NCBI GenBank assembly: GCA_028688955.1
Contig: JAQTXD010000002.1
Coordinates: forward strand, 1 to 64,000
Source: Desulfuromonadaceae bacterium
Lineage (GTDB): Bacteria; Desulfobacterota; Desulfuromonadia; Geobacterales; Pseudopelobacteraceae
Length of the DNA stretch: 64,000 bases
Reading direction: 5' to 3'
The notes under the pieces: model-generated
Told to the model about the DNA's origin: nothing
The model's database searches: none
Seen by the model: only the letters and a program-made list of their open reading frames with translations
Made by a program: the position numbers and the translations under genes
In this document: piece after piece, positions 1 to 64,000 of the stretch
How positions within the stretch are numbered: position 1 is the stretch's first letter
Layout of the letters: each line of letters begins with the position of its first letter

Positions 1-4
1 GTTA

Positions 5-1003
5 TTGTTGGTCGCGCTGGGAATAATTCTGCTGGGGGCGTCGGTTTTCACCAACGGACTGGAGTGGTTCGGAAAGAAGATGAAACTGTCTGACGGGGCT
101 GTGGGGAGCATCTTCGCCGCCGTCGGTACCGCTCTCCCCGAGACGCTGGTGCCGATCGTTGCAATAATGTTCGGTACACCGGAAGCCGGCCACAAGATCG
201 GTGTAGGGGCCATCATCGGTGCCCCGTTCATGCTGGGGACACTTGCTTTTTTCATCAGCGGCCTGGCTGTCATATGGCATCGCAAGAAACGTGACGACTA
301 CCCGATCATGCGCGTAGATACGGTTGTCATGCGGCGCGACATGGAATATTTCCTTGTGCTGTATACCGTGGCAATTGGAGCATCATTCATGGGAAGCCAT
401 CCGGTTATGAAGACTTTCATCGCCATGGCGCTCCTGCTGACCTACGCCGGGTACGTACTTAAAACCCTCAAGGGAGGCGGCGAAGCAGAAGCACACGAGA
501 TCGAGGAATCAGAGATTGATCCGTGCTATTTTGCCCCAAAATCCCATGACCCGCACATGTCAATCATCGGGTTTCAGGTATTGAGTTCGTTATTACTGAT
601 AGTGTGGGGATCATACATTTTCGTGGAGAAGGTGCAGATTATTTCCATGCAGATGGGCATATCCCCCTTTATCCTGGCCATGATTATTGCGCCGATTGCC
701 ACCGAACTGCCGGAGAAGTTCAACAGTGTCATCTGGATCGGCAGGGGGAAAGACACACTGGCAATCGGCAACGTCACCGGCGCCATGGTGTTTCAGGGGT
801 CGATCATTACCGCTATCGGCATCATGATGACCGACTGGCAGCTCAACACGGCTGCTCTGCTGACAGTGGCACTGACGTTTGCTTCAGTAGGCGCAGCCTA
901 TCTGCAGATCCGGATAAAAAAGCGGCTGACACCCGGGACGCTGCTGATTGGCGGAGTGTTCTACTTTGCGTTCCTGGTTTTAATCTTTATGGGGAAAATT
1001 TAG
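5..1003 (+). CDS. Sodium/calcium exchanger family (CaCA/YrbG-like) membrane protein, probably 5'-truncated by the window edge
   Basis: Polytopic hydrophobic ORF with CaCA-like repeats (VGTALPETLVPIVA and IAPIATELPEKFNSV); TTG at window edge so true start is likely upstream. Confidence 0.8.
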   Translation: MLVALGIILLGASVFTNGLEWFGKKMKLSDGAVGSIFAAVGTALPETLVPIVAIMFGTPEAGHKIGVGAIIGAPFMLGTLAFFISGLAVIWHRKKRDDYPIMRVDTVVMRRDMEYFLVLYTVAIGASFMGSHPVMKTFIAMALLLTYAGYVLKTLKGGGEAEAHEIEESEIDPCYFAPKSHDPHMSIIGFQVLSSLLLIVWGSYIFVEKVQIISMQMGISPFILAMIIAPIATELPEKFNSVIWIGRGKDTLAIGNVTGAMVFQGSIITAIGIMMTDWQLNTAALLTVALTFASVGAAYLQIRIKKRLTPGTLLIGGVFYFAFLVLIFMGKI

Positions 1004-1916
1004 TTCCCTGGCATGTGCCGCGCCGTTCCATCTCGGCATCAATCAGGTTGAGGATTTCGAACTTTTTCAGCGACCAGAGCGGCGCAATCAGGTTGTCATG
1101 CCCGCCATCACCGGTCAGACGGTGGATAAGAATTCGCGGATCAAGCAATTCAAGAAAATCACAGATTATCCCGGCGTACTCGTCTCTCCCCATGACCGTA
1201 AACTCACCTCTTTCGAACATTTCAGCAAGAAGTGTCCCTTTCATGACATGAAGCAGATGGAGCTTGACACCATTCACACCAAGGCGGTTCAGCTCCCCCG
1301 CCATGGCCAGCATCTCCTCCCTGGTTTCACCCGGCAATCCAAGAATAATATGGGCACAAACCCGCAATCCGCAGGATGTGGCACGCTGGATTGCATCGAC
1401 TGAACAGGCATGGTCATGCCGCCGATTGATCATCTCCAGACTCCGGTCATACATGGTTTGGATCCCAAGCTCAAGCCAGAGGTAGGTTTGACGGGAGAGC
1501 TCCCGAAGGTAGCCGAGAACCTCACCCGGCAGGCAATCGGGGCGGGTTGCGATGATAAGCCCTGCAATATCCGGCACAGCCAGTGCGCCTGAGAATAATT
1601 CCCGCAAGCGCACAACTGAATCATAGGTGTTTGAATATGCCTGGAAATAGGCGATGAAACGTGAAGCCCGGTACTTACGGCGCATGACCTCTTTGCCATC
1701 TTCAAGCTGGGCGGCAATAGTGAGGTCCCGGCGGATACCATGTGAACCGGAACCGTGCCCTCCGCAGAAGATACACCCCTCCGTATCCAGAGAACCATCC
1801 CGGTTTGGACAGGTGAAGCCGGCATCAACAGAGATACGCTGCACTTTGCAGCCGAAAACTCGTTTTAACTCATGGGAGAAGGTGTTGTATCGCTTAAGGG
1901 GTGACGCAGATGTCAC
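987..1916 (-). CDS. TIGR01212-type radical SAM protein (YhcC-like)
   Basis: RISVDAGFTCPNRDGSLDTEGCIFCGGHGSGS cysteine cluster and overall similarity to the YhcC family. Confidence 0.85.
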   Translation of the reverse strand: MTSASPLKRYNTFSHELKRVFGCKVQRISVDAGFTCPNRDGSLDTEGCIFCGGHGSGSHGIRRDLTIAAQLEDGKEVMRRKYRASRFIAYFQAYSNTYDSVVRLRELFSGALAVPDIAGLIIATRPDCLPGEVLGYLRELSRQTYLWLELGIQTMYDRSLEMINRRHDHACSVDAIQRATSCGLRVCAHIILGLPGETREEMLAMAGELNRLGVNGVKLHLLHVMKGTLLAEMFERGEFTVMGRDEYAGIICDFLELLDPRILIHRLTGDGGHDNLIAPLWSLKKFEILNLIDAEMERRGTCQGTKFSP

Positions 1917-2917
1917 ACCTTGCGCCCTCGCATGATACGGGCACCGTTCGGCAGTTCCAGCACAAGGCGGTGGACATCCGACAGTCCCGCCGCTGTCATC
2001 ATGTCAGACAATTCACTCTCGGTATATGATTGTCCCGCCTCGGTTCCCAACAGCATATTGAGGGAGAACAGTGCCGGGAAAGGCGAACTGTTTCTGGTAT
2101 CGTCGAGGATAAACTCCTGCACCATCAGCACCCCCCCAGGATTCAGCGCGGCAACCGCTTTGCGCAGCAGCGCCGCACATGCTTCCGGGCCGTCGGAGTG
2201 GAGAATATGTGACAGCCATGCCGCATCAAAACCGGATGGCAGGGGGTCTACATGATAGTCACCGGACACGAAGGTCACCCGCTCGGAGAGCTTGTAGCTG
2301 GCAATGCTCCTTTCGGCAAAGGTTCGGGTTGTGGGAAGATCATAGACAACCGCATCCAGTTCGTGATTGGCAAGACAGAAATGGATTGCATAGGTTCCGG
2401 GACCACCACCCAGGTCAAGAATCCTGTGCCAGCCGGAAAGCCGCAAAGACTGGGCAACCCGGGGAGCAAGCAGAGATGCCAGGTTAAACATCCCCATCAG
2501 GAAGCTTTCCCTGACATCTTCATCATTGCCATGTGAAACGCTCTCCCTGAGCGGTCCGCCACCGATCACCGCCTCATCCAGACGGGCCCAGCCGGACATG
2601 AGGTGGTGGTGGTGCATAATGATGTGGCCGAGATATCCGGAACTCGATTTCGAAAGAGTATTCGAAGCGAACGGAGTCGTTACAAAGGTGCTCCCCCGCT
2701 TCTCCAGCAATCCGATTGCAGCCAGCGCATCCAGCAGCATCGCAGTAGCACGCAGGTCAGAGCCACGTTGTTCAGCAACGTCTGCGGCATTTTTTGCGGT
2801 GCCGTCCAGAATGGTAAATATATCGAGTTTGACGCCGGCATGAAGCGCACAGGTACTCCAGTAGCCCCCCGAAAGCTGCAAAAGCTCTGCAGTGGTCCAT
2901 TCGGTTGTTGTCATCAT
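1913..2917 (-). CDS. SAM-dependent methyltransferase, O-methyltransferase family 2 type with N-terminal dimerisation/wHTH region
   Basis: ILDLGGGPGTYAIHFC SAM-binding motif, N-terminal winged-helix-like region; 4-nt overlap with downstream radical SAM ORF. Confidence 0.8.
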   Translation of the reverse strand: MMTTTEWTTAELLQLSGGYWSTCALHAGVKLDIFTILDGTAKNAADVAEQRGSDLRATAMLLDALAAIGLLEKRGSTFVTTPFASNTLSKSSSGYLGHIIMHHHHLMSGWARLDEAVIGGGPLRESVSHGNDEDVRESFLMGMFNLASLLAPRVAQSLRLSGWHRILDLGGGPGTYAIHFCLANHELDAVVYDLPTTRTFAERSIASYKLSERVTFVSGDYHVDPLPSGFDAAWLSHILHSDGPEACAALLRKAVAALNPGGVLMVQEFILDDTRNSSPFPALFSLNMLLGTEAGQSYTESELSDMMTAAGLSDVHRLVLELPNGARIMRGRKV

Positions 2918-2956
2918 ATCACCTCCACAGGAATGTAGTGCAACCGTCCCCCCCGC

Positions 2957-3745
2957 TCATAGTGAGCTGAAAGGCAGGATGAGAAGGCGCAGCAGGGTAA
3001 GTTTCTCCGGATCACGATATTCTTTGAGACCGATATCCATATTGAGATGACCTTTTTCAGGTTGGGGGCGATACGTCCCGCACAGTCGATCCCACCAGGG
3101 AAAGTTGAACCCGAAATTACTGTTGGTCTCACGTACGATTGTCGAATGATGGACCCGGTGCATATCCGGGGTCACCAGGATCAGCCGCAGCAGACGGTCA
3201 CAGGCAGCGGAGAGAAAGATATTGCCGTGATTGAACATGGCGCTGGCATTCAGTACGACTTCAAAGACGATCACCACCTCTGCCGGAACTCCGAGAAAAA
3301 CGACCGACGCCAGTTTAATCACCATGGAAATAACAATTTCCAGGGGGTGAAAGCGATTGCCGCTGCTGACATCAAGGTCAAGATCAGTGTGGTGCATGCG
3401 GTGTAACCGCCACAATATCGGCATATGGTGAAACAGCAGGTGCTGGATGTAGATGATGAAATCGAGAAGAAGAAAACTCAGAACAATTTTAAGGACGTGT
3501 CCCATCGGGAATACATTGAACAATCCCCATCCGCGATCTTCAGCAAGTTGCGCCAGGGCAGCCGGGAGTATCGGGAACAGCTGCCTCACTGTAAGAGTAC
3601 CAATGAGGATCAACGAGAGATTGGTTGCCCAGCGCCCCCCCTTAGCAACCTGCAACGAGCGACGCGGTGCGAGCATCTCCCACACGGCAACCGCCGCAAG
3701 AACCATGGCAAAAGCGGATATTCGTATCATCTGGTCACTGTGCAT
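2957..3745 (-). CDS. Sterol desaturase / fatty acid hydroxylase superfamily protein
   Basis: Histidine boxes HHMPILWRLHRMHH and HRVHHS with multiple TM segments. Confidence 0.85.
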   Translation of the reverse strand: MHSDQMIRISAFAMVLAAVAVWEMLAPRRSLQVAKGGRWATNLSLILIGTLTVRQLFPILPAALAQLAEDRGWGLFNVFPMGHVLKIVLSFLLLDFIIYIQHLLFHHMPILWRLHRMHHTDLDLDVSSGNRFHPLEIVISMVIKLASVVFLGVPAEVVIVFEVVLNASAMFNHGNIFLSAACDRLLRLILVTPDMHRVHHSTIVRETNSNFGFNFPWWDRLCGTYRPQPEKGHLNMDIGLKEYRDPEKLTLLRLLILPFSSL

Positions 3746-3809
3746 TCAGGCAATTCCCTATGAGACGCCACAAACAGGCATCAGGCGGAGCGCTCAATAA
3801 AAGCGACGG

Positions 3810-4817
3810 TTACTTGATTATTGCTCCTGTGTCAACCTCACGATATATCAAAGCAGAAATCTCACGGATAACCTCAGATTGTTTCCTGAAATCATTTCCC
3901 TGCGTCATAACGCCAAGAATATAATTTCCTTTGGGATGGTACACGATTCCAAACTCATGGAGCTGTTTGTTCCCACCATGAATCCCGCCGTCAAATTCAC
4001 CGAATTTTGCTGATACAGTTGTACCTTTGGGCACCCCAGCACTGATTCCTTCGGGAAAATCCTCGTGGCTCATCAGGTACAGGGCTCTTTCTGACATTTC
4101 CCGGCTCAGGAACGATGCATTATACAATATACGAAAAAAGCCTGAATACCCGTGAATAGTGGTGGAGTTATTGCCATCACCGGGGCGGTTGGTAATGTCC
4201 ATGCCGTCCAGAACCGAATTCAGCTCCTCTGTTCTCAGGTTGTTAAAGAGAACGGAGGTTGCGTTATTATCAGAGAAACTCATCATATATTCGATAAGTT
4301 TCTCTACAGTGTAGGTACGTCCCGCTTCAAGCGTTTGACGCGGTTTGTACCCCTGAATAGCACTCATATCAACGGCACCATCAAATTGAAATGTTTTATT
4401 CAGGATGGCGGGAGCTTTTTCAGCTCTCTTCAGCCAGGCTACCATAACCGGAACCTTCATCATGCTCGCCGGATTAAACTCAAGATTGTCATTTATCCCG
4501 AACCACGGGCCGTCTCCGAGATCCCGGTAATACACCGCGACGTTTTGCACAACTGCTCCGTCAATCTTCCGCTTCACCAGATCAACAACTTTGTATTTGA
4601 ATGGGAGCGGTTCTGACTGAATTGAAAGGCCTTCGGGAAGCTCGACATCCAGCAGCGGACTCGTAAAATGGAACCCGGATGCCTTGACCCGTCGTTCCCT
4701 GAGAGGAGAACGGAGTCCCAGATACCGGCCGTGTGCATACCATCCGATAGTTATCAGACATACAGAGGCGCACAGGTACAGCACTGCAATCCTGAAAGAT
4801 ATGTTCTTCATCTGCAT
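3810..4817 (-). CDS. Membrane-anchored serine hydrolase, class A beta-lactamase-like
   Basis: N-terminal TM helix, SMMK (SxxK) motif, SDNN motif; the KTG position reads KFG. Confidence 0.7.
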   Translation of the reverse strand: MQMKNISFRIAVLYLCASVCLITIGWYAHGRYLGLRSPLRERRVKASGFHFTSPLLDVELPEGLSIQSEPLPFKYKVVDLVKRKIDGAVVQNVAVYYRDLGDGPWFGINDNLEFNPASMMKVPVMVAWLKRAEKAPAILNKTFQFDGAVDMSAIQGYKPRQTLEAGRTYTVEKLIEYMMSFSDNNATSVLFNNLRTEELNSVLDGMDITNRPGDGNNSTTIHGYSGFFRILYNASFLSREMSERALYLMSHEDFPEGISAGVPKGTTVSAKFGEFDGGIHGGNKQLHEFGIVYHPKGNYILGVMTQGNDFRKQSEVIREISALIYREVDTGAIIK

Positions 4818-4826
4818 ACGTTCAGG

Positions 4827-5315
4827 TCACCGCGTATTACCAGCACCGTGTGTATAGACCCCGCTCTTGCCCCCTTCCTTGAAGAGCAGCTTTATCTCAC
4901 CGATGGTAATTGATTTATCGCTTCCCTTGCACATGTCATAGATAGTCAGGGCTGCCAGAGTGGCCCCGGTCATAGCTTCCATCTCCACACCGGTGCGTTC
5001 AAATGCCCGAACAGTGCAGCGTGCAGTGATCGTCCCGGCAGGCTCACTTATGTCGAAATCAACCGTGACATTGTGGATGGCCAGCGGATGGGAAAGCGGA
5101 ATCAGGTCCGGCGTCCGTTTGGCCGCCATGATACCCGCCAGGCGGGCAACACCGAGTACGTCACCCTTGGCAACTCCACCGGTTGTAACAGCCGCCAGCA
5201 CCTCCGGCGAGAGCCGCACCTCGGCCGCCGCGATAGCGGTGCGCATAGTTTGCTGCTTGGCACTGACATCGACCATAATGGCATGGCCGCTCCCGTCGAA
5301 ATGGTTAAAGGTCAT
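4827..5315 (-). CDS. moaC: Cyclic pyranopterin monophosphate synthase MoaC
   Basis: MVDVSAKQQTMRTA, AKRTPDLIPLSHPL, GVEMEAMTGATLAALTIYDMCK. Confidence 0.95.
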   Translation of the reverse strand: MTFNHFDGSGHAIMVDVSAKQQTMRTAIAAAEVRLSPEVLAAVTTGGVAKGDVLGVARLAGIMAAKRTPDLIPLSHPLAIHNVTVDFDISEPAGTITARCTVRAFERTGVEMEAMTGATLAALTIYDMCKGSDKSITIGEIKLLFKEGGKSGVYTHGAGNTR

Positions 5316-5343
5316 GACATACCTCCGGACAGTCGCCTGCAGC

Positions 5344-6291
5344 TCAGTTTTTCACAGCCTTTTTAGGACCGTCATAGGTAACACCCAGGCTGAAGATGAC
5401 TTCGTTCATCCAGAGGTTGTGTGTCGCCGTCCCCTGATACACCGGAATGTCGTACATGCGGGCATATGCCACCTTGTCGGTCAGCTCGATATAGACCGGC
5501 TTGGCAACGACAAAGCGCAGGCCGGCTTCAATCCCTGCAGTTACTCCGTCAAACTGCCACCAGCCGTGATGAAAACCGAAAAAATTGCTGAATTTTTTCG
5601 GGCCGATCTCCGCATCATTGCTCTTTCCCAAAACAGAATTACTGGAATGAGGAATTACCAGACCACCGCCAACTTTTGCGATTCCGGCAAGGCTCAGGCT
5701 TTCATTGGTTTTCCCGATCAAAGGGATACGTTTTACCAGATTAACCATCACATGGTTGGCACCGTTATGCAGGTCATAGCGGAAATCCTGTGTCGTAAGA
5801 AGCATACTTGCAGGAGCGGAAGCACCGTTTATTGTCCCGGTTACGCGGGAGGTCTGACCGATTGTGGACGTATACTTGGTATGGTCAAGATTGAGCTCGA
5901 TCGCCAGCGTGCGCTCGTCATCGATGAAGCGTCCCACACGAATATTATACTGCGGCACGAAAAGCCCCTTATTGAAGATCCCCCCGTCCCACCCTGGCTC
6001 GTCATGTCCGCTGACATTATGGACAGTGAATTTGCTGCCGAGAGACGGTTGCGAGACATGAATGTCGGTCGGTGCATAGCTCTGGCTGCTGTACCCCCAG
6101 GAGAAATACCACTCTGCCTCGGTGAAGAAGCGACCGATTGACGACGATGATGAAGCGACTGCTTCCGGAGGTGCTGCGGTGATACCAGGCGGAGTGACCG
6201 GTGCAGGTGCGGTCTCTTCGGCATGGCCGGCGGATGAAGCGGCAACTGTCAGTGCCGTCAACAGGCAGATAACGATACGGGATGTCTTCAT
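5344..6291 (-). CDS. Predicted outer-membrane beta-barrel protein of unknown function
   Basis: Signal peptide, alternating amphipathic strands, aromatic-rich C-terminal region; no family assigned with certainty. Confidence 0.55.
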   Translation of the reverse strand: MKTSRIVICLLTALTVAASSAGHAEETAPAPVTPPGITAAPPEAVASSSSSIGRFFTEAEWYFSWGYSSQSYAPTDIHVSQPSLGSKFTVHNVSGHDEPGWDGGIFNKGLFVPQYNIRVGRFIDDERTLAIELNLDHTKYTSTIGQTSRVTGTINGASAPASMLLTTQDFRYDLHNGANHVMVNLVKRIPLIGKTNESLSLAGIAKVGGGLVIPHSSNSVLGKSNDAEIGPKKFSNFFGFHHGWWQFDGVTAGIEAGLRFVVAKPVYIELTDKVAYARMYDIPVYQGTATHNLWMNEVIFSLGVTYDGPKKAVKN

Positions 6292-6320
6292 GGTGCGAGC
6301 TCCTTTTTACGGGCATAGTT

Positions 6321-7382
6321 CTATGCGGGCGTCAGATATTGTTCAAACTGTTTTTTGTCTACGGCGCAGCGGTACGCCTCTTCAGGGTTAACCGTTTTAG
6401 TTTTCAGCAGATCAAGCAGGTGCTGATCCAGCAGCTGCATGCCGTCCCGCTTGGCAGTCTGCATGATGGAGGGGATCTGGAAGGTCTTCCCCTCGCGGAT
6501 GAGGTTGGCGATTGCCGGGGTACCGAGCATAATTTCCAGTGCTGCAACCCGCCCTTTGCCGTCAGCTGTTTTCAGGAGCTGTTGGCAGATAACACCTTTC
6601 AGAGACTCAGACAGCATGGCACGCACCTGCTCCTGCTGGTCGGTGGGGAAGACGTCAATAATGCGGTCGACGGTCTTTGCCGCGGTACTCGTATGCAGAG
6701 TCCCAAAGACCAGATGCCCCGTTTCAGCAGCGCTCATGGCGAGCTGAATCGTCGTCAGGTCGCGCATTTCACCCACCAGTATGACATCCGGGTCTTCCCG
6801 AAGCGCCGCCCGCAGTGCCGAAGCAAAACTTTCCGTATGCTCGCCGATCTGGCGCTGGTTCATAAGCGACAATTTGTTTTCATGGATAAATTCCAGCGGA
6901 TCCTCAAAGGTAAGGATATGTTCCTTGCGCGTGGAGTTGATCAGGTCGATCATGCCGGCAAGCGTTGTCGATTTGCCTGACCCGGTCGGGCCGGTAACAA
7001 GGACCATCCCTTTTTTAAAATTGGTCATACGCCGCACTCCCTCCGGCAGTCCCAATTCGTCAGCGGTAAGGATTTTCGTGGGAATGATACGGAAGACAGC
7101 GGCAATCCCCCGGTACTGCATCATTATGTTGCCGCGAAAGCGGGCTATCCCCGGAACTTCGTAGGCAAAATCGAGATCCTTGGTTTCATTAAAATGCGCC
7201 TTCTGTTTTTCACTGAGAATTTCGAACAGAATCGCTTTCAGTTCATCATGCCCCAAGGCCTTGAAATTGAGGCGCACCATCTCGCCGCGCTGACGGAAAA
7301 TGGGCGGATTGCCGGCAGAAAGGTGCAGGTCAGACGCCCCCTGCTCCTTCATCATGTTAAAGAGTGCATCTATGCGTGCCAT
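6321..7382 (-). CDS. pilT: Type IV pilus twitching motility ATPase PilT
   Basis: Walker A GPTGSGKSTTLAG, DPDVILVGEMRD, AETGHLVFGTLHT. Confidence 0.95.
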   Translation of the reverse strand: MARIDALFNMMKEQGASDLHLSAGNPPIFRQRGEMVRLNFKALGHDELKAILFEILSEKQKAHFNETKDLDFAYEVPGIARFRGNIMMQYRGIAAVFRIIPTKILTADELGLPEGVRRMTNFKKGMVLVTGPTGSGKSTTLAGMIDLINSTRKEHILTFEDPLEFIHENKLSLMNQRQIGEHTESFASALRAALREDPDVILVGEMRDLTTIQLAMSAAETGHLVFGTLHTSTAAKTVDRIIDVFPTDQQEQVRAMLSESLKGVICQQLLKTADGKGRVAALEIMLGTPAIANLIREGKTFQIPSIMQTAKRDGMQLLDQHLLDLLKTKTVNPEEAYRCAVDKKQFEQYLTPA

Positions 7383-7407
7383 GAATTTTCTCCTCTCCAG
7401 ATCCGTA

Positions 7408-9063
7408 CTAAAGTACTACCGACGAGATGTATTCTTCCGGTGAGACACTCCCCGCCTTCAGCAGTCGCATCCCCTCTTCCGCCAGGCCGTGGTACCCGCA
7501 TAACTCAAGATAGTTTTCCAACGCAGCGACATCACTGGACTGCTCGAAAATCCGCAGGAACTCCTCCGTGAAAACAAGAACGTCTGTCAGAAATTTTCTC
7601 GTACTGAATCCGCTATGTCCACAGGCGGGGCACCCGGTTGAACGGTAAAACGAATCGGGAGGATCCCACAGGTTCATCGCCACCAGCTCCTCGCCCGGCG
7701 GCACGTACTCTGTCCGGCAGTTCGGGCAGAGCAACTGGATCCCTTTGAACGAAACCAGCCCGTTGACAAAAATCGGCAGGAAGCAGTTCTGCTGCTGATA
7801 CAGCAGCAGCTGGCGCAAAACATTGCGGGTGCCGCGAATTTCCAGCCCGGCAAGGATCAGGGTGCCGCGCATGGCGGCACGACACGCGGCCGTAAACGGC
7901 ATCCCCTCGGTCGCGTCCTCAATAACCAGAACGTCCGGGGCATGGTCCAGGGTTTTCAGAATTATTGCTGCTCGTTCCGCTTCGTCCCGGGGAAGCAGGA
8001 TACGCGGAAAACGTTTGGTCATTTTCCCCGGACCTTCTCCGAGAATAATAACGTTCTTGCCGGCAGTGCTGATTTCCTCCAGCATAAGATCCATGAAACG
8101 GTCACGCTCCATGGTATTTCGTGAGGCAAAAAAAGTAATCCCCTGCTGTTTCCGGGATAACCGGATGAAATCTGCTTCATGCTGGGGAGGAAGCTGAAGA
8201 TCGGCAAGCCGGTCCGGCACACTTGAAGAAACATGGGGACGGATGGTAATGTATTCCCCGCCATATCCCGACATCGTTGCTACCTGAAAGCTGATCGGCT
8301 GGGAGTGGTAGCGGAGCGTCAGCATGCCATTGGCCGTTTGGTCAATGTAAGCAGTGCTTTTACGGATCTTGAGGGTAAAATCAGGATAGTAGGTACTGGC
8401 TAACGAAGCGAACGGGCGGGAAATGCCACCACGCCTGCCGGTAACGGTCACGCTGTCTCCCATCGGCTGCAGGGAGAGTGATGAGAGGCGGTTTTGCAGG
8501 ATAAATATCAGCAGGTAGTCAAGCAGCTTGCCACCGCTGAGGTCGCTGTTGATAACCTCAAGGGCCTTTTCAGAAAAGGAGGATGAGGTAAAACCCAACA
8601 GGTCCTGTCCGCTGCAACCGTAGCACACCTCGATCATATCACGAATTTCACGGATTAACGCGACCGAGACGTTGACCTGGCAGCCGCTCAGCTGTTCTAC
8701 TGCGGCAATTGCCGCCTTGTTAAGCGGGTCGGAAATGGCGATACTCAGTTCATTACCCGCCTGGATGAGCGGAATCAGATTGAACTTCCGGGCAGTTGCC
8801 GCCGGGACAAGCCGTACCGCATCCGGGTCGATCATGTCGGCCTTGAGGCGTATATAAGGGAGGTCAAGCTGATTGGAAAGAGACCAGTCAATATCTTCCT
8901 GGGTAACAATTCCCAGATTGATCAGCGCCTCGCCGAAGCGAACACCGCTGCGGCTCTGTTCCTCAAGGGCTGCAGCGATATCGTTTTCGGTGATTATGTG
9001 GCAGGCGGAGAGAATTGCGCCCATTGAACCTTTTTTTACCTGCTCTGGCATGGAAACCTCCAT
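7408..9063 (-). CDS. GspE/PilB-like protein with MshEN-type N-terminus and degenerate ATPase domain
   Basis: N-terminal MshEN-like repeat (GEALINLGIVTQEDIDWSLSNQLDLPYIRL), retained CPNC...CPAC zinc motif, but Walker A position reads FFASRNTMERDRF. Confidence 0.8.
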   Translation of the reverse strand: MEVSMPEQVKKGSMGAILSACHIITENDIAAALEEQSRSGVRFGEALINLGIVTQEDIDWSLSNQLDLPYIRLKADMIDPDAVRLVPAATARKFNLIPLIQAGNELSIAISDPLNKAAIAAVEQLSGCQVNVSVALIREIRDMIEVCYGCSGQDLLGFTSSSFSEKALEVINSDLSGGKLLDYLLIFILQNRLSSLSLQPMGDSVTVTGRRGGISRPFASLASTYYPDFTLKIRKSTAYIDQTANGMLTLRYHSQPISFQVATMSGYGGEYITIRPHVSSSVPDRLADLQLPPQHEADFIRLSRKQQGITFFASRNTMERDRFMDLMLEEISTAGKNVIILGEGPGKMTKRFPRILLPRDEAERAAIILKTLDHAPDVLVIEDATEGMPFTAACRAAMRGTLILAGLEIRGTRNVLRQLLLYQQQNCFLPIFVNGLVSFKGIQLLCPNCRTEYVPPGEELVAMNLWDPPDSFYRSTGCPACGHSGFSTRKFLTDVLVFTEEFLRIFEQSSDVAALENYLELCGYHGLAEEGMRLLKAGSVSPEEYISSVVL

Positions 9064-9085
9064 AGTTTACAACCATTGAAAGAGA

Positions 9086-10447
9086 CTACTCGCTCCGGTC
9101 ACTCAGATTTTCAAAACGGGTATGTTCGCCAAAAAAGGCCAGACTTACTGTGCCGATAGCACCGTTACGCTGCTTGCCGATAATCAGTTCGGCGGTACGC
9201 TCATGCCCCTGGGTGCAGGAATTGTCCCGCTTGCGGCACTGTTCGCAGTAGACGGCTTCACGGTAGACGAACATAATCACGTCGGCATCCTGCTCGATAG
9301 CCCCCGACTCTCGCAGATCACTCATCATCGGGCGTTTGTCGGCGCGTTTTTCCAGTTCTCGGTTGAGCTGGGACAACGCAACAACAGGAACACCGAGTTC
9401 TTTTGACAGCGCCTTGAGCGCCTGAGAGATTTCTGAAATTTCCTGCTGACGCGATTCGATCTTTGTCCCCGCTTTCATAAGCTGCAAGTAATCAATAATA
9501 ATCAGCCCGATATCATGTTCACTCTTCAGGCGACGTGCTTTTGAACGGAGTTCCAGAACACTGATGGCCGGAGTATCGTCGATGAAGATCCTGGCATCAT
9601 GGAGCACACCCGCTGCTCTGGTCAGTCGCGGCCAATCGGTGTCAAGGAAGTGGCCGGTGCGCATCCTGCTCAAATCAACACGGGCGATGGATGCCAGAAA
9701 GCGCATTACCAGATCCTCCTTCCCCATCTCGAGGGAGAATATGACTGCAGGAGTCTTCTTTTTACTCTCGGCGCTTGCATGCTGGGCGATGTTGAGCGCC
9801 AGGGTTGTTTTCCCCATGGATGGTCTGGCAGCAATGATGATCAGGTTACCCGGTTGAAATCCGGCGGTCATCAGGTCAAGGTCAGCGTACCCCGTCGGCA
9901 CTCCGGTGATGTGCTCTTTGCGGTCATGAAGCGATTTGAGGATTTTGAACGCCTCTTTAATCAGCGGCTGGATCGGGACATACTGGGGACGCAGCTTGTC
10001 TTCGCCGATTTCATAGAGATCTTTCTGGGCCTTGTCCAGCAGTTCGTTGACATCAGTCTGGTCCTCATAGCTGCGAGTGACAATCCCGGTGGCGATACTG
10101 ATCAATTTACGGTTGACCGACTTCTCTTTGACAATTTTACAATAGTACGTGATGTTGGCCGCAGTCGGCACATAATCCACCAGCATGAGGAGATAGGCGG
10201 CACCGCCGACCTCATCCAGTTCCCCCTTCTTTTTCAGGGTCTCGGTCAGGGTCACCAGGTCACAGGGCTCGCGCCGGTCCGACAGCTGCATCATCGCCAG
10301 AAATATTTTGCGATGCACTTCGCGATAAAAATCTTCCGGAGTGATAGTTTCCAGCACACGGTTGATTGCGTCGTTATCAATAAGAATTCCGCCCAGAATG
10401 GACATTTCTGCGTCAAGATTCTGGGGGGGGAGTCGCGGATCCGTCAT
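9086..10447 (-). CDS. dnaB: Replicative DNA helicase DnaB
   Basis: PPQNLDAEMSILGGILID, ARPSMGKTTLALNIAQ, GLIIIDYLQLM, LRESGAIEQDADVIMFVYR. Confidence 0.97.
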   Translation of the reverse strand: MTDPRLPPQNLDAEMSILGGILIDNDAINRVLETITPEDFYREVHRKIFLAMMQLSDRREPCDLVTLTETLKKKGELDEVGGAAYLLMLVDYVPTAANITYYCKIVKEKSVNRKLISIATGIVTRSYEDQTDVNELLDKAQKDLYEIGEDKLRPQYVPIQPLIKEAFKILKSLHDRKEHITGVPTGYADLDLMTAGFQPGNLIIIAARPSMGKTTLALNIAQHASAESKKKTPAVIFSLEMGKEDLVMRFLASIARVDLSRMRTGHFLDTDWPRLTRAAGVLHDARIFIDDTPAISVLELRSKARRLKSEHDIGLIIIDYLQLMKAGTKIESRQQEISEISQALKALSKELGVPVVALSQLNRELEKRADKRPMMSDLRESGAIEQDADVIMFVYREAVYCEQCRKRDNSCTQGHERTAELIIGKQRNGAIGTVSLAFFGEHTRFENLSDRSE

Positions 10448-10481
10448 TACAATTGTCCCTCGGTCTTCAGATTTTCATTTT

Positions 10482-11717
10482 TCATGCAGAGCCCACCTTC
10501 TCTCGACGGAGAAGATCACCCGCTTCGACCGGAAACGGTACGGTCAACAGAATGCGCGAATTGGGGTTTGCTGCCTCTGCCGGAGCCTCTGCACCCCGCT
10601 CAGAGAGCGCGTAAAACGGCGGCAGGATAAGGGCGTCACTTCGCATGCCCGGCCCGATAAACTCTATCGTATCGCCGACTTTGAGGCGATTGCGGACACT
10701 GACCAGAAGCGCCCCGTCACTCCGTACCTCGTCAACGACGCCGACAAAATCATGACTGCGTATGTACGCCGACTCATATTCCTGTCCCACAGTGCGCGGC
10801 TGACCGAAGAGGAAACCGGTCGTATACCCGCGGTGGCTCAGTTTGGCCAGTTCGTCAAGCCATTCGGGACGACAGAACCACCTGTCCGGACTATCCACAT
10901 ACTCATCCAGCGCCTGACGATACACCCGCAGCACCGACGCAACATAGTTGATCCCCTTCATGCGCCCTTCTATCTTGAGTGCATGAATGCCACTGGAAAC
11001 AAGAGCCGGAATATGCTCCACCAGACAGAGGTCACGGGAATTGAATATGAACGTGCCGTTTTCATCCTCCATGACCGGGAAATACTCCCCCGGTCGCGAC
11101 TCTTCCACGAGATGATAACTCCAGCGGCAGGGATGGGTACACTCCCCCTGGTTGGCGTCACGCCCGGTCAGCATGCTTGAAATCAGGCAGCGACCGGAAT
11201 AGGAGATACAGAGCGCCCCGTGCACAAAGGCTTCAAACTCCATTTCCGGAACGTTTACCCCCGTTTCCCGGATATTATCGAGACTCATTTCACGGGCTAG
11301 GTTTATACGGCGAACACCCTGCCCCTTCCAGAAGCGGGCGGAACGCCAGTTTATGGTATTGGCCTGGGTCGAAAGATGCAGTTCACGCTCCGGAGAAACC
11401 TGGCGAACTGCATCAATGACCCCTGGATCGGCAACGATATAAGCATCGAAAGGGAGCGGAGCAATGTGGTCCAGGTACTCCTCCAACTCGGGAAGAGATT
11501 CATTGCGCGGATAACTGTTGATCGTCAGATAGGCTTTGACTTCCCTGGCATGGCAGATATCAAGTGCCGTTTTCATCTCATCAACAGAAAAGTTGTCAGC
11601 CTTGTTGCGGAGGCCAAAAGACTCACCACCAAGGTACACGGCATCGGCACCGTAATGTATCGCAATCTTAAGTTTTTCCATATTACCGGCCGGGGCCAGC
11701 AGTTCAGGTCTCAGCAT
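10482..11717 (-). CDS. Peptidase U32 family protein (TrhP/RlhA-like)
   Basis: MLRPELLAPAGNMEKLKIAIHYGADAVYLGG and EAFVHGALCISYSGRCLISSMLTGRDANQGECTHPCRW; start moved in from the 11819 ORF boundary. Confidence 0.9.
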   Translation of the reverse strand: MLRPELLAPAGNMEKLKIAIHYGADAVYLGGESFGLRNKADNFSVDEMKTALDICHAREVKAYLTINSYPRNESLPELEEYLDHIAPLPFDAYIVADPGVIDAVRQVSPERELHLSTQANTINWRSARFWKGQGVRRINLAREMSLDNIRETGVNVPEMEFEAFVHGALCISYSGRCLISSMLTGRDANQGECTHPCRWSYHLVEESRPGEYFPVMEDENGTFIFNSRDLCLVEHIPALVSSGIHALKIEGRMKGINYVASVLRVYRQALDEYVDSPDRWFCRPEWLDELAKLSHRGYTTGFLFGQPRTVGQEYESAYIRSHDFVGVVDEVRSDGALLVSVRNRLKVGDTIEFIGPGMRSDALILPPFYALSERGAEAPAEAANPNSRILLTVPFPVEAGDLLRREKVGSA

Positions 11718-11877
11718 GGGGGAGTTCCAATAAAAAGTCCTGGGCGGTACGCTTGATTCGCGGGGAATGGATGCTATCATAATCAGCCGGTCAATAAAAC
11801 TGAAAAGGCACCTATTCACTTGACAAAGCGTGCTATATCGCTTTAATTATGAAAAACATGCGTTAAATGGGGGTATT

Positions 11878-12606
11878 ATGCCGTCACAGTGCCGTTTCAT
11901 TCCATATCTCTTCGTGTCTCTTTTGCTGTCAGGGTGTGCTGCCAATGATCTGATGGTCAAGAGACAGGCGGAGGCGGATGCAAAGATAGAGTTTCTGATC
12001 CAGGCTTCAAAAAAGGCGGACCAACGGAACAACGAACTCGCCGCATTGCTGCAGGCGCAGGACGGGCATACGCAGTCGATAGCCGGTGACATAAAGCTGC
12101 TGAAAGAGGAAAATCGCCTTCTGCGGGCTTCCAGCGACGAACTTTCCGCTAAAGTTGCAAACCTTGTCAGACAATCGCAAACCCCAAAGGTGGAAGTAGT
12201 CAATCAACCATCCCCATCCAAAGCCATCAGAGAATCCGGTCCACCTGCAGAGTATCTCAAAGCATTCGGACTATACAGCGCCAACAATTTTTCGTCAGCA
12301 ATTGAAGCATTTGAGGCGTTCCTGAAAAATAGCCCCGAGAGCGAATACGCCGCCAATGCGGTGTATTGGATAGGAGAATGCCACTACAGCCTGTCGGATC
12401 TCCCCAGGGCAAAAGATGCTTTTTTTAAGGTTACCGACAGCTATCCGAAAAGTGCCAAAACTCCGGACGCGCTCTTGAAACTCGGCTATACGTTATCGGC
12501 AATGAAAGAAAAGGAGAAGGCTACGGCCATCTTTGAGAGAATTGTCACCTCATATCCCAGCAGTCTAGCTGCGATAAAGGCCCGAGAGCGCCTGAACGCC
12601 CACTGA
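11878..12606 (+). CDS. YbgF/CpoB-like lipoprotein with C-terminal TPR repeats
   Basis: Lipobox LLLSGC, coiled coil, TPR pattern (YLKAFGLYSANNFSSAIEAFEAFLKNSPESEYAANAVYWIGECHY). Confidence 0.8.
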   Translation: MPSQCRFIPYLFVSLLLSGCAANDLMVKRQAEADAKIEFLIQASKKADQRNNELAALLQAQDGHTQSIAGDIKLLKEENRLLRASSDELSAKVANLVRQSQTPKVEVVNQPSPSKAIRESGPPAEYLKAFGLYSANNFSSAIEAFEAFLKNSPESEYAANAVYWIGECHYSLSDLPRAKDAFFKVTDSYPKSAKTPDALLKLGYTLSAMKEKEKATAIFERIVTSYPSSLAAIKARERLNAH

Positions 12607-12638
12607 ACCTGACCTGTTACGCATAAAAGGAGATCTAC

Positions 12639-13661
12639 ATGAAAATACGATCGTTGTTGCTGTTGGCTCTATTAGCCGTGCCGACTGTTATTTTTGCTGC
12701 CGGACAGGATGAACCCACGATCTATGTCATCAAGCAGGGCGATACCCTCTGGGGGCTCTCCGAGCGTTTCATTAAAGATCCGAACTACTGGCCGAATATG
12801 TGGGCAAAAAACGGTCAGGTAACCAATCCGCATTTTATTTATCCGGGTCAGAAGGTGCGCATTTTTCCGGACAGACTGGAGTTCATTCCCAAAGAGCGGA
12901 CAGAAGCGGCGGATGTGAAAAAGCCGGCTGCTACCACACCGGCTGCTGCAGTTGCTGAAGCGATTCAGGAGGTTGCTGCAGAAAAGACCTACACGCTTTA
13001 CGGAACCGAGGGCTTTCTCGTCGATAAAGACTTTAAACCTGCCGGTGTAGTCATCGGAGCTCAGCATGATCGGATAGTTACCGGCATTGATGATATCGTT
13101 TATACGGACATTGGTTCCGCTCAACACGCAGGTGGCGATAAATTCTCAATCTTCAGCAGAGACGTTGTTGTCAAGCACCCGATTAATAACGAAGAGATGG
13201 GGTACAAGCTGATCCCGCTCGGTTCCCTGCAGTTGACCGACGTAGAGCAGAAATCGTCACGGGCAATTATTACCTCGTCATCCAAAGAGATCACCCCGGG
13301 TGCCTACCTGCTTCCGTACAAGGAAAGCCGCCGCAAGGAAATCGCGCTCAAAAACACCAGGGTCGATCTTAAAGGGTACATTATCGAAAGTCAGGCTGGG
13401 GCCAGCATCCTTGCCTCAGGGGATATTGTCTATATCGATCTCGGTTCCAGTCAGGGGGCAGAGGTCGGCAATATGCTCTACGTTGTCCGCGATGTGACGA
13501 TTGACCAGCAGTATGTTCAGGGGCGAATTGATAAATTGCCACAGGAATTGCTGGGAGCGCTGGTCATCCTTGATACCGGCAAAAAAACGTCTACCGCACT
13601 GATTGTCAAAAGCATCGATACGATTTACAAGGGCGACCGGATCATCAGCCAGACAAAATAG
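12639..13661 (+). CDS. LysM domain-containing secreted protein
   Basis: Signal peptide then YVIKQGDTLWGLSERFIKDPNYWPNMWAKNGQVTNPHFIYPGQKVRI. Confidence 0.85.
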   Translation: MKIRSLLLLALLAVPTVIFAAGQDEPTIYVIKQGDTLWGLSERFIKDPNYWPNMWAKNGQVTNPHFIYPGQKVRIFPDRLEFIPKERTEAADVKKPAATTPAAAVAEAIQEVAAEKTYTLYGTEGFLVDKDFKPAGVVIGAQHDRIVTGIDDIVYTDIGSAQHAGGDKFSIFSRDVVVKHPINNEEMGYKLIPLGSLQLTDVEQKSSRAIITSSSKEITPGAYLLPYKESRRKEIALKNTRVDLKGYIIESQAGASILASGDIVYIDLGSSQGAEVGNMLYVVRDVTIDQQYVQGRIDKLPQELLGALVILDTGKKTSTALIVKSIDTIYKGDRIISQTK

Positions 13662-13678
13662 CAGAACAGGTTCTATTC

Positions 13679-13706
13679 AAAGACCGGCCTGGGCCGGTCT
13701 TTTTTT
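13679..13706 (+). terminator. Intrinsic terminator after the LysM gene
   Basis: AGACCGGCC-TG-GGCCGGTCT followed by T-tract. Confidence 0.85.
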
Positions 13707-13731
13707 GTCACGCACGGCACAAGGTGTTGAA

Positions 13732-14823
13732 ATGGTAAATTATTATTGGATAGGCCTAAAAGCTGTTCCCGGTATCGGTAATGTTGCCTTCCGACGCCTG
13801 TTGGAGCATTTCGACACTCCCGAAGCCGCGTTGAAAGCGTCTCCGGCAGCACTCACCGGCATCAGGGGGATTACTCCAGCAATCATTGACGGGATCAAAA
13901 ACGGTGCGTGGCATAGTTTTGCCGAGAAGGAATGCCGGCGGCTTGAGGCAAGCGCTGCACATCTGGTCACGTACATCTCATCCGATTACCCCAAGTCTCT
14001 GTTCGAAATACCCGACCCACCCCCGTTTCTGTATGTAAAGGGAGAACTCCGCTCCCGGGAGCTTTCAATCGCCATTGTCGGCTCACGCCGTGCAACCTCC
14101 TACGGACTGATGACAACCGGCAGGCTTGCCGGGGCGCTTGCCAGCAGCGGAGTGTGCGTCGTCTCGGGAATGGCCCGTGGTGTCGATACCGCAGCTCATA
14201 GAGGGGCGCTTCAGGCCGGCGGGAGAAGCATCGGCGTACTGGGGTGTGGTGTCGATAACGTGTATCCGCCTGAAAATCGCCCGCTCTTCGAGGAGATGAC
14301 ACAGAAGGGGTGTCTTGTGTCCGAGTTCCCGCTGGGAACCCTGCCGCTGGCCGAAAATTTTCCTCGGCGGAACCGGATCATCAGCGGACTTTCCAGCGGC
14401 GTGCTCGTTGTTGAAGCCGCCGAAAAAAGCGGCTCGCTTATCACTGCCCAGTATGCACTCGAGCATGGTCGAGAAGTGTTCGCCGTACCGGGAAACATTT
14501 CGTTTGCCACCAGTCGCGGCTGCAACCGCCTCATCAAACAGGGAGCAAAACTGGTGGACTGTGTTGAGGATATTCTTGAGGAACTCCCGGCATGCACCCG
14601 TATTTCCGATGACACTCCTCTGCTGCTGCCTCCACCGCGCACGTTTGCCCTGACGCCGAAAGAGGCGGCCATTTACGAATTGCTTGCCCGCTCGCCGCTG
14701 CACATTGATGACATCATTTCCCAAACTGAATTGACAGCGGGGGAGGTTTCCTCTATGTTACTGCACCTTGAACTCAAGGGGGCGGTAACAGCGCTACCCG
14801 GCACACATTATGCGGTAGCATAA
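13732..14823 (+). CDS. dprA: DNA-processing protein DprA
   Basis: AIVGSRRATSYG, VSGMARGVDTAAHRGAL, FPRRNRIISGLS motifs; start at MVNYYWIGL. Confidence 0.93.
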   Translation: MVNYYWIGLKAVPGIGNVAFRRLLEHFDTPEAALKASPAALTGIRGITPAIIDGIKNGAWHSFAEKECRRLEASAAHLVTYISSDYPKSLFEIPDPPPFLYVKGELRSRELSIAIVGSRRATSYGLMTTGRLAGALASSGVCVVSGMARGVDTAAHRGALQAGGRSIGVLGCGVDNVYPPENRPLFEEMTQKGCLVSEFPLGTLPLAENFPRRNRIISGLSSGVLVVEAAEKSGSLITAQYALEHGREVFAVPGNISFATSRGCNRLIKQGAKLVDCVEDILEELPACTRISDDTPLLLPPPRTFALTPKEAAIYELLARSPLHIDDIISQTELTAGEVSSMLLHLELKGAVTALPGTHYAVA

Positions 14824-14887
14824 CGAAATTTTCATATGGCTTTTTACGGTACATTTCTAAATAAATCCTAAGGATACCTACTATATT

Positions 14888-17191
14888 ATGTCGAAAAACC
14901 TTGTAATCGTCGAATCCCCTGCCAAAGGGAAAACCATAGAAAAATTTCTCGGGCCCGACTTTAAAGTCCTCGCCTCGTTCGGACATGTTCGCGCACTTCC
15001 AAGCAAGCAGGGCTCGGTGGATATTGAAAAGGGATTTGAGCCAAAATACCATGTGCTTCCTGAAAGCAAAAAACATCTCGATGCAATTACAGCGGCACTC
15101 AAGGGGGCAGACAGACTGCTGCTTGCAACTGACCCCGACCGGGAAGGGGAAGCAATCTCCTGGCATCTTCTGGCCGCTCTCGGACTCGACAAAAAGAATC
15201 CCGGTATAAAAATCCAACGGGTTGAGTTCCATGAAATCACCAAAGAGGCAATTCTGCACGCCGTTCAGAATCCCCGCGATATTGCCCTTGATCTGGTAAA
15301 TGCCCAGCAGGCCCGGTCAATTCTGGATTATCTGGTCGGCTTCACTCTCTCTCCGTTTCTCTGGAAAAAAATTCGCTACGGGCTTTCCGCCGGACGGGTC
15401 CAATCAGTGGCACTGCGCCTGGTATGTGAACGTGAAAAGGAAATTCTGGCGTTTAATGAACAGGAGTACTGGACAGTTGCAGCCCGCCTGGGTGTCCCCG
15501 CCGGTCAGGAGTTCAAAGCGGGTTTGGTTGATGTTGGCGGCAAGAAACTCGGCAAGTTCGATATCCCGGGTGAAGAGATTGCTACAGCACTGAAAGCCGC
15601 ACTGCAATCAGGCAGTTACTCGGTAGCCAAGATCACCAAAACGGAGAAGAAACGTAACCCGTCACCACCTTTTACCACCTCAACCCTTCAGCAGGAGGCA
15701 TCACGCAAGCTCGGATTTTCGGCAAAGAAAACCATGTCCACGGCACAGAAGCTCTATGAGGGGATTGATATCGGCGAAGAAGGCACCGTTGGTCTGATCA
15801 CCTATATGCGAACCGACAGCGTCAATCTCTCTACCGTGGCGCTGCAAGATGCTCACGATGTGATCTCTGCGGCCTACGGTAAAGAATACGCCGTGGCCAA
15901 GCCACGGATATTCAAAACAAAATCAAAGAACGCTCAAGAAGCCCATGAAGCGGTTCGGCCAACGTATATCTCTAAAACCCCGATCGAGCTTAAAAAGTTT
16001 CTGACACCGGACCTGTATAAGCTGTACGAACTTATCTGGAAACGTACGGTTGCCTGCCAGATGGCCGAAGCGCTGCTGGATCAGACATCCGTTGACATCG
16101 CCGCAGAGCTTTCCGTCCCTCCCGCCACCGGCCCGTTTGCCGGTTCAAAAAAAGCCGGTCTGCGTGCCGCCGGGACGGTGATCCGTTTCCCTGGCTTTAT
16201 GAAGCTGTACATCGAGGGACTCGACGATCAGGATGAAGAAAAAGAGGGACTTCTACCGGCGATGACCGAAGGTGCCCCGCTCAAGCTTCATGAAATTCTT
16301 CCCGAGCAGCATTTTACCCAGCCACCGCCTCGCTATACCGAAGCAACTCTGGTCAAGACTCTCGAAGAATACGGGATCGGCCGCCCTTCAACCTTTGCCT
16401 CGATCATGAACACACTGATTGAGAGGAAATATACCCGTCTTGACAAAAAGCGCTTTTTCCCGGAAGACGTCGGCATGGTTGTCAGTGATCTGCTAACGGC
16501 ACATTTTGAAAAATATGTTGACTATAATTTTACCGCCGGCCTGGAAGAAGAACTGGATCAGGTATCCCGGGGCGAAAAAGAATGGAAGCCGCTGCTAAAG
16601 GAGTTCTGGGAGCCGTTTATTACCCTTCTGAAGCAGAAGGAGGGCGAAGTTAACAAGTCCGATCTGACGACAGAAGCGACAGAAGAGGTCTGTCCTGAAT
16701 GCGGCAAACTGCTCGTGGTAAAGCTCGGCAAACGTGGTAAATTCATCGCCTGTTCCGGTTTTCAGGAAGGGTGTAAATACACCCGCAACGTCGATCAGGA
16801 CGGCGAAATTGTCGAACCGGTTATCTCGGAAGAGAAATGCGAAAAGTGCGGACTGCCGATGCTGATCAAGGATGGCCGTTTTGGAAAGTACCTTGCCTGC
16901 TCCGGCTACCCGGCCTGTAAAAATATCCAACCGCTGATCAAGCCGGTCAGCACCGGCGTTGTCTGCCCGGAATGCAAAGAAGGGGAGCTGACAGAGAAAA
17001 AATCCCGCTTCGGCAAACTGTTTTACTCATGTAACAAATACCCTCAGTGTAAATTCGCCTTGTGGGATCTGCCGGTGGAAAGCCCCTGCCCGAAGTGCGG
17101 CTTCCCGCTTCTGGTGAAAAAGATCTACAAACGTAAAGGGGAGTTTTTGAAATGTCCCAAAGAGGGTTGCGATTACAACAGCAGCGAGTGA
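14888..17191 (+). CDS. topA: DNA topoisomerase I
   Basis: LVIVESPAKGKTIEKFLG, DPDREGEAISWHL, TYMRTDSVNLS, three C-terminal tetracysteine zinc motifs. Confidence 0.97.
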   Translation: MSKNLVIVESPAKGKTIEKFLGPDFKVLASFGHVRALPSKQGSVDIEKGFEPKYHVLPESKKHLDAITAALKGADRLLLATDPDREGEAISWHLLAALGLDKKNPGIKIQRVEFHEITKEAILHAVQNPRDIALDLVNAQQARSILDYLVGFTLSPFLWKKIRYGLSAGRVQSVALRLVCEREKEILAFNEQEYWTVAARLGVPAGQEFKAGLVDVGGKKLGKFDIPGEEIATALKAALQSGSYSVAKITKTEKKRNPSPPFTTSTLQQEASRKLGFSAKKTMSTAQKLYEGIDIGEEGTVGLITYMRTDSVNLSTVALQDAHDVISAAYGKEYAVAKPRIFKTKSKNAQEAHEAVRPTYISKTPIELKKFLTPDLYKLYELIWKRTVACQMAEALLDQTSVDIAAELSVPPATGPFAGSKKAGLRAAGTVIRFPGFMKLYIEGLDDQDEEKEGLLPAMTEGAPLKLHEILPEQHFTQPPPRYTEATLVKTLEEYGIGRPSTFASIMNTLIERKYTRLDKKRFFPEDVGMVVSDLLTAHFEKYVDYNFTAGLEEELDQVSRGEKEWKPLLKEFWEPFITLLKQKEGEVNKSDLTTEATEEVCPECGKLLVVKLGKRGKFIACSGFQEGCKYTRNVDQDGEIVEPVISEEKCEKCGLPMLIKDGRFGKYLACSGYPACKNIQPLIKPVSTGVVCPECKEGELTEKKSRFGKLFYSCNKYPQCKFALWDLPVESPCPKCGFPLLVKKIYKRKGEFLKCPKEGCDYNSSE

Positions 17192-17214
17192 TCAGCATAT
17201 TTTCCAGTTTGCCA

Positions 17215-17280
17215 GAGGCACGGGTAAAGCGGTATTCGGTCGACAGACCGAACCTCCACTGAAGCCCGTGCCTCACTGTT
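17215..17280 (+). terminator. Nested inverted repeats with short T-run between topA and trmFO, probable terminator
   Basis: Outer stem GAGGCACGGG/CCCGTGCCTC and inner stem TTCGGTC/GACCGAA, followed by ACTGTTTTT. Confidence 0.5.
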
Positions 17281-17298
17281 TTTACAAAGGAAAACCTG

Positions 17299-18609
17299 AT
17301 GTCTGAGAAAAGCATAACTATCATCGGCGGCGGCCTTGCCGGATGTGAAGCAGCCTGGCAGGCCGCACAGCGCGGCATCTCCGTTGTCCTTCACGAAATG
17401 AAACCCCGGCGCTTCTCTCCCGCCCACGAACTCCCGGGCCTGGCAGAACTGGTCTGCTCCAACTCCCTGCGCGGCATCTCTCTTGACAACGCGGTGGGCC
17501 TGCTAAAGGAGGAACTGCGCCGGTGCGATTCCCTGACAATGGCAGCAGCCGAGGCGACGTGCGTGCCGGCGGGAGGGGCCCTGGCGGTTGATCGCGGGCT
17601 CTTTTCCGCATACGTTACGGGGAAGATCGAATCTCATCCGCTGATCCGCATAGAACGAGGTGAACAGACCGGCCTCCCGGCCGAGGGGGTTGTCATCATT
17701 GCCTCCGGACCGCTGACAAGTGACTCTCTGGCGGACTCTTTGTCCCGCTTGACCGGCGATCGGCTTTATTTTTATGATGCCATAGCTCCGATTGTTGCTG
17801 CCGAATCCCTCGATATGGGCAAAGTATTTGCCGCTTCGCGCTACGGCAAGGGGGATGGCGATGACTATCTTAACTGCCCACTGGATGAAGCAGAATACCT
17901 GTCGTTTATCGATGAGCTCAATCGAGGCGAGAAAGTTCCGGCCCGTGACTTTGAAAAAGCAGTCCACTTTGAAGGGTGCATGCCGGTGGAGGAACTGGCG
18001 GCGCGCGGCGTTGAGACCCTGCGCTTCGGGCCGATGAAGCCGGTCGGATTGCTTAACCCCCACACCGGCCATGAGGCCCATGCCGTTATCCAGCTGCGTG
18101 CCGAAAACCGGGAGAAAACCATGTATAATCTGGTTGGCTTCCAGACAAAACTGACCTGGCCGGAACAGCGCCGCGTATTCAGGATGATTCCGGGATTGGA
18201 GAATGCCGAGTTTATCCGGCTCGGTTCAATGCACCGCAATACATTCATCAATTCTCCGGCACTTCTGGAGGCGACACAACAGCTGAAAAGTGACCCCCGC
18301 ATTTTCTTTGCCGGACAGATCACCGGTGTTGAAGGATATGTGGAGTCGGCTGCCAGCGGTTTTCTCGCCGGCATTGCGGCAAGTCGTCTGGTTCAGGAAA
18401 AGCCGATAGCGTTGCCTTCTCCTGAAACCGCCCTGGGTGCATTGATGCATCACATTACCAATGCTGATGTCAAACATTTCCAACCGATGAACGTAAACTA
18501 CGGACTGTTCCCGGAACTTTCGGGAAGAATCAGGAAAAAGGAACGTCGCCAGAAACTGGCTGAGCGTGCGCTGGTCGCACTTGAAGAGTGGAAGCTACGG
18601 AGTAACTGA
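17299..18609 (+). CDS. trmFO: Methylenetetrahydrofolate-tRNA-(uracil-5-)-methyltransferase TrmFO
   Basis: [56 protein letters not shown]. Confidence 0.95.
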
Positions 18610-18753
18610 GAAGGTCAAAACCAGGCTGCTTGATTAATAGCTTGAAACTTGACGGTCTGATTGTTTAGTATAATGGAGTAGTATTTCCCTTCTGGTGTTT
18701 GAGGACGGGCGCCTCCAATAAGCTGTTGGTTTCTGTTTATAAAAGGATTTGTC

Positions 18754-20034
18754 ATGGATAGTAATAGAATTGATCCCCTCAAACGGGTTGAAGATCAGCT
18801 GAAAAAATGTGTTAAATGCGGTGCCTGCCGTCAGAACTGCCCCGCCTTCACCGCTTTCGGGCGGGAACCGGCGGTCGCCCGTGGTAAGGTGGCTCTTGCC
18901 CAGCATATCCTGAAAGACGATATCGATCTTGATGACCAGACCTATATCGCCATGTCCAAGTGCCTCCTCTGCGGCAGTTGTGTCGACAAATGCCCTAATG
19001 ATGTGCCGACCGATGAAATCGTTATTGCCGCCCGTGAATCTCTGGCACAAAAACGTGGATTGACAACATTCCATGCAGCCGTCGGGCAGGTCATCAAAAA
19101 CCGGGCACGTATGAAGATGGGTGCCAAAATGGCTTCCGTTCTCGGTCCGCTGTTTTTCAAAAAAGTCCCCGAAACATCCGGACTCCGCTTGCGCTTTCCT
19201 CTACCGTTCGTAGGCAACACTCGCTTTATTCCTGAAATTGCCAAAAACAGTTTTATCGATCAGCACCCCGAGGTCATACCCGGAGAACCGGGAAAACCAC
19301 GTATTGCTTTTTTTGTCGGATGTATGACCAATTTTGTCTATACCGACGTCGGTGAAGCAGCTTTGGCTCTGTTTCGCCACCTCGGCTGCACAATCATCAT
19401 TCCCAAAGGGCAGCAGTGCTGCGGCCTGCCGGGGATGTCAGGCGGTGATATTGCGACGGTACGCGACCTGGCAGAAAAAAATCTGATCGAATTTGAAAAG
19501 TATGAAGCAGATTATGTCATGAGTGCCTGCGCAACCTGCGGCGGTGCCCTGCATCGGCTCTACCCGCTGGTGGTAGGAAAGCGCAATCCGGAGTTGCGGG
19601 AACGCCTGGAAATCCTGGCTAAAAAAACTGTTGATGCATCGCAGTTGCTGCGACAACTGGGGCTCGACCCGGTTGTGACCGGAGGAGGAGAAAACGTCCG
19701 GATAACCTATCATGACCCCTGTCACCTCCGTACCCACGGTGTAATAAAGCAGCCGAGAGAACTTCTTAAGAGTACTCCGGGAGTCGAACTGGTCGAAATG
19801 GAGGGGGCAGACCGCTGTTGTGGACTGGGAGGAACATTTAATGTCTATCACTACGATTCATCCATGGATATCAATAACGGTAAAAGTGAGGCCATCGTTG
19901 CCACGGGAGCCCAGGCCGTAGCAACCGGATGCCCGGGATGCATGATGCAGCTTTCAGACGGCCTGAAACAACATGGCTCAAACGTAGAAGTTGTACATAC
20001 GCTGCAACTTCTTGCACGCAGCATCAAACAGTGA
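18754..20034 (+). CDS. (Fe-S)-binding protein, glycolate oxidase iron-sulfur subunit (GlcF)-like
   Basis: Two 4Fe-4S motifs (CVKCGACRQNCP, CLLCGSCVDKCP) and two CCG-type domains (QQCCGLPG, DRCCGLGG). Confidence 0.85.
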   Translation: MDSNRIDPLKRVEDQLKKCVKCGACRQNCPAFTAFGREPAVARGKVALAQHILKDDIDLDDQTYIAMSKCLLCGSCVDKCPNDVPTDEIVIAARESLAQKRGLTTFHAAVGQVIKNRARMKMGAKMASVLGPLFFKKVPETSGLRLRFPLPFVGNTRFIPEIAKNSFIDQHPEVIPGEPGKPRIAFFVGCMTNFVYTDVGEAALALFRHLGCTIIIPKGQQCCGLPGMSGGDIATVRDLAEKNLIEFEKYEADYVMSACATCGGALHRLYPLVVGKRNPELRERLEILAKKTVDASQLLRQLGLDPVVTGGGENVRITYHDPCHLRTHGVIKQPRELLKSTPGVELVEMEGADRCCGLGGTFNVYHYDSSMDINNGKSEAIVATGAQAVATGCPGCMMQLSDGLKQHGSNVEVVHTLQLLARSIKQ

Positions 20035-20170
20035 AATTTTCCGGCAAATGGTTTATTACCCGAGCTGTTGTTATTTAGTCTGCACTGAAGGAATTTTATT
20101 GACATTATAAAGCAAATTGTATACAAACCCGCATTGAAACTGAGTTTTACTTTTATTGTCAGGGGTTTGA

Positions 20171-20734
20171 ATGCGCGAATTCAACATTGGGGCTAAAATT
20201 AAGAAGCTCCGCCTTTCAAAAAAGCTGACCCTCCAGGCTGTTGCCAAGGAGACCGGTTTTTCACCGGCTCTTATTTCCCAAATTGAAAATAATAACGTTT
20301 CACCTCCGATTGCCACCCTCTCCAGAATTGCAAAATTCTTTGATGTCAAGATAGGACTTTTCTTCACTGAAGACGAGGAAGAGTGCCGCTATGAAGTTGT
20401 CCGCAGTCATGAGCGAAAAGTGATCCACCGTGTTATATCCAAGGCTGGCACAAGTCAGGGCTATTCCTACGAATCACTTTCATTTCACAAGCAGAACAAG
20501 AAGATGGAACCGTTCCTGCTCTCCATTACCGAAAAGGCACTTGAGGAGAACACCTACAGTCACGATGGAGAAGAGTTTCTCTTCGTTATAAAAGGTACTG
20601 CAGAACTCATGCTCGACGATAAACGGATCATTCTTGAGGAAGGAGATTGCGTGTATTTCGATTCGTCGCTAAAACACCGTCTGCTTTCGGAGGATGGCAC
20701 TGAAGTCAAAGTGCTTGCCGTCGTCACACGATAA
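20171..20734 (+). CDS. XRE-family transcriptional regulator with C-terminal cupin domain
   Basis: N-terminal HTH (LTLQAVAKETGFSPALISQIENNNVSPPIATL), C-terminal cupin (DGEEFLFVIKGTAELMLDDKRIILEEGDCVYFDSSLKH). Confidence 0.9.
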   Translation: MREFNIGAKIKKLRLSKKLTLQAVAKETGFSPALISQIENNNVSPPIATLSRIAKFFDVKIGLFFTEDEEECRYEVVRSHERKVIHRVISKAGTSQGYSYESLSFHKQNKKMEPFLLSITEKALEENTYSHDGEEFLFVIKGTAELMLDDKRIILEEGDCVYFDSSLKHRLLSEDGTEVKVLAVVTR

Positions 20735-20794
20735 ACTGACACCACTGAATACAATCAAACACTAGGTCGTTGATATAACCACTAAACTTGAAGG

Positions 20795-22528
20795 ATGGCG
20801 AAGATGTCAAAAACTGCAATAAAACCATCGCTGAAAAACCCGTTTGCACCGACTGAAACTCTCGATTTCATGATCCCCGGAGAAATTCCTGGAAAAAAAG
20901 GGGGTTACGAAGAGGCCATGCATGCTGGTCACGACCTGATCCAGCGTCCAATGAAATCGGTAAGCATTAACCAGATTGAAAAGCAGCACTTCAAAAAACG
21001 CATGACCGTCTGGGAACGAATTCGCGTATTAACAGAAAACGAGCCCAATATTCTCTTTCAAAACTGGGGCAAGAACCTGGACGGCGCTTCTTTGGTGACC
21101 GGAATTCTCAATATCGGCGGCCGCGACGTTGCGCTTTACGGACATGACTTCACCGTACGTGCCGGGTCTATTGATGCCACCAACGGTCGTAAACTGGCAC
21201 TGCTTTTCCAGATGGCCGGCGAGAAAGGCATTCCGCTGATCGGCATGAATGACTCCGCAGGGGCGTTTGTTCCTGCCGGTGTCGGCGGCCTGGACGGATA
21301 TGCAGAAGCCTTTACGGCACTCCGCAAGATAAGTGGTGTGGTTCCCTCCATTATGTGCATGTTCGGTTTCAATGCCGGTGGCGGCAGCTACCTTCCGCGC
21401 CAGGGCAGCTTTCTGATCCAGCCTCAGGACACCTTCTTCGGACTGACCGGACCGGGAGTTGTCAAATCGGTTCTCGGTGAGGATGTGACCCCTGAAGACT
21501 TGGGTGGACCTAAAGTCCATGGCCAGTCGGGGGTAGCCGACATGACCGTCGAGGATGAGGTTGATGCGCTTCGCACCGCCCTGAGCCTGCTTTCCTATCT
21601 TCCTGACAACAACAGCGTCATGTCCCGCTTCCGTGAAACGAGTGACCCGCTGGATCGTAAAACATGGGAGATAAACACCCTGTTGAAGAAATCGTTCAAC
21701 TCTCCTACCGGCTTCAATACACCTTTTGATGTATCTATCATGATCCAGCAGATTTGTGATCATGGTGACTATTTTGAACTTCAACGTGACAGGGCTCGCG
21801 AAGCGGTAACCGCCCTCGGTCGTCTGGGCGGCAATGTCGTCGGCTTCGTTGCCAACAACAGCGCAGTTTCTTCCGGTCAGATCACCGTTGACTCCGCCTA
21901 CAAGATTGCCCGTTTCAACCGTTTCTGCAATATCTACAACATCCCGATGATCTTCATGGAGGATACAACCGGATTCCTGCCGGGGCGTGAACAGGAAGGC
22001 CGCGGCATTGTTCAGGCAGGACGCGCCATGCTGGACTCCATCGTTGATATCAGAACGCCACGCATTCTGCTGATCATCCGCAACGCTTACGGCGGAGCAT
22101 ATGCCTCTTACAACAACTACCCGACCGGAGCTGACCTGGTACTGGCGCTTCCGACAACCCGTCTCGCGGTTATGGGCCCGGCCGGCAAAGAATTTGTCTA
22201 CAAGAGCGAGGTGCAGAAAATGCGTGCCGCCGTTGCACAACGGGTAAAATCAGGCATCGAGGAGCGCGTTGCTTCAGGCATGTCTCCCGGCGAAGCCAAG
22301 ATAGATGCCGAGGCAGATGCCGCCGACTGGCTGAAAGTAGAAGACGCGGCCCTGAACATGCGTTATGAAAAAGAGCTGATGAACCCGAAAGAGGGTCTGG
22401 CACTTGGCTCCATCTCCTCACTTGTCATGCCCACGGATCTGCGTCAGGTGCTCGGTGAGAACATGAACTTCTTCCTGCGTCATTACAAACCGGGCCCGAT
22501 GCAGGGCGTGCAGCGCGAGTTCCATTAA
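20795..22528 (+). CDS. Acyl-CoA (propionyl-CoA-like) carboxylase, carboxyltransferase subunit
   Basis: [69 protein letters not shown]. Confidence 0.9.
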
Positions 22529-22566
22529 AATCAACTTAATTCGACACGACTGGAGATAGAGAGACC

Positions 22567-25476
22567 ATGCCACATACCGACTACTACAAGTATAATCCAC
22601 TGGTTCACCGGAACCGTAAACTGAGCAAGTCCACCTCCGAGTGGGTGCGCTCCTTTTCCTGTGAAGATCTCAAGCCGCTGATTGTCTGTCGCGGTCCGAT
22701 CCGCAAGGAGGCGATGGATGTCTATGAAGAGATGGGGATTACCCACTACGGCATCTTACTCTCTGAAAAGGATTCCATCATCTACCCGAATGCACTCGCG
22801 CCGGAATTACGTCAGCTGACTGATTCCCGTCGCGTCCACCGGGTACCTGACTACAGTGGCGCCAGTAAGGAAGAGCGCGTCGAGCGTATCAACCAGATCA
22901 TCCAGATGGCCCTTGACAACGGCTACGACTCTATTTTCGCCGGATACGGATTCATGGCTGAAGACGAAGAGTTTGTTGCCGCCATCGAAAAGGCCGGGCT
23001 CAAGTTCATCGGTCCCTGTTCCGTTACCCAGTCGCGGGCCGGCAAGAAAGATGAGGCCAAGCGGACCGCCCTGCAGGTTAATGTCAGTGTTACACCAGGT
23101 GTCGACAACGTCACCGCACGAACGCTGATCAAAAAATACCCTACCCGGGAAAAACTGCTCACATTGGCAACTGCCGAAGGCCTGGAGTGCGACAGCAAAC
23201 TCCTGAAAGACAAGACCATTACCATAGAAACCCTTGCCGACCACATCCTGATGGCCTCGTACAACAAGGGAATTGACCTGTTCTCGATTGATGAGCTTTG
23301 TGCACAGGTACAGATTGAAGTAACTGAGTTGTTCAAAAAGTATCCCCAGAGCCGCTTCCGTATCAAAGCAATCGGCGGCGGTGGCGGTAAGGGGCAGCGC
23401 ATTCTTGGCGCTTCACTCCTGGGCATTAAAAAGGCTGATGACAAGACGATCGCCAAAGCTGCTGCAGAAGCTCCGGCCATGGTTCGGGAGGTATTGAACG
23501 AGGTCAAGGCGAACGGTGTCGGCGACAACAAGAACGTTCTGATAGAATTAAACATCGAACAGACCCGCCATAACGAAATCCAGCTGCTGGGGAACGGTGA
23601 ATGGTGTATCGCTCTTGGAGGGCGAGACTGCTCGCTGCAGATGCACGAACAGAAACTGCTCGAGGTGTCCGTCACCCAGGAAGGGCTGCTGGCCGCTATT
23701 GCACGTGCCAAATCTGCCGGGAAAAAAGCTGAGGTTGCGGCACTCGAGTCCGACCTGAAGGTTCTGATACGCATGGAAGAGGAATCGGCCCGTTTTGGTC
23801 AGGCCGTAAAGCTTGATTCGGCGTCAACCTTTGAATGTATCGTCGATCGTGACCGCCACTTCTTTATGGAGGTAAACACCCGCATCCAGGTTGAGCACCG
23901 TGTTACCGAACTCTGCTACAGCCTCAAGTTTACCAACCCTAATGACGAGAACGACTTCTTTATTGTTGAGTCACTGGTTGAAGCGATGGCCCTGCTGGCC
24001 CAGCATAAGGTCCGCCTGCCGAAACCGGAGAGGATTGTCCGCTTCAATGCTTCTGTTGAGGCCCGCCTCAATGCAACTGATGCTTCTCTCTCTCCCCATG
24101 CCGGCGGCATGATCCGCTACTGGTCAAAACCGATCAAGGGCGAAGTCCGTGACGATCAGGGCATCAGCATGACTAACCCGGATACCGGTATTTTCATGAA
24201 GTACAAGGTTGCCGGTGCCTATGATTCAAATATTGCCCTGCTCCTTACCAAGGGAGAAGATCGACTGGCAAGCTACGAGCGTCTTTCCGACGTTCTGTGC
24301 AGCACCACTCTGCGCGGCAGTGCACTGTCGACGAACCTTGAATTCCATTATGGACTGGTTAACTGGTTCCTGGGCAGGAACGTCATGGCAAAACCGACGA
24401 CCCGCTTTGTGCTCCCGTATCTTGCACTGGTCGGAACATTAAAAGAAGAGGCCAACCGGCTTGATGTGGTATTTGCCTTCTTCCAGATGAAGAAGCACTA
24501 TGCGAAGCATATTACTGAGCAGTATGCCGACCAGCCTGATGTATGCGCCAAAGAGCTGAAGAATATGTCATCGCTGCTTGATCGTAAAGGGACCCTGATC
24601 ACCCGCCCCATGGAACGTCTCCTTGGCGATCCGCACCTGCTCTCGGGCTGGCTGAGTATGAATACGAAAAATTTCCGCTTTGAAAAGGGCAAGGTCATCT
24701 GGCTGCGAAATCCTCTCGGAGTGCTGAGCGAAACTTACGAATACCTGCACATGAATTACCGCCCGCACAAGCCGGCGGCTGAAATCATCTGGAGTCACGA
24801 CAACGAGCTTTTGCAGCAGTCACTGCACTTCTACCGTACCCTGCGTGAAAGACTCGGGTTAGAGCGGGAAGAATACTTCAAACTGAATGAGCTGGTCAAA
24901 AAAGAAAAACCGCAGGCCGGGTTTGATGCCGAAACGTGGGAACAGATCCGTTCCGCCCATTTCGGCTATGAGGCAGGACTCGAACTGCTTGCAATGCTGT
25001 TCCTGATTGGTGAAAACACCAATTTCTGGGATATGAAGGTTCAGGATGATCTGGAGGTCGTAATCCCCGACTATCTCACCGACCTCGACCTGCAGGCACG
25101 GATGAAGAAAATTCTGGTGCCGCCACCGGCAACCAAGGCAGATGAAATCGTGGCCGTATGTGGCGGAATGTATTATGGACAGGAAGCGCCCGGCCTGCCG
25201 TCGTTTGTTCATGAAGGGATGCACTTCGAGAAAGATCAGCCGCTCTATATAATCGAAGTCATGAAGATGTTTAACACGGTCCGGGCTCAATTTTCCGGGA
25301 CAATTGACAAGATCATCATGGAAGGCGCTAACGGTTCCATCGTCCAGAAAGGACAACCTCTCTTCAAGATAACCCCCGACGAGAAATTCGTGGAAGTGGA
25401 CGAGGCTGAAGTCGAGCGGGGAAAACGCGAATGCACATCGAAATATCTTAAGGCTGTGCTGCACAACACGTTGTAA
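22567..25476 (+). CDS. Acyl-CoA carboxylase biotin carboxylase subunit fused to C-terminal biotinyl carrier domain, long atypical architecture
   Basis: ATP-grasp region (KAIGGGGGKGQRI, FMEVNTRIQVEHRVTE) and biotin site IIEVMKMFN; 969 aa. Confidence 0.88.
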   Translation: MPHTDYYKYNPLVHRNRKLSKSTSEWVRSFSCEDLKPLIVCRGPIRKEAMDVYEEMGITHYGILLSEKDSIIYPNALAPELRQLTDSRRVHRVPDYSGASKEERVERINQIIQMALDNGYDSIFAGYGFMAEDEEFVAAIEKAGLKFIGPCSVTQSRAGKKDEAKRTALQVNVSVTPGVDNVTARTLIKKYPTREKLLTLATAEGLECDSKLLKDKTITIETLADHILMASYNKGIDLFSIDELCAQVQIEVTELFKKYPQSRFRIKAIGGGGGKGQRILGASLLGIKKADDKTIAKAAAEAPAMVREVLNEVKANGVGDNKNVLIELNIEQTRHNEIQLLGNGEWCIALGGRDCSLQMHEQKLLEVSVTQEGLLAAIARAKSAGKKAEVAALESDLKVLIRMEEESARFGQAVKLDSASTFECIVDRDRHFFMEVNTRIQVEHRVTELCYSLKFTNPNDENDFFIVESLVEAMALLAQHKVRLPKPERIVRFNASVEARLNATDASLSPHAGGMIRYWSKPIKGEVRDDQGISMTNPDTGIFMKYKVAGAYDSNIALLLTKGEDRLASYERLSDVLCSTTLRGSALSTNLEFHYGLVNWFLGRNVMAKPTTRFVLPYLALVGTLKEEANRLDVVFAFFQMKKHYAKHITEQYADQPDVCAKELKNMSSLLDRKGTLITRPMERLLGDPHLLSGWLSMNTKNFRFEKGKVIWLRNPLGVLSETYEYLHMNYRPHKPAAEIIWSHDNELLQQSLHFYRTLRERLGLEREEYFKLNELVKKEKPQAGFDAETWEQIRSAHFGYEAGLELLAMLFLIGENTNFWDMKVQDDLEVVIPDYLTDLDLQARMKKILVPPPATKADEIVAVCGGMYYGQEAPGLPSFVHEGMHFEKDQPLYIIEVMKMFNTVRAQFSGTIDKIIMEGANGSIVQKGQPLFKITPDEKFVEVDEAEVERGKRECTSKYLKAVLHNTL

Positions 25477-25506
25477 GTGTAGATGCGTAAGTAACGATGA
25501 AATGTT

Positions 25507-25550
25507 GGCCAGGGCGGGGAGTGCAACTTCTCCCCTGGCCTTTTTCTTTT
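25507..25550 (+). terminator. Intrinsic terminator after the biotin carboxylase gene
   Basis: GGCCAGGG...CCCCTGGCC stem followed by TTTTTCTTTT. Confidence 0.8.
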
Positions 25551-25579
25551 AAATTAAATCTATGAAAAAGGGGTCTCGT

Positions 25580-27232
25580 ATGAGTATCAGCGACAACAAA
25601 AAAATATGGAATGAGAAAGTGACAAAAAGCCTTGCCAAATCGCCGGAGCGCATGGATCCGTTCCTGACGTCATCAAACATAGAAATGGAACGCTGCTTCA
25701 CTCCGGGCTTTGACTATCCCGGTTATGAAGAACAATTGGGTTTTCCGGGCGAATACCCCTACACACGCGGAGTGCAACCGACAATGTATCGCGGGCGCTT
25801 CTGGACCATGCGCCAATACGCCGGCTTCGGCACAGCAAAAGAATCAAACGAGCGGTATAAATACCTTCTCTCAGCCGGCCAGACAGGGCTTTCCATCGCC
25901 TTTGACCTGCCGACCCAGATGGGCTATGACTCCGATGCCGGCATGAGCCTCGGTGAAGTCGGTAAGGTTGGCGTCGCCATTGACTCACTGGCGGATATGG
26001 AAATTCTCTTCGACGGAATTCCGCTCGACAAGGTTTCCACTTCTATGACAATCAACTCCACCGCTGCCATTTTGCTCTGCATGTACATTGCGGTTGCTGA
26101 GAAGCAGGGGGTATCGGCAGACAAGATCTCCGGAACAATCCAGAACGATATCCTCAAAGAGTACATGGCTCGCGGAACGTATATCTATCCTCCCAAAGAA
26201 TCCATGAGAATCATCACCGACATTTTTGCCTACTGCAAGGATAATGTACCCAAGTGGAATACAATATCCATCTCCGGATACCACATTCGCGAAGCAGGTT
26301 CCAGCGCCGTACAGGAAGTTGCCTTTACCCTGGCAGACGGTATCGCCTATGTCGATGCCGCCATAAAAGCCGGTCTGGAAGTGGATGAATTTGCGCCTCG
26401 CCTGGCCTTCTTCTTCAACGCCCACAACAATCTTTTTGAAGAGGTCGCCAAGTTCCGTGCCGCTCGACGTATCTGGGCAAAAATCATGACTGAACGCTTT
26501 GGTGCCAAAGATCCGAAATCTCAGATGCTTCGTTTTCACACCCAGACTGCAGGATGCACTCTGACTGCACAACAGCCTGACAACAACATCATGCGCGTCA
26601 CTATCCAGGCTCTTTCTGCTGTATTGGGAGGAACCCAGTCATTGCATACCAACTCCCGCGACGAAGCGCTGGCACTGCCGACTGAAGATTCAGTCAGGAT
26701 TGCACTGCGCACACAACAGGTTATCGCCTATGAATCCGGTGCGGCAGACAGCATCGATCCACTGGCAGGGTCATTTCTGGTGGAATCACTAACCGACCAG
26801 ATTGAAAAGGCTGCACTGGAATACATTGCAAAGATTGACAGCCTTGGCGGAGCAGTTGAGGCAATTTCCCGTGGATTCCAACAGAAGGAAATTCAGGATT
26901 CAGCCTACTGCTACCAGAAGGACATTGAAAAAGACCAGCTGATCATTGTTGGCGTCAATAAGTTTACCGTCACGGAACCACCTCCAACCGGTCTGCTCAA
27001 GGTGAAGGAAGAGGTAGAGATTTCACAGAAAGCGTCACTGGCAGCAATGAAGGGTAGTCGTGACAACGCTGCCGTAAAAGCATCTCTGGCGCAACTGGAA
27101 GCTGCCGCGAAAAGCACCGACAACCTCATGCCGCATATTCTGGCAGCGGTAAAGACCTACGCAACTCTGGGTGAAATTGCCGATGTGTTCAGAGTGGTTT
27201 TCGGGAAGCATACGGAGACTGTAGTACTGTAA
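25580..27232 (+). CDS. Methylmalonyl-CoA mutase large (catalytic) subunit, without B12-binding domain
   Basis: [74 protein letters not shown]; ends before a DxHxxG domain. Confidence 0.93.
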
Positions 27233-27645
27233 TGCATGGAATAACACGGAGCAACGGTGCAACGGAGATAACTCTCTTTGAATCCAAGTTGACTGACGTG
27301 ATTATTGGCTGTGGGGTGACTGTTCACAGCGCACTTGGTCCAGGGTTGTTAGAATCAGTCTACGAAACATGCCTTGAATACGAGCTTAAGCAGTCTGGTT
27401 TACGTGTTGAAAGACAAAAACAATTGCCGATCAGCTATAAGGATATCAAACTAGATGACAGCCTTCGAATAGACATGGTTGTTAATAATTTGGTTATCAT
27501 AGAGTTGAAGTGTGTTGATAAATTGCTACCTGTCCATGAAGCACAACTTTTTACATATCTCAAATTGTCAGGTATTCGGACGGGGCTTCTGTTAAATTTT
27601 TACACAAAGCTACTTAAAGACGGAATTAAAAGAATCGTCTGTTGA
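27232..27645 (+). CDS. GxxExxY family protein
   Basis: GPGLLESVYETCLEYEL signature plus RIDMVVNNLVIIELKCVDKLLPVHEAQLFTYLKLSGIRTGLLLNF. Confidence 0.9.
   Translation: MHGITRSNGATEITLFESKLTDVIIGCGVTVHSALGPGLLESVYETCLEYELKQSGLRVERQKQLPISYKDIKLDDSLRIDMVVNNLVIIELKCVDKLLPVHEAQLFTYLKLSGIRTGLLLNFYTKLLKDGIKRIVC
27240..27272 (+). repeat. Left ACGGAG-type repeat block, inverted relative to 27647-27677
   Basis: AATAACACGGAGCAACGGTGCAACGGAGATAAC; AATAACACGGAG is the exact reverse complement of CTCCGTGTTATT at 27666-27677. Confidence 0.85.
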
Positions 27646-27646
27646 C

Positions 27647-27677
27647 ATTCTCCGTTTCTCCGTATCTCCGTGTTATT
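27647..27677 (-). repeat. Right ACGGAG-type repeat block
   Basis: ATTCTCCGTTTCTCCGTATCTCCGTGTTATT directly after the GxxExxY stop codon. Confidence 0.85.
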
Positions 27678-27691
27678 ACAAAGAGGTTTAA

Positions 27692-28096
27692 ATGCTTACA
27701 AAAATAAATCATATCGGTATTGCCGTAAAATCACTTGACGATTCAGTCCCCTTCTACCGCGACAACCTAGGCATGACCCTCTCCGGGATTGAGGAGGTTA
27801 CCGAACAGAAGGTGCGGGTCGCCATGCTGCAGATCGGCGAATCGATGATAGAACTTCTGGAACCGACAGCAGAGGACAGCCCGGTGGCGAAGTTCATAGA
27901 AAAGAATGGCCCCGGCATCCACCATATAGCCTATGAAGTCGCTGATATCGAAGCGGCGATACGCAAACTGCGTAGTGACGGCACCCGCATGATCGACGAA
28001 CAGCCGCGCCATGGCGCGCATGGTACCCGTATTGCGTTTATACACCCGAAAAGCAGTAATGGTGTTCTGACGGAATTGTGCCAGTCAGGACATTGA
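27692..28096 (+). CDS. mce: Methylmalonyl-CoA epimerase
   Basis: INHIGIAVKSLDDSVPFYRDNLGM, GPGIHHIAYEV, HPKSSNGVLTELCQ (VOC fold). Confidence 0.93.
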   Translation: MLTKINHIGIAVKSLDDSVPFYRDNLGMTLSGIEEVTEQKVRVAMLQIGESMIELLEPTAEDSPVAKFIEKNGPGIHHIAYEVADIEAAIRKLRSDGTRMIDEQPRHGAHGTRIAFIHPKSSNGVLTELCQSGH

Positions 28097-28167
28097 ATAT
28101 AAAACAGGATATTGACGCGTAATTTCTATTTTTTACAGTCAGTTAGCCGAACATTAATAATTTTGTG

Positions 28168-28197
28168 TTGACATACGTTTGATTTGTAGTTTATATA
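28168..28197 (+). promoter_or_regulatory. Putative sigma70 promoter for the porin leader
   Basis: TTGACA (28168-28173), 17-18 nt spacer, TTATAT/TATATA. Confidence 0.55.
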
Positions 28198-28204
28198 TCC
28201 GTTC

Positions 28205-28554
28205 CAAATAGAACAGCACCTGAGACAACGTACCTATCAAGTAGCTAACCGACTATAATTACTGAACACCAGCGAGGCTGGCAGCAACTACCGGGAGCGA
28301 AACACACTGTGAACGTTTCAGAATCAAGTAAACATATGCGTAGGGATAATCATACCTTTAGGCAACCGCTTCTGAGCCGGATGCCTAAAGGTATTTGTGC
28401 TTTGAAGACTCATTATTACTTTTAATGGCGCTGGCACCAGAGAGGTTCAGGCCAAATTGACTCCGAAAGGTGGTGAGCAACGGCATCAAGCTAATCTGAC
28501 AGTACGTTAACCGCAGTTGTACAAGCAACTAATCATACAATGGGAGGAACACAC
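28205..28554 (+). promoter_or_regulatory. Long (~350 nt) structured 5' leader of the porin gene, class unassigned
   Basis: Perfect 13-bp stem ATACCTTTAGGCA (28352-28364) / TGCCTAAAGGTAT (28382-28394), other GC-rich segments, no credible ORF. Confidence 0.45.
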
Positions 28555-29904
28555 ATGAATTTTAAAAAAACAGTAGCAATCGCAACAGCAGCAGGCGCAC
28601 TCGCAGCAATCTCCGTACCGGCATTTGCCTTTGAGAACGAGTTTCACGGTATGTACCGTCTGCGCGCAATTATGTCGAATTTTGAAAATGCAGATGCCAC
28701 ACTGGGAGGTGTTTTAGCAAAGGATGCGAAAACGATGATGGAATTTGAGCAGCGCGCACGCATTCAATATATTGCAAAAGCCAGTGACGACCTGAAACTG
28801 GTTACCCATTTTGAGATGGACTCAACATGGGGTGACAATTCAGGAGGCAACGGTGGTCGTGGAATTGGCGGCGCTGCCGGCGCTGACAGCGTGAACCTTG
28901 AAACAAAGAACGTGTATCTTGATTTTAACTGCCCACTGACCGGTGCAAATGTAAAATTGGGTATCCAGGGTTTCACTGATGCGTACAAGGGCATTTACTT
29001 CAACGATGATCTGGGTGGCGTATTCCTGAGTAAAAATCTCGGCGGTGTAAAAGCTACCGCTGGCTTTGCCCGTCTCTTTGATGGGACAACATGGACAGCA
29101 GCAGGAGCACTGAATGCGTCCAATGTTACTAGTGGTCGTAAAACTGCTGACCTCTACGTTTTAGACGCCAAATACAACCTTAACAAAGACATGACTGTAG
29201 GTGGTTCCTATTACCTGTACCGCAATGATATGACCTATAAGACTCAGGATGTTCATACGATAGGTGTTAATGCCGCAGCCAAAATGGGTACTGTAGCTGT
29301 TGATGGATTTGTTCTTCTGCAGGCAGGCGAGGATAGTGCCAGAAGAGATTTACTGGCATTTGCTGCACAGGTTGCAGCTAAGGCAGCGGTTGGTCCTGGC
29401 TCCTTGAGCGCTTCTATCCTGTACGCATCCGGCGATGACGGTAAAGACGCAAAGAAAAGTAGCGCCTTCCAGACCACACCGAATGGCGGTCCTGGCTCTT
29501 CAAGCACCTTTTATTCATCTAACATGGCGTTGCTTATGAGAACCATCTATGCTATGGATACTGACAAGGCTCTTGTGACTTCTACTAACAACGGCGACCA
29601 AGGCCTTCTTCTCGGCACGGTTGGTTTTGGTGCAGATATCAAGAAAGATCTTTCAGCCTCTGCAAACATTGGCGTTGGCATGGATGCTCAGCGTAATACA
29701 ACCACGAGTTCCAGCAGCAAATACATGGGAACTGAACTTAACGCATCTTTGAATTATAAGCTTTTCAGCAACCTCACCTCCACGTTTCAAGCAGCATATG
29801 TAGTATTGGGTGATCGTTACAAAGGTGTTGGTACTGGCGTTGCTGCTAATAAAACACCAGACAACCCTTACCTGACAGAAATTATGTTTAACTATACGTT
29901 CTAA
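28555..29904 (+). CDS. Outer-membrane porin-like beta-barrel protein
   Basis: Signal peptide, FENEFHGMYRLRAIMSNFEN, alternating strands, C-terminal FNYTF; GGGAGG RBS before MNFKKTVAIA. Confidence 0.8.
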   Translation: MNFKKTVAIATAAGALAAISVPAFAFENEFHGMYRLRAIMSNFENADATLGGVLAKDAKTMMEFEQRARIQYIAKASDDLKLVTHFEMDSTWGDNSGGNGGRGIGGAAGADSVNLETKNVYLDFNCPLTGANVKLGIQGFTDAYKGIYFNDDLGGVFLSKNLGGVKATAGFARLFDGTTWTAAGALNASNVTSGRKTADLYVLDAKYNLNKDMTVGGSYYLYRNDMTYKTQDVHTIGVNAAAKMGTVAVDGFVLLQAGEDSARRDLLAFAAQVAAKAAVGPGSLSASILYASGDDGKDAKKSSAFQTTPNGGPGSSSTFYSSNMALLMRTIYAMDTDKALVTSTNNGDQGLLLGTVGFGADIKKDLSASANIGVGMDAQRNTTTSSSSKYMGTELNASLNYKLFSNLTSTFQAAYVVLGDRYKGVGTGVAANKTPDNPYLTEIMFNYTF

Positions 29905-29929
29905 TTTTAAGATTAGCATATGAACGTGA

Positions 29930-29957
29930 GGGCGGGAGAAATCCCGCCCTTTTTTTT
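29930..29957 (+). terminator. Intrinsic terminator after porin gene
   Basis: GGGCGGGAGAAATCCCGCCC + T8. Confidence 0.9.
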
Positions 29958-30013
29958 GACCTGCGCGATGGGTTTGTGCCATAATCCGCAATCAAAAAAT
30001 GAACGGGGGAAAA

Positions 30014-31486
30014 ATGAAACCATTAATAGTCCTGTTTGCACTGCTGCTGGTGCCAATAACTGCGGTACCAACAATAGCCGCACAGGTGCGAGTATTCATG
30101 GGGGAGATCAACATTACGGGGGCACATAATCGCGATGAGTTGAAGACAACCATGCAGACGCTGTTAGCCTCCCGCCTGAGTGGTGACCGGGTTACCGTAG
30201 TTGGGAATGTAGCGGGGGCAGATGCAGTTATAAGCGCCACCTACATATCAATCGGCAAAATGTTCAGCATTGATGCAGTCGCGACACCGACAGCGGTTGG
30301 TAACACTGTTATCAGAGCGTTTGTCCAGGGCGACACCCAGGATGAGTTGATTCCGGCCGTCGGCAAACTGGCCGAAAAGCTTACCACAGAATTGGTCAAA
30401 TCATCCCATACTGCTCAACAGATTACTGCTGATACAACAGTCGCTAGTGCTGCCAAGACAAACGTAATGACAGCGGCAACCGGAGATTTTATCAAGCCAC
30501 GCGAGCTCGAAAAAGGTGCAGCCAATGGATGGATAAGCCAGCGCCTGAACGGTGCAGCCACTCTGATTGCGGTCGGCACAATCTTAAAGGACGGTAGTCG
30601 GGATATTTTTCTGGCAGAAGAAAGACGGCTTGCCTATTACCGTCAGGAAAAAGAAATGAAACTGGTGGCTGAGATGGAACTCAAACCCGCTGATAAAATC
30701 ATTTCTCTGGATACGATAACAGGCGGCGATGGTTCTCTCGATATATATCTGACGATAATCCGCTCAGGTGAATTATCATCACAAGTCTGGCGCGTCAAAG
30801 GTGATTCCCTGGTTATGGTCGCAGAGAAACTCCCCTACTACTTCCGCAGCACTGCTCTGTCCGGAGGGGCAAAGAAGCTCTATGCCCAGAGCATGGGACG
30901 CGACGATGATTTCTTTGGTGAAGTTGCCGAAGCAACTCGAGTCGGCGCTACCATTAATTTGAAGAATCCGCTCAAAATGCCACGCTTCGGGACAATCTAC
31001 AGTTTCAATCAGTTTCGCGACCGCGACGGCAAGACCTTTACTGCCGTCATTAATCCCGACGGTTACGTAATCGTATATGACGAACAGTTGAAAGAACTCT
31101 GGCGCAGTAATGACAAGTTCGGTGGTTCAGAATTGTTTTTCCAGAAAGAGGATGATGCGAATCAACGTGTGTCCGGTGACAGATTCCGGTGGATTTTCCA
31201 GAATCAACGCATCCAGGTCACATCAAAAGGTGAACTTCTGGTCGGCAAGAACGACGGCTTCTGGGTGCTGGGTAACGCCCGCTCGTACAAACGTGGTGCG
31301 GTTTACTGTCTGACATGGAACGGGTCAAGTCTTGAAGAGAAGTGGCGAACTCGCGAGACCCAGAACTATATGCCAGACTACTTTTTTGATGAAACCCGTA
31401 ATGAACTGCTATTTCTGCAGACAGTGCAACGACCAGGCATTTCAAATCGTGGAGCGTCATCGCTCTCTATCAAAAAAGTCGAGTAG
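30014..31486 (+). CDS. Secreted protein with FG-GAP/VCBS-like repeat region
   Basis: Signal peptide MKPLIVLFALLLVPITAVPTIAA; repeated beta segments (ISLDTITGGDGSLDIYLTIIRSGE). Confidence 0.6.
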   Translation: MKPLIVLFALLLVPITAVPTIAAQVRVFMGEINITGAHNRDELKTTMQTLLASRLSGDRVTVVGNVAGADAVISATYISIGKMFSIDAVATPTAVGNTVIRAFVQGDTQDELIPAVGKLAEKLTTELVKSSHTAQQITADTTVASAAKTNVMTAATGDFIKPRELEKGAANGWISQRLNGAATLIAVGTILKDGSRDIFLAEERRLAYYRQEKEMKLVAEMELKPADKIISLDTITGGDGSLDIYLTIIRSGELSSQVWRVKGDSLVMVAEKLPYYFRSTALSGGAKKLYAQSMGRDDDFFGEVAEATRVGATINLKNPLKMPRFGTIYSFNQFRDRDGKTFTAVINPDGYVIVYDEQLKELWRSNDKFGGSELFFQKEDDANQRVSGDRFRWIFQNQRIQVTSKGELLVGKNDGFWVLGNARSYKRGAVYCLTWNGSSLEEKWRTRETQNYMPDYFFDETRNELLFLQTVQRPGISNRGASSLSIKKVE

Positions 31487-31500
31487 CTGAATACCGAAGA

Positions 31501-31530
31501 CACATGGCGGGAGCGATCCCGCCATGTTTG
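31501..31530 (+). terminator. Intrinsic terminator-like hairpin
   Basis: ACATGGCGGGA-GCGA-TCCCGCCATGT. Confidence 0.7.
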
Positions 31531-31540
31531 TGGTCTTTCC

Positions 31541-31569
31541 TTTGACGATTGACAGGGACTGTGCTACAT
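31541..31569 (+). promoter_or_regulatory. Putative promoter for parAB
   Basis: TTGACG-17 nt-TACATT. Confidence 0.5.
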
Positions 31570-31630
31570 TCCCGCCACGCAAAACTCGAAGTACGATTTC
31601 AGAAGTATCCACTGAAAAGAGCCCAATCCC

Positions 31631-32413
31631 TTGAAATTACACTCAAAGATCATTTGTATCGCCAACCAGAAAGGCGGCGTCGGAAAAACAACTACTGCCG
31701 TCAACCTTGCAGCGTGCCTTGCTGCAGCTGAAAAGCCGACCCTGCTTGTCGACATTGACCCTCAGGGCAACGCCACCAGTGGAGTTGGAGTGGACAAGTC
31801 CACTCTCAAGCAAACAGTCTACGACACATTAATTAATGAGATTGATGCAAGCGGGTTGATTGTTGACACCGGACATCCGTTTCTGCATATCCTGCCGGCA
31901 AACTCTGATCTTGCCGGTGCGGAACTGGAATTGGCATCGGAGATTGGTCGTGAGCAACGGCTTAAATTTGTCCTCTCCTCACTGGTTGAGAAGTACAGCT
32001 ATATCATCATCGATTGCCCGCCATCATTAAATCTTCTGACCATCAATGCCATGACAGCAGCAGACTCAGTACTGATACCTCTTCAGTGCGAATTCTACGC
32101 TATGGAGGGTTTTTCACAGATACTGCGCACAATCAAATTGATCCAGAAGATGATTAATCCGCTTTTGAAGATAGAGGGTATTCTTTTAACCATGTACGAT
32201 GCCCGCAGCAACCTGGGAAAAGATGTTGCGGAAGAGATCCGTGCCCACTTCCCTGACCAGGTATTTGAGTCAATAATCCCCCGTAACGTACGATTAGCAG
32301 AGGCTCCCAGCCACGGTAAGCCGGTAATATATTATGATATCACCTCACGCGGGGCAGCCAGCTACCTGCAACTGGCACGTGAAATTATTCAGAGGGAGAA
32401 CCAGAATGGCTAG
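31631..32413 (+). CDS. parA: Chromosome partitioning ATPase ParA/Soj
   Basis: [54 protein letters not shown]. Confidence 0.95.
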
Positions 32414-33260
32414 AATTGGCGGCCTCGGCAAAGGGATGGCTGCGCTGTTGCACGTAACAGAAACGGTCGATGAGTCCAGGAATTATTTTGTGTGCCCGAT
32501 CGAAAAGATTCACCCGAACCGGAACCAGCCGCGGAAGCATTTTGCGGCTGACAAACTTGACGAACTGGCCGCTTCTATCCGCGAAAAGGGGATAATACAG
32601 CCGCTGGTTGTCACCCGGAAGGACGACGGTTATGAGATTATCGCCGGTGAACGCCGCTGGCGGGCTGCTCAAAAAGCTGGGCTTCATGAAATCCCGATTG
32701 TTATCCGTGAGGCGACACCGGATGCTGTAATGGAACTTGCGCTCATCGAGAACATTCAGCGGCAGGACCTGAATGCTATTGAAGAGGCCCAGGCATATCG
32801 TTCATTGGTTGAGCAATTCAGCATCTCGCAGGAAGATGTTGCTCGCAGGGTCGGAAAGAATCGCACAACAGTGACCAACTCACTCCGGCTCCTCAAGCTG
32901 CCTCATGAGATACAGCAGGACATCGTAGAGGAACGCCTCAGCATGGGACATGCACGTGCCCTGCTGTCACTTGACAGTAGCGAGCAGATTGAAAAAGCCC
33001 GCCACGAAATACTGCATCGACAGCTCAGCGTCCGGGCAACTGAAGAGCTCGTACGCAAACTCAAACTCAATCCCCATCCAATACCCGCCAAACGTTTGCA
33101 GCAACCCGACTTGCTGATGTCGTCACTCGAAGAGCAGCTGCAGAAGCGCTTCCAGTCACGTGTAGCAATTCGGAAAGTAGGTTCCAAAGGTGGCCGGCTT
33201 GAAATTCATTTCAGTGATTCGGATGAACTTACCCGCATAATTGACATGCTGGACATGTGA
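32406..33260 (+). CDS. parB: Chromosome partitioning protein ParB
   Basis: [59 protein letters not shown]. Confidence 0.95.
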
Positions 33261-33394
33261 AACAAGAAAATTAAATACGCTGCTTCATTCATTTAACTTG
33301 ACATCGATTCGATAACTATGATAGTTACCCTCAGTTTTGAACCTGTATCTCGGTATACTGTATACAACTAAAGCATGCCTGCAAGGGGTAGGTC

Positions 33395-33820
33395 GTGATT
33401 GAATTAAATTTATCGTTCGTAATCCAGCTGATCAATTTCGGCATACTCGTCCTCGTACTTAACGTCTTTCTGTACAAACCGATCCGTAAGGTTCTGGCTG
33501 ACCGTCGTCAGGTAATCGATTCCGCCCGAGAAAAGACGGTTTCGGTTGATGCGGAAGTACAGAGTAAAATGGCCCAGTATGAGGCCCGTTTGAATGCGGC
33601 AAAGACTGAAGCAGGTGCCCGACGTGCAGATGCGCTGAAAGTGGCCCAGGCCGAAGAGACTGCAGTACTTGAAAAAGCGCGCAAACAGGCAACCGATTCA
33701 CTCGCTTCAATTCGTGAAAAAGTTGCTAAAGAAGCTGGTGAAGCGCGGGAACTGCTGAAAAAGCAGGCCGAGGTTCTGTCCGGTGACATTTGTGAGAAAA
33801 TCCTCGGGAGGAGCCTGTAG
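33395..33820 (+). CDS. ATP synthase Fo subunit b' (AtpX-like)
   Basis: Single N-terminal TM (IELNLSFVIQLINFGILVLVLNVFLYKPIRKVLADR) followed by long helix; GTG start. Confidence 0.85.
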   Translation: MIELNLSFVIQLINFGILVLVLNVFLYKPIRKVLADRRQVIDSAREKTVSVDAEVQSKMAQYEARLNAAKTEAGARRADALKVAQAEETAVLEKARKQATDSLASIREKVAKEAGEARELLKKQAEVLSGDICEKILGRSL

Positions 33821-34432
33821 ATGAATGTGGTATCCGATCGCACTAAAAAAATAATCATCACGCTGGCATATATGTCCGCACTTGTTCTGGTAGCTTCAGC
33901 AGGATTTGCATCTGAAGGGGGCGGCGGAGCACACCACCCTGACAGTGGTGCGCAGATGAAGGACTTTGGCTGGCGCGTACTTAACTTTGCTGTACTGCTT
34001 GGCATAATTATCTGGGCACTCAAAAAAGCTGATGTAAAAGGTTCGCTGGCAGCACGTCAGGTTGAAATTGCTGCAAGCCTGAAAGATGCCGAGGCAGCTC
34101 GTGATGCGGCGGAAGCAAAATTACGCGAGTACAGCACCAGGCTCGACCAGGCATCGAAGGAAATTGACGAACTTCACGCTGCGATTGTACGTGAAGGGGA
34201 GCAGGAAAAGAGCCGAATTATTGCAGAGGCAAATAATGCCGCAGCAAAAATAGTTGCCCAGGCAGCGCTCTCTGCTGAGCAGGAAACAGTAAAAGCCCGC
34301 AATGAACTGCGTGCAGAAGCGGCCAGGCTTGCAGTTGAAATTGCAACCGGCAAGCTGACGGGCGCTATTCAGAAAAGCGACCACGACCGATTTGTCGGTG
34401 AATATCTTGACAAGGTGGTACAGATCCAGTGA
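33821..34432 (+). CDS. atpF: ATP synthase Fo subunit b
   Basis: Signal/TM region, DFGWRVLNFAVLLGIIIWAL, long coiled helix; operon position. Confidence 0.9.
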   Translation: MNVVSDRTKKIIITLAYMSALVLVASAGFASEGGGGAHHPDSGAQMKDFGWRVLNFAVLLGIIIWALKKADVKGSLAARQVEIAASLKDAEAARDAAEAKLREYSTRLDQASKEIDELHAAIVREGEQEKSRIIAEANNAAAKIVAQAALSAEQETVKARNELRAEAARLAVEIATGKLTGAIQKSDHDRFVGEYLDKVVQIQ

Positions 34433-34971
34433 TCAATAACGCGCTTGCGAAACGATACGCCAAAGCACTCGTACAGCTTGGATCGGAAGGTGGCTTGATT
34501 GACCGCTTCCGTGATGAGCTTGCTGTAATTGACGGTATATTCAGCAGCAGTTCTGAACTGCGTGCGGCATTTGCTGACCCGGCTCTCACACAGATTCAGA
34601 AAAAGTCCATTATGAAAGAACTGGCTGAAAAGTCTGCCTGTTCGGAACTGGTGAGCAACTTTCTGATGCTGCTGGTTGACAAGAACCGCGTTGCGTTCCT
34701 CGGACAGATAGTCCAGACCTACGAAACATTAGCCGACGAATTTTCCGGCGTGATCCGTCCGTTGATAACAACGGCATTCCCGTTGGACAGTGTCCAGATA
34801 GCAGCAATTCAGGGCGCCCTAGAAAAGAAGAGCGGAAAAAAAGTTGTGCCGCAAATGGTGGTTGATGCTTCGCTGCTGGGTGGTGTCGTAACCCAGATTG
34901 GCGACATTGCCTACGATAACAGTGTCAGGACTCAGCTTAAACGGATTAAAGATATATTACAGAAGGGGTAG
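34429..34971 (+). CDS. atpH: ATP synthase F1 subunit delta
   Basis: [41 protein letters not shown]; 4-nt overlap with atpF. Confidence 0.93.
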
Positions 34972-34979
34972 GAGCATCC

Positions 34980-36488
34980 ATGGAAATCAGAGCCGAAGAG
35001 ATCAGCGAGATTATCAAAAAACAGATCAAAGAGTATGGCAAAGAAGTTGAAGTGTCTGAAACCGGCACTATCATCTCAATCGGCGACGGTATTGCCCGTA
35101 TTCACGGCCTGGCTGGTGCCATGGCTGGCGAGTTGTTGGAGTTCCCCGGCGGCGTAACCGGTATGGTTCTCAACCTTGAGGAAGATAACGTCGGAGCGGC
35201 TATTCTCGGCGAATTCTCCGAGATCAAGGAAGGCGACACCGTCAAGAGAACCGGCCGCATTACCGAAGTCCCGGTAGGCGATGCTTTGATTGGTCGAGTT
35301 GTCAACGCAATCGGTCAGCCGATCGATGGCAAAGGCGCAATCAACACCAATAACTTTAGCAAGGTTGAGATCAAAGCCCCCGGTATTGTTGACCGTAAAT
35401 CGGTTCATCAGCCGATGGCTACCGGCCTTAAAGCTATTGACTCGATGGTACCGATCGGCCGTGGACAACGTGAGCTCATCATCGGCGACCGTCAAACCGG
35501 CAAGACCGCTGTTGCCATCGATACAATCATTAACCAGAAGGGTGGCGATGTTGTCTGTATCTACGTTGCTATCGGCCAGAAACGATCAACTGTTGCCCAG
35601 GTTGTATCAAAACTGACTGAGCATGGCGCTATGGATTACACCATAGTTGTTGCTGCAACCGCTTCCGAATCAGCACCGCTCCAGTTTATCGCGCCATATA
35701 CCGGCGTTACTATGGGTGAGTTTTTCCGTGACACTGGTAAACATGCCCTGATTATTTATGATGACCTTTCCAAGCAGGCTGTTGCCTATCGTCAGCTTTC
35801 GCTGCTGCTTCGCCGCCCACCAGGTCGTGAGGCATATCCGGGTGACGTTTTCTATCTGCACAGCCGCCTGCTGGAACGCGCCTGTAAATTGTCTGATGCA
35901 CGTGGTGCCGGTTCTTTAACCGCACTGCCGATCATTGAAACCCAGGCCGGCGACGTTTCGGCGTATATTCCTACAAACGTTATTTCAATTACTGACGGCC
36001 AGATTTATCTGGAGTCCGACCTTTTCTTCTCCGGCGTCCGTCCGGCTATTAACGTTGGTCTCTCGGTTTCCCGAGTCGGTGGTTCTGCACAGACAAAATC
36101 AATGAAGCAGGTTGCCGGTACCCTCCGTCTTGACCTTGCACAGTATCGCGAGATGGCAGCATTTGCACAGTTCGGATCCGATTTGGACAAAGCGACTCAA
36201 ATGCAGCTGGAGCGCGGTGTACGTCTTGTTGAGATTCTCAAGCAGCCTCAGTATCGTCCAATTCCGAACGAAAAGCAGGTTCTTGTTATCTTTGCCGCCA
36301 ATAATGGTTTCCTCGATGAGTATCCCGTGTCAGCACTTCGTAAGTACGAAACAGAACTCTATGCGTTCTTTGATAACCGTCAGGCCGAACTGCTTGCAGA
36401 ACTGCGCGACAAAAAGGCGATCGATGACGACATGAAAAGCAGAATCATTGCCGCAATGGGCCAGTTGAAGAAAGAATTTACCGCGTAA
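34980..36488 (+). CDS. atpA: ATP synthase F1 subunit alpha
   Basis: Walker [35 protein letters not shown]. Confidence 0.98.
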
Positions 36489-36506
36489 TCAAGGACGGTT
36501 TGAGAT

Positions 36507-37373
36507 ATGGCAAGCCTTAAAAGCATTAAAAAACGGATCGTCTCCGTAAAAAATACGCGCCAGATAACCAAGGCCATGAAAATGGTTTCGGCGGCAAAAC
36601 TGCGCCGTGCCCAGGAAAATGTAGTTGCTGCTCGCCCGTATGCAAAAAAACTGGGTGAAGTGCTGCAGAACCTGTCGGCAAACCTTGAGGGCGATCTGCA
36701 CCCGCTACTTGAAAAACGCGAAGCAAAGAAACTTCTTCTGATTGTTCTTACTTCGGATCGTGGTCTCTGCGGTGGTTTCAACACCAACCTCTGCAAGGCT
36801 GCTGACCGTTATATCAAAGAAAAATCCGCTTCGTACGAGCAGATCAGCGTTATGACCGTCGGCCGTAAGGGCTATGAATTTCTGAAAAGCCGCTATACGG
36901 TATATAAAAACTTCGCCAACGTTCTGGCAAAGCCAAACTACCAGACAGCAGCGATGCTGGCCCAGGAAGTAATCGACGGCTTTGTGGCTGAAGAGTACGA
37001 CCAGGTTGAGCTTCTCTACAACTCATTCCGCACTGTCATGACACAGGATATAACCTTCCAGCAGATGTTGCCGGTGGTTCCTGAAAAAGCGGCTGAAACC
37101 GAAGAAACTCCGGTTGAATTCATTTATGAACCAACTGTTAAAGAATTACTCGCGGAGATACTGCCGAAGAACATCGAGGTTCAACTCTTCAAGGCTATGC
37201 TTGAAACAGTTGCCGGTGAACATGGCGCACGCATGACAGCTATGGACAGTGCATCAAAGAACGCCAACGAAATGATCGGCAAACTGACACTCCAGTACAA
37301 CCGTGCTCGTCAGGCCGCCATTACAACGGAGCTGATGGAAATCATCTCCGGTTCCGAATCAATTAAAGGTTAA
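36507..37373 (+). CDS. atpG: ATP synthase F1 subunit gamma
   Basis: [60 protein letters not shown]. Confidence 0.97.
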
Positions 37374-37396
37374 TACTTTTACGTAACACTATATGA

Positions 37397-38842
<1,446 letters not shown>

Positions 38843-38883
38843 TTAACCTTACGGGAGACGATCTCCCTAACAAGGAATGATAT

Positions 38884-39300
38884 ATGGCTGAAAAGATGAA
38901 ACTCGAAATAGTTACACCATATAAAAAAGTTGTTGAAACTGAGGTTGAGGAAGTCACTGCATCCGGAAGACTTGGTGAGTTCGGGGTATTACCCGGCCAT
39001 GCACCATTTTTGACATCGCTTAAAATCGGTGAACTTGCCTACAAAAACAATGGCGTTACTGAGCACATGTCCCTCAACTGGGGTTATTTTGAAGTTCAGG
39101 ACGACAAAATCATTGTTCTTGTAGAGACAGCAGAGACCGCAGCAGAGATCGATGTGGAGCGTGCCAAAGCCGCTCTTGGGCGTGCTGAGGAAGCTCTCAA
39201 AAAACTGACCCAGGAAGACAAACAACACAGAATTTATGAGTTGGCTCTTGAGCGTGCAATCATCCGCATGCAGGTAGCTGGTAAAGCCGTTCGTAAATAA
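38884..39300 (+). CDS. atpC: ATP synthase F1 subunit epsilon
   Basis: GEFGVLPGHAPFLTSLKIGEL, RAKAALGRAEEALK; operon position. Confidence 0.95.
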   Translation: MAEKMKLEIVTPYKKVVETEVEEVTASGRLGEFGVLPGHAPFLTSLKIGELAYKNNGVTEHMSLNWGYFEVQDDKIIVLVETAETAAEIDVERAKAALGRAEEALKKLTQEDKQHRIYELALERAIIRMQVAGKAVRK

Positions 39301-39326
39301 TTACCTGTTTATTTAATCAGCTTCAC

Positions 39327-39361
39327 AGAAAGAGCGGCAGATATGCCGCTCTTTCTCTTTT
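39327..39361 (+). terminator. Intrinsic terminator of the atp operon
   Basis: AGAAAGAGCGGCA-GATA-TGCCGCTCTTTCT then CTTTTT. Confidence 0.9.
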
Positions 39362-39462
39362 TATAATCATTATTCTCAACCATTTTTCTACATTTCATAC
39401 AAAACAGCACCTTTTGTGGTGCAAGAAGTTTGTGTCGCAGAGTAGTATTGTAGACATCCAGG

Positions 39463-39804
39463 TTGGATATGACTCTCACGTCTGAAGGAGATTTTGTGAA
39501 CGCAAAGGAATTGAGCCGAAAGATCAAGTCTAAAGAAAAGCCGTGCATTCTCGATGTTCGCAGTGGTTTTGAATTTACAAACGGGCACATTCCGGGCGCC
39601 ATTCATGCGCCATCCATGAAAATCCTGTTCAAAATGGTGCGCTTGCCAGAGGACAAGAATACGGAGCTGGTGGTCACCTGTGAACATGGCCCGAGAGCCC
39701 AGATAGCGCAGGGGATACTCGGCATGTACGGGTATCGCAACGTGACGCTTCTGGATGGACATATGGCCGGTTGGAGACATGCAGGACTTTCAATAGAAAA
39801 GTAG
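39463..39804 (+). CDS. Rhodanese-like domain protein
   Basis: CILDVRSGFEFTNGHIPGAIHAP; active-site loop CEHGPRAQ. Confidence 0.8.
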   Translation: MDMTLTSEGDFVNAKELSRKIKSKEKPCILDVRSGFEFTNGHIPGAIHAPSMKILFKMVRLPEDKNTELVVTCEHGPRAQIAQGILGMYGYRNVTLLDGHMAGWRHAGLSIEK

Positions 39805-39818
39805 TATGTATTGCCTTC

Positions 39819-39848
39819 TTGACACATATCAGCAGAAACTGGTATGGT
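39819..39848 (+). promoter_or_regulatory. Putative promoter upstream of DEAD-box helicase
   Basis: TTGACA-18 nt-TATGGT. Confidence 0.5.
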
Positions 39849-39888
39849 ACGAACACTACAATTGTCGTACCGGATAGCACGTTATTGC

Positions 39889-39917
39889 AAGCCCCGGAAA
39901 GCTCCGGGGCTTTTTTC
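39889..39917 (+). terminator. Intrinsic terminator/attenuator in the leader of the DEAD-box helicase gene
   Basis: AAGCCCCGGA-AAGC-TCCGGGGCTTTTTT, 25 nt before the helicase start codon. Confidence 0.75.
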
Positions 39918-39941
39918 GTACAAACAGAAAGAAGGAGTATC

Positions 39942-41282
39942 ATGGAGTTTCAAGAGTTTAATTTTCACCCCGTCATTGCAGCAAGTATCAAAGATGCCGG
40001 TTATTCTACACCGACCCCTATTCAGCAGCAATCAATTCCAACCGTTATGCAGGGCCGAGACGTTATGGGTCTGGCACAGACCGGTACCGGCAAAACAGCC
40101 GCTTTTGCGTTGCCGATCCTGAATCGCTTGATGGATGGTAAACGCGGAACTGTCCGTGCGCTTGTTGTGGCGCCAACCCGCGAACTGGCAGAGCAGATTA
40201 ACGGATCCTTTCTACAGTTAGGAAAACAGACCAGACTTAAAAGTGTCACTGTATATGGTGGTGTTAACGTCAATCCGCAGATCCAGGCCCTTAAAAACGG
40301 AGTGGATATAGTTGTCGCCTGCCCGGGACGCTTGCTTGACCATATCGGTCAAGGCACCATAAACCTCTCCTGCCTCGAAGTACTGGTACTTGATGAAGCC
40401 GATCAGATGTTTGATATGGGATTTCTTCCCGATATCCGCAAAATTCTGGGACATATTCCTGCTAAACGTCAGACGCTGTTATTCTCGGCAACAATGCCGC
40501 CCAGCATCAACAAACTGGCTCAGGATATATTGATAGATCCGGTAACGGTTCAGGTTGGTAACACAGCTCCACCAGTCACCGTATCTCACGCCTTGTATCC
40601 CGTCGAACAGCACCTGAAAACCGCCCTGCTACTGGAACTGCTGAAACATACCGATACTGACTCTGTACTGATATTTACACGCACAAAGCACCGTGCCAAG
40701 CGCTTGGGCGAACAGCTGGACAAAGCAGGATACAAAGCGGCATCTCTTCAGGGCAACCTGTCGCAGAATCGCCGTCAGGCCGCGCTGGACGGTTTCCGTG
40801 ACGGCAACTATCAGATTCTTGTAGCTACCGACATTGCCGCACGCGGCATCGATGTCTCGCAGATATCCCATGTTGTTAATTATGATATACCTGATACTCC
40901 TGAAGCCTATGTTCATCGCATAGGCCGAACCGGTCGCGCGGCGAAAAGCGGCGATGCATTTACGATGGTATGCAGCGAAGATACGGTCATGGTACGAACC
41001 ATCGAGAAAAAACTTGGTGCGCCGCTTCAGCGCCGCACCGTCGAAGGCTTTAACTACAGCATTCCGGCTCCAAAAAAGGATGCAGAGTTTGCCCGCCCGC
41101 CACGAGAACCACGTCCGACACGGAAACCTTCAGACGTAAAAAAAGGTTCTGAGGGGACGATAAACCCGTTTAAACCCGATCATCCTGGCAGCAAACCAGC
41201 CGGACGCCCCCTGCAGTCACGACCGGGGTCAGCAGGCGGTGCTCCAAAAACTGTCTTCAACAGTTCACGGCGAGGCAAATAG
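39942..41282 (+). CDS. DEAD-box ATP-dependent RNA helicase (RhlE-like)
   Basis: AQTGTGKTAAF, PTRELAEQI, VLDEADQMFDMGF, SATMP, HRIGRTGRA. Confidence 0.95.
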   Translation: MEFQEFNFHPVIAASIKDAGYSTPTPIQQQSIPTVMQGRDVMGLAQTGTGKTAAFALPILNRLMDGKRGTVRALVVAPTRELAEQINGSFLQLGKQTRLKSVTVYGGVNVNPQIQALKNGVDIVVACPGRLLDHIGQGTINLSCLEVLVLDEADQMFDMGFLPDIRKILGHIPAKRQTLLFSATMPPSINKLAQDILIDPVTVQVGNTAPPVTVSHALYPVEQHLKTALLLELLKHTDTDSVLIFTRTKHRAKRLGEQLDKAGYKAASLQGNLSQNRRQAALDGFRDGNYQILVATDIAARGIDVSQISHVVNYDIPDTPEAYVHRIGRTGRAAKSGDAFTMVCSEDTVMVRTIEKKLGAPLQRRTVEGFNYSIPAPKKDAEFARPPREPRPTRKPSDVKKGSEGTINPFKPDHPGSKPAGRPLQSRPGSAGGAPKTVFNSSRRGK

Positions 41283-41318
41283 GCAGGACCGATTTCTCTG
41301 TGCACAAGGAGAGATACC

Positions 41319-41999
41319 ATGCACATATATCCGTATCTGTACACACTATCCGGACTTATTGTCACTATTGTTTTTTTGGCTGCTGCCATGATGTTCCGCA
41401 GCATGTTCATGGCCACGAATGGAAAGAAAATAGAGCGTTATCAGAATCCTCGGGCTGCGCTTGTAGTGCTTGATATACAGGAAGGCTATTCCGGTACGGA
41501 TGGTCGCCAACCGGTAACCGCCCCACCCGCTAACGGCCTGATTGCCAACGTTAATCGACTGATCGATTTTGCGCCGCTGGCAGGCATGGAAGTCGCGTAT
41601 ATACGACAGGTTTTCAGCAACAACTTCTTTGTTCGACTGCATGGCGGCAGACGAGCGGGAAAGGTGATTGTCGACCGGCGTGTCAAACTGATCAATAACA
41701 ACGACTTTGAAAAGAACAGAACAGACGCCTTCTCAAATCGTGATTTTGAACAACTGCTGATACATAATCAGGTAAACGAACTGTACCTGACCGGAGTTGA
41801 TGCCGCCTACTGTGTCTACTTTACCGCACTCGGCGCACTGAACCGCGGCTACAAGGTCACTGTTGTTACAGATGCGGTTGCTTCCCGCAACAAAATGGAA
41901 AATGTACTGAAGCGGTATCAACGAAAAAATATTGGGATAATTACAAGCGGACAATTGATCAATCGTTCAGCCGTTCAGACACAAACCATAGCAAACTGA
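41319..41999 (+). CDS. Cysteine hydrolase / isochorismatase-like protein with N-terminal TM segment
   Basis: ALVVLDIQEGYSG, LYLTGVDAAYCVYFTALGALNRGYKVTVVTDAVAS. Confidence 0.8.
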   Translation: MHIYPYLYTLSGLIVTIVFLAAAMMFRSMFMATNGKKIERYQNPRAALVVLDIQEGYSGTDGRQPVTAPPANGLIANVNRLIDFAPLAGMEVAYIRQVFSNNFFVRLHGGRRAGKVIVDRRVKLINNNDFEKNRTDAFSNRDFEQLLIHNQVNELYLTGVDAAYCVYFTALGALNRGYKVTVVTDAVASRNKMENVLKRYQRKNIGIITSGQLINRSAVQTQTIAN

Positions 42000-42009
42000 A
42001 AAGAATCAC

Positions 42010-42038
42010 TTGACTAAACTGTGCCAATCAACTAAACT
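42010..42038 (+). promoter_or_regulatory. Putative promoter for the tandem riboswitch transcript
   Basis: TTGACT-17 nt-TAAACT, about 30 nt before the first aptamer. Confidence 0.5.
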
Positions 42039-42066
42039 GCCGCACTGTCAATGCAGACTGCAGAAC

Positions 42067-42151
42067 GATACACGATAATACTAAACCACCTGTGAAGGTG
42101 GGGCGGAAAGCCTACAGGGTCTCATCGAGATAGCCGGGATGCCGAAATATC
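42067..42151 (+). promoter_or_regulatory. GEMM-I class riboswitch aptamer, copy 1 (predicted 3',3'-cGAMP type)
   Basis: CACGATAATACTAAACCACCT-GTGA-AGGTGGGGCGGAAAGCCTACAGGGTCTC...GAGATAGCCGGGATGCCGAAATATC; P2 stem with GNRA loop; A at aligned position 20 (42080). Confidence 0.9.
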
Positions 42152-42183
42152 GAACAGATATCAGGCGGACCGGCTTCTTCTTT
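42132..42183 (+). terminator. Rho-independent expression platform of riboswitch copy 1
   Basis: AGCCGGGATGCC...GGCGGACCGGCT followed by TCTTCTTTT; overlaps the 3' part of the aptamer. Confidence 0.7.
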
Positions 42184-42209
42184 TCAGTTCCGCACTGAAT
42201 TTGCTGCAC

Positions 42210-42294
42210 GATACACGATAATACTAAACCATTCGCGAGAATGGGGCGGAAAGCCTACTGGGTCTCTTCGAGATAGCCGGGTTACCGAAATATC
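42210..42294 (+). promoter_or_regulatory. GEMM-I class riboswitch aptamer, copy 2 (predicted 3',3'-cGAMP type)
   Basis: CACGATAATACTAAACCATTC-GCGA-GAATGGGGCGGAAAGCCTACTGGGTCTC...GAGATAGCCGGGTTACCGAAATATC; P2 stem covaries with copy 1; A at aligned position 20 (42223). Confidence 0.92.
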
Positions 42295-42328
42295 ACTCAA
42301 GATATGCGGTAACCCGGCTTTATTTTTT
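42275..42328 (+). terminator. Rho-independent expression platform of riboswitch copy 2
   Basis: Perfect AGCCGGGTTACCG/CGGTAACCCGGCT stem followed by TTATTTTTT; its 5' arm is part of the aptamer. Confidence 0.88.
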
Positions 42329-42432
42329 CCGGGAACTGTTCAGGGAGGTGATGCGATACCGGCAGGCAGTTGTGACGACACGATGTAGAAATATCGTGGC
42401 GCAGCATGAACAGAAAAAAAGAGGGGGCACAT

Positions 42433-43629
42433 ATGGTAAAAATCATCCGACAACGGATTCTATACTTCTGCCTCGGACTGCTTACTCTCACCGGTTGCGG
42501 CAGTTCTTCACCAACTCCGCAGATAACAGCAGGCATAAGCGTAGGAACAGTCGCACGAAGTGCAAGCGGAGTGAACGGGCTCCAGATAACAGTAAATAAC
42601 GTCACATACACGACTGATAATGCCACCGTAACGCGGAACGGTGACCCTGCCGCACCTGAAGATATCAAGCCGGGTATGCGGGTAACGATCACCGGAAATA
42701 TGGCAGGCTCAGAGTGCACGGCAACCGGAATTGATATAAACGAAGAGCTGGAAGGCGTTATTGAGCGGATTGATGGTGAAGCCGGGAGCCTGACCGTACT
42801 CGGTCAGAAGGTACTGATACAGGACCTGACTGTTTTTGACGGAGTAACCGGGATTTCCGAACTGCATGAAGGTCAGCAGGTTGAAATCCACGGACTTTCA
42901 GGGGCAGCAGGAGTCATTGAAGCCACCAGAATAGAGGTAAAAAATACTCAATGTGATCACTATGTATCAGGTCCGATCAGCAACTTTGACAGTATTGCCA
43001 GGACCTTTGCCGTACGCAATATCGTTGTCGATTATGCCGCCGCTGCCACACTCCCTGTACTGCGGCTCGAAGATGAACTCGTGGTCAAGATACAGGGGAC
43101 ATACGTTAATGGAGTAATGGAGGCGTCGCGTATCAGCCTCCGGCACAATCGCCTGGAGCGCGGCCATGCGGAACAAGGCGGGCTGGTATCAGAGTATGAT
43201 GAAATAGACGGCACCTTCACTGTCAACGGACAACCGGTACAGCTCACACCAGCTACGATGTACCACCACGGTGCTCGTAGTGAGCTTGCTAACGGGGTAA
43301 AGGTCGAAATAAAAGGCGACGTACAGAACGGTATACTTACCGCCAGCACAGTTAATGTCGATGGCGACCACGGGCTTCCGGTCCAGGCGGCCATTATAAT
43401 ACCGGCCTTTGAAGCCGCGCCGGTATCACCCTGTTCGACCGGCAGGCAAATCTATGACTCGCTCTGTTCCAACTGCCACATGATGGGCGGCTATGACCCC
43501 TCCGGTTCCGCACCGAACCTGATTGGCAAAGGCGGCGCCGTCGCGGATAAATTCGCTATTGGCCATAAAGGCCTCAGCATTACCGCAACACAACGTACAG
43601 AACTGGCACTTTTTTTAAACGCGGAATAG
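42433..43629 (+). CDS. Lipoprotein with DUF5666-like repeats and a C-terminal mono-heme cytochrome c domain
   Basis: Lipobox LTGC; repeated GxxxxxDxxxxTFxVxxxxV units; C-terminal CSNCH heme site. Confidence 0.85.
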   Translation: MVKIIRQRILYFCLGLLTLTGCGSSSPTPQITAGISVGTVARSASGVNGLQITVNNVTYTTDNATVTRNGDPAAPEDIKPGMRVTITGNMAGSECTATGIDINEELEGVIERIDGEAGSLTVLGQKVLIQDLTVFDGVTGISELHEGQQVEIHGLSGAAGVIEATRIEVKNTQCDHYVSGPISNFDSIARTFAVRNIVVDYAAAATLPVLRLEDELVVKIQGTYVNGVMEASRISLRHNRLERGHAEQGGLVSEYDEIDGTFTVNGQPVQLTPATMYHHGARSELANGVKVEIKGDVQNGILTASTVNVDGDHGLPVQAAIIIPAFEAAPVSPCSTGRQIYDSLCSNCHMMGGYDPSGSAPNLIGKGGAVADKFAIGHKGLSITATQRTELALFLNAE

Positions 43630-43672
43630 ATCCAGACTTTTAATACAGACAACACTCAAGGAGATAACCGGA

Positions 43673-43867
43673 ATGAATGATGCTCATATGTTACGATTAT
43701 TGGTTGGTGCTTTCAGCGCCATTGTTACAGTGATATCGGCTGCATTTATCGTGTACGTGAAATTGGTAAGCAGAAATGACCGTTCGTTGTCAATGCAGAC
43801 AACTCCCGATGAAGACCGCGCGGCACACCAGCGGCTGCAGAACAGACAGACAGACCCTCAATGGTAG
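43673..43867 (+). CDS. Small single-TM hypothetical protein
   Basis: 64 aa with one TM segment and upstream AAGGAG RBS. Confidence 0.5.
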   Translation: MNDAHMLRLLVGAFSAIVTVISAAFIVYVKLVSRNDRSLSMQTTPDEDRAAHQRLQNRQTDPQW

Positions 43868-43899
43868 TTTCCCAACGTTTGTTCCTGCTTCAGCGTCGA

Positions 43900-43935
43900 C
43901 AGCACCCCGGACTTTATGGAGACACCGGGGTGCTG
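43900..43935 (+). terminator. Strong hairpin, possible terminator
   Basis: CAGCACCCCGG...CCGGGGTGCTG; weak T-tract. Confidence 0.4.
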
Positions 43936-44061
43936 CAGTTTGCGACAACATCCGGAGTACATTTGACAGCCGCCAGGCGCCCGTTTGATGAAACAGATTG
44001 ACTTATGATATGTGATCCGTGATCATCACCACCAGTTCACTGTCGACAAGGAACATCTTAC

Positions 44062-44946
44062 ATGGGAATGTCGAATCACCCTTCAATCGTTACCATGCCG
44101 AAAGCAGAGAAACCGTACCCTACCATCCTTACATTCCTGAGCACACGCTTTCCCGCTATTACTCCTGAAACATGGAAAAAACGGATTACTGAGGGGAAAG
44201 TGTATGACGGGAGCTCCCGGCAGATAACTGTTGATTCCGAGTACCTGCCTCTCGGACGCATTTTCTATTTTCGCGAAGTCGGTACCGAGCCGCATATACC
44301 ATTTACTGAAAAAATTCTGTTTCGCGACGACGAGATTCTGGTTGCCTGCAAACCCCATTTTCTCCCCGTTACCCCTGGCGGACGCTATGTTGAGGAATGT
44401 CTTTTAAATCGGTTGCGCAGAAGCACCGGCATTGAAGACCTTGCTCCGCTTCACCGCATTGACCGTGAAACAGCCGGGGTGGTGCTCTTTTCCGTCAACA
44501 AAAAGAGCCGGGGGAAATACGGAACACTCTTCATGAATGGCTGCGTTGACAAGACCTACCACGCCGTTGCTTCATGTCTGCCGACCCAAAAACCGGATTC
44601 ATGGCACATCGAAAACCGGATTGAACGGGGCGAACCGTGGTTTCGGATGAAATCGGTGACCGGCATAACCAATGCGCGTTCAACCATTATCCTCGAGGAG
44701 ATCAAAGGTGAGAAAGCCCGCTTTACTCTCCGCCCGGTCACCGGAAAAACACATCAGCTGCGGATTCACATGAGCGGGCTTGGCTTCGGCATACTGAACG
44801 ACCGCTATTATCCTGAACTGCATGCAGAACGTGAGGATGACTTCAGCGCCCCCCTGCAACTCATCGCGAAAGAGCTTCGCTTCACTGACCCTCTCTCCGG
44901 ACAGCTGAGAGAATTTACGTCCGATCGCACGTTACTATGGTGGTAA
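44062..44946 (+). CDS. RluA-family pseudouridine synthase
   Basis: LAPLHRIDRETAGVVLFSVNKKSRGKY and RPVTGKTHQLRIHMSGLGFGILNDRYYP. Confidence 0.92.
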   Translation: MGMSNHPSIVTMPKAEKPYPTILTFLSTRFPAITPETWKKRITEGKVYDGSSRQITVDSEYLPLGRIFYFREVGTEPHIPFTEKILFRDDEILVACKPHFLPVTPGGRYVEECLLNRLRRSTGIEDLAPLHRIDRETAGVVLFSVNKKSRGKYGTLFMNGCVDKTYHAVASCLPTQKPDSWHIENRIERGEPWFRMKSVTGITNARSTIILEEIKGEKARFTLRPVTGKTHQLRIHMSGLGFGILNDRYYPELHAEREDDFSAPLQLIAKELRFTDPLSGQLREFTSDRTLLWW

Positions 44947-45014
44947 GAGGCCGGGCTTGAGCACTCACCCTCCGGCTTTCAGTATGCGTACAAAAAGTAG
45001 ATTACTATTTCAAC

Positions 45015-45043
45015 TTGACTACAATTACGCATATCCGTACTCT
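45015..45043 (+). promoter_or_regulatory. Putative promoter of the pqi operon
   Basis: TTGACT-17 nt-TACTCT. Confidence 0.4.
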
Positions 45044-45081
45044 GCCACGAAGTAAACGTTTCGAGGACAGCCTGAACGACC

Positions 45082-45717
45082 ATGTCAATGCAACCTGCCA
45101 AGCTCATCGCCTGTCATGAATGTGATCTGCTGCAGCGTGAAATTCACCTTCCCACCGGAGGGGAGGCTCATTGCAGCCGCTGCGGTGCTCTGCTGTACCG
45201 CAGCTCTCCCCGCAGTCTTGACAACTCTCTCGCCTTTGCACTGGCCGCAGCGATACTGTTCGTGATTGCAAACATATATCCTCTTCTCGGCATTGAAATG
45301 AAGGGGAACCCCAACGCCACTCATCTCTTTGGCGCCGTTCGCTACCTCTGGGATCATGAAATGCATCTCATCGCTGCCTTGACCTGTATCACAGCTGTCC
45401 TGGTACCGGCTCTCGAGATTATGATGATGATTTATCTCCTTCTGCCACTCCGATTCCGTGTTATTCCGGCAGGAATCCCCCTCATACTCAGAATTCTGCA
45501 GGGTATCAAGCCATGGGGCATGGTTGAAGTTTTCATGCTCGGCATCCTTGTTTCAATCGTCAAACTAAGTGACACCTCTACCATCATTCCCGGGGTGGCT
45601 CTCTGGTCGTTCGGTGGATTGACGCTGATGCTTGCTGCAGTCGCTTCCTCGTTTAATCCGCGAGATGTATGGAACAGGATTGAGCAACGGGTCGAAAACG
45701 GGGAATATAATGAGTGA
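45082..45717 (+). CDS. PqiA-like membrane protein (first half)
   Basis: CHECD...CSRCGALLYR zinc ribbon and four TM helices. Confidence 0.85.
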   Translation: MSMQPAKLIACHECDLLQREIHLPTGGEAHCSRCGALLYRSSPRSLDNSLAFALAAAILFVIANIYPLLGIEMKGNPNATHLFGAVRYLWDHEMHLIAALTCITAVLVPALEIMMMIYLLLPLRFRVIPAGIPLILRILQGIKPWGMVEVFMLGILVSIVKLSDTSTIIPGVALWSFGGLTLMLAAVASSFNPRDVWNRIEQRVENGEYNE

Positions 45718-46351
45718 GGAGTGGGTGACAGCTGCAGAACGTGGCCTCTGCTCGTGCCATGTGTGCGGACAGGTATCCCGGTTGGTCAATAATGGCAATT
45801 CCGGGCGCTGCTCCCGGTGCGGAACCACTCTTCATGTTCGAAAAAAAAACGGTATCGTGCGCAGCTGGGCGCTGCTCATCGCCGCCTACATACTCTATAT
45901 TCCCGCGAATCTCATGCCGATCATGAATACGGGCTCGCTATTCAATTATCGCAGTGACACTATCCTGAGCGGTATTATTCATCTCTGGAAGACCGGATTC
46001 AAAGGCATAGCAACAATTGTATTCATCGCCAGCATCATGGTGCCCTTGTTCAAACTGATTGCACTTACCCTGCTGCTGATATCAGTGCAGCGGCGATCAA
46101 GCTGGCGAATCGGTGAACGTACGCGTCTCTTCCGGTTGGTGGAATTGGTGGGACGGTGGTCGATGCTGGATATATATGTCGTAGCCCTCGTGGCAACACT
46201 CGTACAGATCCGTTCTTTGGCCACGGTGACCGCCGGGCCAGGGGCCATAGCCTTCGGCGCAGTCGTTGTACTCACCATGTTCAGCGCCATGTATTTTGAC
46301 CCTCGACTTATCTGGGACCCACTGCAAAAGAGAGAAACATATGATAGATGA
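45710..46351 (+). CDS. PqiA-like membrane protein (second half)
   Basis: CHVCG...CSRCGTTLHVRKKNG zinc ribbon, LIAAYILYIPANLMPIM; overlaps previous ORF. Confidence 0.85.
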   Translation: MSEEWVTAAERGLCSCHVCGQVSRLVNNGNSGRCSRCGTTLHVRKKNGIVRSWALLIAAYILYIPANLMPIMNTGSLFNYRSDTILSGIIHLWKTGFKGIATIVFIASIMVPLFKLIALTLLLISVQRRSSWRIGERTRLFRLVELVGRWSMLDIYVVALVATLVQIRSLATVTAGPGAIAFGAVVVLTMFSAMYFDPRLIWDPLQKRETYDR

Positions 46352-48014
46352 ATCTCAGAACCCCGATTTCTCAACCATTCCCGATGCGGTATATCAACCG
46401 CGCCGTCGCCGGCGCCTCCAGCTGGTCTGGATTATCCCGATCGTCGCCGCACTTATCGGCGCCTCACTGGCAATCAAATCATACGTGGAGCGCGGCCCGG
46501 TTATCACCATATCCTTTCCCAACGGTGAAGGGCTCGAACCGGGTAAGACGAAGATAAAATACAAGGAGGTACAGATTGGAGAGGTTAAGGGCATAGCAAT
46601 CGCCAAGGACAGGTCACATGTTGTAGTGACTGCCGAGCTGACCAGGGAGGCCGAGCGGTTTCTCGTTGCCGATACCCGCTTCTGGGTCGTACGCGCACGA
46701 ATCACCGGAGGTAATGTATCCGGCCTCGGAACGTTAGTGGGGGGTTCCTACATCGGGGTGGATGTAGGAACATCCGCCGTCAGAAATAGCACATTCAAGG
46801 GGCTTGACCGCCCTCCGGTAGTTACGATGGATGTGCCGGGACGTCAATTTGTCCTCCATGCAAAGGATATCGGTTCGCTCGATATCTCATCACCACTCTT
46901 TTACCGCCGCATGCAGGTCGGTGAGATTATGGCGTATGAGCTGGATAAAGACGGGAGCGGAGTGACTCTTAATGTGTTTGTCCGGGCTCCGTTTGATCAG
47001 TATGTCAAGCCGAATACGACCTTCTGGCAGGCCAGCGGCATTGACATAAGCCTTGATGCAAACGGGGTCAAGGTAACGACTGAATCTATGCTTACAATTA
47101 TGCTGGGAGGCATCTCCTTCCAGACTCCTGAAGACAGGTTTGATGCTCCGCCCGCACAGGCAAACAGCGTTTTTACTCTCTTTTCCAGCAAGGAAGAGGC
47201 GTTGAAACGTCCGGATACCGTCGTCGAGAATTACGTTCTGGTCTTCAAGGAATCAGTTCGCGGCCTGGCAGTTGGTGCCCCGGTGGATCTTCGGGGGGTG
47301 ACCGTTGGGGAAGTCAGCAAAATAAACCTTGAGCTGGATCCGCAGCGCAAGCAATTTTCAATGCCGGTCGAGATTCAGTTTTACCCGGAACGGCTGCAGG
47401 CGCGGTACCGGAGCACATCCCAGCAGCGAAAACCGGTGGCTACACGGGAATTGCTTAATTCACTGGTTGAACATGGATTTCGTGCCCAGCTCAGGAGCGG
47501 CAATCTGTTGACCGGCCAGTTGTATGTTGCGCTTGATTTTTTCCCAAAGGCCGCCACAGCTAAAATGGATTGGAGTAAGCCGGTTCCCGAATTCCCGACC
47601 ATCGCCGGAAGCATGGAACAATTCCAGGCATCGCTCATGCAGATCGTCAATAAGATAGACAAGCTGCCGATGGAGGAGCTTGCCGGTGACACACGGCAGG
47701 CTATCAAGACTCTCGACACAACCCTGAAAAATACTGACCAGCTGCTCAAGAATGTTGACGCCGTTCTCGTTCCCGAAGCACGCTCCATGCTGACAGAGAT
47801 ACGCAAATCTCTTGATGACGTGCGCAGTACGCTTGCCGAGGCACGAAAAACCATGGGTGGTGCTCAACAGACGCTTTCGGCTGATGCGCCGCTCCAGAAA
47901 GATCTTCGTGAAGCGCTGCGTGAAATGAATCGTGCAGGCCAATCGTTGCGCGGACTGGCCGATTACCTTGAGCGTCATCCGGAATCGCTTATCTGGGGCA
48001 AAAAGGAGAAATAA
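46341..48014 (+). CDS. pqiB: PqiB-like protein with multiple MlaD/MCE domains
   Basis: GPVITISFPNGEGLEPGKTKIKYKEVQIGEVKGI and repeated MCE segments; N-terminal TM. Confidence 0.93.
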   Translation: MIDESQNPDFSTIPDAVYQPRRRRRLQLVWIIPIVAALIGASLAIKSYVERGPVITISFPNGEGLEPGKTKIKYKEVQIGEVKGIAIAKDRSHVVVTAELTREAERFLVADTRFWVVRARITGGNVSGLGTLVGGSYIGVDVGTSAVRNSTFKGLDRPPVVTMDVPGRQFVLHAKDIGSLDISSPLFYRRMQVGEIMAYELDKDGSGVTLNVFVRAPFDQYVKPNTTFWQASGIDISLDANGVKVTTESMLTIMLGGISFQTPEDRFDAPPAQANSVFTLFSSKEEALKRPDTVVENYVLVFKESVRGLAVGAPVDLRGVTVGEVSKINLELDPQRKQFSMPVEIQFYPERLQARYRSTSQQRKPVATRELLNSLVEHGFRAQLRSGNLLTGQLYVALDFFPKAATAKMDWSKPVPEFPTIAGSMEQFQASLMQIVNKIDKLPMEELAGDTRQAIKTLDTTLKNTDQLLKNVDAVLVPEARSMLTEIRKSLDDVRSTLAEARKTMGGAQQTLSADAPLQKDLREALREMNRAGQSLRGLADYLERHPESLIWGKKEK

Positions 48015-48016
48015 CG

Positions 48017-48640
48017 ATGAGGCACACCTTCAGCTGCGGGCTTCTCTGCTGTTTTGCGGCAGCCATGACACTCGGGTGCAGCAGCTCACCCCGGGTAACA
48101 TATTATGCTCTTGAAGCTACGGCACCAATTGTATCAAAACCGATATCACCCTCAACAGCGCACAAAATGATGCCAGCCGTCTCCGTTGAGACTCCGACCG
48201 TGCCGGAACTGGTCGATCGTCCGCAACTTGTGGAACGGAGTCACACAAACCAGATAGAAATACGGGAATTTCACCGGTGGGCTGAACCGCTGAGGAGCAG
48301 TATCCCCCGGCTGTTGGCGGACAATCTGGCACGCCAGCTCGAATCTGACCAGGTATCATTCTATCCGCAGAATATGGGAACCACTGCTGATTATCGGGTT
48401 TTTGTTGATTTCCAGCGCTTTGAGTCCGAAGGCTCCGCCGTAACAGTTGACGCACTCTGGAAAATACGACGTACGGCAGATGGCGTACAACAAACCGGGC
48501 GGACGCGGATTAAAGAATTGACCGGCGGTGAAGGATATGAGGCGCTTGTTGCCGCATACAGCCGCGCCCTTACGGCGGTAAGCAGCGACATTGCCGCGGC
48601 ATTTCAGACAGAGTGGAGTGCAGCAGCCATACAGAAGTGA
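48017..48640 (+). CDS. pqiC: PqiC-like ABC-type transport auxiliary lipoprotein
   Basis: Lipobox LGC, VTYYALEA, EFHRWAEPLRSSIPRLLADNLARQL. Confidence 0.88.
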   Translation: MRHTFSCGLLCCFAAAMTLGCSSSPRVTYYALEATAPIVSKPISPSTAHKMMPAVSVETPTVPELVDRPQLVERSHTNQIEIREFHRWAEPLRSSIPRLLADNLARQLESDQVSFYPQNMGTTADYRVFVDFQRFESEGSAVTVDALWKIRRTADGVQQTGRTRIKELTGGEGYEALVAAYSRALTAVSSDIAAAFQTEWSAAAIQK

Positions 48641-48668
48641 ATCGACGGAGAGATACCGGGGGATCGAT

Positions 48669-49166
48669 ATGAGGGCAGCGATACTGACATTAAGCGACAA
48701 AGGTTCACGGGGCGAACGGGTGGATGAAAGCGGACCGGCCCTGTCGGCCTGGTTGGCGGAGCGTGGCGTTGTGACAACACAGAGCCGCATCATCGCTGAT
48801 GAATTCGACCAGATTGTCCAGGTTCTGACGGAATGGGCAGATACTGATGCCGCCGATCTTATCCTGACCACCGGCGGCACCGGTGTTTCTCCCCGGGACA
48901 TTACTCCGGAGGCAACACTGCAGGTCGTTGAGCGCGTCATTCCCGGCCTCGGTGAATTAATGCGCAGCAAAAGTCTTGAAAAGACCACGATGGCTTCTCT
49001 CTCGCGCGCCGTCGCCGGCATCCGCAAGCAATCGCTGATTATTAATCTTCCCGGCAGCCCGAAAGGTGCCCGGGAAAATCTGGAAGCGGTCTGGCCGACA
49101 CTTGGTCATGCCGTCGAGAAGATTCGCGGGGGCCAGGAAGATTGCGGCAACAGGTTTTCAAAATAA
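48669..49166 (+). CDS. Molybdopterin adenylyltransferase (MogA/MoaB family)
   Basis: AAILTLSDKGSRGERVDESGP, LILTTGGTGVSPRDITPEAT, LPGSPKGARENLEAV. Confidence 0.93.
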   Translation: MRAAILTLSDKGSRGERVDESGPALSAWLAERGVVTTQSRIIADEFDQIVQVLTEWADTDAADLILTTGGTGVSPRDITPEATLQVVERVIPGLGELMRSKSLEKTTMASLSRAVAGIRKQSLIINLPGSPKGARENLEAVWPTLGHAVEKIRGGQEDCGNRFSK

Positions 49167-49170
49167 ATCA

Positions 49171-50418
49171 ATGGAGAAACCCGTGAAATCGAAGGATGCG
49201 GCACGTATTGTCGGACCTGAAACCGTACGAATGCTCGAGTTGGGGCACCCCTGGGTCGTTGCCGATACGTATACCCGAAAGTGGCCGGCCGGAATACCGG
49301 GAGAGACCATCGAATTGTACGACGGACAGAACCGTTTTTTAGCCACAGCCCTGCTCGATCCTCAGGATCGAATCATTGCACGGGTGCTGGATCGGCAGCG
49401 GGTATCGCTTGACCGTTCCTGGCTGACGGCGCGATTGCAGAACGCCATAACAGTGCGCCGCTCCCACGCTGATCTGAGCGATTCAACCGCGTACCGTGTC
49501 GTCAATTCCGAGGGTGATGGCTTGCCGGGACTGACGGTTGACCGCTATGCCGGCTACCTGATGCTTCAGCTCTACAGTGCTGCCTGGCGCCCGCACCTGA
49601 CGTTGATCACGCAGATTCTCCAGGAACTGCTTTCGCCGCTCGGAATTTATGAGAAAAGCCGGCCACAGAAGACCCGTGAACTGGAAGCGGTCAGTGATGG
49701 AAAAAAATACGGACGGCTTCTCGCGGGGAAAGCAGCGCCACCCCGGTTGGAAGTTTCGGAAAACGGCCTCACCTTTCTGGTGAGTCTGGAGCAGGGGCTG
49801 AATACGGGGCTGTTTCTTGATCAACGAAGGAATCGCCGTGAGCTGATGCAGCGGGTCAAGGGTAAGCGGGTTCTTAACCTGTTCTCGTACACCGGAGCTT
49901 TTTCTGTGGCAGCTGCAGCAGCAGGAGCCACACAGGTGACCAGTGTTGACGCATCGGCAGGCTACACCGACTGGGCCAAAAGCAATTTCACGGCGAACCA
50001 CCTTAACTCGCGGCAGCACGAGTTTATTGTTGGTGACTGCCTGACAGCGCTCAGCAAACTGGCTCAGAACGGTAAAACCTTCGAGTGTATCCTGATGGAT
50101 CCTCCATCCTTTTCCACCACTGCAAAAAACCGCTTCACGACCCGAGGAGGCACCTCTGACCTGATTGCTGCCGCGTTACCATTACTGGCCGATAACGGGC
50201 TTTTAATGGCATCGTCCAACCATCAGAAAGTTGATATTGCAGAATATCTGAAAGAGCTGCGACGGGGCGCACTGCATTCCGGCTGCGAACTGCGGGTGAT
50301 TTCCCTCCTCGGCCAGCCGGAAGATTTTCCCTACCCGGTAACGTTTCCTGAAGGGCGCTACCTCAAATTTGCAGTGTGTGTAAAATCGGATACGCTCTCA
50401 GGGAAAAAACAGCGATGA
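49171..50418 (+). CDS. Class I SAM-dependent rRNA methyltransferase (RlmI-like)
   Basis: GLFLDQRRNRRELMQRVKGKRVLNLFSYTGAFSVAAAAAGA, ILMDPPSF; start at MEKPVKSKD. Confidence 0.9.
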   Translation: MEKPVKSKDAARIVGPETVRMLELGHPWVVADTYTRKWPAGIPGETIELYDGQNRFLATALLDPQDRIIARVLDRQRVSLDRSWLTARLQNAITVRRSHADLSDSTAYRVVNSEGDGLPGLTVDRYAGYLMLQLYSAAWRPHLTLITQILQELLSPLGIYEKSRPQKTRELEAVSDGKKYGRLLAGKAAPPRLEVSENGLTFLVSLEQGLNTGLFLDQRRNRRELMQRVKGKRVLNLFSYTGAFSVAAAAAGATQVTSVDASAGYTDWAKSNFTANHLNSRQHEFIVGDCLTALSKLAQNGKTFECILMDPPSFSTTAKNRFTTRGGTSDLIAAALPLLADNGLLMASSNHQKVDIAEYLKELRRGALHSGCELRVISLLGQPEDFPYPVTFPEGRYLKFAVCVKSDTLSGKKQR

Positions 50419-50585
50419 AAAAACTTCTCAGCTGGGGTGGCGTCGGGCTGTTGACGACCGCCCTGCTTGATCCCGTGCTCTATTCCATGCTCGAACAACC
50501 AGTCCCGTGGGGGCGCGACCTGGTGATGGCGGCCACCGGAATCGGCTGTTTATACCTGCTGATCAAGCTCCGAAACAGTTTTTAA
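50415..50585 (+). CDS. Small membrane protein, hypothetical
   Basis: 56 aa, two hydrophobic segments, start overlaps upstream stop. Confidence 0.5.
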
Positions 50586-50607
50586 GGGAACATTTATAGG
50601 TAGTGAA

Positions 50608-50931
50608 ATGGTAATTGAAATAAAAGAGATCGATATAAAGGTCGAGTTTTACCGCGGCTCCGGGCCGGGCGGTCAACACCGTAACACCACCGATTCTGCC
50701 GTGCGAATCCGGCACCTACCGACCGGAATCGTCGCCCAGGCATCAGAAAACCGCAGTCAGTTTCAAAACCGTGAAGTAGCCATGGAGCGTTTGCGAATTG
50801 CACTCGAGCGGCGTGAACGCAAAGTGAAGAAACGAATTTCCACCCGTGTACCAAAGCGAGCCAAGGAAGTTCGCCTTACCGGCAAACGAATCACGTCTGA
50901 GAAAAAACGCCTGCGCACAACCCTTGACTAA
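50608..50931 (+). CDS. RF-1 domain peptide chain release factor-like protein
   Basis: [20 protein letters not shown] (GGQ) and basic C-terminal tail. Confidence 0.88.
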
Positions 50932-50963
50932 CCTCCCGCAAACTCTGTAGGCCCAGAATTCGT

Positions 50964-50992
50964 TTGACTCAACGGTGATAACACTGTAATTT
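50964..50992 (+). promoter_or_regulatory. Putative promoter of plsC
   Basis: TTGACT-17 nt-TAATTT. Confidence 0.5.
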
Positions 50993-51024
50993 GTCTGGGT
51001 TTATATACATGTTGGGAGTCCGTG

Positions 51025-51729
51025 ATGGTTCGCGCCTACCTCTATCTTACTTTTTTCATACCGCTGACTTTTCTTTTTTCCGTTAGCGCATTTATCTCGT
51101 CGTTATTTGATCAAAGCGGACGGATCTACGCATGGCATGCACGCCTCTGGGCCCGTCTGTCACTGGCGCTGAACTTTGTCTCCGTGACCGTTCACGGCAG
51201 CAAGCACCTCCCGGATGGCCCGGTCATTTTCATGAGCAACCATCAGAGCAATTTTGACATCTTATCGCTGCTGGCATCAATGCCCTGCCAGTTTTACTGG
51301 ATAGCCAAGAAGGAACTTTTTGAAATACCGGTATTCGGTCCGTCCATGCGGCGCGGCGGTTATATACCGTTGGATCGCGGCGATGGCCGCAAAGCGCTCC
51401 AGAGCCTGGATGAAGCCGCAGCGACAATTCATCAGGGGAAGAGCGTCGTACTGTTTCCCGAAGGGACGCGCTCGCCAGATGGCAATCTGCTGCCGTTCAA
51501 ACGCGGCGGTTTTATTCTGGCCCGTAAAGCGGATGTTCCGGTTGTTCCGGTGACCATAAACGGCAGCGGAGCTGTTAACCCTGCGGGACAAATAAGGCTG
51601 TATAGCGGAGACATCTCCATTACCCTGCACCCCCCGATTCTGTTTCCTGCCGAGATGCGCAAAAGCGACGCAGAAACCTGGATGATGGAGGCCGTCCGCA
51701 GCCGGATTGAATCGGCCTTGGAGCGTTAA
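51025..51729 (+). CDS. 1-acyl-sn-glycerol-3-phosphate acyltransferase (PlsC family)
   Basis: FMSNHQSNFDIL (NHQSxxD), LFPEGTRSPDG. Confidence 0.92.
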   Translation: MVRAYLYLTFFIPLTFLFSVSAFISSLFDQSGRIYAWHARLWARLSLALNFVSVTVHGSKHLPDGPVIFMSNHQSNFDILSLLASMPCQFYWIAKKELFEIPVFGPSMRRGGYIPLDRGDGRKALQSLDEAAATIHQGKSVVLFPEGTRSPDGNLLPFKRGGFILARKADVPVVPVTINGSGAVNPAGQIRLYSGDISITLHPPILFPAEMRKSDAETWMMEAVRSRIESALER

Positions 51730-51915
51730 ATGAAGATAGGCTACCAGTACATACCGTTGATTATCGCCGGCTTGTCAGCCGCGGCGTGGGGTTTTCCGGC
51801 TGCGCACCGCCTGAAACGTCCCTTTGATATTGCCGCGGCACTTGCTGTGTTGCTCGGTGTCATCGCCTTTGCAATCGGCATCCTCTTAACATGTATTCCC
51901 GGGTTCTTCAAATGA
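51730..51915 (+). CDS. Small membrane protein, hypothetical
   Basis: 61 aa with two hydrophobic segments; abuts plsC and overlaps next ORF by ATGA. Confidence 0.55.
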   Translation: MKIGYQYIPLIIAGLSAAAWGFPAAHRLKRPFDIAAALAVLLGVIAFAIGILLTCIPGFFK

Positions 51916-52313
51916 GCGAACAGGCAAAAAGCATTATAACCAACGGAATCATCATCATCCTGATCAGCCTGCTGATGTTTGCTGCGGGAACCTGGTGGCG
52001 CATGGTCAGCCAGTTCGATGTAGGTGAGGCGGCCCTTCTCAAAGGCGATTTTACCGGCGCTGTAGCCGGATACGAATCTGCCCTCCATATGTACATCCCC
52101 TTCCACCCGACAATTGAAAAAGCGGCTGAGAAGCTCTGGAGCATTGGTGAAGCCAATGAACGCCTGGGTGATATCAACCGCGCCCTGATAGCCTATCGCT
52201 CCCTGCGGAGTTCTTTTTATGCTGATCGCTGGCTGGTCACCCCCGGCACAGTCTGGATCGAAAAATGCGACAAAAAGATTGCCGCGCTGGTACCCTTGCA
52301 ACATGAAAGATAA
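51912..52313 (+). CDS. Hypothetical TPR-like membrane-anchored protein
   Basis: N-terminal TM, helical repeats (EAALLKGDFTGAVAGYESALHM). Confidence 0.65.
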   Translation: MSEQAKSIITNGIIIILISLLMFAAGTWWRMVSQFDVGEAALLKGDFTGAVAGYESALHMYIPFHPTIEKAAEKLWSIGEANERLGDINRALIAYRSLRSSFYADRWLVTPGTVWIEKCDKKIAALVPLQHER

Positions 52314-52316
52314 CCT

Positions 52317-53990
52317 ATGGATCTAATTGAATCACACTCGGCACTCCAGATTGTCGCCCTCGGCGGTTTGGGAGAAATCGGCATGAACATGATGGCCTAT
52401 CAGTACGGCGACGACATTGTCATTGTCGACTGCGGTCTCATGTTTCCCTCTCCTGACATGCTCGGCATAGACTATGTGATCCCCGATATCAGCTGGCTTC
52501 GCGAACGGGCAGACGACGTCCGGGCAATCTGCCTGACCCACGGTCACGAAGACCACATCGGCGCCCTCCCCTTTGTGCTGCAGGAACTGAAAATTCCGGT
52601 GTACGGGACCGCACTGACCCTCGGCCTGGTAACCGCCAAACTGGAAGAATACAAGCTTGCGGACTCCGTTGAACTGGTTGTTGTCAAACCCCGGGAAACC
52701 GTCTGTATCGGGTCATTCCGGATCGAATTTTTGCGGGTGGCCCATTCAATCGTTGACGGCTGTGCTCTAGCGATAACCTGCCCTGAAGGAGTCGTCATCC
52801 ACACCGGAGATTTCAAGATCGATCACACACCGGTAGATGGCCAGCTGACTGACCTGGCGTCACTGTCCCGCTATGGAGAAGCGGGAGTGTTGGCGCTGCT
52901 GTCGGACTCAACCAATGTGGAGCGCGAGGGATATACCCTGTCTGAAAAATACGTCGGTGAGGCGTTCGGTGATATCTTTCCGAAATGCAGCGGCCGCATT
53001 ATTGTTGCCGCATTCTCAAGCAGCATCCACCGGGTACAACAGGTTGCCGATGTAGCTGCCCGCTGCGGACGCAAGCTTCTTCTCAATGGCCGCTCGATGG
53101 TGAAAAATGTTCAGATTGCCCGTGATCTCGGCTACCTCACCATTGCCGATGAGCAACTGATGGACCTGCGGGAGCTGCCGCACCTGCCGCCGGAGCAGGT
53201 CTGCATCATTTCTACCGGCAGTCAGGGAGAGCCGATGAGCGCCCTGACCCGCATTGCCATGGATGATCATAAACAGATCAAGCTGGAAAAAGGCGACACC
53301 GTTATTCTCTCTTCACGGGTCATCCCGGGCAACGAACGTACTATTTCAGAGCTGATAAATCATCTCTACCGGCGCGGCGCCGAAGTGTTCCATGAACGTG
53401 TCTCCGAGGTGCATGTCTCCGGTCATGCCAGCAAGGAGGAGCTCAAGCTGATGCTAAATACTGTACAGCCGCGCTTCTTCATTCCGATACATGGTGAATA
53501 TCGCCATCTCGTCAAACATATCCAGTTGGCCCGGACCGTCGGTATTCCCGAGGAGCGCTGCATTCTGGCTACCAATGGTGAAGTTGTTTCGTTTTACTCC
53601 GATACCGCCGCGATTGTTGAGCATATCGAGTCCGGCAGAGTGTTTGTCGATGGCAAAGGGGTAGGCGATGTCGGCAGGATCGTGCTGCGTGACCGCAAAC
53701 ATCTTTCCGAAGACGGCATGATCGTCGTCATCATCGGCATCAACATGTCGACAGGCACAGTTATTTATGGCCCGGATATTGTCTCGCGCGGCTTTGTTTT
53801 TGAGGATGAAAACCAGGAATATCTGGAAGATGCCCGTAAGGTAGTCGCGTTTGCCCTGGAGGAAATCAACACTGAAATGCGCTGTGACGGCGAAGAGGTG
53901 AAAACCGCCGTACATCAGGCGCTACGGCGCTTCTGCAAGAAGACCATCCAGCGCAGGCCGGTGATTCTGCCGGTGATTATGGAGATGTAG
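52317..53990 (+). CDS. rnj: Ribonuclease J
   Basis: GGLGEIGMNMMAYQYGDDIVIVDCG, LTHGHEDHIGALPF, FIPIHGEYRHL. Confidence 0.95.
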   Translation: MDLIESHSALQIVALGGLGEIGMNMMAYQYGDDIVIVDCGLMFPSPDMLGIDYVIPDISWLRERADDVRAICLTHGHEDHIGALPFVLQELKIPVYGTALTLGLVTAKLEEYKLADSVELVVVKPRETVCIGSFRIEFLRVAHSIVDGCALAITCPEGVVIHTGDFKIDHTPVDGQLTDLASLSRYGEAGVLALLSDSTNVEREGYTLSEKYVGEAFGDIFPKCSGRIIVAAFSSSIHRVQQVADVAARCGRKLLLNGRSMVKNVQIARDLGYLTIADEQLMDLRELPHLPPEQVCIISTGSQGEPMSALTRIAMDDHKQIKLEKGDTVILSSRVIPGNERTISELINHLYRRGAEVFHERVSEVHVSGHASKEELKLMLNTVQPRFFIPIHGEYRHLVKHIQLARTVGIPEERCILATNGEVVSFYSDTAAIVEHIESGRVFVDGKGVGDVGRIVLRDRKHLSEDGMIVVIIGINMSTGTVIYGPDIVSRGFVFEDENQEYLEDARKVVAFALEEINTEMRCDGEEVKTAVHQALRRFCKKTIQRRPVILPVIMEM

Positions 53991-54018
53991 TACTATTCTG
54001 TCATATTTTACACGAAAA

Positions 54019-54051
54019 CGGGACCGGCAATGCGCCGATCCCGCTTTTGTT
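54019..54051. terminator. Bidirectional terminator between convergent RNase J and tyrS genes
   Basis: CGGGACCGGC-AATGC-GCCGATCCCG flanked by A- and T-rich runs. Confidence 0.65.
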
Positions 54052-54073
54052 TCAATCATGAACATACTTACTT

Positions 54074-55285
54074 CTACGAAACCACAATCCGCGCAAAGCG
54101 GCGCTTACCGATCTGGACGATGTACTCACCGGTGGCAGTTAATTCGAGGTTGGTATCACTGACCTTCTCACCATCCAATTTGACGCCGCCCTGATCGATT
54201 GCCCGACGCCCCTCACCGTTCGACTTGGTCAGACCGGCTTCGGTCATGGCCCGTGCCAGTAACACGACACCATCAACCATGGCAAAATTCACCTGCGGCA
54301 TATCTTCTGGTATTTCGTTCTCCTTGAACCGCTTGACAAAATTTTCCTCTGCAGCCTCCCCTGCCCCGGCGCCGTGGAAGCGGGAAACAATCTCGCGTCC
54401 CAGCTGTTTTTTGGCGGCCATCGGATGCAGCGAATGAGCCTTCAGATTGCTCTTCAACACCTCAATCTCTGCCAGGGTCATATCGGAGAGCAGTTCGTAA
54501 TAGCGCAGCATCAGCTCATCGGAAATGGACATGATTTTGCCGAAGATATCGTCTGCAGGATCATTTATGCCGATATAGTTGCCGAGTGACTTGGACATCT
54601 TGTTAACGCCGTCCAGACCCTCAAGGAGCGGCATAGTTAATACGCACTGCGGTGACTGCCCCCATTCGCGCTGCAGTTCACGCCCCATCAGCAGGTTGAA
54701 CTTCTGGTCTGTACCGCCGAGTTCAACATCAGCCTTCATGGCAACGGAATCATATCCCTGAATCAACGGATAGAGGAATTCGTGAATGGCGATAGGCTGC
54801 TGGGTCGTATAGCGCTTGTGGAAGTCATCGCGCTCCAGCATACGAGCAACAGTGTATTTCGACGCCAGTCCGATCATGCCGCCACACCCTAGTTCGTTCA
54901 GCCAGGTGGAATTGAAGACAACCTTGGTTTTCTCCGGGTCGAGGATCTTGAAAACCTGTTCCTTGTAGGTCTCGGCATTTCTGAGCACATCTTCGCGGGT
55001 CAGTACTTTGCGGGTTTCTGATTTACCGGTCGGATCGCCGATCATACCGGTAAAATCGCCGATTAGAAAGTTGACGTCGTGACCTAACTGCTGAAACTGA
55101 CGCAGTTTCTGGATCAGCACCGTGTGACCGAGGTGCAGGTCAGGTGCGGTTGGGTCGAATCCGGCTTTTATGACCAACGGAACTCCGGAAGAGAGGGACT
55201 TTGACAGTTTTTCTTCCAGTTCTTTTTCAATCAGTACTTCAACCGCGCCACGTTTAATGACGGCCATCTGTTCCAATACGGACAT
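54074..55285 (-). CDS. tyrS: Tyrosyl-tRNA synthetase
   Basis: [36 protein letters not shown]-terminal S4-like domain. Confidence 0.96.
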
Positions 55286-55308
55286 AGACGCAACTCCTTG
55301 AAGCTGTA

Positions 55309-56094
55309 TCAGCAGGGAATATTTATACGTTCGATACTAACGGCCTTGCCGCTTGACTCATCCACTCCGATCACAACCGCATTCAGGCGGATATCCTTCT
55401 TGCCCACTTCAAATTTTGACGGCAACTGAGTCAGGAAGCGATGAATGGTTTCTTCCTTCCCCATGCCGATAACTGAATCAAAGCTGCCGGTCATGCCGGC
55501 ATCGGTCAGAAATGCCGTTCCCTGGGGAAGAATCCGCTCGTCAGCGGTCTGCACATGGGTATGGGTTCCGACCAGGGCGCTGACCTGCCCGTCCAGATAC
55601 CAGCCGAGCGCGGATTTTTCAGAAGTTGCTTCGGCGTGAAAATCTACAAAAATAATAGATGTTTCTTCCTTGAGGCGTTTTATTTCCCGATCAGCAACCA
55701 GAAACGGACACTCAAGGCTTTTCATGAAAACCCGCCCTTCCAGGTTAAGAACACCGACTTTGACTCCGCCAGGCGTAGAAATGACGGCACTGCCAAACCC
55801 GGGAGCACCGGCAGGATAATTTGCAGGGCGAAGTACGCGACCATCCGCAAGGATAAACGGCACCTGCTCCTTCTTATCCCAGATGTGGTTGCCACCGGTC
55901 AGAAGGTGAATGCCATGATTAAACAGCTCTCGTGCCACCTCGACGGTCAGCCCGAAACCGCCGGCGGCATTTTCTCCGTTAGCGATAACAATATCTATCG
56001 TATGCCGATCCACCAGACGATGCAGCTCTCGGGACAACGCCTGTCTCCCCGGTTTACCGACGATATCTCCAACGAACAGTATTTTAATTGCCAT
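55309..56094 (-). CDS. YmdB-like (TIGR00282) metallophosphoesterase
   Basis: [54 protein letters not shown]. Confidence 0.92.
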
Positions 56095-56233
56095 AGTTTT
56101 TCCAGGTTTCTGGAACGGCTATTTTTTGCACGATCACAGATGTCACGGGAGTGTGCGAAGGAATTCCACCCGGTACCCCGCACACGTGATCTCGAAGACT
56201 TACGCAGATAGTGCGATAAAGAGCCATTCCTTC

Positions 56234-57796
56234 TTAACGGGCATATTCGACTGATCTGGTTTCCCGGATAACGTTGACCTTGATCTGACCCGGGTAGGTC
56301 ATTTCGGCCTCGATTTTTTTGGCAATGTCCCGGGCCATAACGACGGATTGATCATCGCTGACCTGATCACTGGAAACCATGACACGGATCTCGCGACCTG
56401 CCTGGATCGCAAATGACGACTGCACGCCGCTGAACGATGTTGCAATGCGCTCCAGATCACCGAGACGCTTGACATAGGTCTCCATCATTTCGCGGCGGGC
56501 ACCGGGGCGGGCACCGGAAAGTGCATCTGCAGCCTGTACCAGAATAGCCAGAATCGAATTTGGTTTTTCATCTTCGTGATGAGCCATGATTGCATGCACG
56601 ATCCTCGGAGTTTCACCATATTTACGAGCCAGTTCCGCACCGATGACCGCATGAGAACCCTCGACTTCATGATCGACCGCCTTGCCAAGGTCATGCAGAA
56701 GGCCGGCTCGTTTGGCCTGCTTGACATTCAGCCCCAGTTCAGCAGCCATGATTCCGCAGAGGAATGCCACCTCAAGCGAATGAAGATAGACGTTCTGGGT
56801 ATAGGAGGTGCGGTATTTAAGGCGGCCAATCAGTTTGAGAACTTCCGGGTGGATGCCATGAACGCCAAGATCGAAGGCTGCCTGCTCACCGGCTTCTTTA
56901 ATGGTGAGTTCAACCTCTTCGGTCGATTTTGCCACGACCTCTTCAATACGGCCCGGGTGGATACGCCCATCAGCAAGGAGTTTTTCCAGAGACAGTCGCG
57001 CAACTTCACGACGTACCGGATTGAAACCGGAGAGAATTACCGCCTCAGGAGTATCATCAATAATCAGGTCAATACCGGTGGCGGCCTCCAGAGCGCGAAT
57101 GTTTCTTCCCTCGCGACCAATAATGCGCCCCTTCATTTCATCTGACGGCAACGGCACGACGGAAACGGTGCGTTCGGCAACGTACTCTCCGGCGTAGCGC
57201 TGTATGGCAAGAGCCATGATTTCCTTTGCTTTTTTGTCCCCGGTTTCGCGGGCCTCATCTTCAATAGTCCTGATTATTTTAGCTGCGTCATGCTTGGCTT
57301 CGGCTTCCATTGCGTTCATCAGCTCTTTTTTGGCTTCTGCCGCCGACATTCCGGATATTTCCTCAAGCTTGGCATTCTGGATATCAGCCGATTTTTTCAG
57401 CTCTGCATCGCGCAGGTCCAACGCCTGCTCTTTTTGAGATACCACCTGCTCTTTTTTGAGAATATCCATCTCTTTCTGGTCTATTAAACCGGCTTTTTTA
57501 TCAAGATTCTCTTCCTTTTGCGTCAGCCTCTTTTCAAGAATCTGCAGATCCTTGTTTTTCTCATTTGTTTTCCGTTCATGCTCTTCTTTCGCCTGAAGCG
57601 CCGTATCCTTGGCCTTAAGTTCGGCCTCCTTGGTGATAGTATCAGCTTCACGGCGGGCATCTTCCAGCACCTTGCCGGCAAGCTCTTCAGCCTGCTTCAG
57701 AATTGACCCCGTATCCTTCTTGTTGAGCTTATTGCCGGCAAAATACGCCCCGGCAGCAACAACGAGAGTAATGACAACCATAATTATTTCCTGCAT
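56234..57796 (-). CDS. rny: Ribonuclease Y
   Basis: N-terminal TM + coiled coil, KH domain [33 protein letters not shown] domain [18 protein letters not shown]. Confidence 0.96.
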
Positions 57797-57853
57797 ACGA
57801 TCAACCTCCTCTATATTAATCCGGGCCGCCTGGCGAGCTCCGGTTACTTCCTG

Positions 57854-58426
57854 TTATGCTGCGGGCGGGATTCGAATTATGCGCGAATCTGTCACAATTA
57901 TTTCCATTGGAATATCATGACTGTCCGCCGGGATAGCGCCGCCAGTCACTTGAAAATCATGACACAGCCCCACCAGATGCGCCTCACAATCCGGGTGGGC
58001 GAGAAAACGGTCATAAAATCCTTTTCCGTATCCTATCCGGTGCCCCGAAGGGTCAAACCCGACCCCCGGTACAACGATCAGATCTGCTTCGTCTGCCAGA
58101 TGGTCACTCCCGGTCGGGCACGGCTCCAGAATACCGAACGCACCTTCCTGTAACTCTTCAATCCGCTCAACTCTGCGAAAGACCATCCGCTGGCCGCAAA
58201 CAGCCGGATATAGCAGCCGTTTCTGCGCCAGGAATGCAGCGGCAGCAATCAATGCGGTATCGATTTCGTTATGAGCCGGCGCATACAGGGCAATGCATTC
58301 GGCATGAGCATACTCATCCAGAGATAGCAGATTGAGTTGTGCCGCACGACTGTGTGCAGACCATGCTTCATGGCTGAGCCCACGACGCAGTGCCAGCAAT
58401 TGCGAACGGAGCGAGCGCTTGGGCAT
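57854..58426 (-). CDS. 5-formyltetrahydrofolate cyclo-ligase
   Basis: LIVVPGVGFDPSGHRIGYGKGFYDRFL. Confidence 0.92.
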   Translation of the reverse strand: MPKRSLRSQLLALRRGLSHEAWSAHSRAAQLNLLSLDEYAHAECIALYAPAHNEIDTALIAAAAFLAQKRLLYPAVCGQRMVFRRVERIEELQEGAFGILEPCPTGSDHLADEADLIVVPGVGFDPSGHRIGYGKGFYDRFLAHPDCEAHLVGLCHDFQVTGGAIPADSHDIPMEIIVTDSRIIRIPPAA

Positions 58427-58429
58427 ACT

Positions 58430-58600
58430 GATCTTTCATTAAGCACGTACGGAAATGGCCCCGAAGTGGCATCGGGAAGGTCGACCAGGGAGGCTGAAGC
58501 GGGAAAAAGGCGTGAGTGCAGTCAGATAATGGGGAACGTTAGCTGATAAACATGACAGTACTCAGATGCGTTTTTTCCTTTCAGTGAGGATATATTCAAC
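58430..58600 (-). ncRNA. Candidate 6S RNA (ssrS) locus, synteny-based
   Basis: Non-coding gap between zapA and the 5-FTHF cyclo-ligase gene on the same strand, a common location of ssrS; minus-strand TTGAAA...ATATAT promoter-like element; 6S fold not verified. Confidence 0.3.
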
Positions 58601-58710
58601 GGGCGTTACATTATTTCAATCCAGTGCTCTATGGCAATACTGGACGAACCCGACCGGATTACAATTTATGCGAATATATGATCAAGTCTCCCTGAGAGAC
58701 CATGTAAAAA

Positions 58711-58983
58711 TCAGACCGCTTCCAGTGAAGCAAGCATAGTGTTGATTCTGCTCTCGACTGCAGAATCCTTTTCGCGCTCGGAGCGCAGCTCAAGCAATTC
58801 TTCTGATGTATTCAGCAGAGCCAGTATCAATACCAGCTGGGCATCGCCACTTCGCAGCGCACTGCCGATTTCTTGCAGCTTGTCGTTGACAAACGTCTCC
58901 ACGGCCTGAACTTTAGCTTCAGGAGCAGAGCTTCGGACAGAAAGTTCACGACCAAGAATGGTCACTGCATGGCTTGTTTTCAT
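58711..58983 (-). CDS. zapA: Cell division protein ZapA
   Basis: HAVTILGRELSVRSSAPEAKVQAVETFVNDKLQEIG; 90 aa. Confidence 0.88.
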   Translation of the reverse strand: MKTSHAVTILGRELSVRSSAPEAKVQAVETFVNDKLQEIGSALRSGDAQLVLILALLNTSEELLELRSEREKDSAVESRINTMLASLEAV

Positions 58984-59003
58984 ACAATGACCATCATCAC
59001 GTG

Positions 59004-59180
59004 TTAAATCCCGTCCAGCCTGCCAAGAATGGCATCAACACGGGATTTTATCCCCTCGCGGTCAGTCGAGAGCCGCTGAACTTCTTCGCTCAGGCGGGCG
59101 TTTTCTTCTTTCAGAGCGGCATACTTTTCAACAACGTCGCCTATTTTCTTTTCCAGTACATCTATAAGTTCCTGATTCAT
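59004..59180 (-). CDS. ZapB-like coiled-coil cell division protein
   Basis: MNQELIDVLEKKIGDVVEKYAALKEENARLSEEVQRL, directly upstream of zapA. Confidence 0.75.
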   Translation of the reverse strand: MNQELIDVLEKKIGDVVEKYAALKEENARLSEEVQRLSTDREGIKSRVDAILGRLDGI

Positions 59181-59298
59181 GAGTTTCGTTTCCTTTCGAA
59201 GGGGGACACTATACGAAGTGGCCGAAGCAAAGTCAAGCCCTAATTGATTGAAATCGTGGAGTTCCGCAGCAGCTTCCGCGGTTTTTCTGCGTCTCTTT

Positions 59299-60365
<1,067 letters not shown>

Positions 60366-60366
<1 letters not shown>

Positions 60367-60722
60367 CAGATCTCCTTTTTCAGCTCAGTGATTGCCCGAC
60401 GGAAATGATATAACGCCAGCCCCATCGGGGAGCTGCGTTCGATATTCATGACTAGCGAATAATATTGGTCAATACAGCCGATGAACAGATGTCCCTTGTC
60501 GGAAGAGACAACGACATCTTCCACTTCGCCTACATACGCAGCACTCTTCATCTCCTTGAGGTGTGTCAGAATAATGCCTTTGTGAGCGGCAATAAAGCGA
60601 ATTTCATAGGGGTCACAGTGGCACTGCTCCATGACCGCTTCACCTTCCCAGTCAACCAGAATGGCACCTATCGACTGCGGGACCTGATCTACCAGATTTT
60701 TCAGAATTACTTCAAATGACAT
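60366..60722 (-). CDS. Roadblock/LC7 (MglB-like) domain protein
   Basis: Roadblock-like pattern (VPQSIGAILVDWEGEAV, HLFIGCIDQYYSLVM); start/stop overlap with ftsY. Confidence 0.65.
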
Positions 60723-60737
60723 GATACACCTCTCACC

Positions 60738-63700
60738 TTAATGCAGCCGCACCGAAACAACCCGCGACGCCCCCGGTTCCTCCATGGTAATTCCATAGAG
60801 AGTATCTGCAACCTGCATGGTGGCCTTATTATGCGTAATGATGATGAATTGCGAGATTGAACTCATTTCCCTCACCATTTCGTTAAAGCGACCGATGTTG
60901 GCATCATCCAGCGGCGCGTCCACCTCATCCAGCAGGCAGAACGGTGTCGGCTTGATCAAAAATATCGAGAATATCAGCGCAACTGCGGTCAGCGCCTTTT
61001 CGCCTCCCGAGAGCAGTGTAACGTTCTGCAACTTCTTGCCGGGAGGCTGGACAATGATATCGATACCGGTCTCCAGCAGATCTTCCTCGTCAGTCAGACG
61101 CAATTCCGCCCGTCCGCCGCAGAACAGACGCGGGAAGACCTCCTGAAACTTGGCATTTATCAGATTATAGGTTTCCAGAAACCGCTGCCGGGTTGTACGG
61201 TTGATACGCTGGATGGCCTGCTGCAGGCCGCGCAGCGACTCCTCCAGATCATCCTTTTGGCCCGTCAGAAAGGTGAAGCGCTCCTCCATCCCGGCACATT
61301 CGTCAATAGCCATCAGATTCACTTCACCCATCTCATCCAAAAGGCGCTGCAGCTCTGTCTGTCGAACCCGCCCGGCGACGTCGTCAAAATGCGCCGACTC
61401 CAGTTGTGCCACCGCATCGGACATAGGGATACGGCTCCGCTCCTGCAGTGCCTGCTCCAGATGTTCTGCCTGCATGGTCAGGGTCGAAAAACGTAGATTT
61501 AGATCTGCCTGGGACTGTCGTACGGCATCCCCATCCTCACGGTTCTTCTTGAGCTGCGCTTCAACCAGATTCAGCGTGCTCCCCGCCTCCTCAAAGCGAA
61601 CCCGGATGGTCGCCAGACGATCCTCGGATTTGACCTGTTCCCGGACAAGACATTCCAGGCGTTCCGCAGCGGCGGCTATCTCACCCTGAAGTTTCTCCCT
61701 GGCAATATCACCCGATTCTATCTCCTGTCGGTCAGCAGCAATGCGCTGCACGATCTCTTCCGTCCGTTTTTCCAGATCCGCCAAGGCACGCAGGCCGGCA
61801 TCATGCTGTTCCTTGACGGTGGCGGTCTGAACCCGGATGGCAGTCACTTTTTCACGAACCCCTGATAACTGGACACGACGGGCATCAAGCTCCAGTTTCA
61901 GGCGGCCTGTCTCCAGTTCCAGCCCTTTCGAAGCATCACCCGTCAGGGCCGCCTGGTCTGCAGCCAACTTCATTTCTGCTTCCAGGGCAACGTGTTCCTC
62001 GTGGAGATTTTCGGCTTCCAGCTCTTGAACCTCCAGCCTCTCGACAATGCGGGCACTCTCATCATGAGCCTGCTGGCGATCTTTGAGCAAACCGGTCAGT
62101 TTCAGCTCCGCCTGATGCAGCTGCACACTGCCGCTTTTGAGCCCCTCCGCAGTTTCCTGGCTCTGACGGCGGAGATCATCGCGCTGAATGCCAAGCTGTT
62201 TTGTCTCCTCCTCCAGACGGCTTACGGCAAGTTCCAGTTCCCTGATTTCCCGCTTCTTGTGAATCAGGCCGTTTCCCACCTGCTCACCCGAACCACCGCT
62301 GACAATCCCCCCCTGGGAAACCATATCACCGGAACGGGTGACAAAGATCAGAGCCGGGTAGAGACGGGCCAACCGCAGCGCCGTTTCGATGTCATCGACC
62401 AGCATGACAGCCGTCAGCAGATTGCGGATCAGTCCGGAGAACCTCCCCTCGATCTGCACCTGTTCCAGCAACGGGATCGCTCCCGCGACCACCGGTGGGA
62501 TTTCAGTCGGAAGCTCAAGCGGCAGTGCAATTCCCGCCCGCCCTCCCTTGTTCGCTTTCAGAAATTCGAGAGCTCCGAGGGCATCCTGATCGTCGCAACA
62601 GAGGACACACTGCAGCCGTTCCGCCAGGGCCGCCTCGAGCGCCGGCTCCAATTCCGCAGGAGCTTGAATGGCGTCGGCTAGCACGCCGCTGAACTTGGAG
62701 CGGAGTCCGGCATCTTTCATCAGGGTGCGGGTCCCTTGACCGAATCCGGCAAACTGGGCCTCCAATTCCTTCAACGAATGGAGGCGGGAGGAACTCCGGT
62801 TCAACTCATCACGGCGGGATTGCCACTTTTTTTCAACCTCGGGCAGGTGCAGCTTCAATTCATCTTCCTGACCGCGCAAAGTAGACACGTACGCCTGCAG
62901 CTCCTCCTGCTCCCGTTGCCCGGTGGCGATTTCATTTTCCAGCCCATCCCCTCGCTGGCGCAGCTGTTCCTGCCGCTCAGCCAGTTGCATCGCTTCCCGC
63001 GTATGGCGGTCAAGCCGTTCCCGGAGCGACGCCAGACGTTTTTGGGCGTTCTCAAAGCGGCTTTTGAATTGGGCGGTCTCCGCAAGCGCGGTAAACAGAT
63101 CGCGGCGGCGGTTCTCCAGCTCACGGTTCAGGGCCTCCTCAGCCAGTTGGTGTGCAGCAAGTGCCTCCTCCGATTGTTCGAGTTCTTCCTGCATCCCGGC
63201 CGCATCTACCGCACCGGTTTCACGGCGAACGACGAGAGCCTCGCGCTGATCGCCACACTCTTTCAGTCGTTTCTCAAGCTCTGCAGTCTCGGCTGCCAAC
63301 CGCGCCAGGCGGCTCTCAAGTCCGGCGAACTCTTTACGCTGGAATTCCAGTCCGTTGCCGGTCGTAGTGAATTCACTTCTGACCCGATAAATCTCTTCCT
63401 GGGCGGCCGTCATCTGTTTTTCCACTTCCAGCAACCGGATTCTCGCTTCCTCAGCCTGAGCTTCTCCCACGGCAGTTGCTGAAAATACTTCACGGATGCG
63501 CTGATTAAGCGCCCCAAGCTCCCGCTCGGCCACTCCCCGCTGGGCCTGTGTTTCACAATATTCCCGCGCCGTAAAGAGCAGCTCAATCTGGCGTAACTCG
63601 TCGCGGTACTCCCGGAATTTTTCAGCCTTTTTAGCCTGGCGCTGCAATGACGCCAACTGGCGGCGGATCTCCCCCAGCACATCCGCCAGCCGGGCAAGAT

Positions 63701-64000
63701 TCTGACGAGTCCCCTCGATTTTTTTCAGGGCCACCTGTTTGCGCGACTTAAACTTGGTGACACCTGCCGCCTCCTCAATCAGAAAGCGGCGTTCCTCCGG
63801 CCGTGAATGAAGAATCTGGCCGATTTTCCCCTGTTCGATGATCGAATAGGCACGGGTACCAACACCGGTATCCATAAAGAGTTCGGTTATGTCGAGCAGT
63901 CGGCAGGGGGTTTTGTTAATCAGGTAATCACTCTCGCCGTCACGATAGAGGCGGCGGGTAAGCTGAATTTCGGCATAATCCAGATATTTGGCGGGTGCAC
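60738..64000 (-). CDS. smc: Chromosome segregation protein SMC, N-terminus beyond window end
   Basis: MDTGVGTRAYSIIEQGKIGQIL, coiled coils and hinge, LLSGGEKALTAVALIFSIF, CLLDEVDAPLDDANIGRF; frame stays open to 64000 (RRLYRDGESDYLINKTPCRLLDITELF). Confidence 0.95.
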   Translation of the reverse strand, partial: APAKYLDYAEIQLTRRLYRDGESDYLINKTPCRLLDITELFMDTGVGTRAYSIIEQGKIGQILHSRPEERRFLIEEAAGVTKFKSRKQVALKKIEGTRQNLARLADVLGEIRRQLASLQRQAKKAEKFREYRDELRQIELLFTAREYCETQAQRGVAERELGALNQRIREVFSATAVGEAQAEEARIRLLEVEKQMTAAQEEIYRVRSEFTTTGNGLEFQRKEFAGLESRLARLAAETAELEKRLKECGDQREALVVRRETGAVDAAGMQEELEQSEEALAAHQLAEEALNRELENRRRDLFTALAETAQFKSRFENAQKRLASLRERLDRHTREAMQLAERQEQLRQRGDGLENEIATGQREQEELQAYVSTLRGQEDELKLHLPEVEKKWQSRRDELNRSSSRLHSLKELEAQFAGFGQGTRTLMKDAGLRSKFSGVLADAIQAPAELEPALEAALAERLQCVLCCDDQDALGALEFLKANKGGRAGIALPLELPTEIPPVVAGAIPLLEQVQIEGRFSGLIRNLLTAVMLVDDIETALRLARLYPALIFVTRSGDMVSQGGIVSGGSGEQVGNGLIHKKREIRELELAVSRLEEETKQLGIQRDDLRRQSQETAEGLKSGSVQLHQAELKLTGLLKDRQQAHDESARIVERLEVQELEAENLHEEHVALEAEMKLAADQAALTGDASKGLELETGRLKLELDARRVQLSGVREKVTAIRVQTATVKEQHDAGLRALADLEKRTEEIVQRIAADRQEIESGDIAREKLQGEIAAAAERLECLVREQVKSEDRLATIRVRFEEAGSTLNLVEAQLKKNREDGDAVRQSQADLNLRFSTLTMQAEHLEQALQERSRIPMSDAVAQLESAHFDDVAGRVRQTELQRLLDEMGEVNLMAIDECAGMEERFTFLTGQKDDLEESLRGLQQAIQRINRTTRQRFLETYNLINAKFQEVFPRLFCGGRAELRLTDEEDLLETGIDIIVQPPGKKLQNVTLLSGGEKALTAVALIFSIFLIKPTPFCLLDEVDAPLDDANIGRFNEMVREMSSISQFIIITHNKATMQVADTLYGITMEEPGASRVVSVRLH

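Follow-up and report, generated by a model that had tools for sequence, protein, structure and literature searches.

Two predicted cGAMP-I riboswitches in series in the leader of a DUF5666/cytochrome-type lipoprotein gene of a Desulfuromonadaceae bacterium

Several GEMM-Ib (cGAMP-I) riboswitches have been described in Geobacter. In Gmet_0970, the A20G change switches selectivity from cGAMP to c-di-GMP (PMC6456294), and Gm0970 is about 1600-fold selective (PMC8835794). For G. sulfurreducens, ON logic is reported for the pgcA riboswitch, the omcST riboswitch senses both cGAMP and c-di-GMP, and GSU2885 (omcAHG) is preceded by a tandem GEMM-Ib, where RNA disappears by the second riboswitch when gacA is deleted (PMC6456294). 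Serial arrangements are also known among c-di-GMP-I riboswitches. The serial riboswitches Bc3-5 of Bacillus thuringiensis give tighter, more digital control (PMC4759541). One survey counted more c-di-GMP-I arrays, 347 doublets and 12 triplets, than tandems of any other class (PMC9481103), and another found c-di-GMP tandems enriched in Thermodesulfobacteriota (PMC12452182).

Here we analyse a 64,000-nucleotide stretch of DNA from a Desulfuromonadaceae bacterium (the window, 64 kb). We conclude that it very probably carries two complete, independent GEMM-Ib (cGAMP-I) ON switches in series, in the leader of a DUF5666/cytochrome-type lipoprotein gene, with cGAMP made in the same cell. The locus has the following features:

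42010–42038, + strand: possible sigma-70-type promoter of the leader (TTGACT-17-TAAACT), 9/12 consensus matches
42066–42146, + strand: GEMM-I aptamer copy 1 with the P1 5' strand, RF01051 match, specificity base A42080
42132–42183, + strand: intrinsic terminator of copy 1, fold -26.3 kcal/mol, z -4.3
42209–42289, + strand: GEMM-I aptamer copy 2 with the P1 5' strand, RF01051 match, specificity base A42223
42275–42328, + strand: intrinsic terminator of copy 2, fold -30.8 kcal/mol, z -7.9
42406–43629, + strand: regulated gene, lipoprotein-like, three DUF5666 stretches and a C-terminal CxxCH (CSNCH), PF18914 E 5.9e-37

Two GEMM-I aptamers and their predicted ligand

Using cmscan with Rfam 15 on the 64 kb window, we found two matches to RF01051 (GEMM-I; c-di-GMP-I clan CL00126), one at 42070–42146 (copy 1; 43.5 bits, E 3.4e-5) and one at 42213–42289 (copy 2; 46.7 bits, E 5.4e-6), and no other Rfam family. 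Both scores lie above the gathering score of 35 bits, and the Infernal search thus bears out the original prediction of tandem GEMM-I riboswitches at 42067–42328. That interval contains both aptamers and both terminators, the P1 5' strand of copy 1 beginning at about 42066, and the spacing from copy to copy is 143 nt.

The P2 arms had been noted to differ between the copies and yet to pair. This is true of both, and compensatory changes in relatives agree with it. In an alignment of 30 A20-type aptamers from the window's genome and its relatives, P2 is 100% paired and four of its six pairs show compensatory changes. Taking the RF01051 structure together with a 5-bp P1, 89.3% of cells pair, versus 31–45% when the partner strand is shifted by 1–3 columns. 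Nine pairs are altered on both sides, all in P1 and P2, a result reached by 0 of 500 shuffles. Pairing is weakest at the outer end of helix 5, whose outermost pair (columns 57/79) is unformed in most sequences. Every invariant aptamer position of this alignment is retained in both copies.

At the equivalent of Vc2 position 20 (RF01051 consensus column 11 by our hand mapping of the Vc2 numbers), the Rfam alignment has A in each copy, at 42080 and 42223, the same bases that the original hand alignment had picked. The register is backed independently by natural relatives that differ at one base, AATACTAAACC vs AATGCTAAACC. Because these G20 relatives differ at position 20 alone, we ruled out a register error in the call. 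By hand mapping, Vc2 position 20 is A14 of the cGAMP riboswitch structure, and the flanking C21–G46 pair is the C15–G40 pair at the end of P2 in that structure. Molecular dynamics on the structure gives G8, A9, A11, A12, A14, C15, G40, A41, A42 and C75 as contacts of 3',3'-cGAMP (PMC6274999). All ten contact bases are present in each copy, so that the comparison with the published cGAMP aptamer comes out positive for both; the match to C75 supposes a P3 one base longer in the window copies than in the structure. In copy 1 they are:

G42074, A42075, A42077, A42078, A42080, C42081, G42106, A42107, A42108, C42142, + strand: contact residues of copy 1, by hand mapping

The same contact residues are found in copy 2. 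Since A20G in Gmet_0970 flips the preference from cGAMP to c-di-GMP, A at 42080 and 42223 predicts cGAMP, and the sequence supports the prediction that both window aptamers prefer 3',3'-cGAMP.

In Geobacter, 3',3'-cGAMP is known to be made by Hypr-type GGDEF proteins, and a candidate Hypr GGDEF synthase is present in the window's genome, which provides supporting context for the cGAMP-I class. The genome has 33 GGDEF matches. All but two of the proteins that we read have Asp, or in one case Asn, where Hypr enzymes have Ser. The first of these two (L039, on C77) is a receiver–GGDEF protein that adjoins hisS and has the Hypr Ser (GHMIGS...GGDEY). Among PDB entries it matches 6d9m best, a Geobacter Hypr GGDEF fusion (203 bits vs 147 for PleD), and it is a GacA-like candidate bearing the cGAMP synthase signature. 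The second (L091, G000:C160:442-738, reverse strand) has Ser with GGDDF and an N-terminal membrane and HAMP-like region. In its Ser with GGDDF and its HAMP-like N-terminal part it is like GSU1937, which is active in G. sulfurreducens as a second cGAMP synthase (PMC8835794).

Both aptamers might instead be relaxed sensors of c-di-GMP as well as cGAMP, which would put the gene under the two messengers together. In G. sulfurreducens, the omcST riboswitch is reported to sense both (PMC6456294), and in nearly all of the more than 30 GGDEF matches of the genome the specificity position holds an Asp of the c-di-GMP type. We consider relaxed sensing unlikely in view of A20 and all the contact residues of a selective cGAMP aptamer in both copies, and of the approximately 1600-fold selectivity of Gm0970 (PMC8835794). 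A preference of both copies for cGAMP is the reading that we carry forward.

Terminators and the proposed switching mechanism

Behind each of the two aptamers lies its own intrinsic terminator, which overlaps the aptamer: in each copy the terminator 5' arm is the 3' strand of that copy's aptamer (AGCCGGG...CCG). The lower stem of the copy 2 terminator has 13 uninterrupted pairs (AGCCGGGTTACCG / CGGTAACCCGGCT) and is followed by the T tract TTTATTTTTT. The stem of copy 1 is imperfect, with internal mismatches, and its T tract is interrupted (TTCTTCTTTT). In stepwise folds of the lengthening transcript, the terminator displaces the aptamer pairing once its 3' arm exists. Full-leader folds favour the terminator by about 17 kcal/mol in copy 1 and about 23 kcal/mol in copy 2 relative to folds with the terminator 3' arm blocked, these energies leaving aside ligand, tertiary contacts and kinetics. 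The ligand-stabilised aptamer and the terminator are exclusive because both need the same aptamer 3' strand. Since each aptamer 3' end is the 5' arm of its own terminator, both copies are predicted to be ON switches in series. Upstream of them, the promoter call is weak: it agrees with the consensus at 9 of 12 positions, and chance alone would place one site of this quality in the region.

In the mechanism that we propose, cGAMP from the GacA-like Hypr GGDEF enzyme and the GSU1937-like enzyme of the same cell would bind and stabilise the aptamer, holding its 3' strand away from the terminator and letting RNA polymerase read through; in cells lacking the ligand, the terminator would win. The two copies would form two checkpoints in series, and read-through would need ligand on both. 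Basal leakage would thereby be multiplied down, and the dose-response would be steeper than that of a single switch. The copy 1 terminator, on account of its stem mismatches and broken T tract, may leak and contribute less.

The same imperfect stem and interrupted T tract could be taken to mean that one copy only is functional and the other is a decayed duplicate. However, every invariant aptamer position is kept in both copies, and tandem or triple arrays recur before target homologues in other families of the order; we therefore think decay improbable and retain two working copies.

Glycine riboswitches have two aptamers on one platform, and the close spacing here (143 nt copy to copy) would suit cooperative binding by the two aptamers with one shared regulatory outcome. 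Such an arrangement is very hard to reconcile with a terminator built, in each copy, from that copy's own 3' end, and we give it hardly any weight. A glycine-type shared-platform tandem was ruled out on the same ground: each copy has its own terminator, and the copies are therefore independent units.

The target gene and related switches in the order

The product of 42406–43629 is a probable lipoprotein. Its CSNCH motif likely marks a c-type heme, and its C-terminus matches Cytochrome_CBB3 weakly (E 8e-4, under the Pfam cut-off). Downstream in the window, 45082–48014 holds two PqiA-family genes and then an MlaD-family gene, an ordinary set.

We found matches to the target gene in 17 of 58 related genomes, the window's genome counted. 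In the loci scanned, A20 switches precede target-gene homologues in seven further genomes, with three copies in G010, two each in G024, G047, G052, G054 and G042, and one in G043; several other target-matching loci that were scanned have no A20 switch upstream. The triple A20-type array of G010 lies at 997–1363 of L048. When named genomes were scanned with the target protein, no relative was confirmed. A 25-base pattern taken from copy 2 occurs in 16 stretches, all from Geobacter, Geobacteraceae, Desulfuromonadales or unspecified Deltaproteobacteria assemblies. The leader has no match among plasmids, and there is therefore no sign of plasmid spread. Serial cGAMP switches at the target gene persist across families of the order. 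A conserved DUF5666/cytochrome-type lipoprotein is thereby added to the cGAMP regulon predicted for Geobacter-like bacteria, and the link between switch and target points to a role in extracellular electron transfer for this uncharacterised family.

Within the window's genome (3.95 Mb), RF01051 has 15 matches, 13 with A20 and two with G20. Eight of the 13 A20 aptamers form four tandem pairs, on contigs C94 (the window's), C159, C180 and C181, where simple arithmetic for 15 sites in 3.95 Mb gives about 0.01 pairs within 250 bp by chance. As named by eye from the translations, the genes behind the other three tandems encode an RCC1-repeat-like protein (C159), a CxxCH protein with proline-rich repeats (C180) and a YkuD-like lipoprotein (C181, A20/A20). 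The C181 case is similar to the lipoprotein transpeptidase operon GSU0181-0183 of G. sulfurreducens, which drops 16-fold in the gacA deletion (PMC6456294). The second copy of the C159 tandem (L005, G000:C159:11895-11971) lacks a terminator-like stem after it and is followed some 75 nt on by AAGGAG and ATG; it may therefore act differently or be decayed. The two G20 (c-di-GMP-type) aptamers of the genome (L001, G000:C189:2862-2936; L002, C141:7327-7400) are 91% identical to each other.

Across the order, 123 of 141 genomes contain the A20 version of a 16-base core pattern and 10 contain the G20 version. Among the 150 matches listed for the core-pattern search, about 22 same-strand pairs lie within 350 bp. 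In a few relatives the proximal copy alone carries a natural A20-to-G change, which from their sequence would make mixed cGAMP-then-c-di-GMP tandems. At L079 (G055) and L081 (G094), both on the reverse strand, an A20 aptamer is followed by a G20 aptamer, 194 and 219 nt apart, and each aptamer has its own terminator-like stem behind it. The L079 tandem precedes a multiheme-cytochrome-like gene and the L081 tandem a YkuD-like lipoprotein gene; a gene similar to the latter has an A20/A20 tandem in the window's genome. A G20/G20 tandem is found in the window's own genus (L083 1498–1718, G024).

Specificity also varies at the target gene itself. A G20 switch stands at the DUF5666 gene in G039 (L052/L076) and G058 (L077), with an A20 switch about 0.9–1.1 kb upstream, before another gene. 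Thus, within one genus, the proximal switch at the target homologue is G20 in G039 and G058 and A20 in G042 and G052, and comparison of L052 1236–1311 (G039) with L054 and L056 (G052, G042) gives a natural A20-to-G change at this gene; the G20 form carries the Rfam label c-di-GMP-I-GGC (RF03167). Such single-base specificity swaps offer a ready-made test of position 20 in ligand choice and in vivo gene control. More tentatively, and with rather less than even confidence, we suggest that the tandem GEMM-I arrays of the order are tunable two-input devices, in which one proximal A20-to-G change would convert a cGAMP-only tandem of the window's kind into a cGAMP-then-c-di-GMP AND gate. A mixed-specificity tandem was not found described in the literature searched, which covered few subscription papers.

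Comparison with known systems

The window tandem is real, but the arrangement is already familiar, as cGAMP-selective A20 switches and tandem pairs are published for Geobacter sulfurreducens. It shares with Geobacter GEMM-Ib riboswitches such as Gm0970 and GSU1761/pgcA the GEMM-I fold, A20, the contact bases, an ON platform of the terminator type, control of genes for extracellular electron transfer and a Hypr GGDEF synthase in the genome. It differs from them only in the downstream gene, and the DUF5666 and CxxCH lipoprotein was not found named as a riboswitch target in the cGAMP literature that we searched.

The tandem of GSU2885 likewise consists of two serial GEMM-Ib riboswitches, which in that case precede an outer-membrane-cytochrome operon; the target gene and the organism differ here. 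With the tandem and triple c-di-GMP-I riboswitches (Bc3-5) it shares complete serial riboswitches, each with its own terminator, and a more digital response, which is predicted here. Those that have been characterised, however, sense c-di-GMP and not cGAMP.
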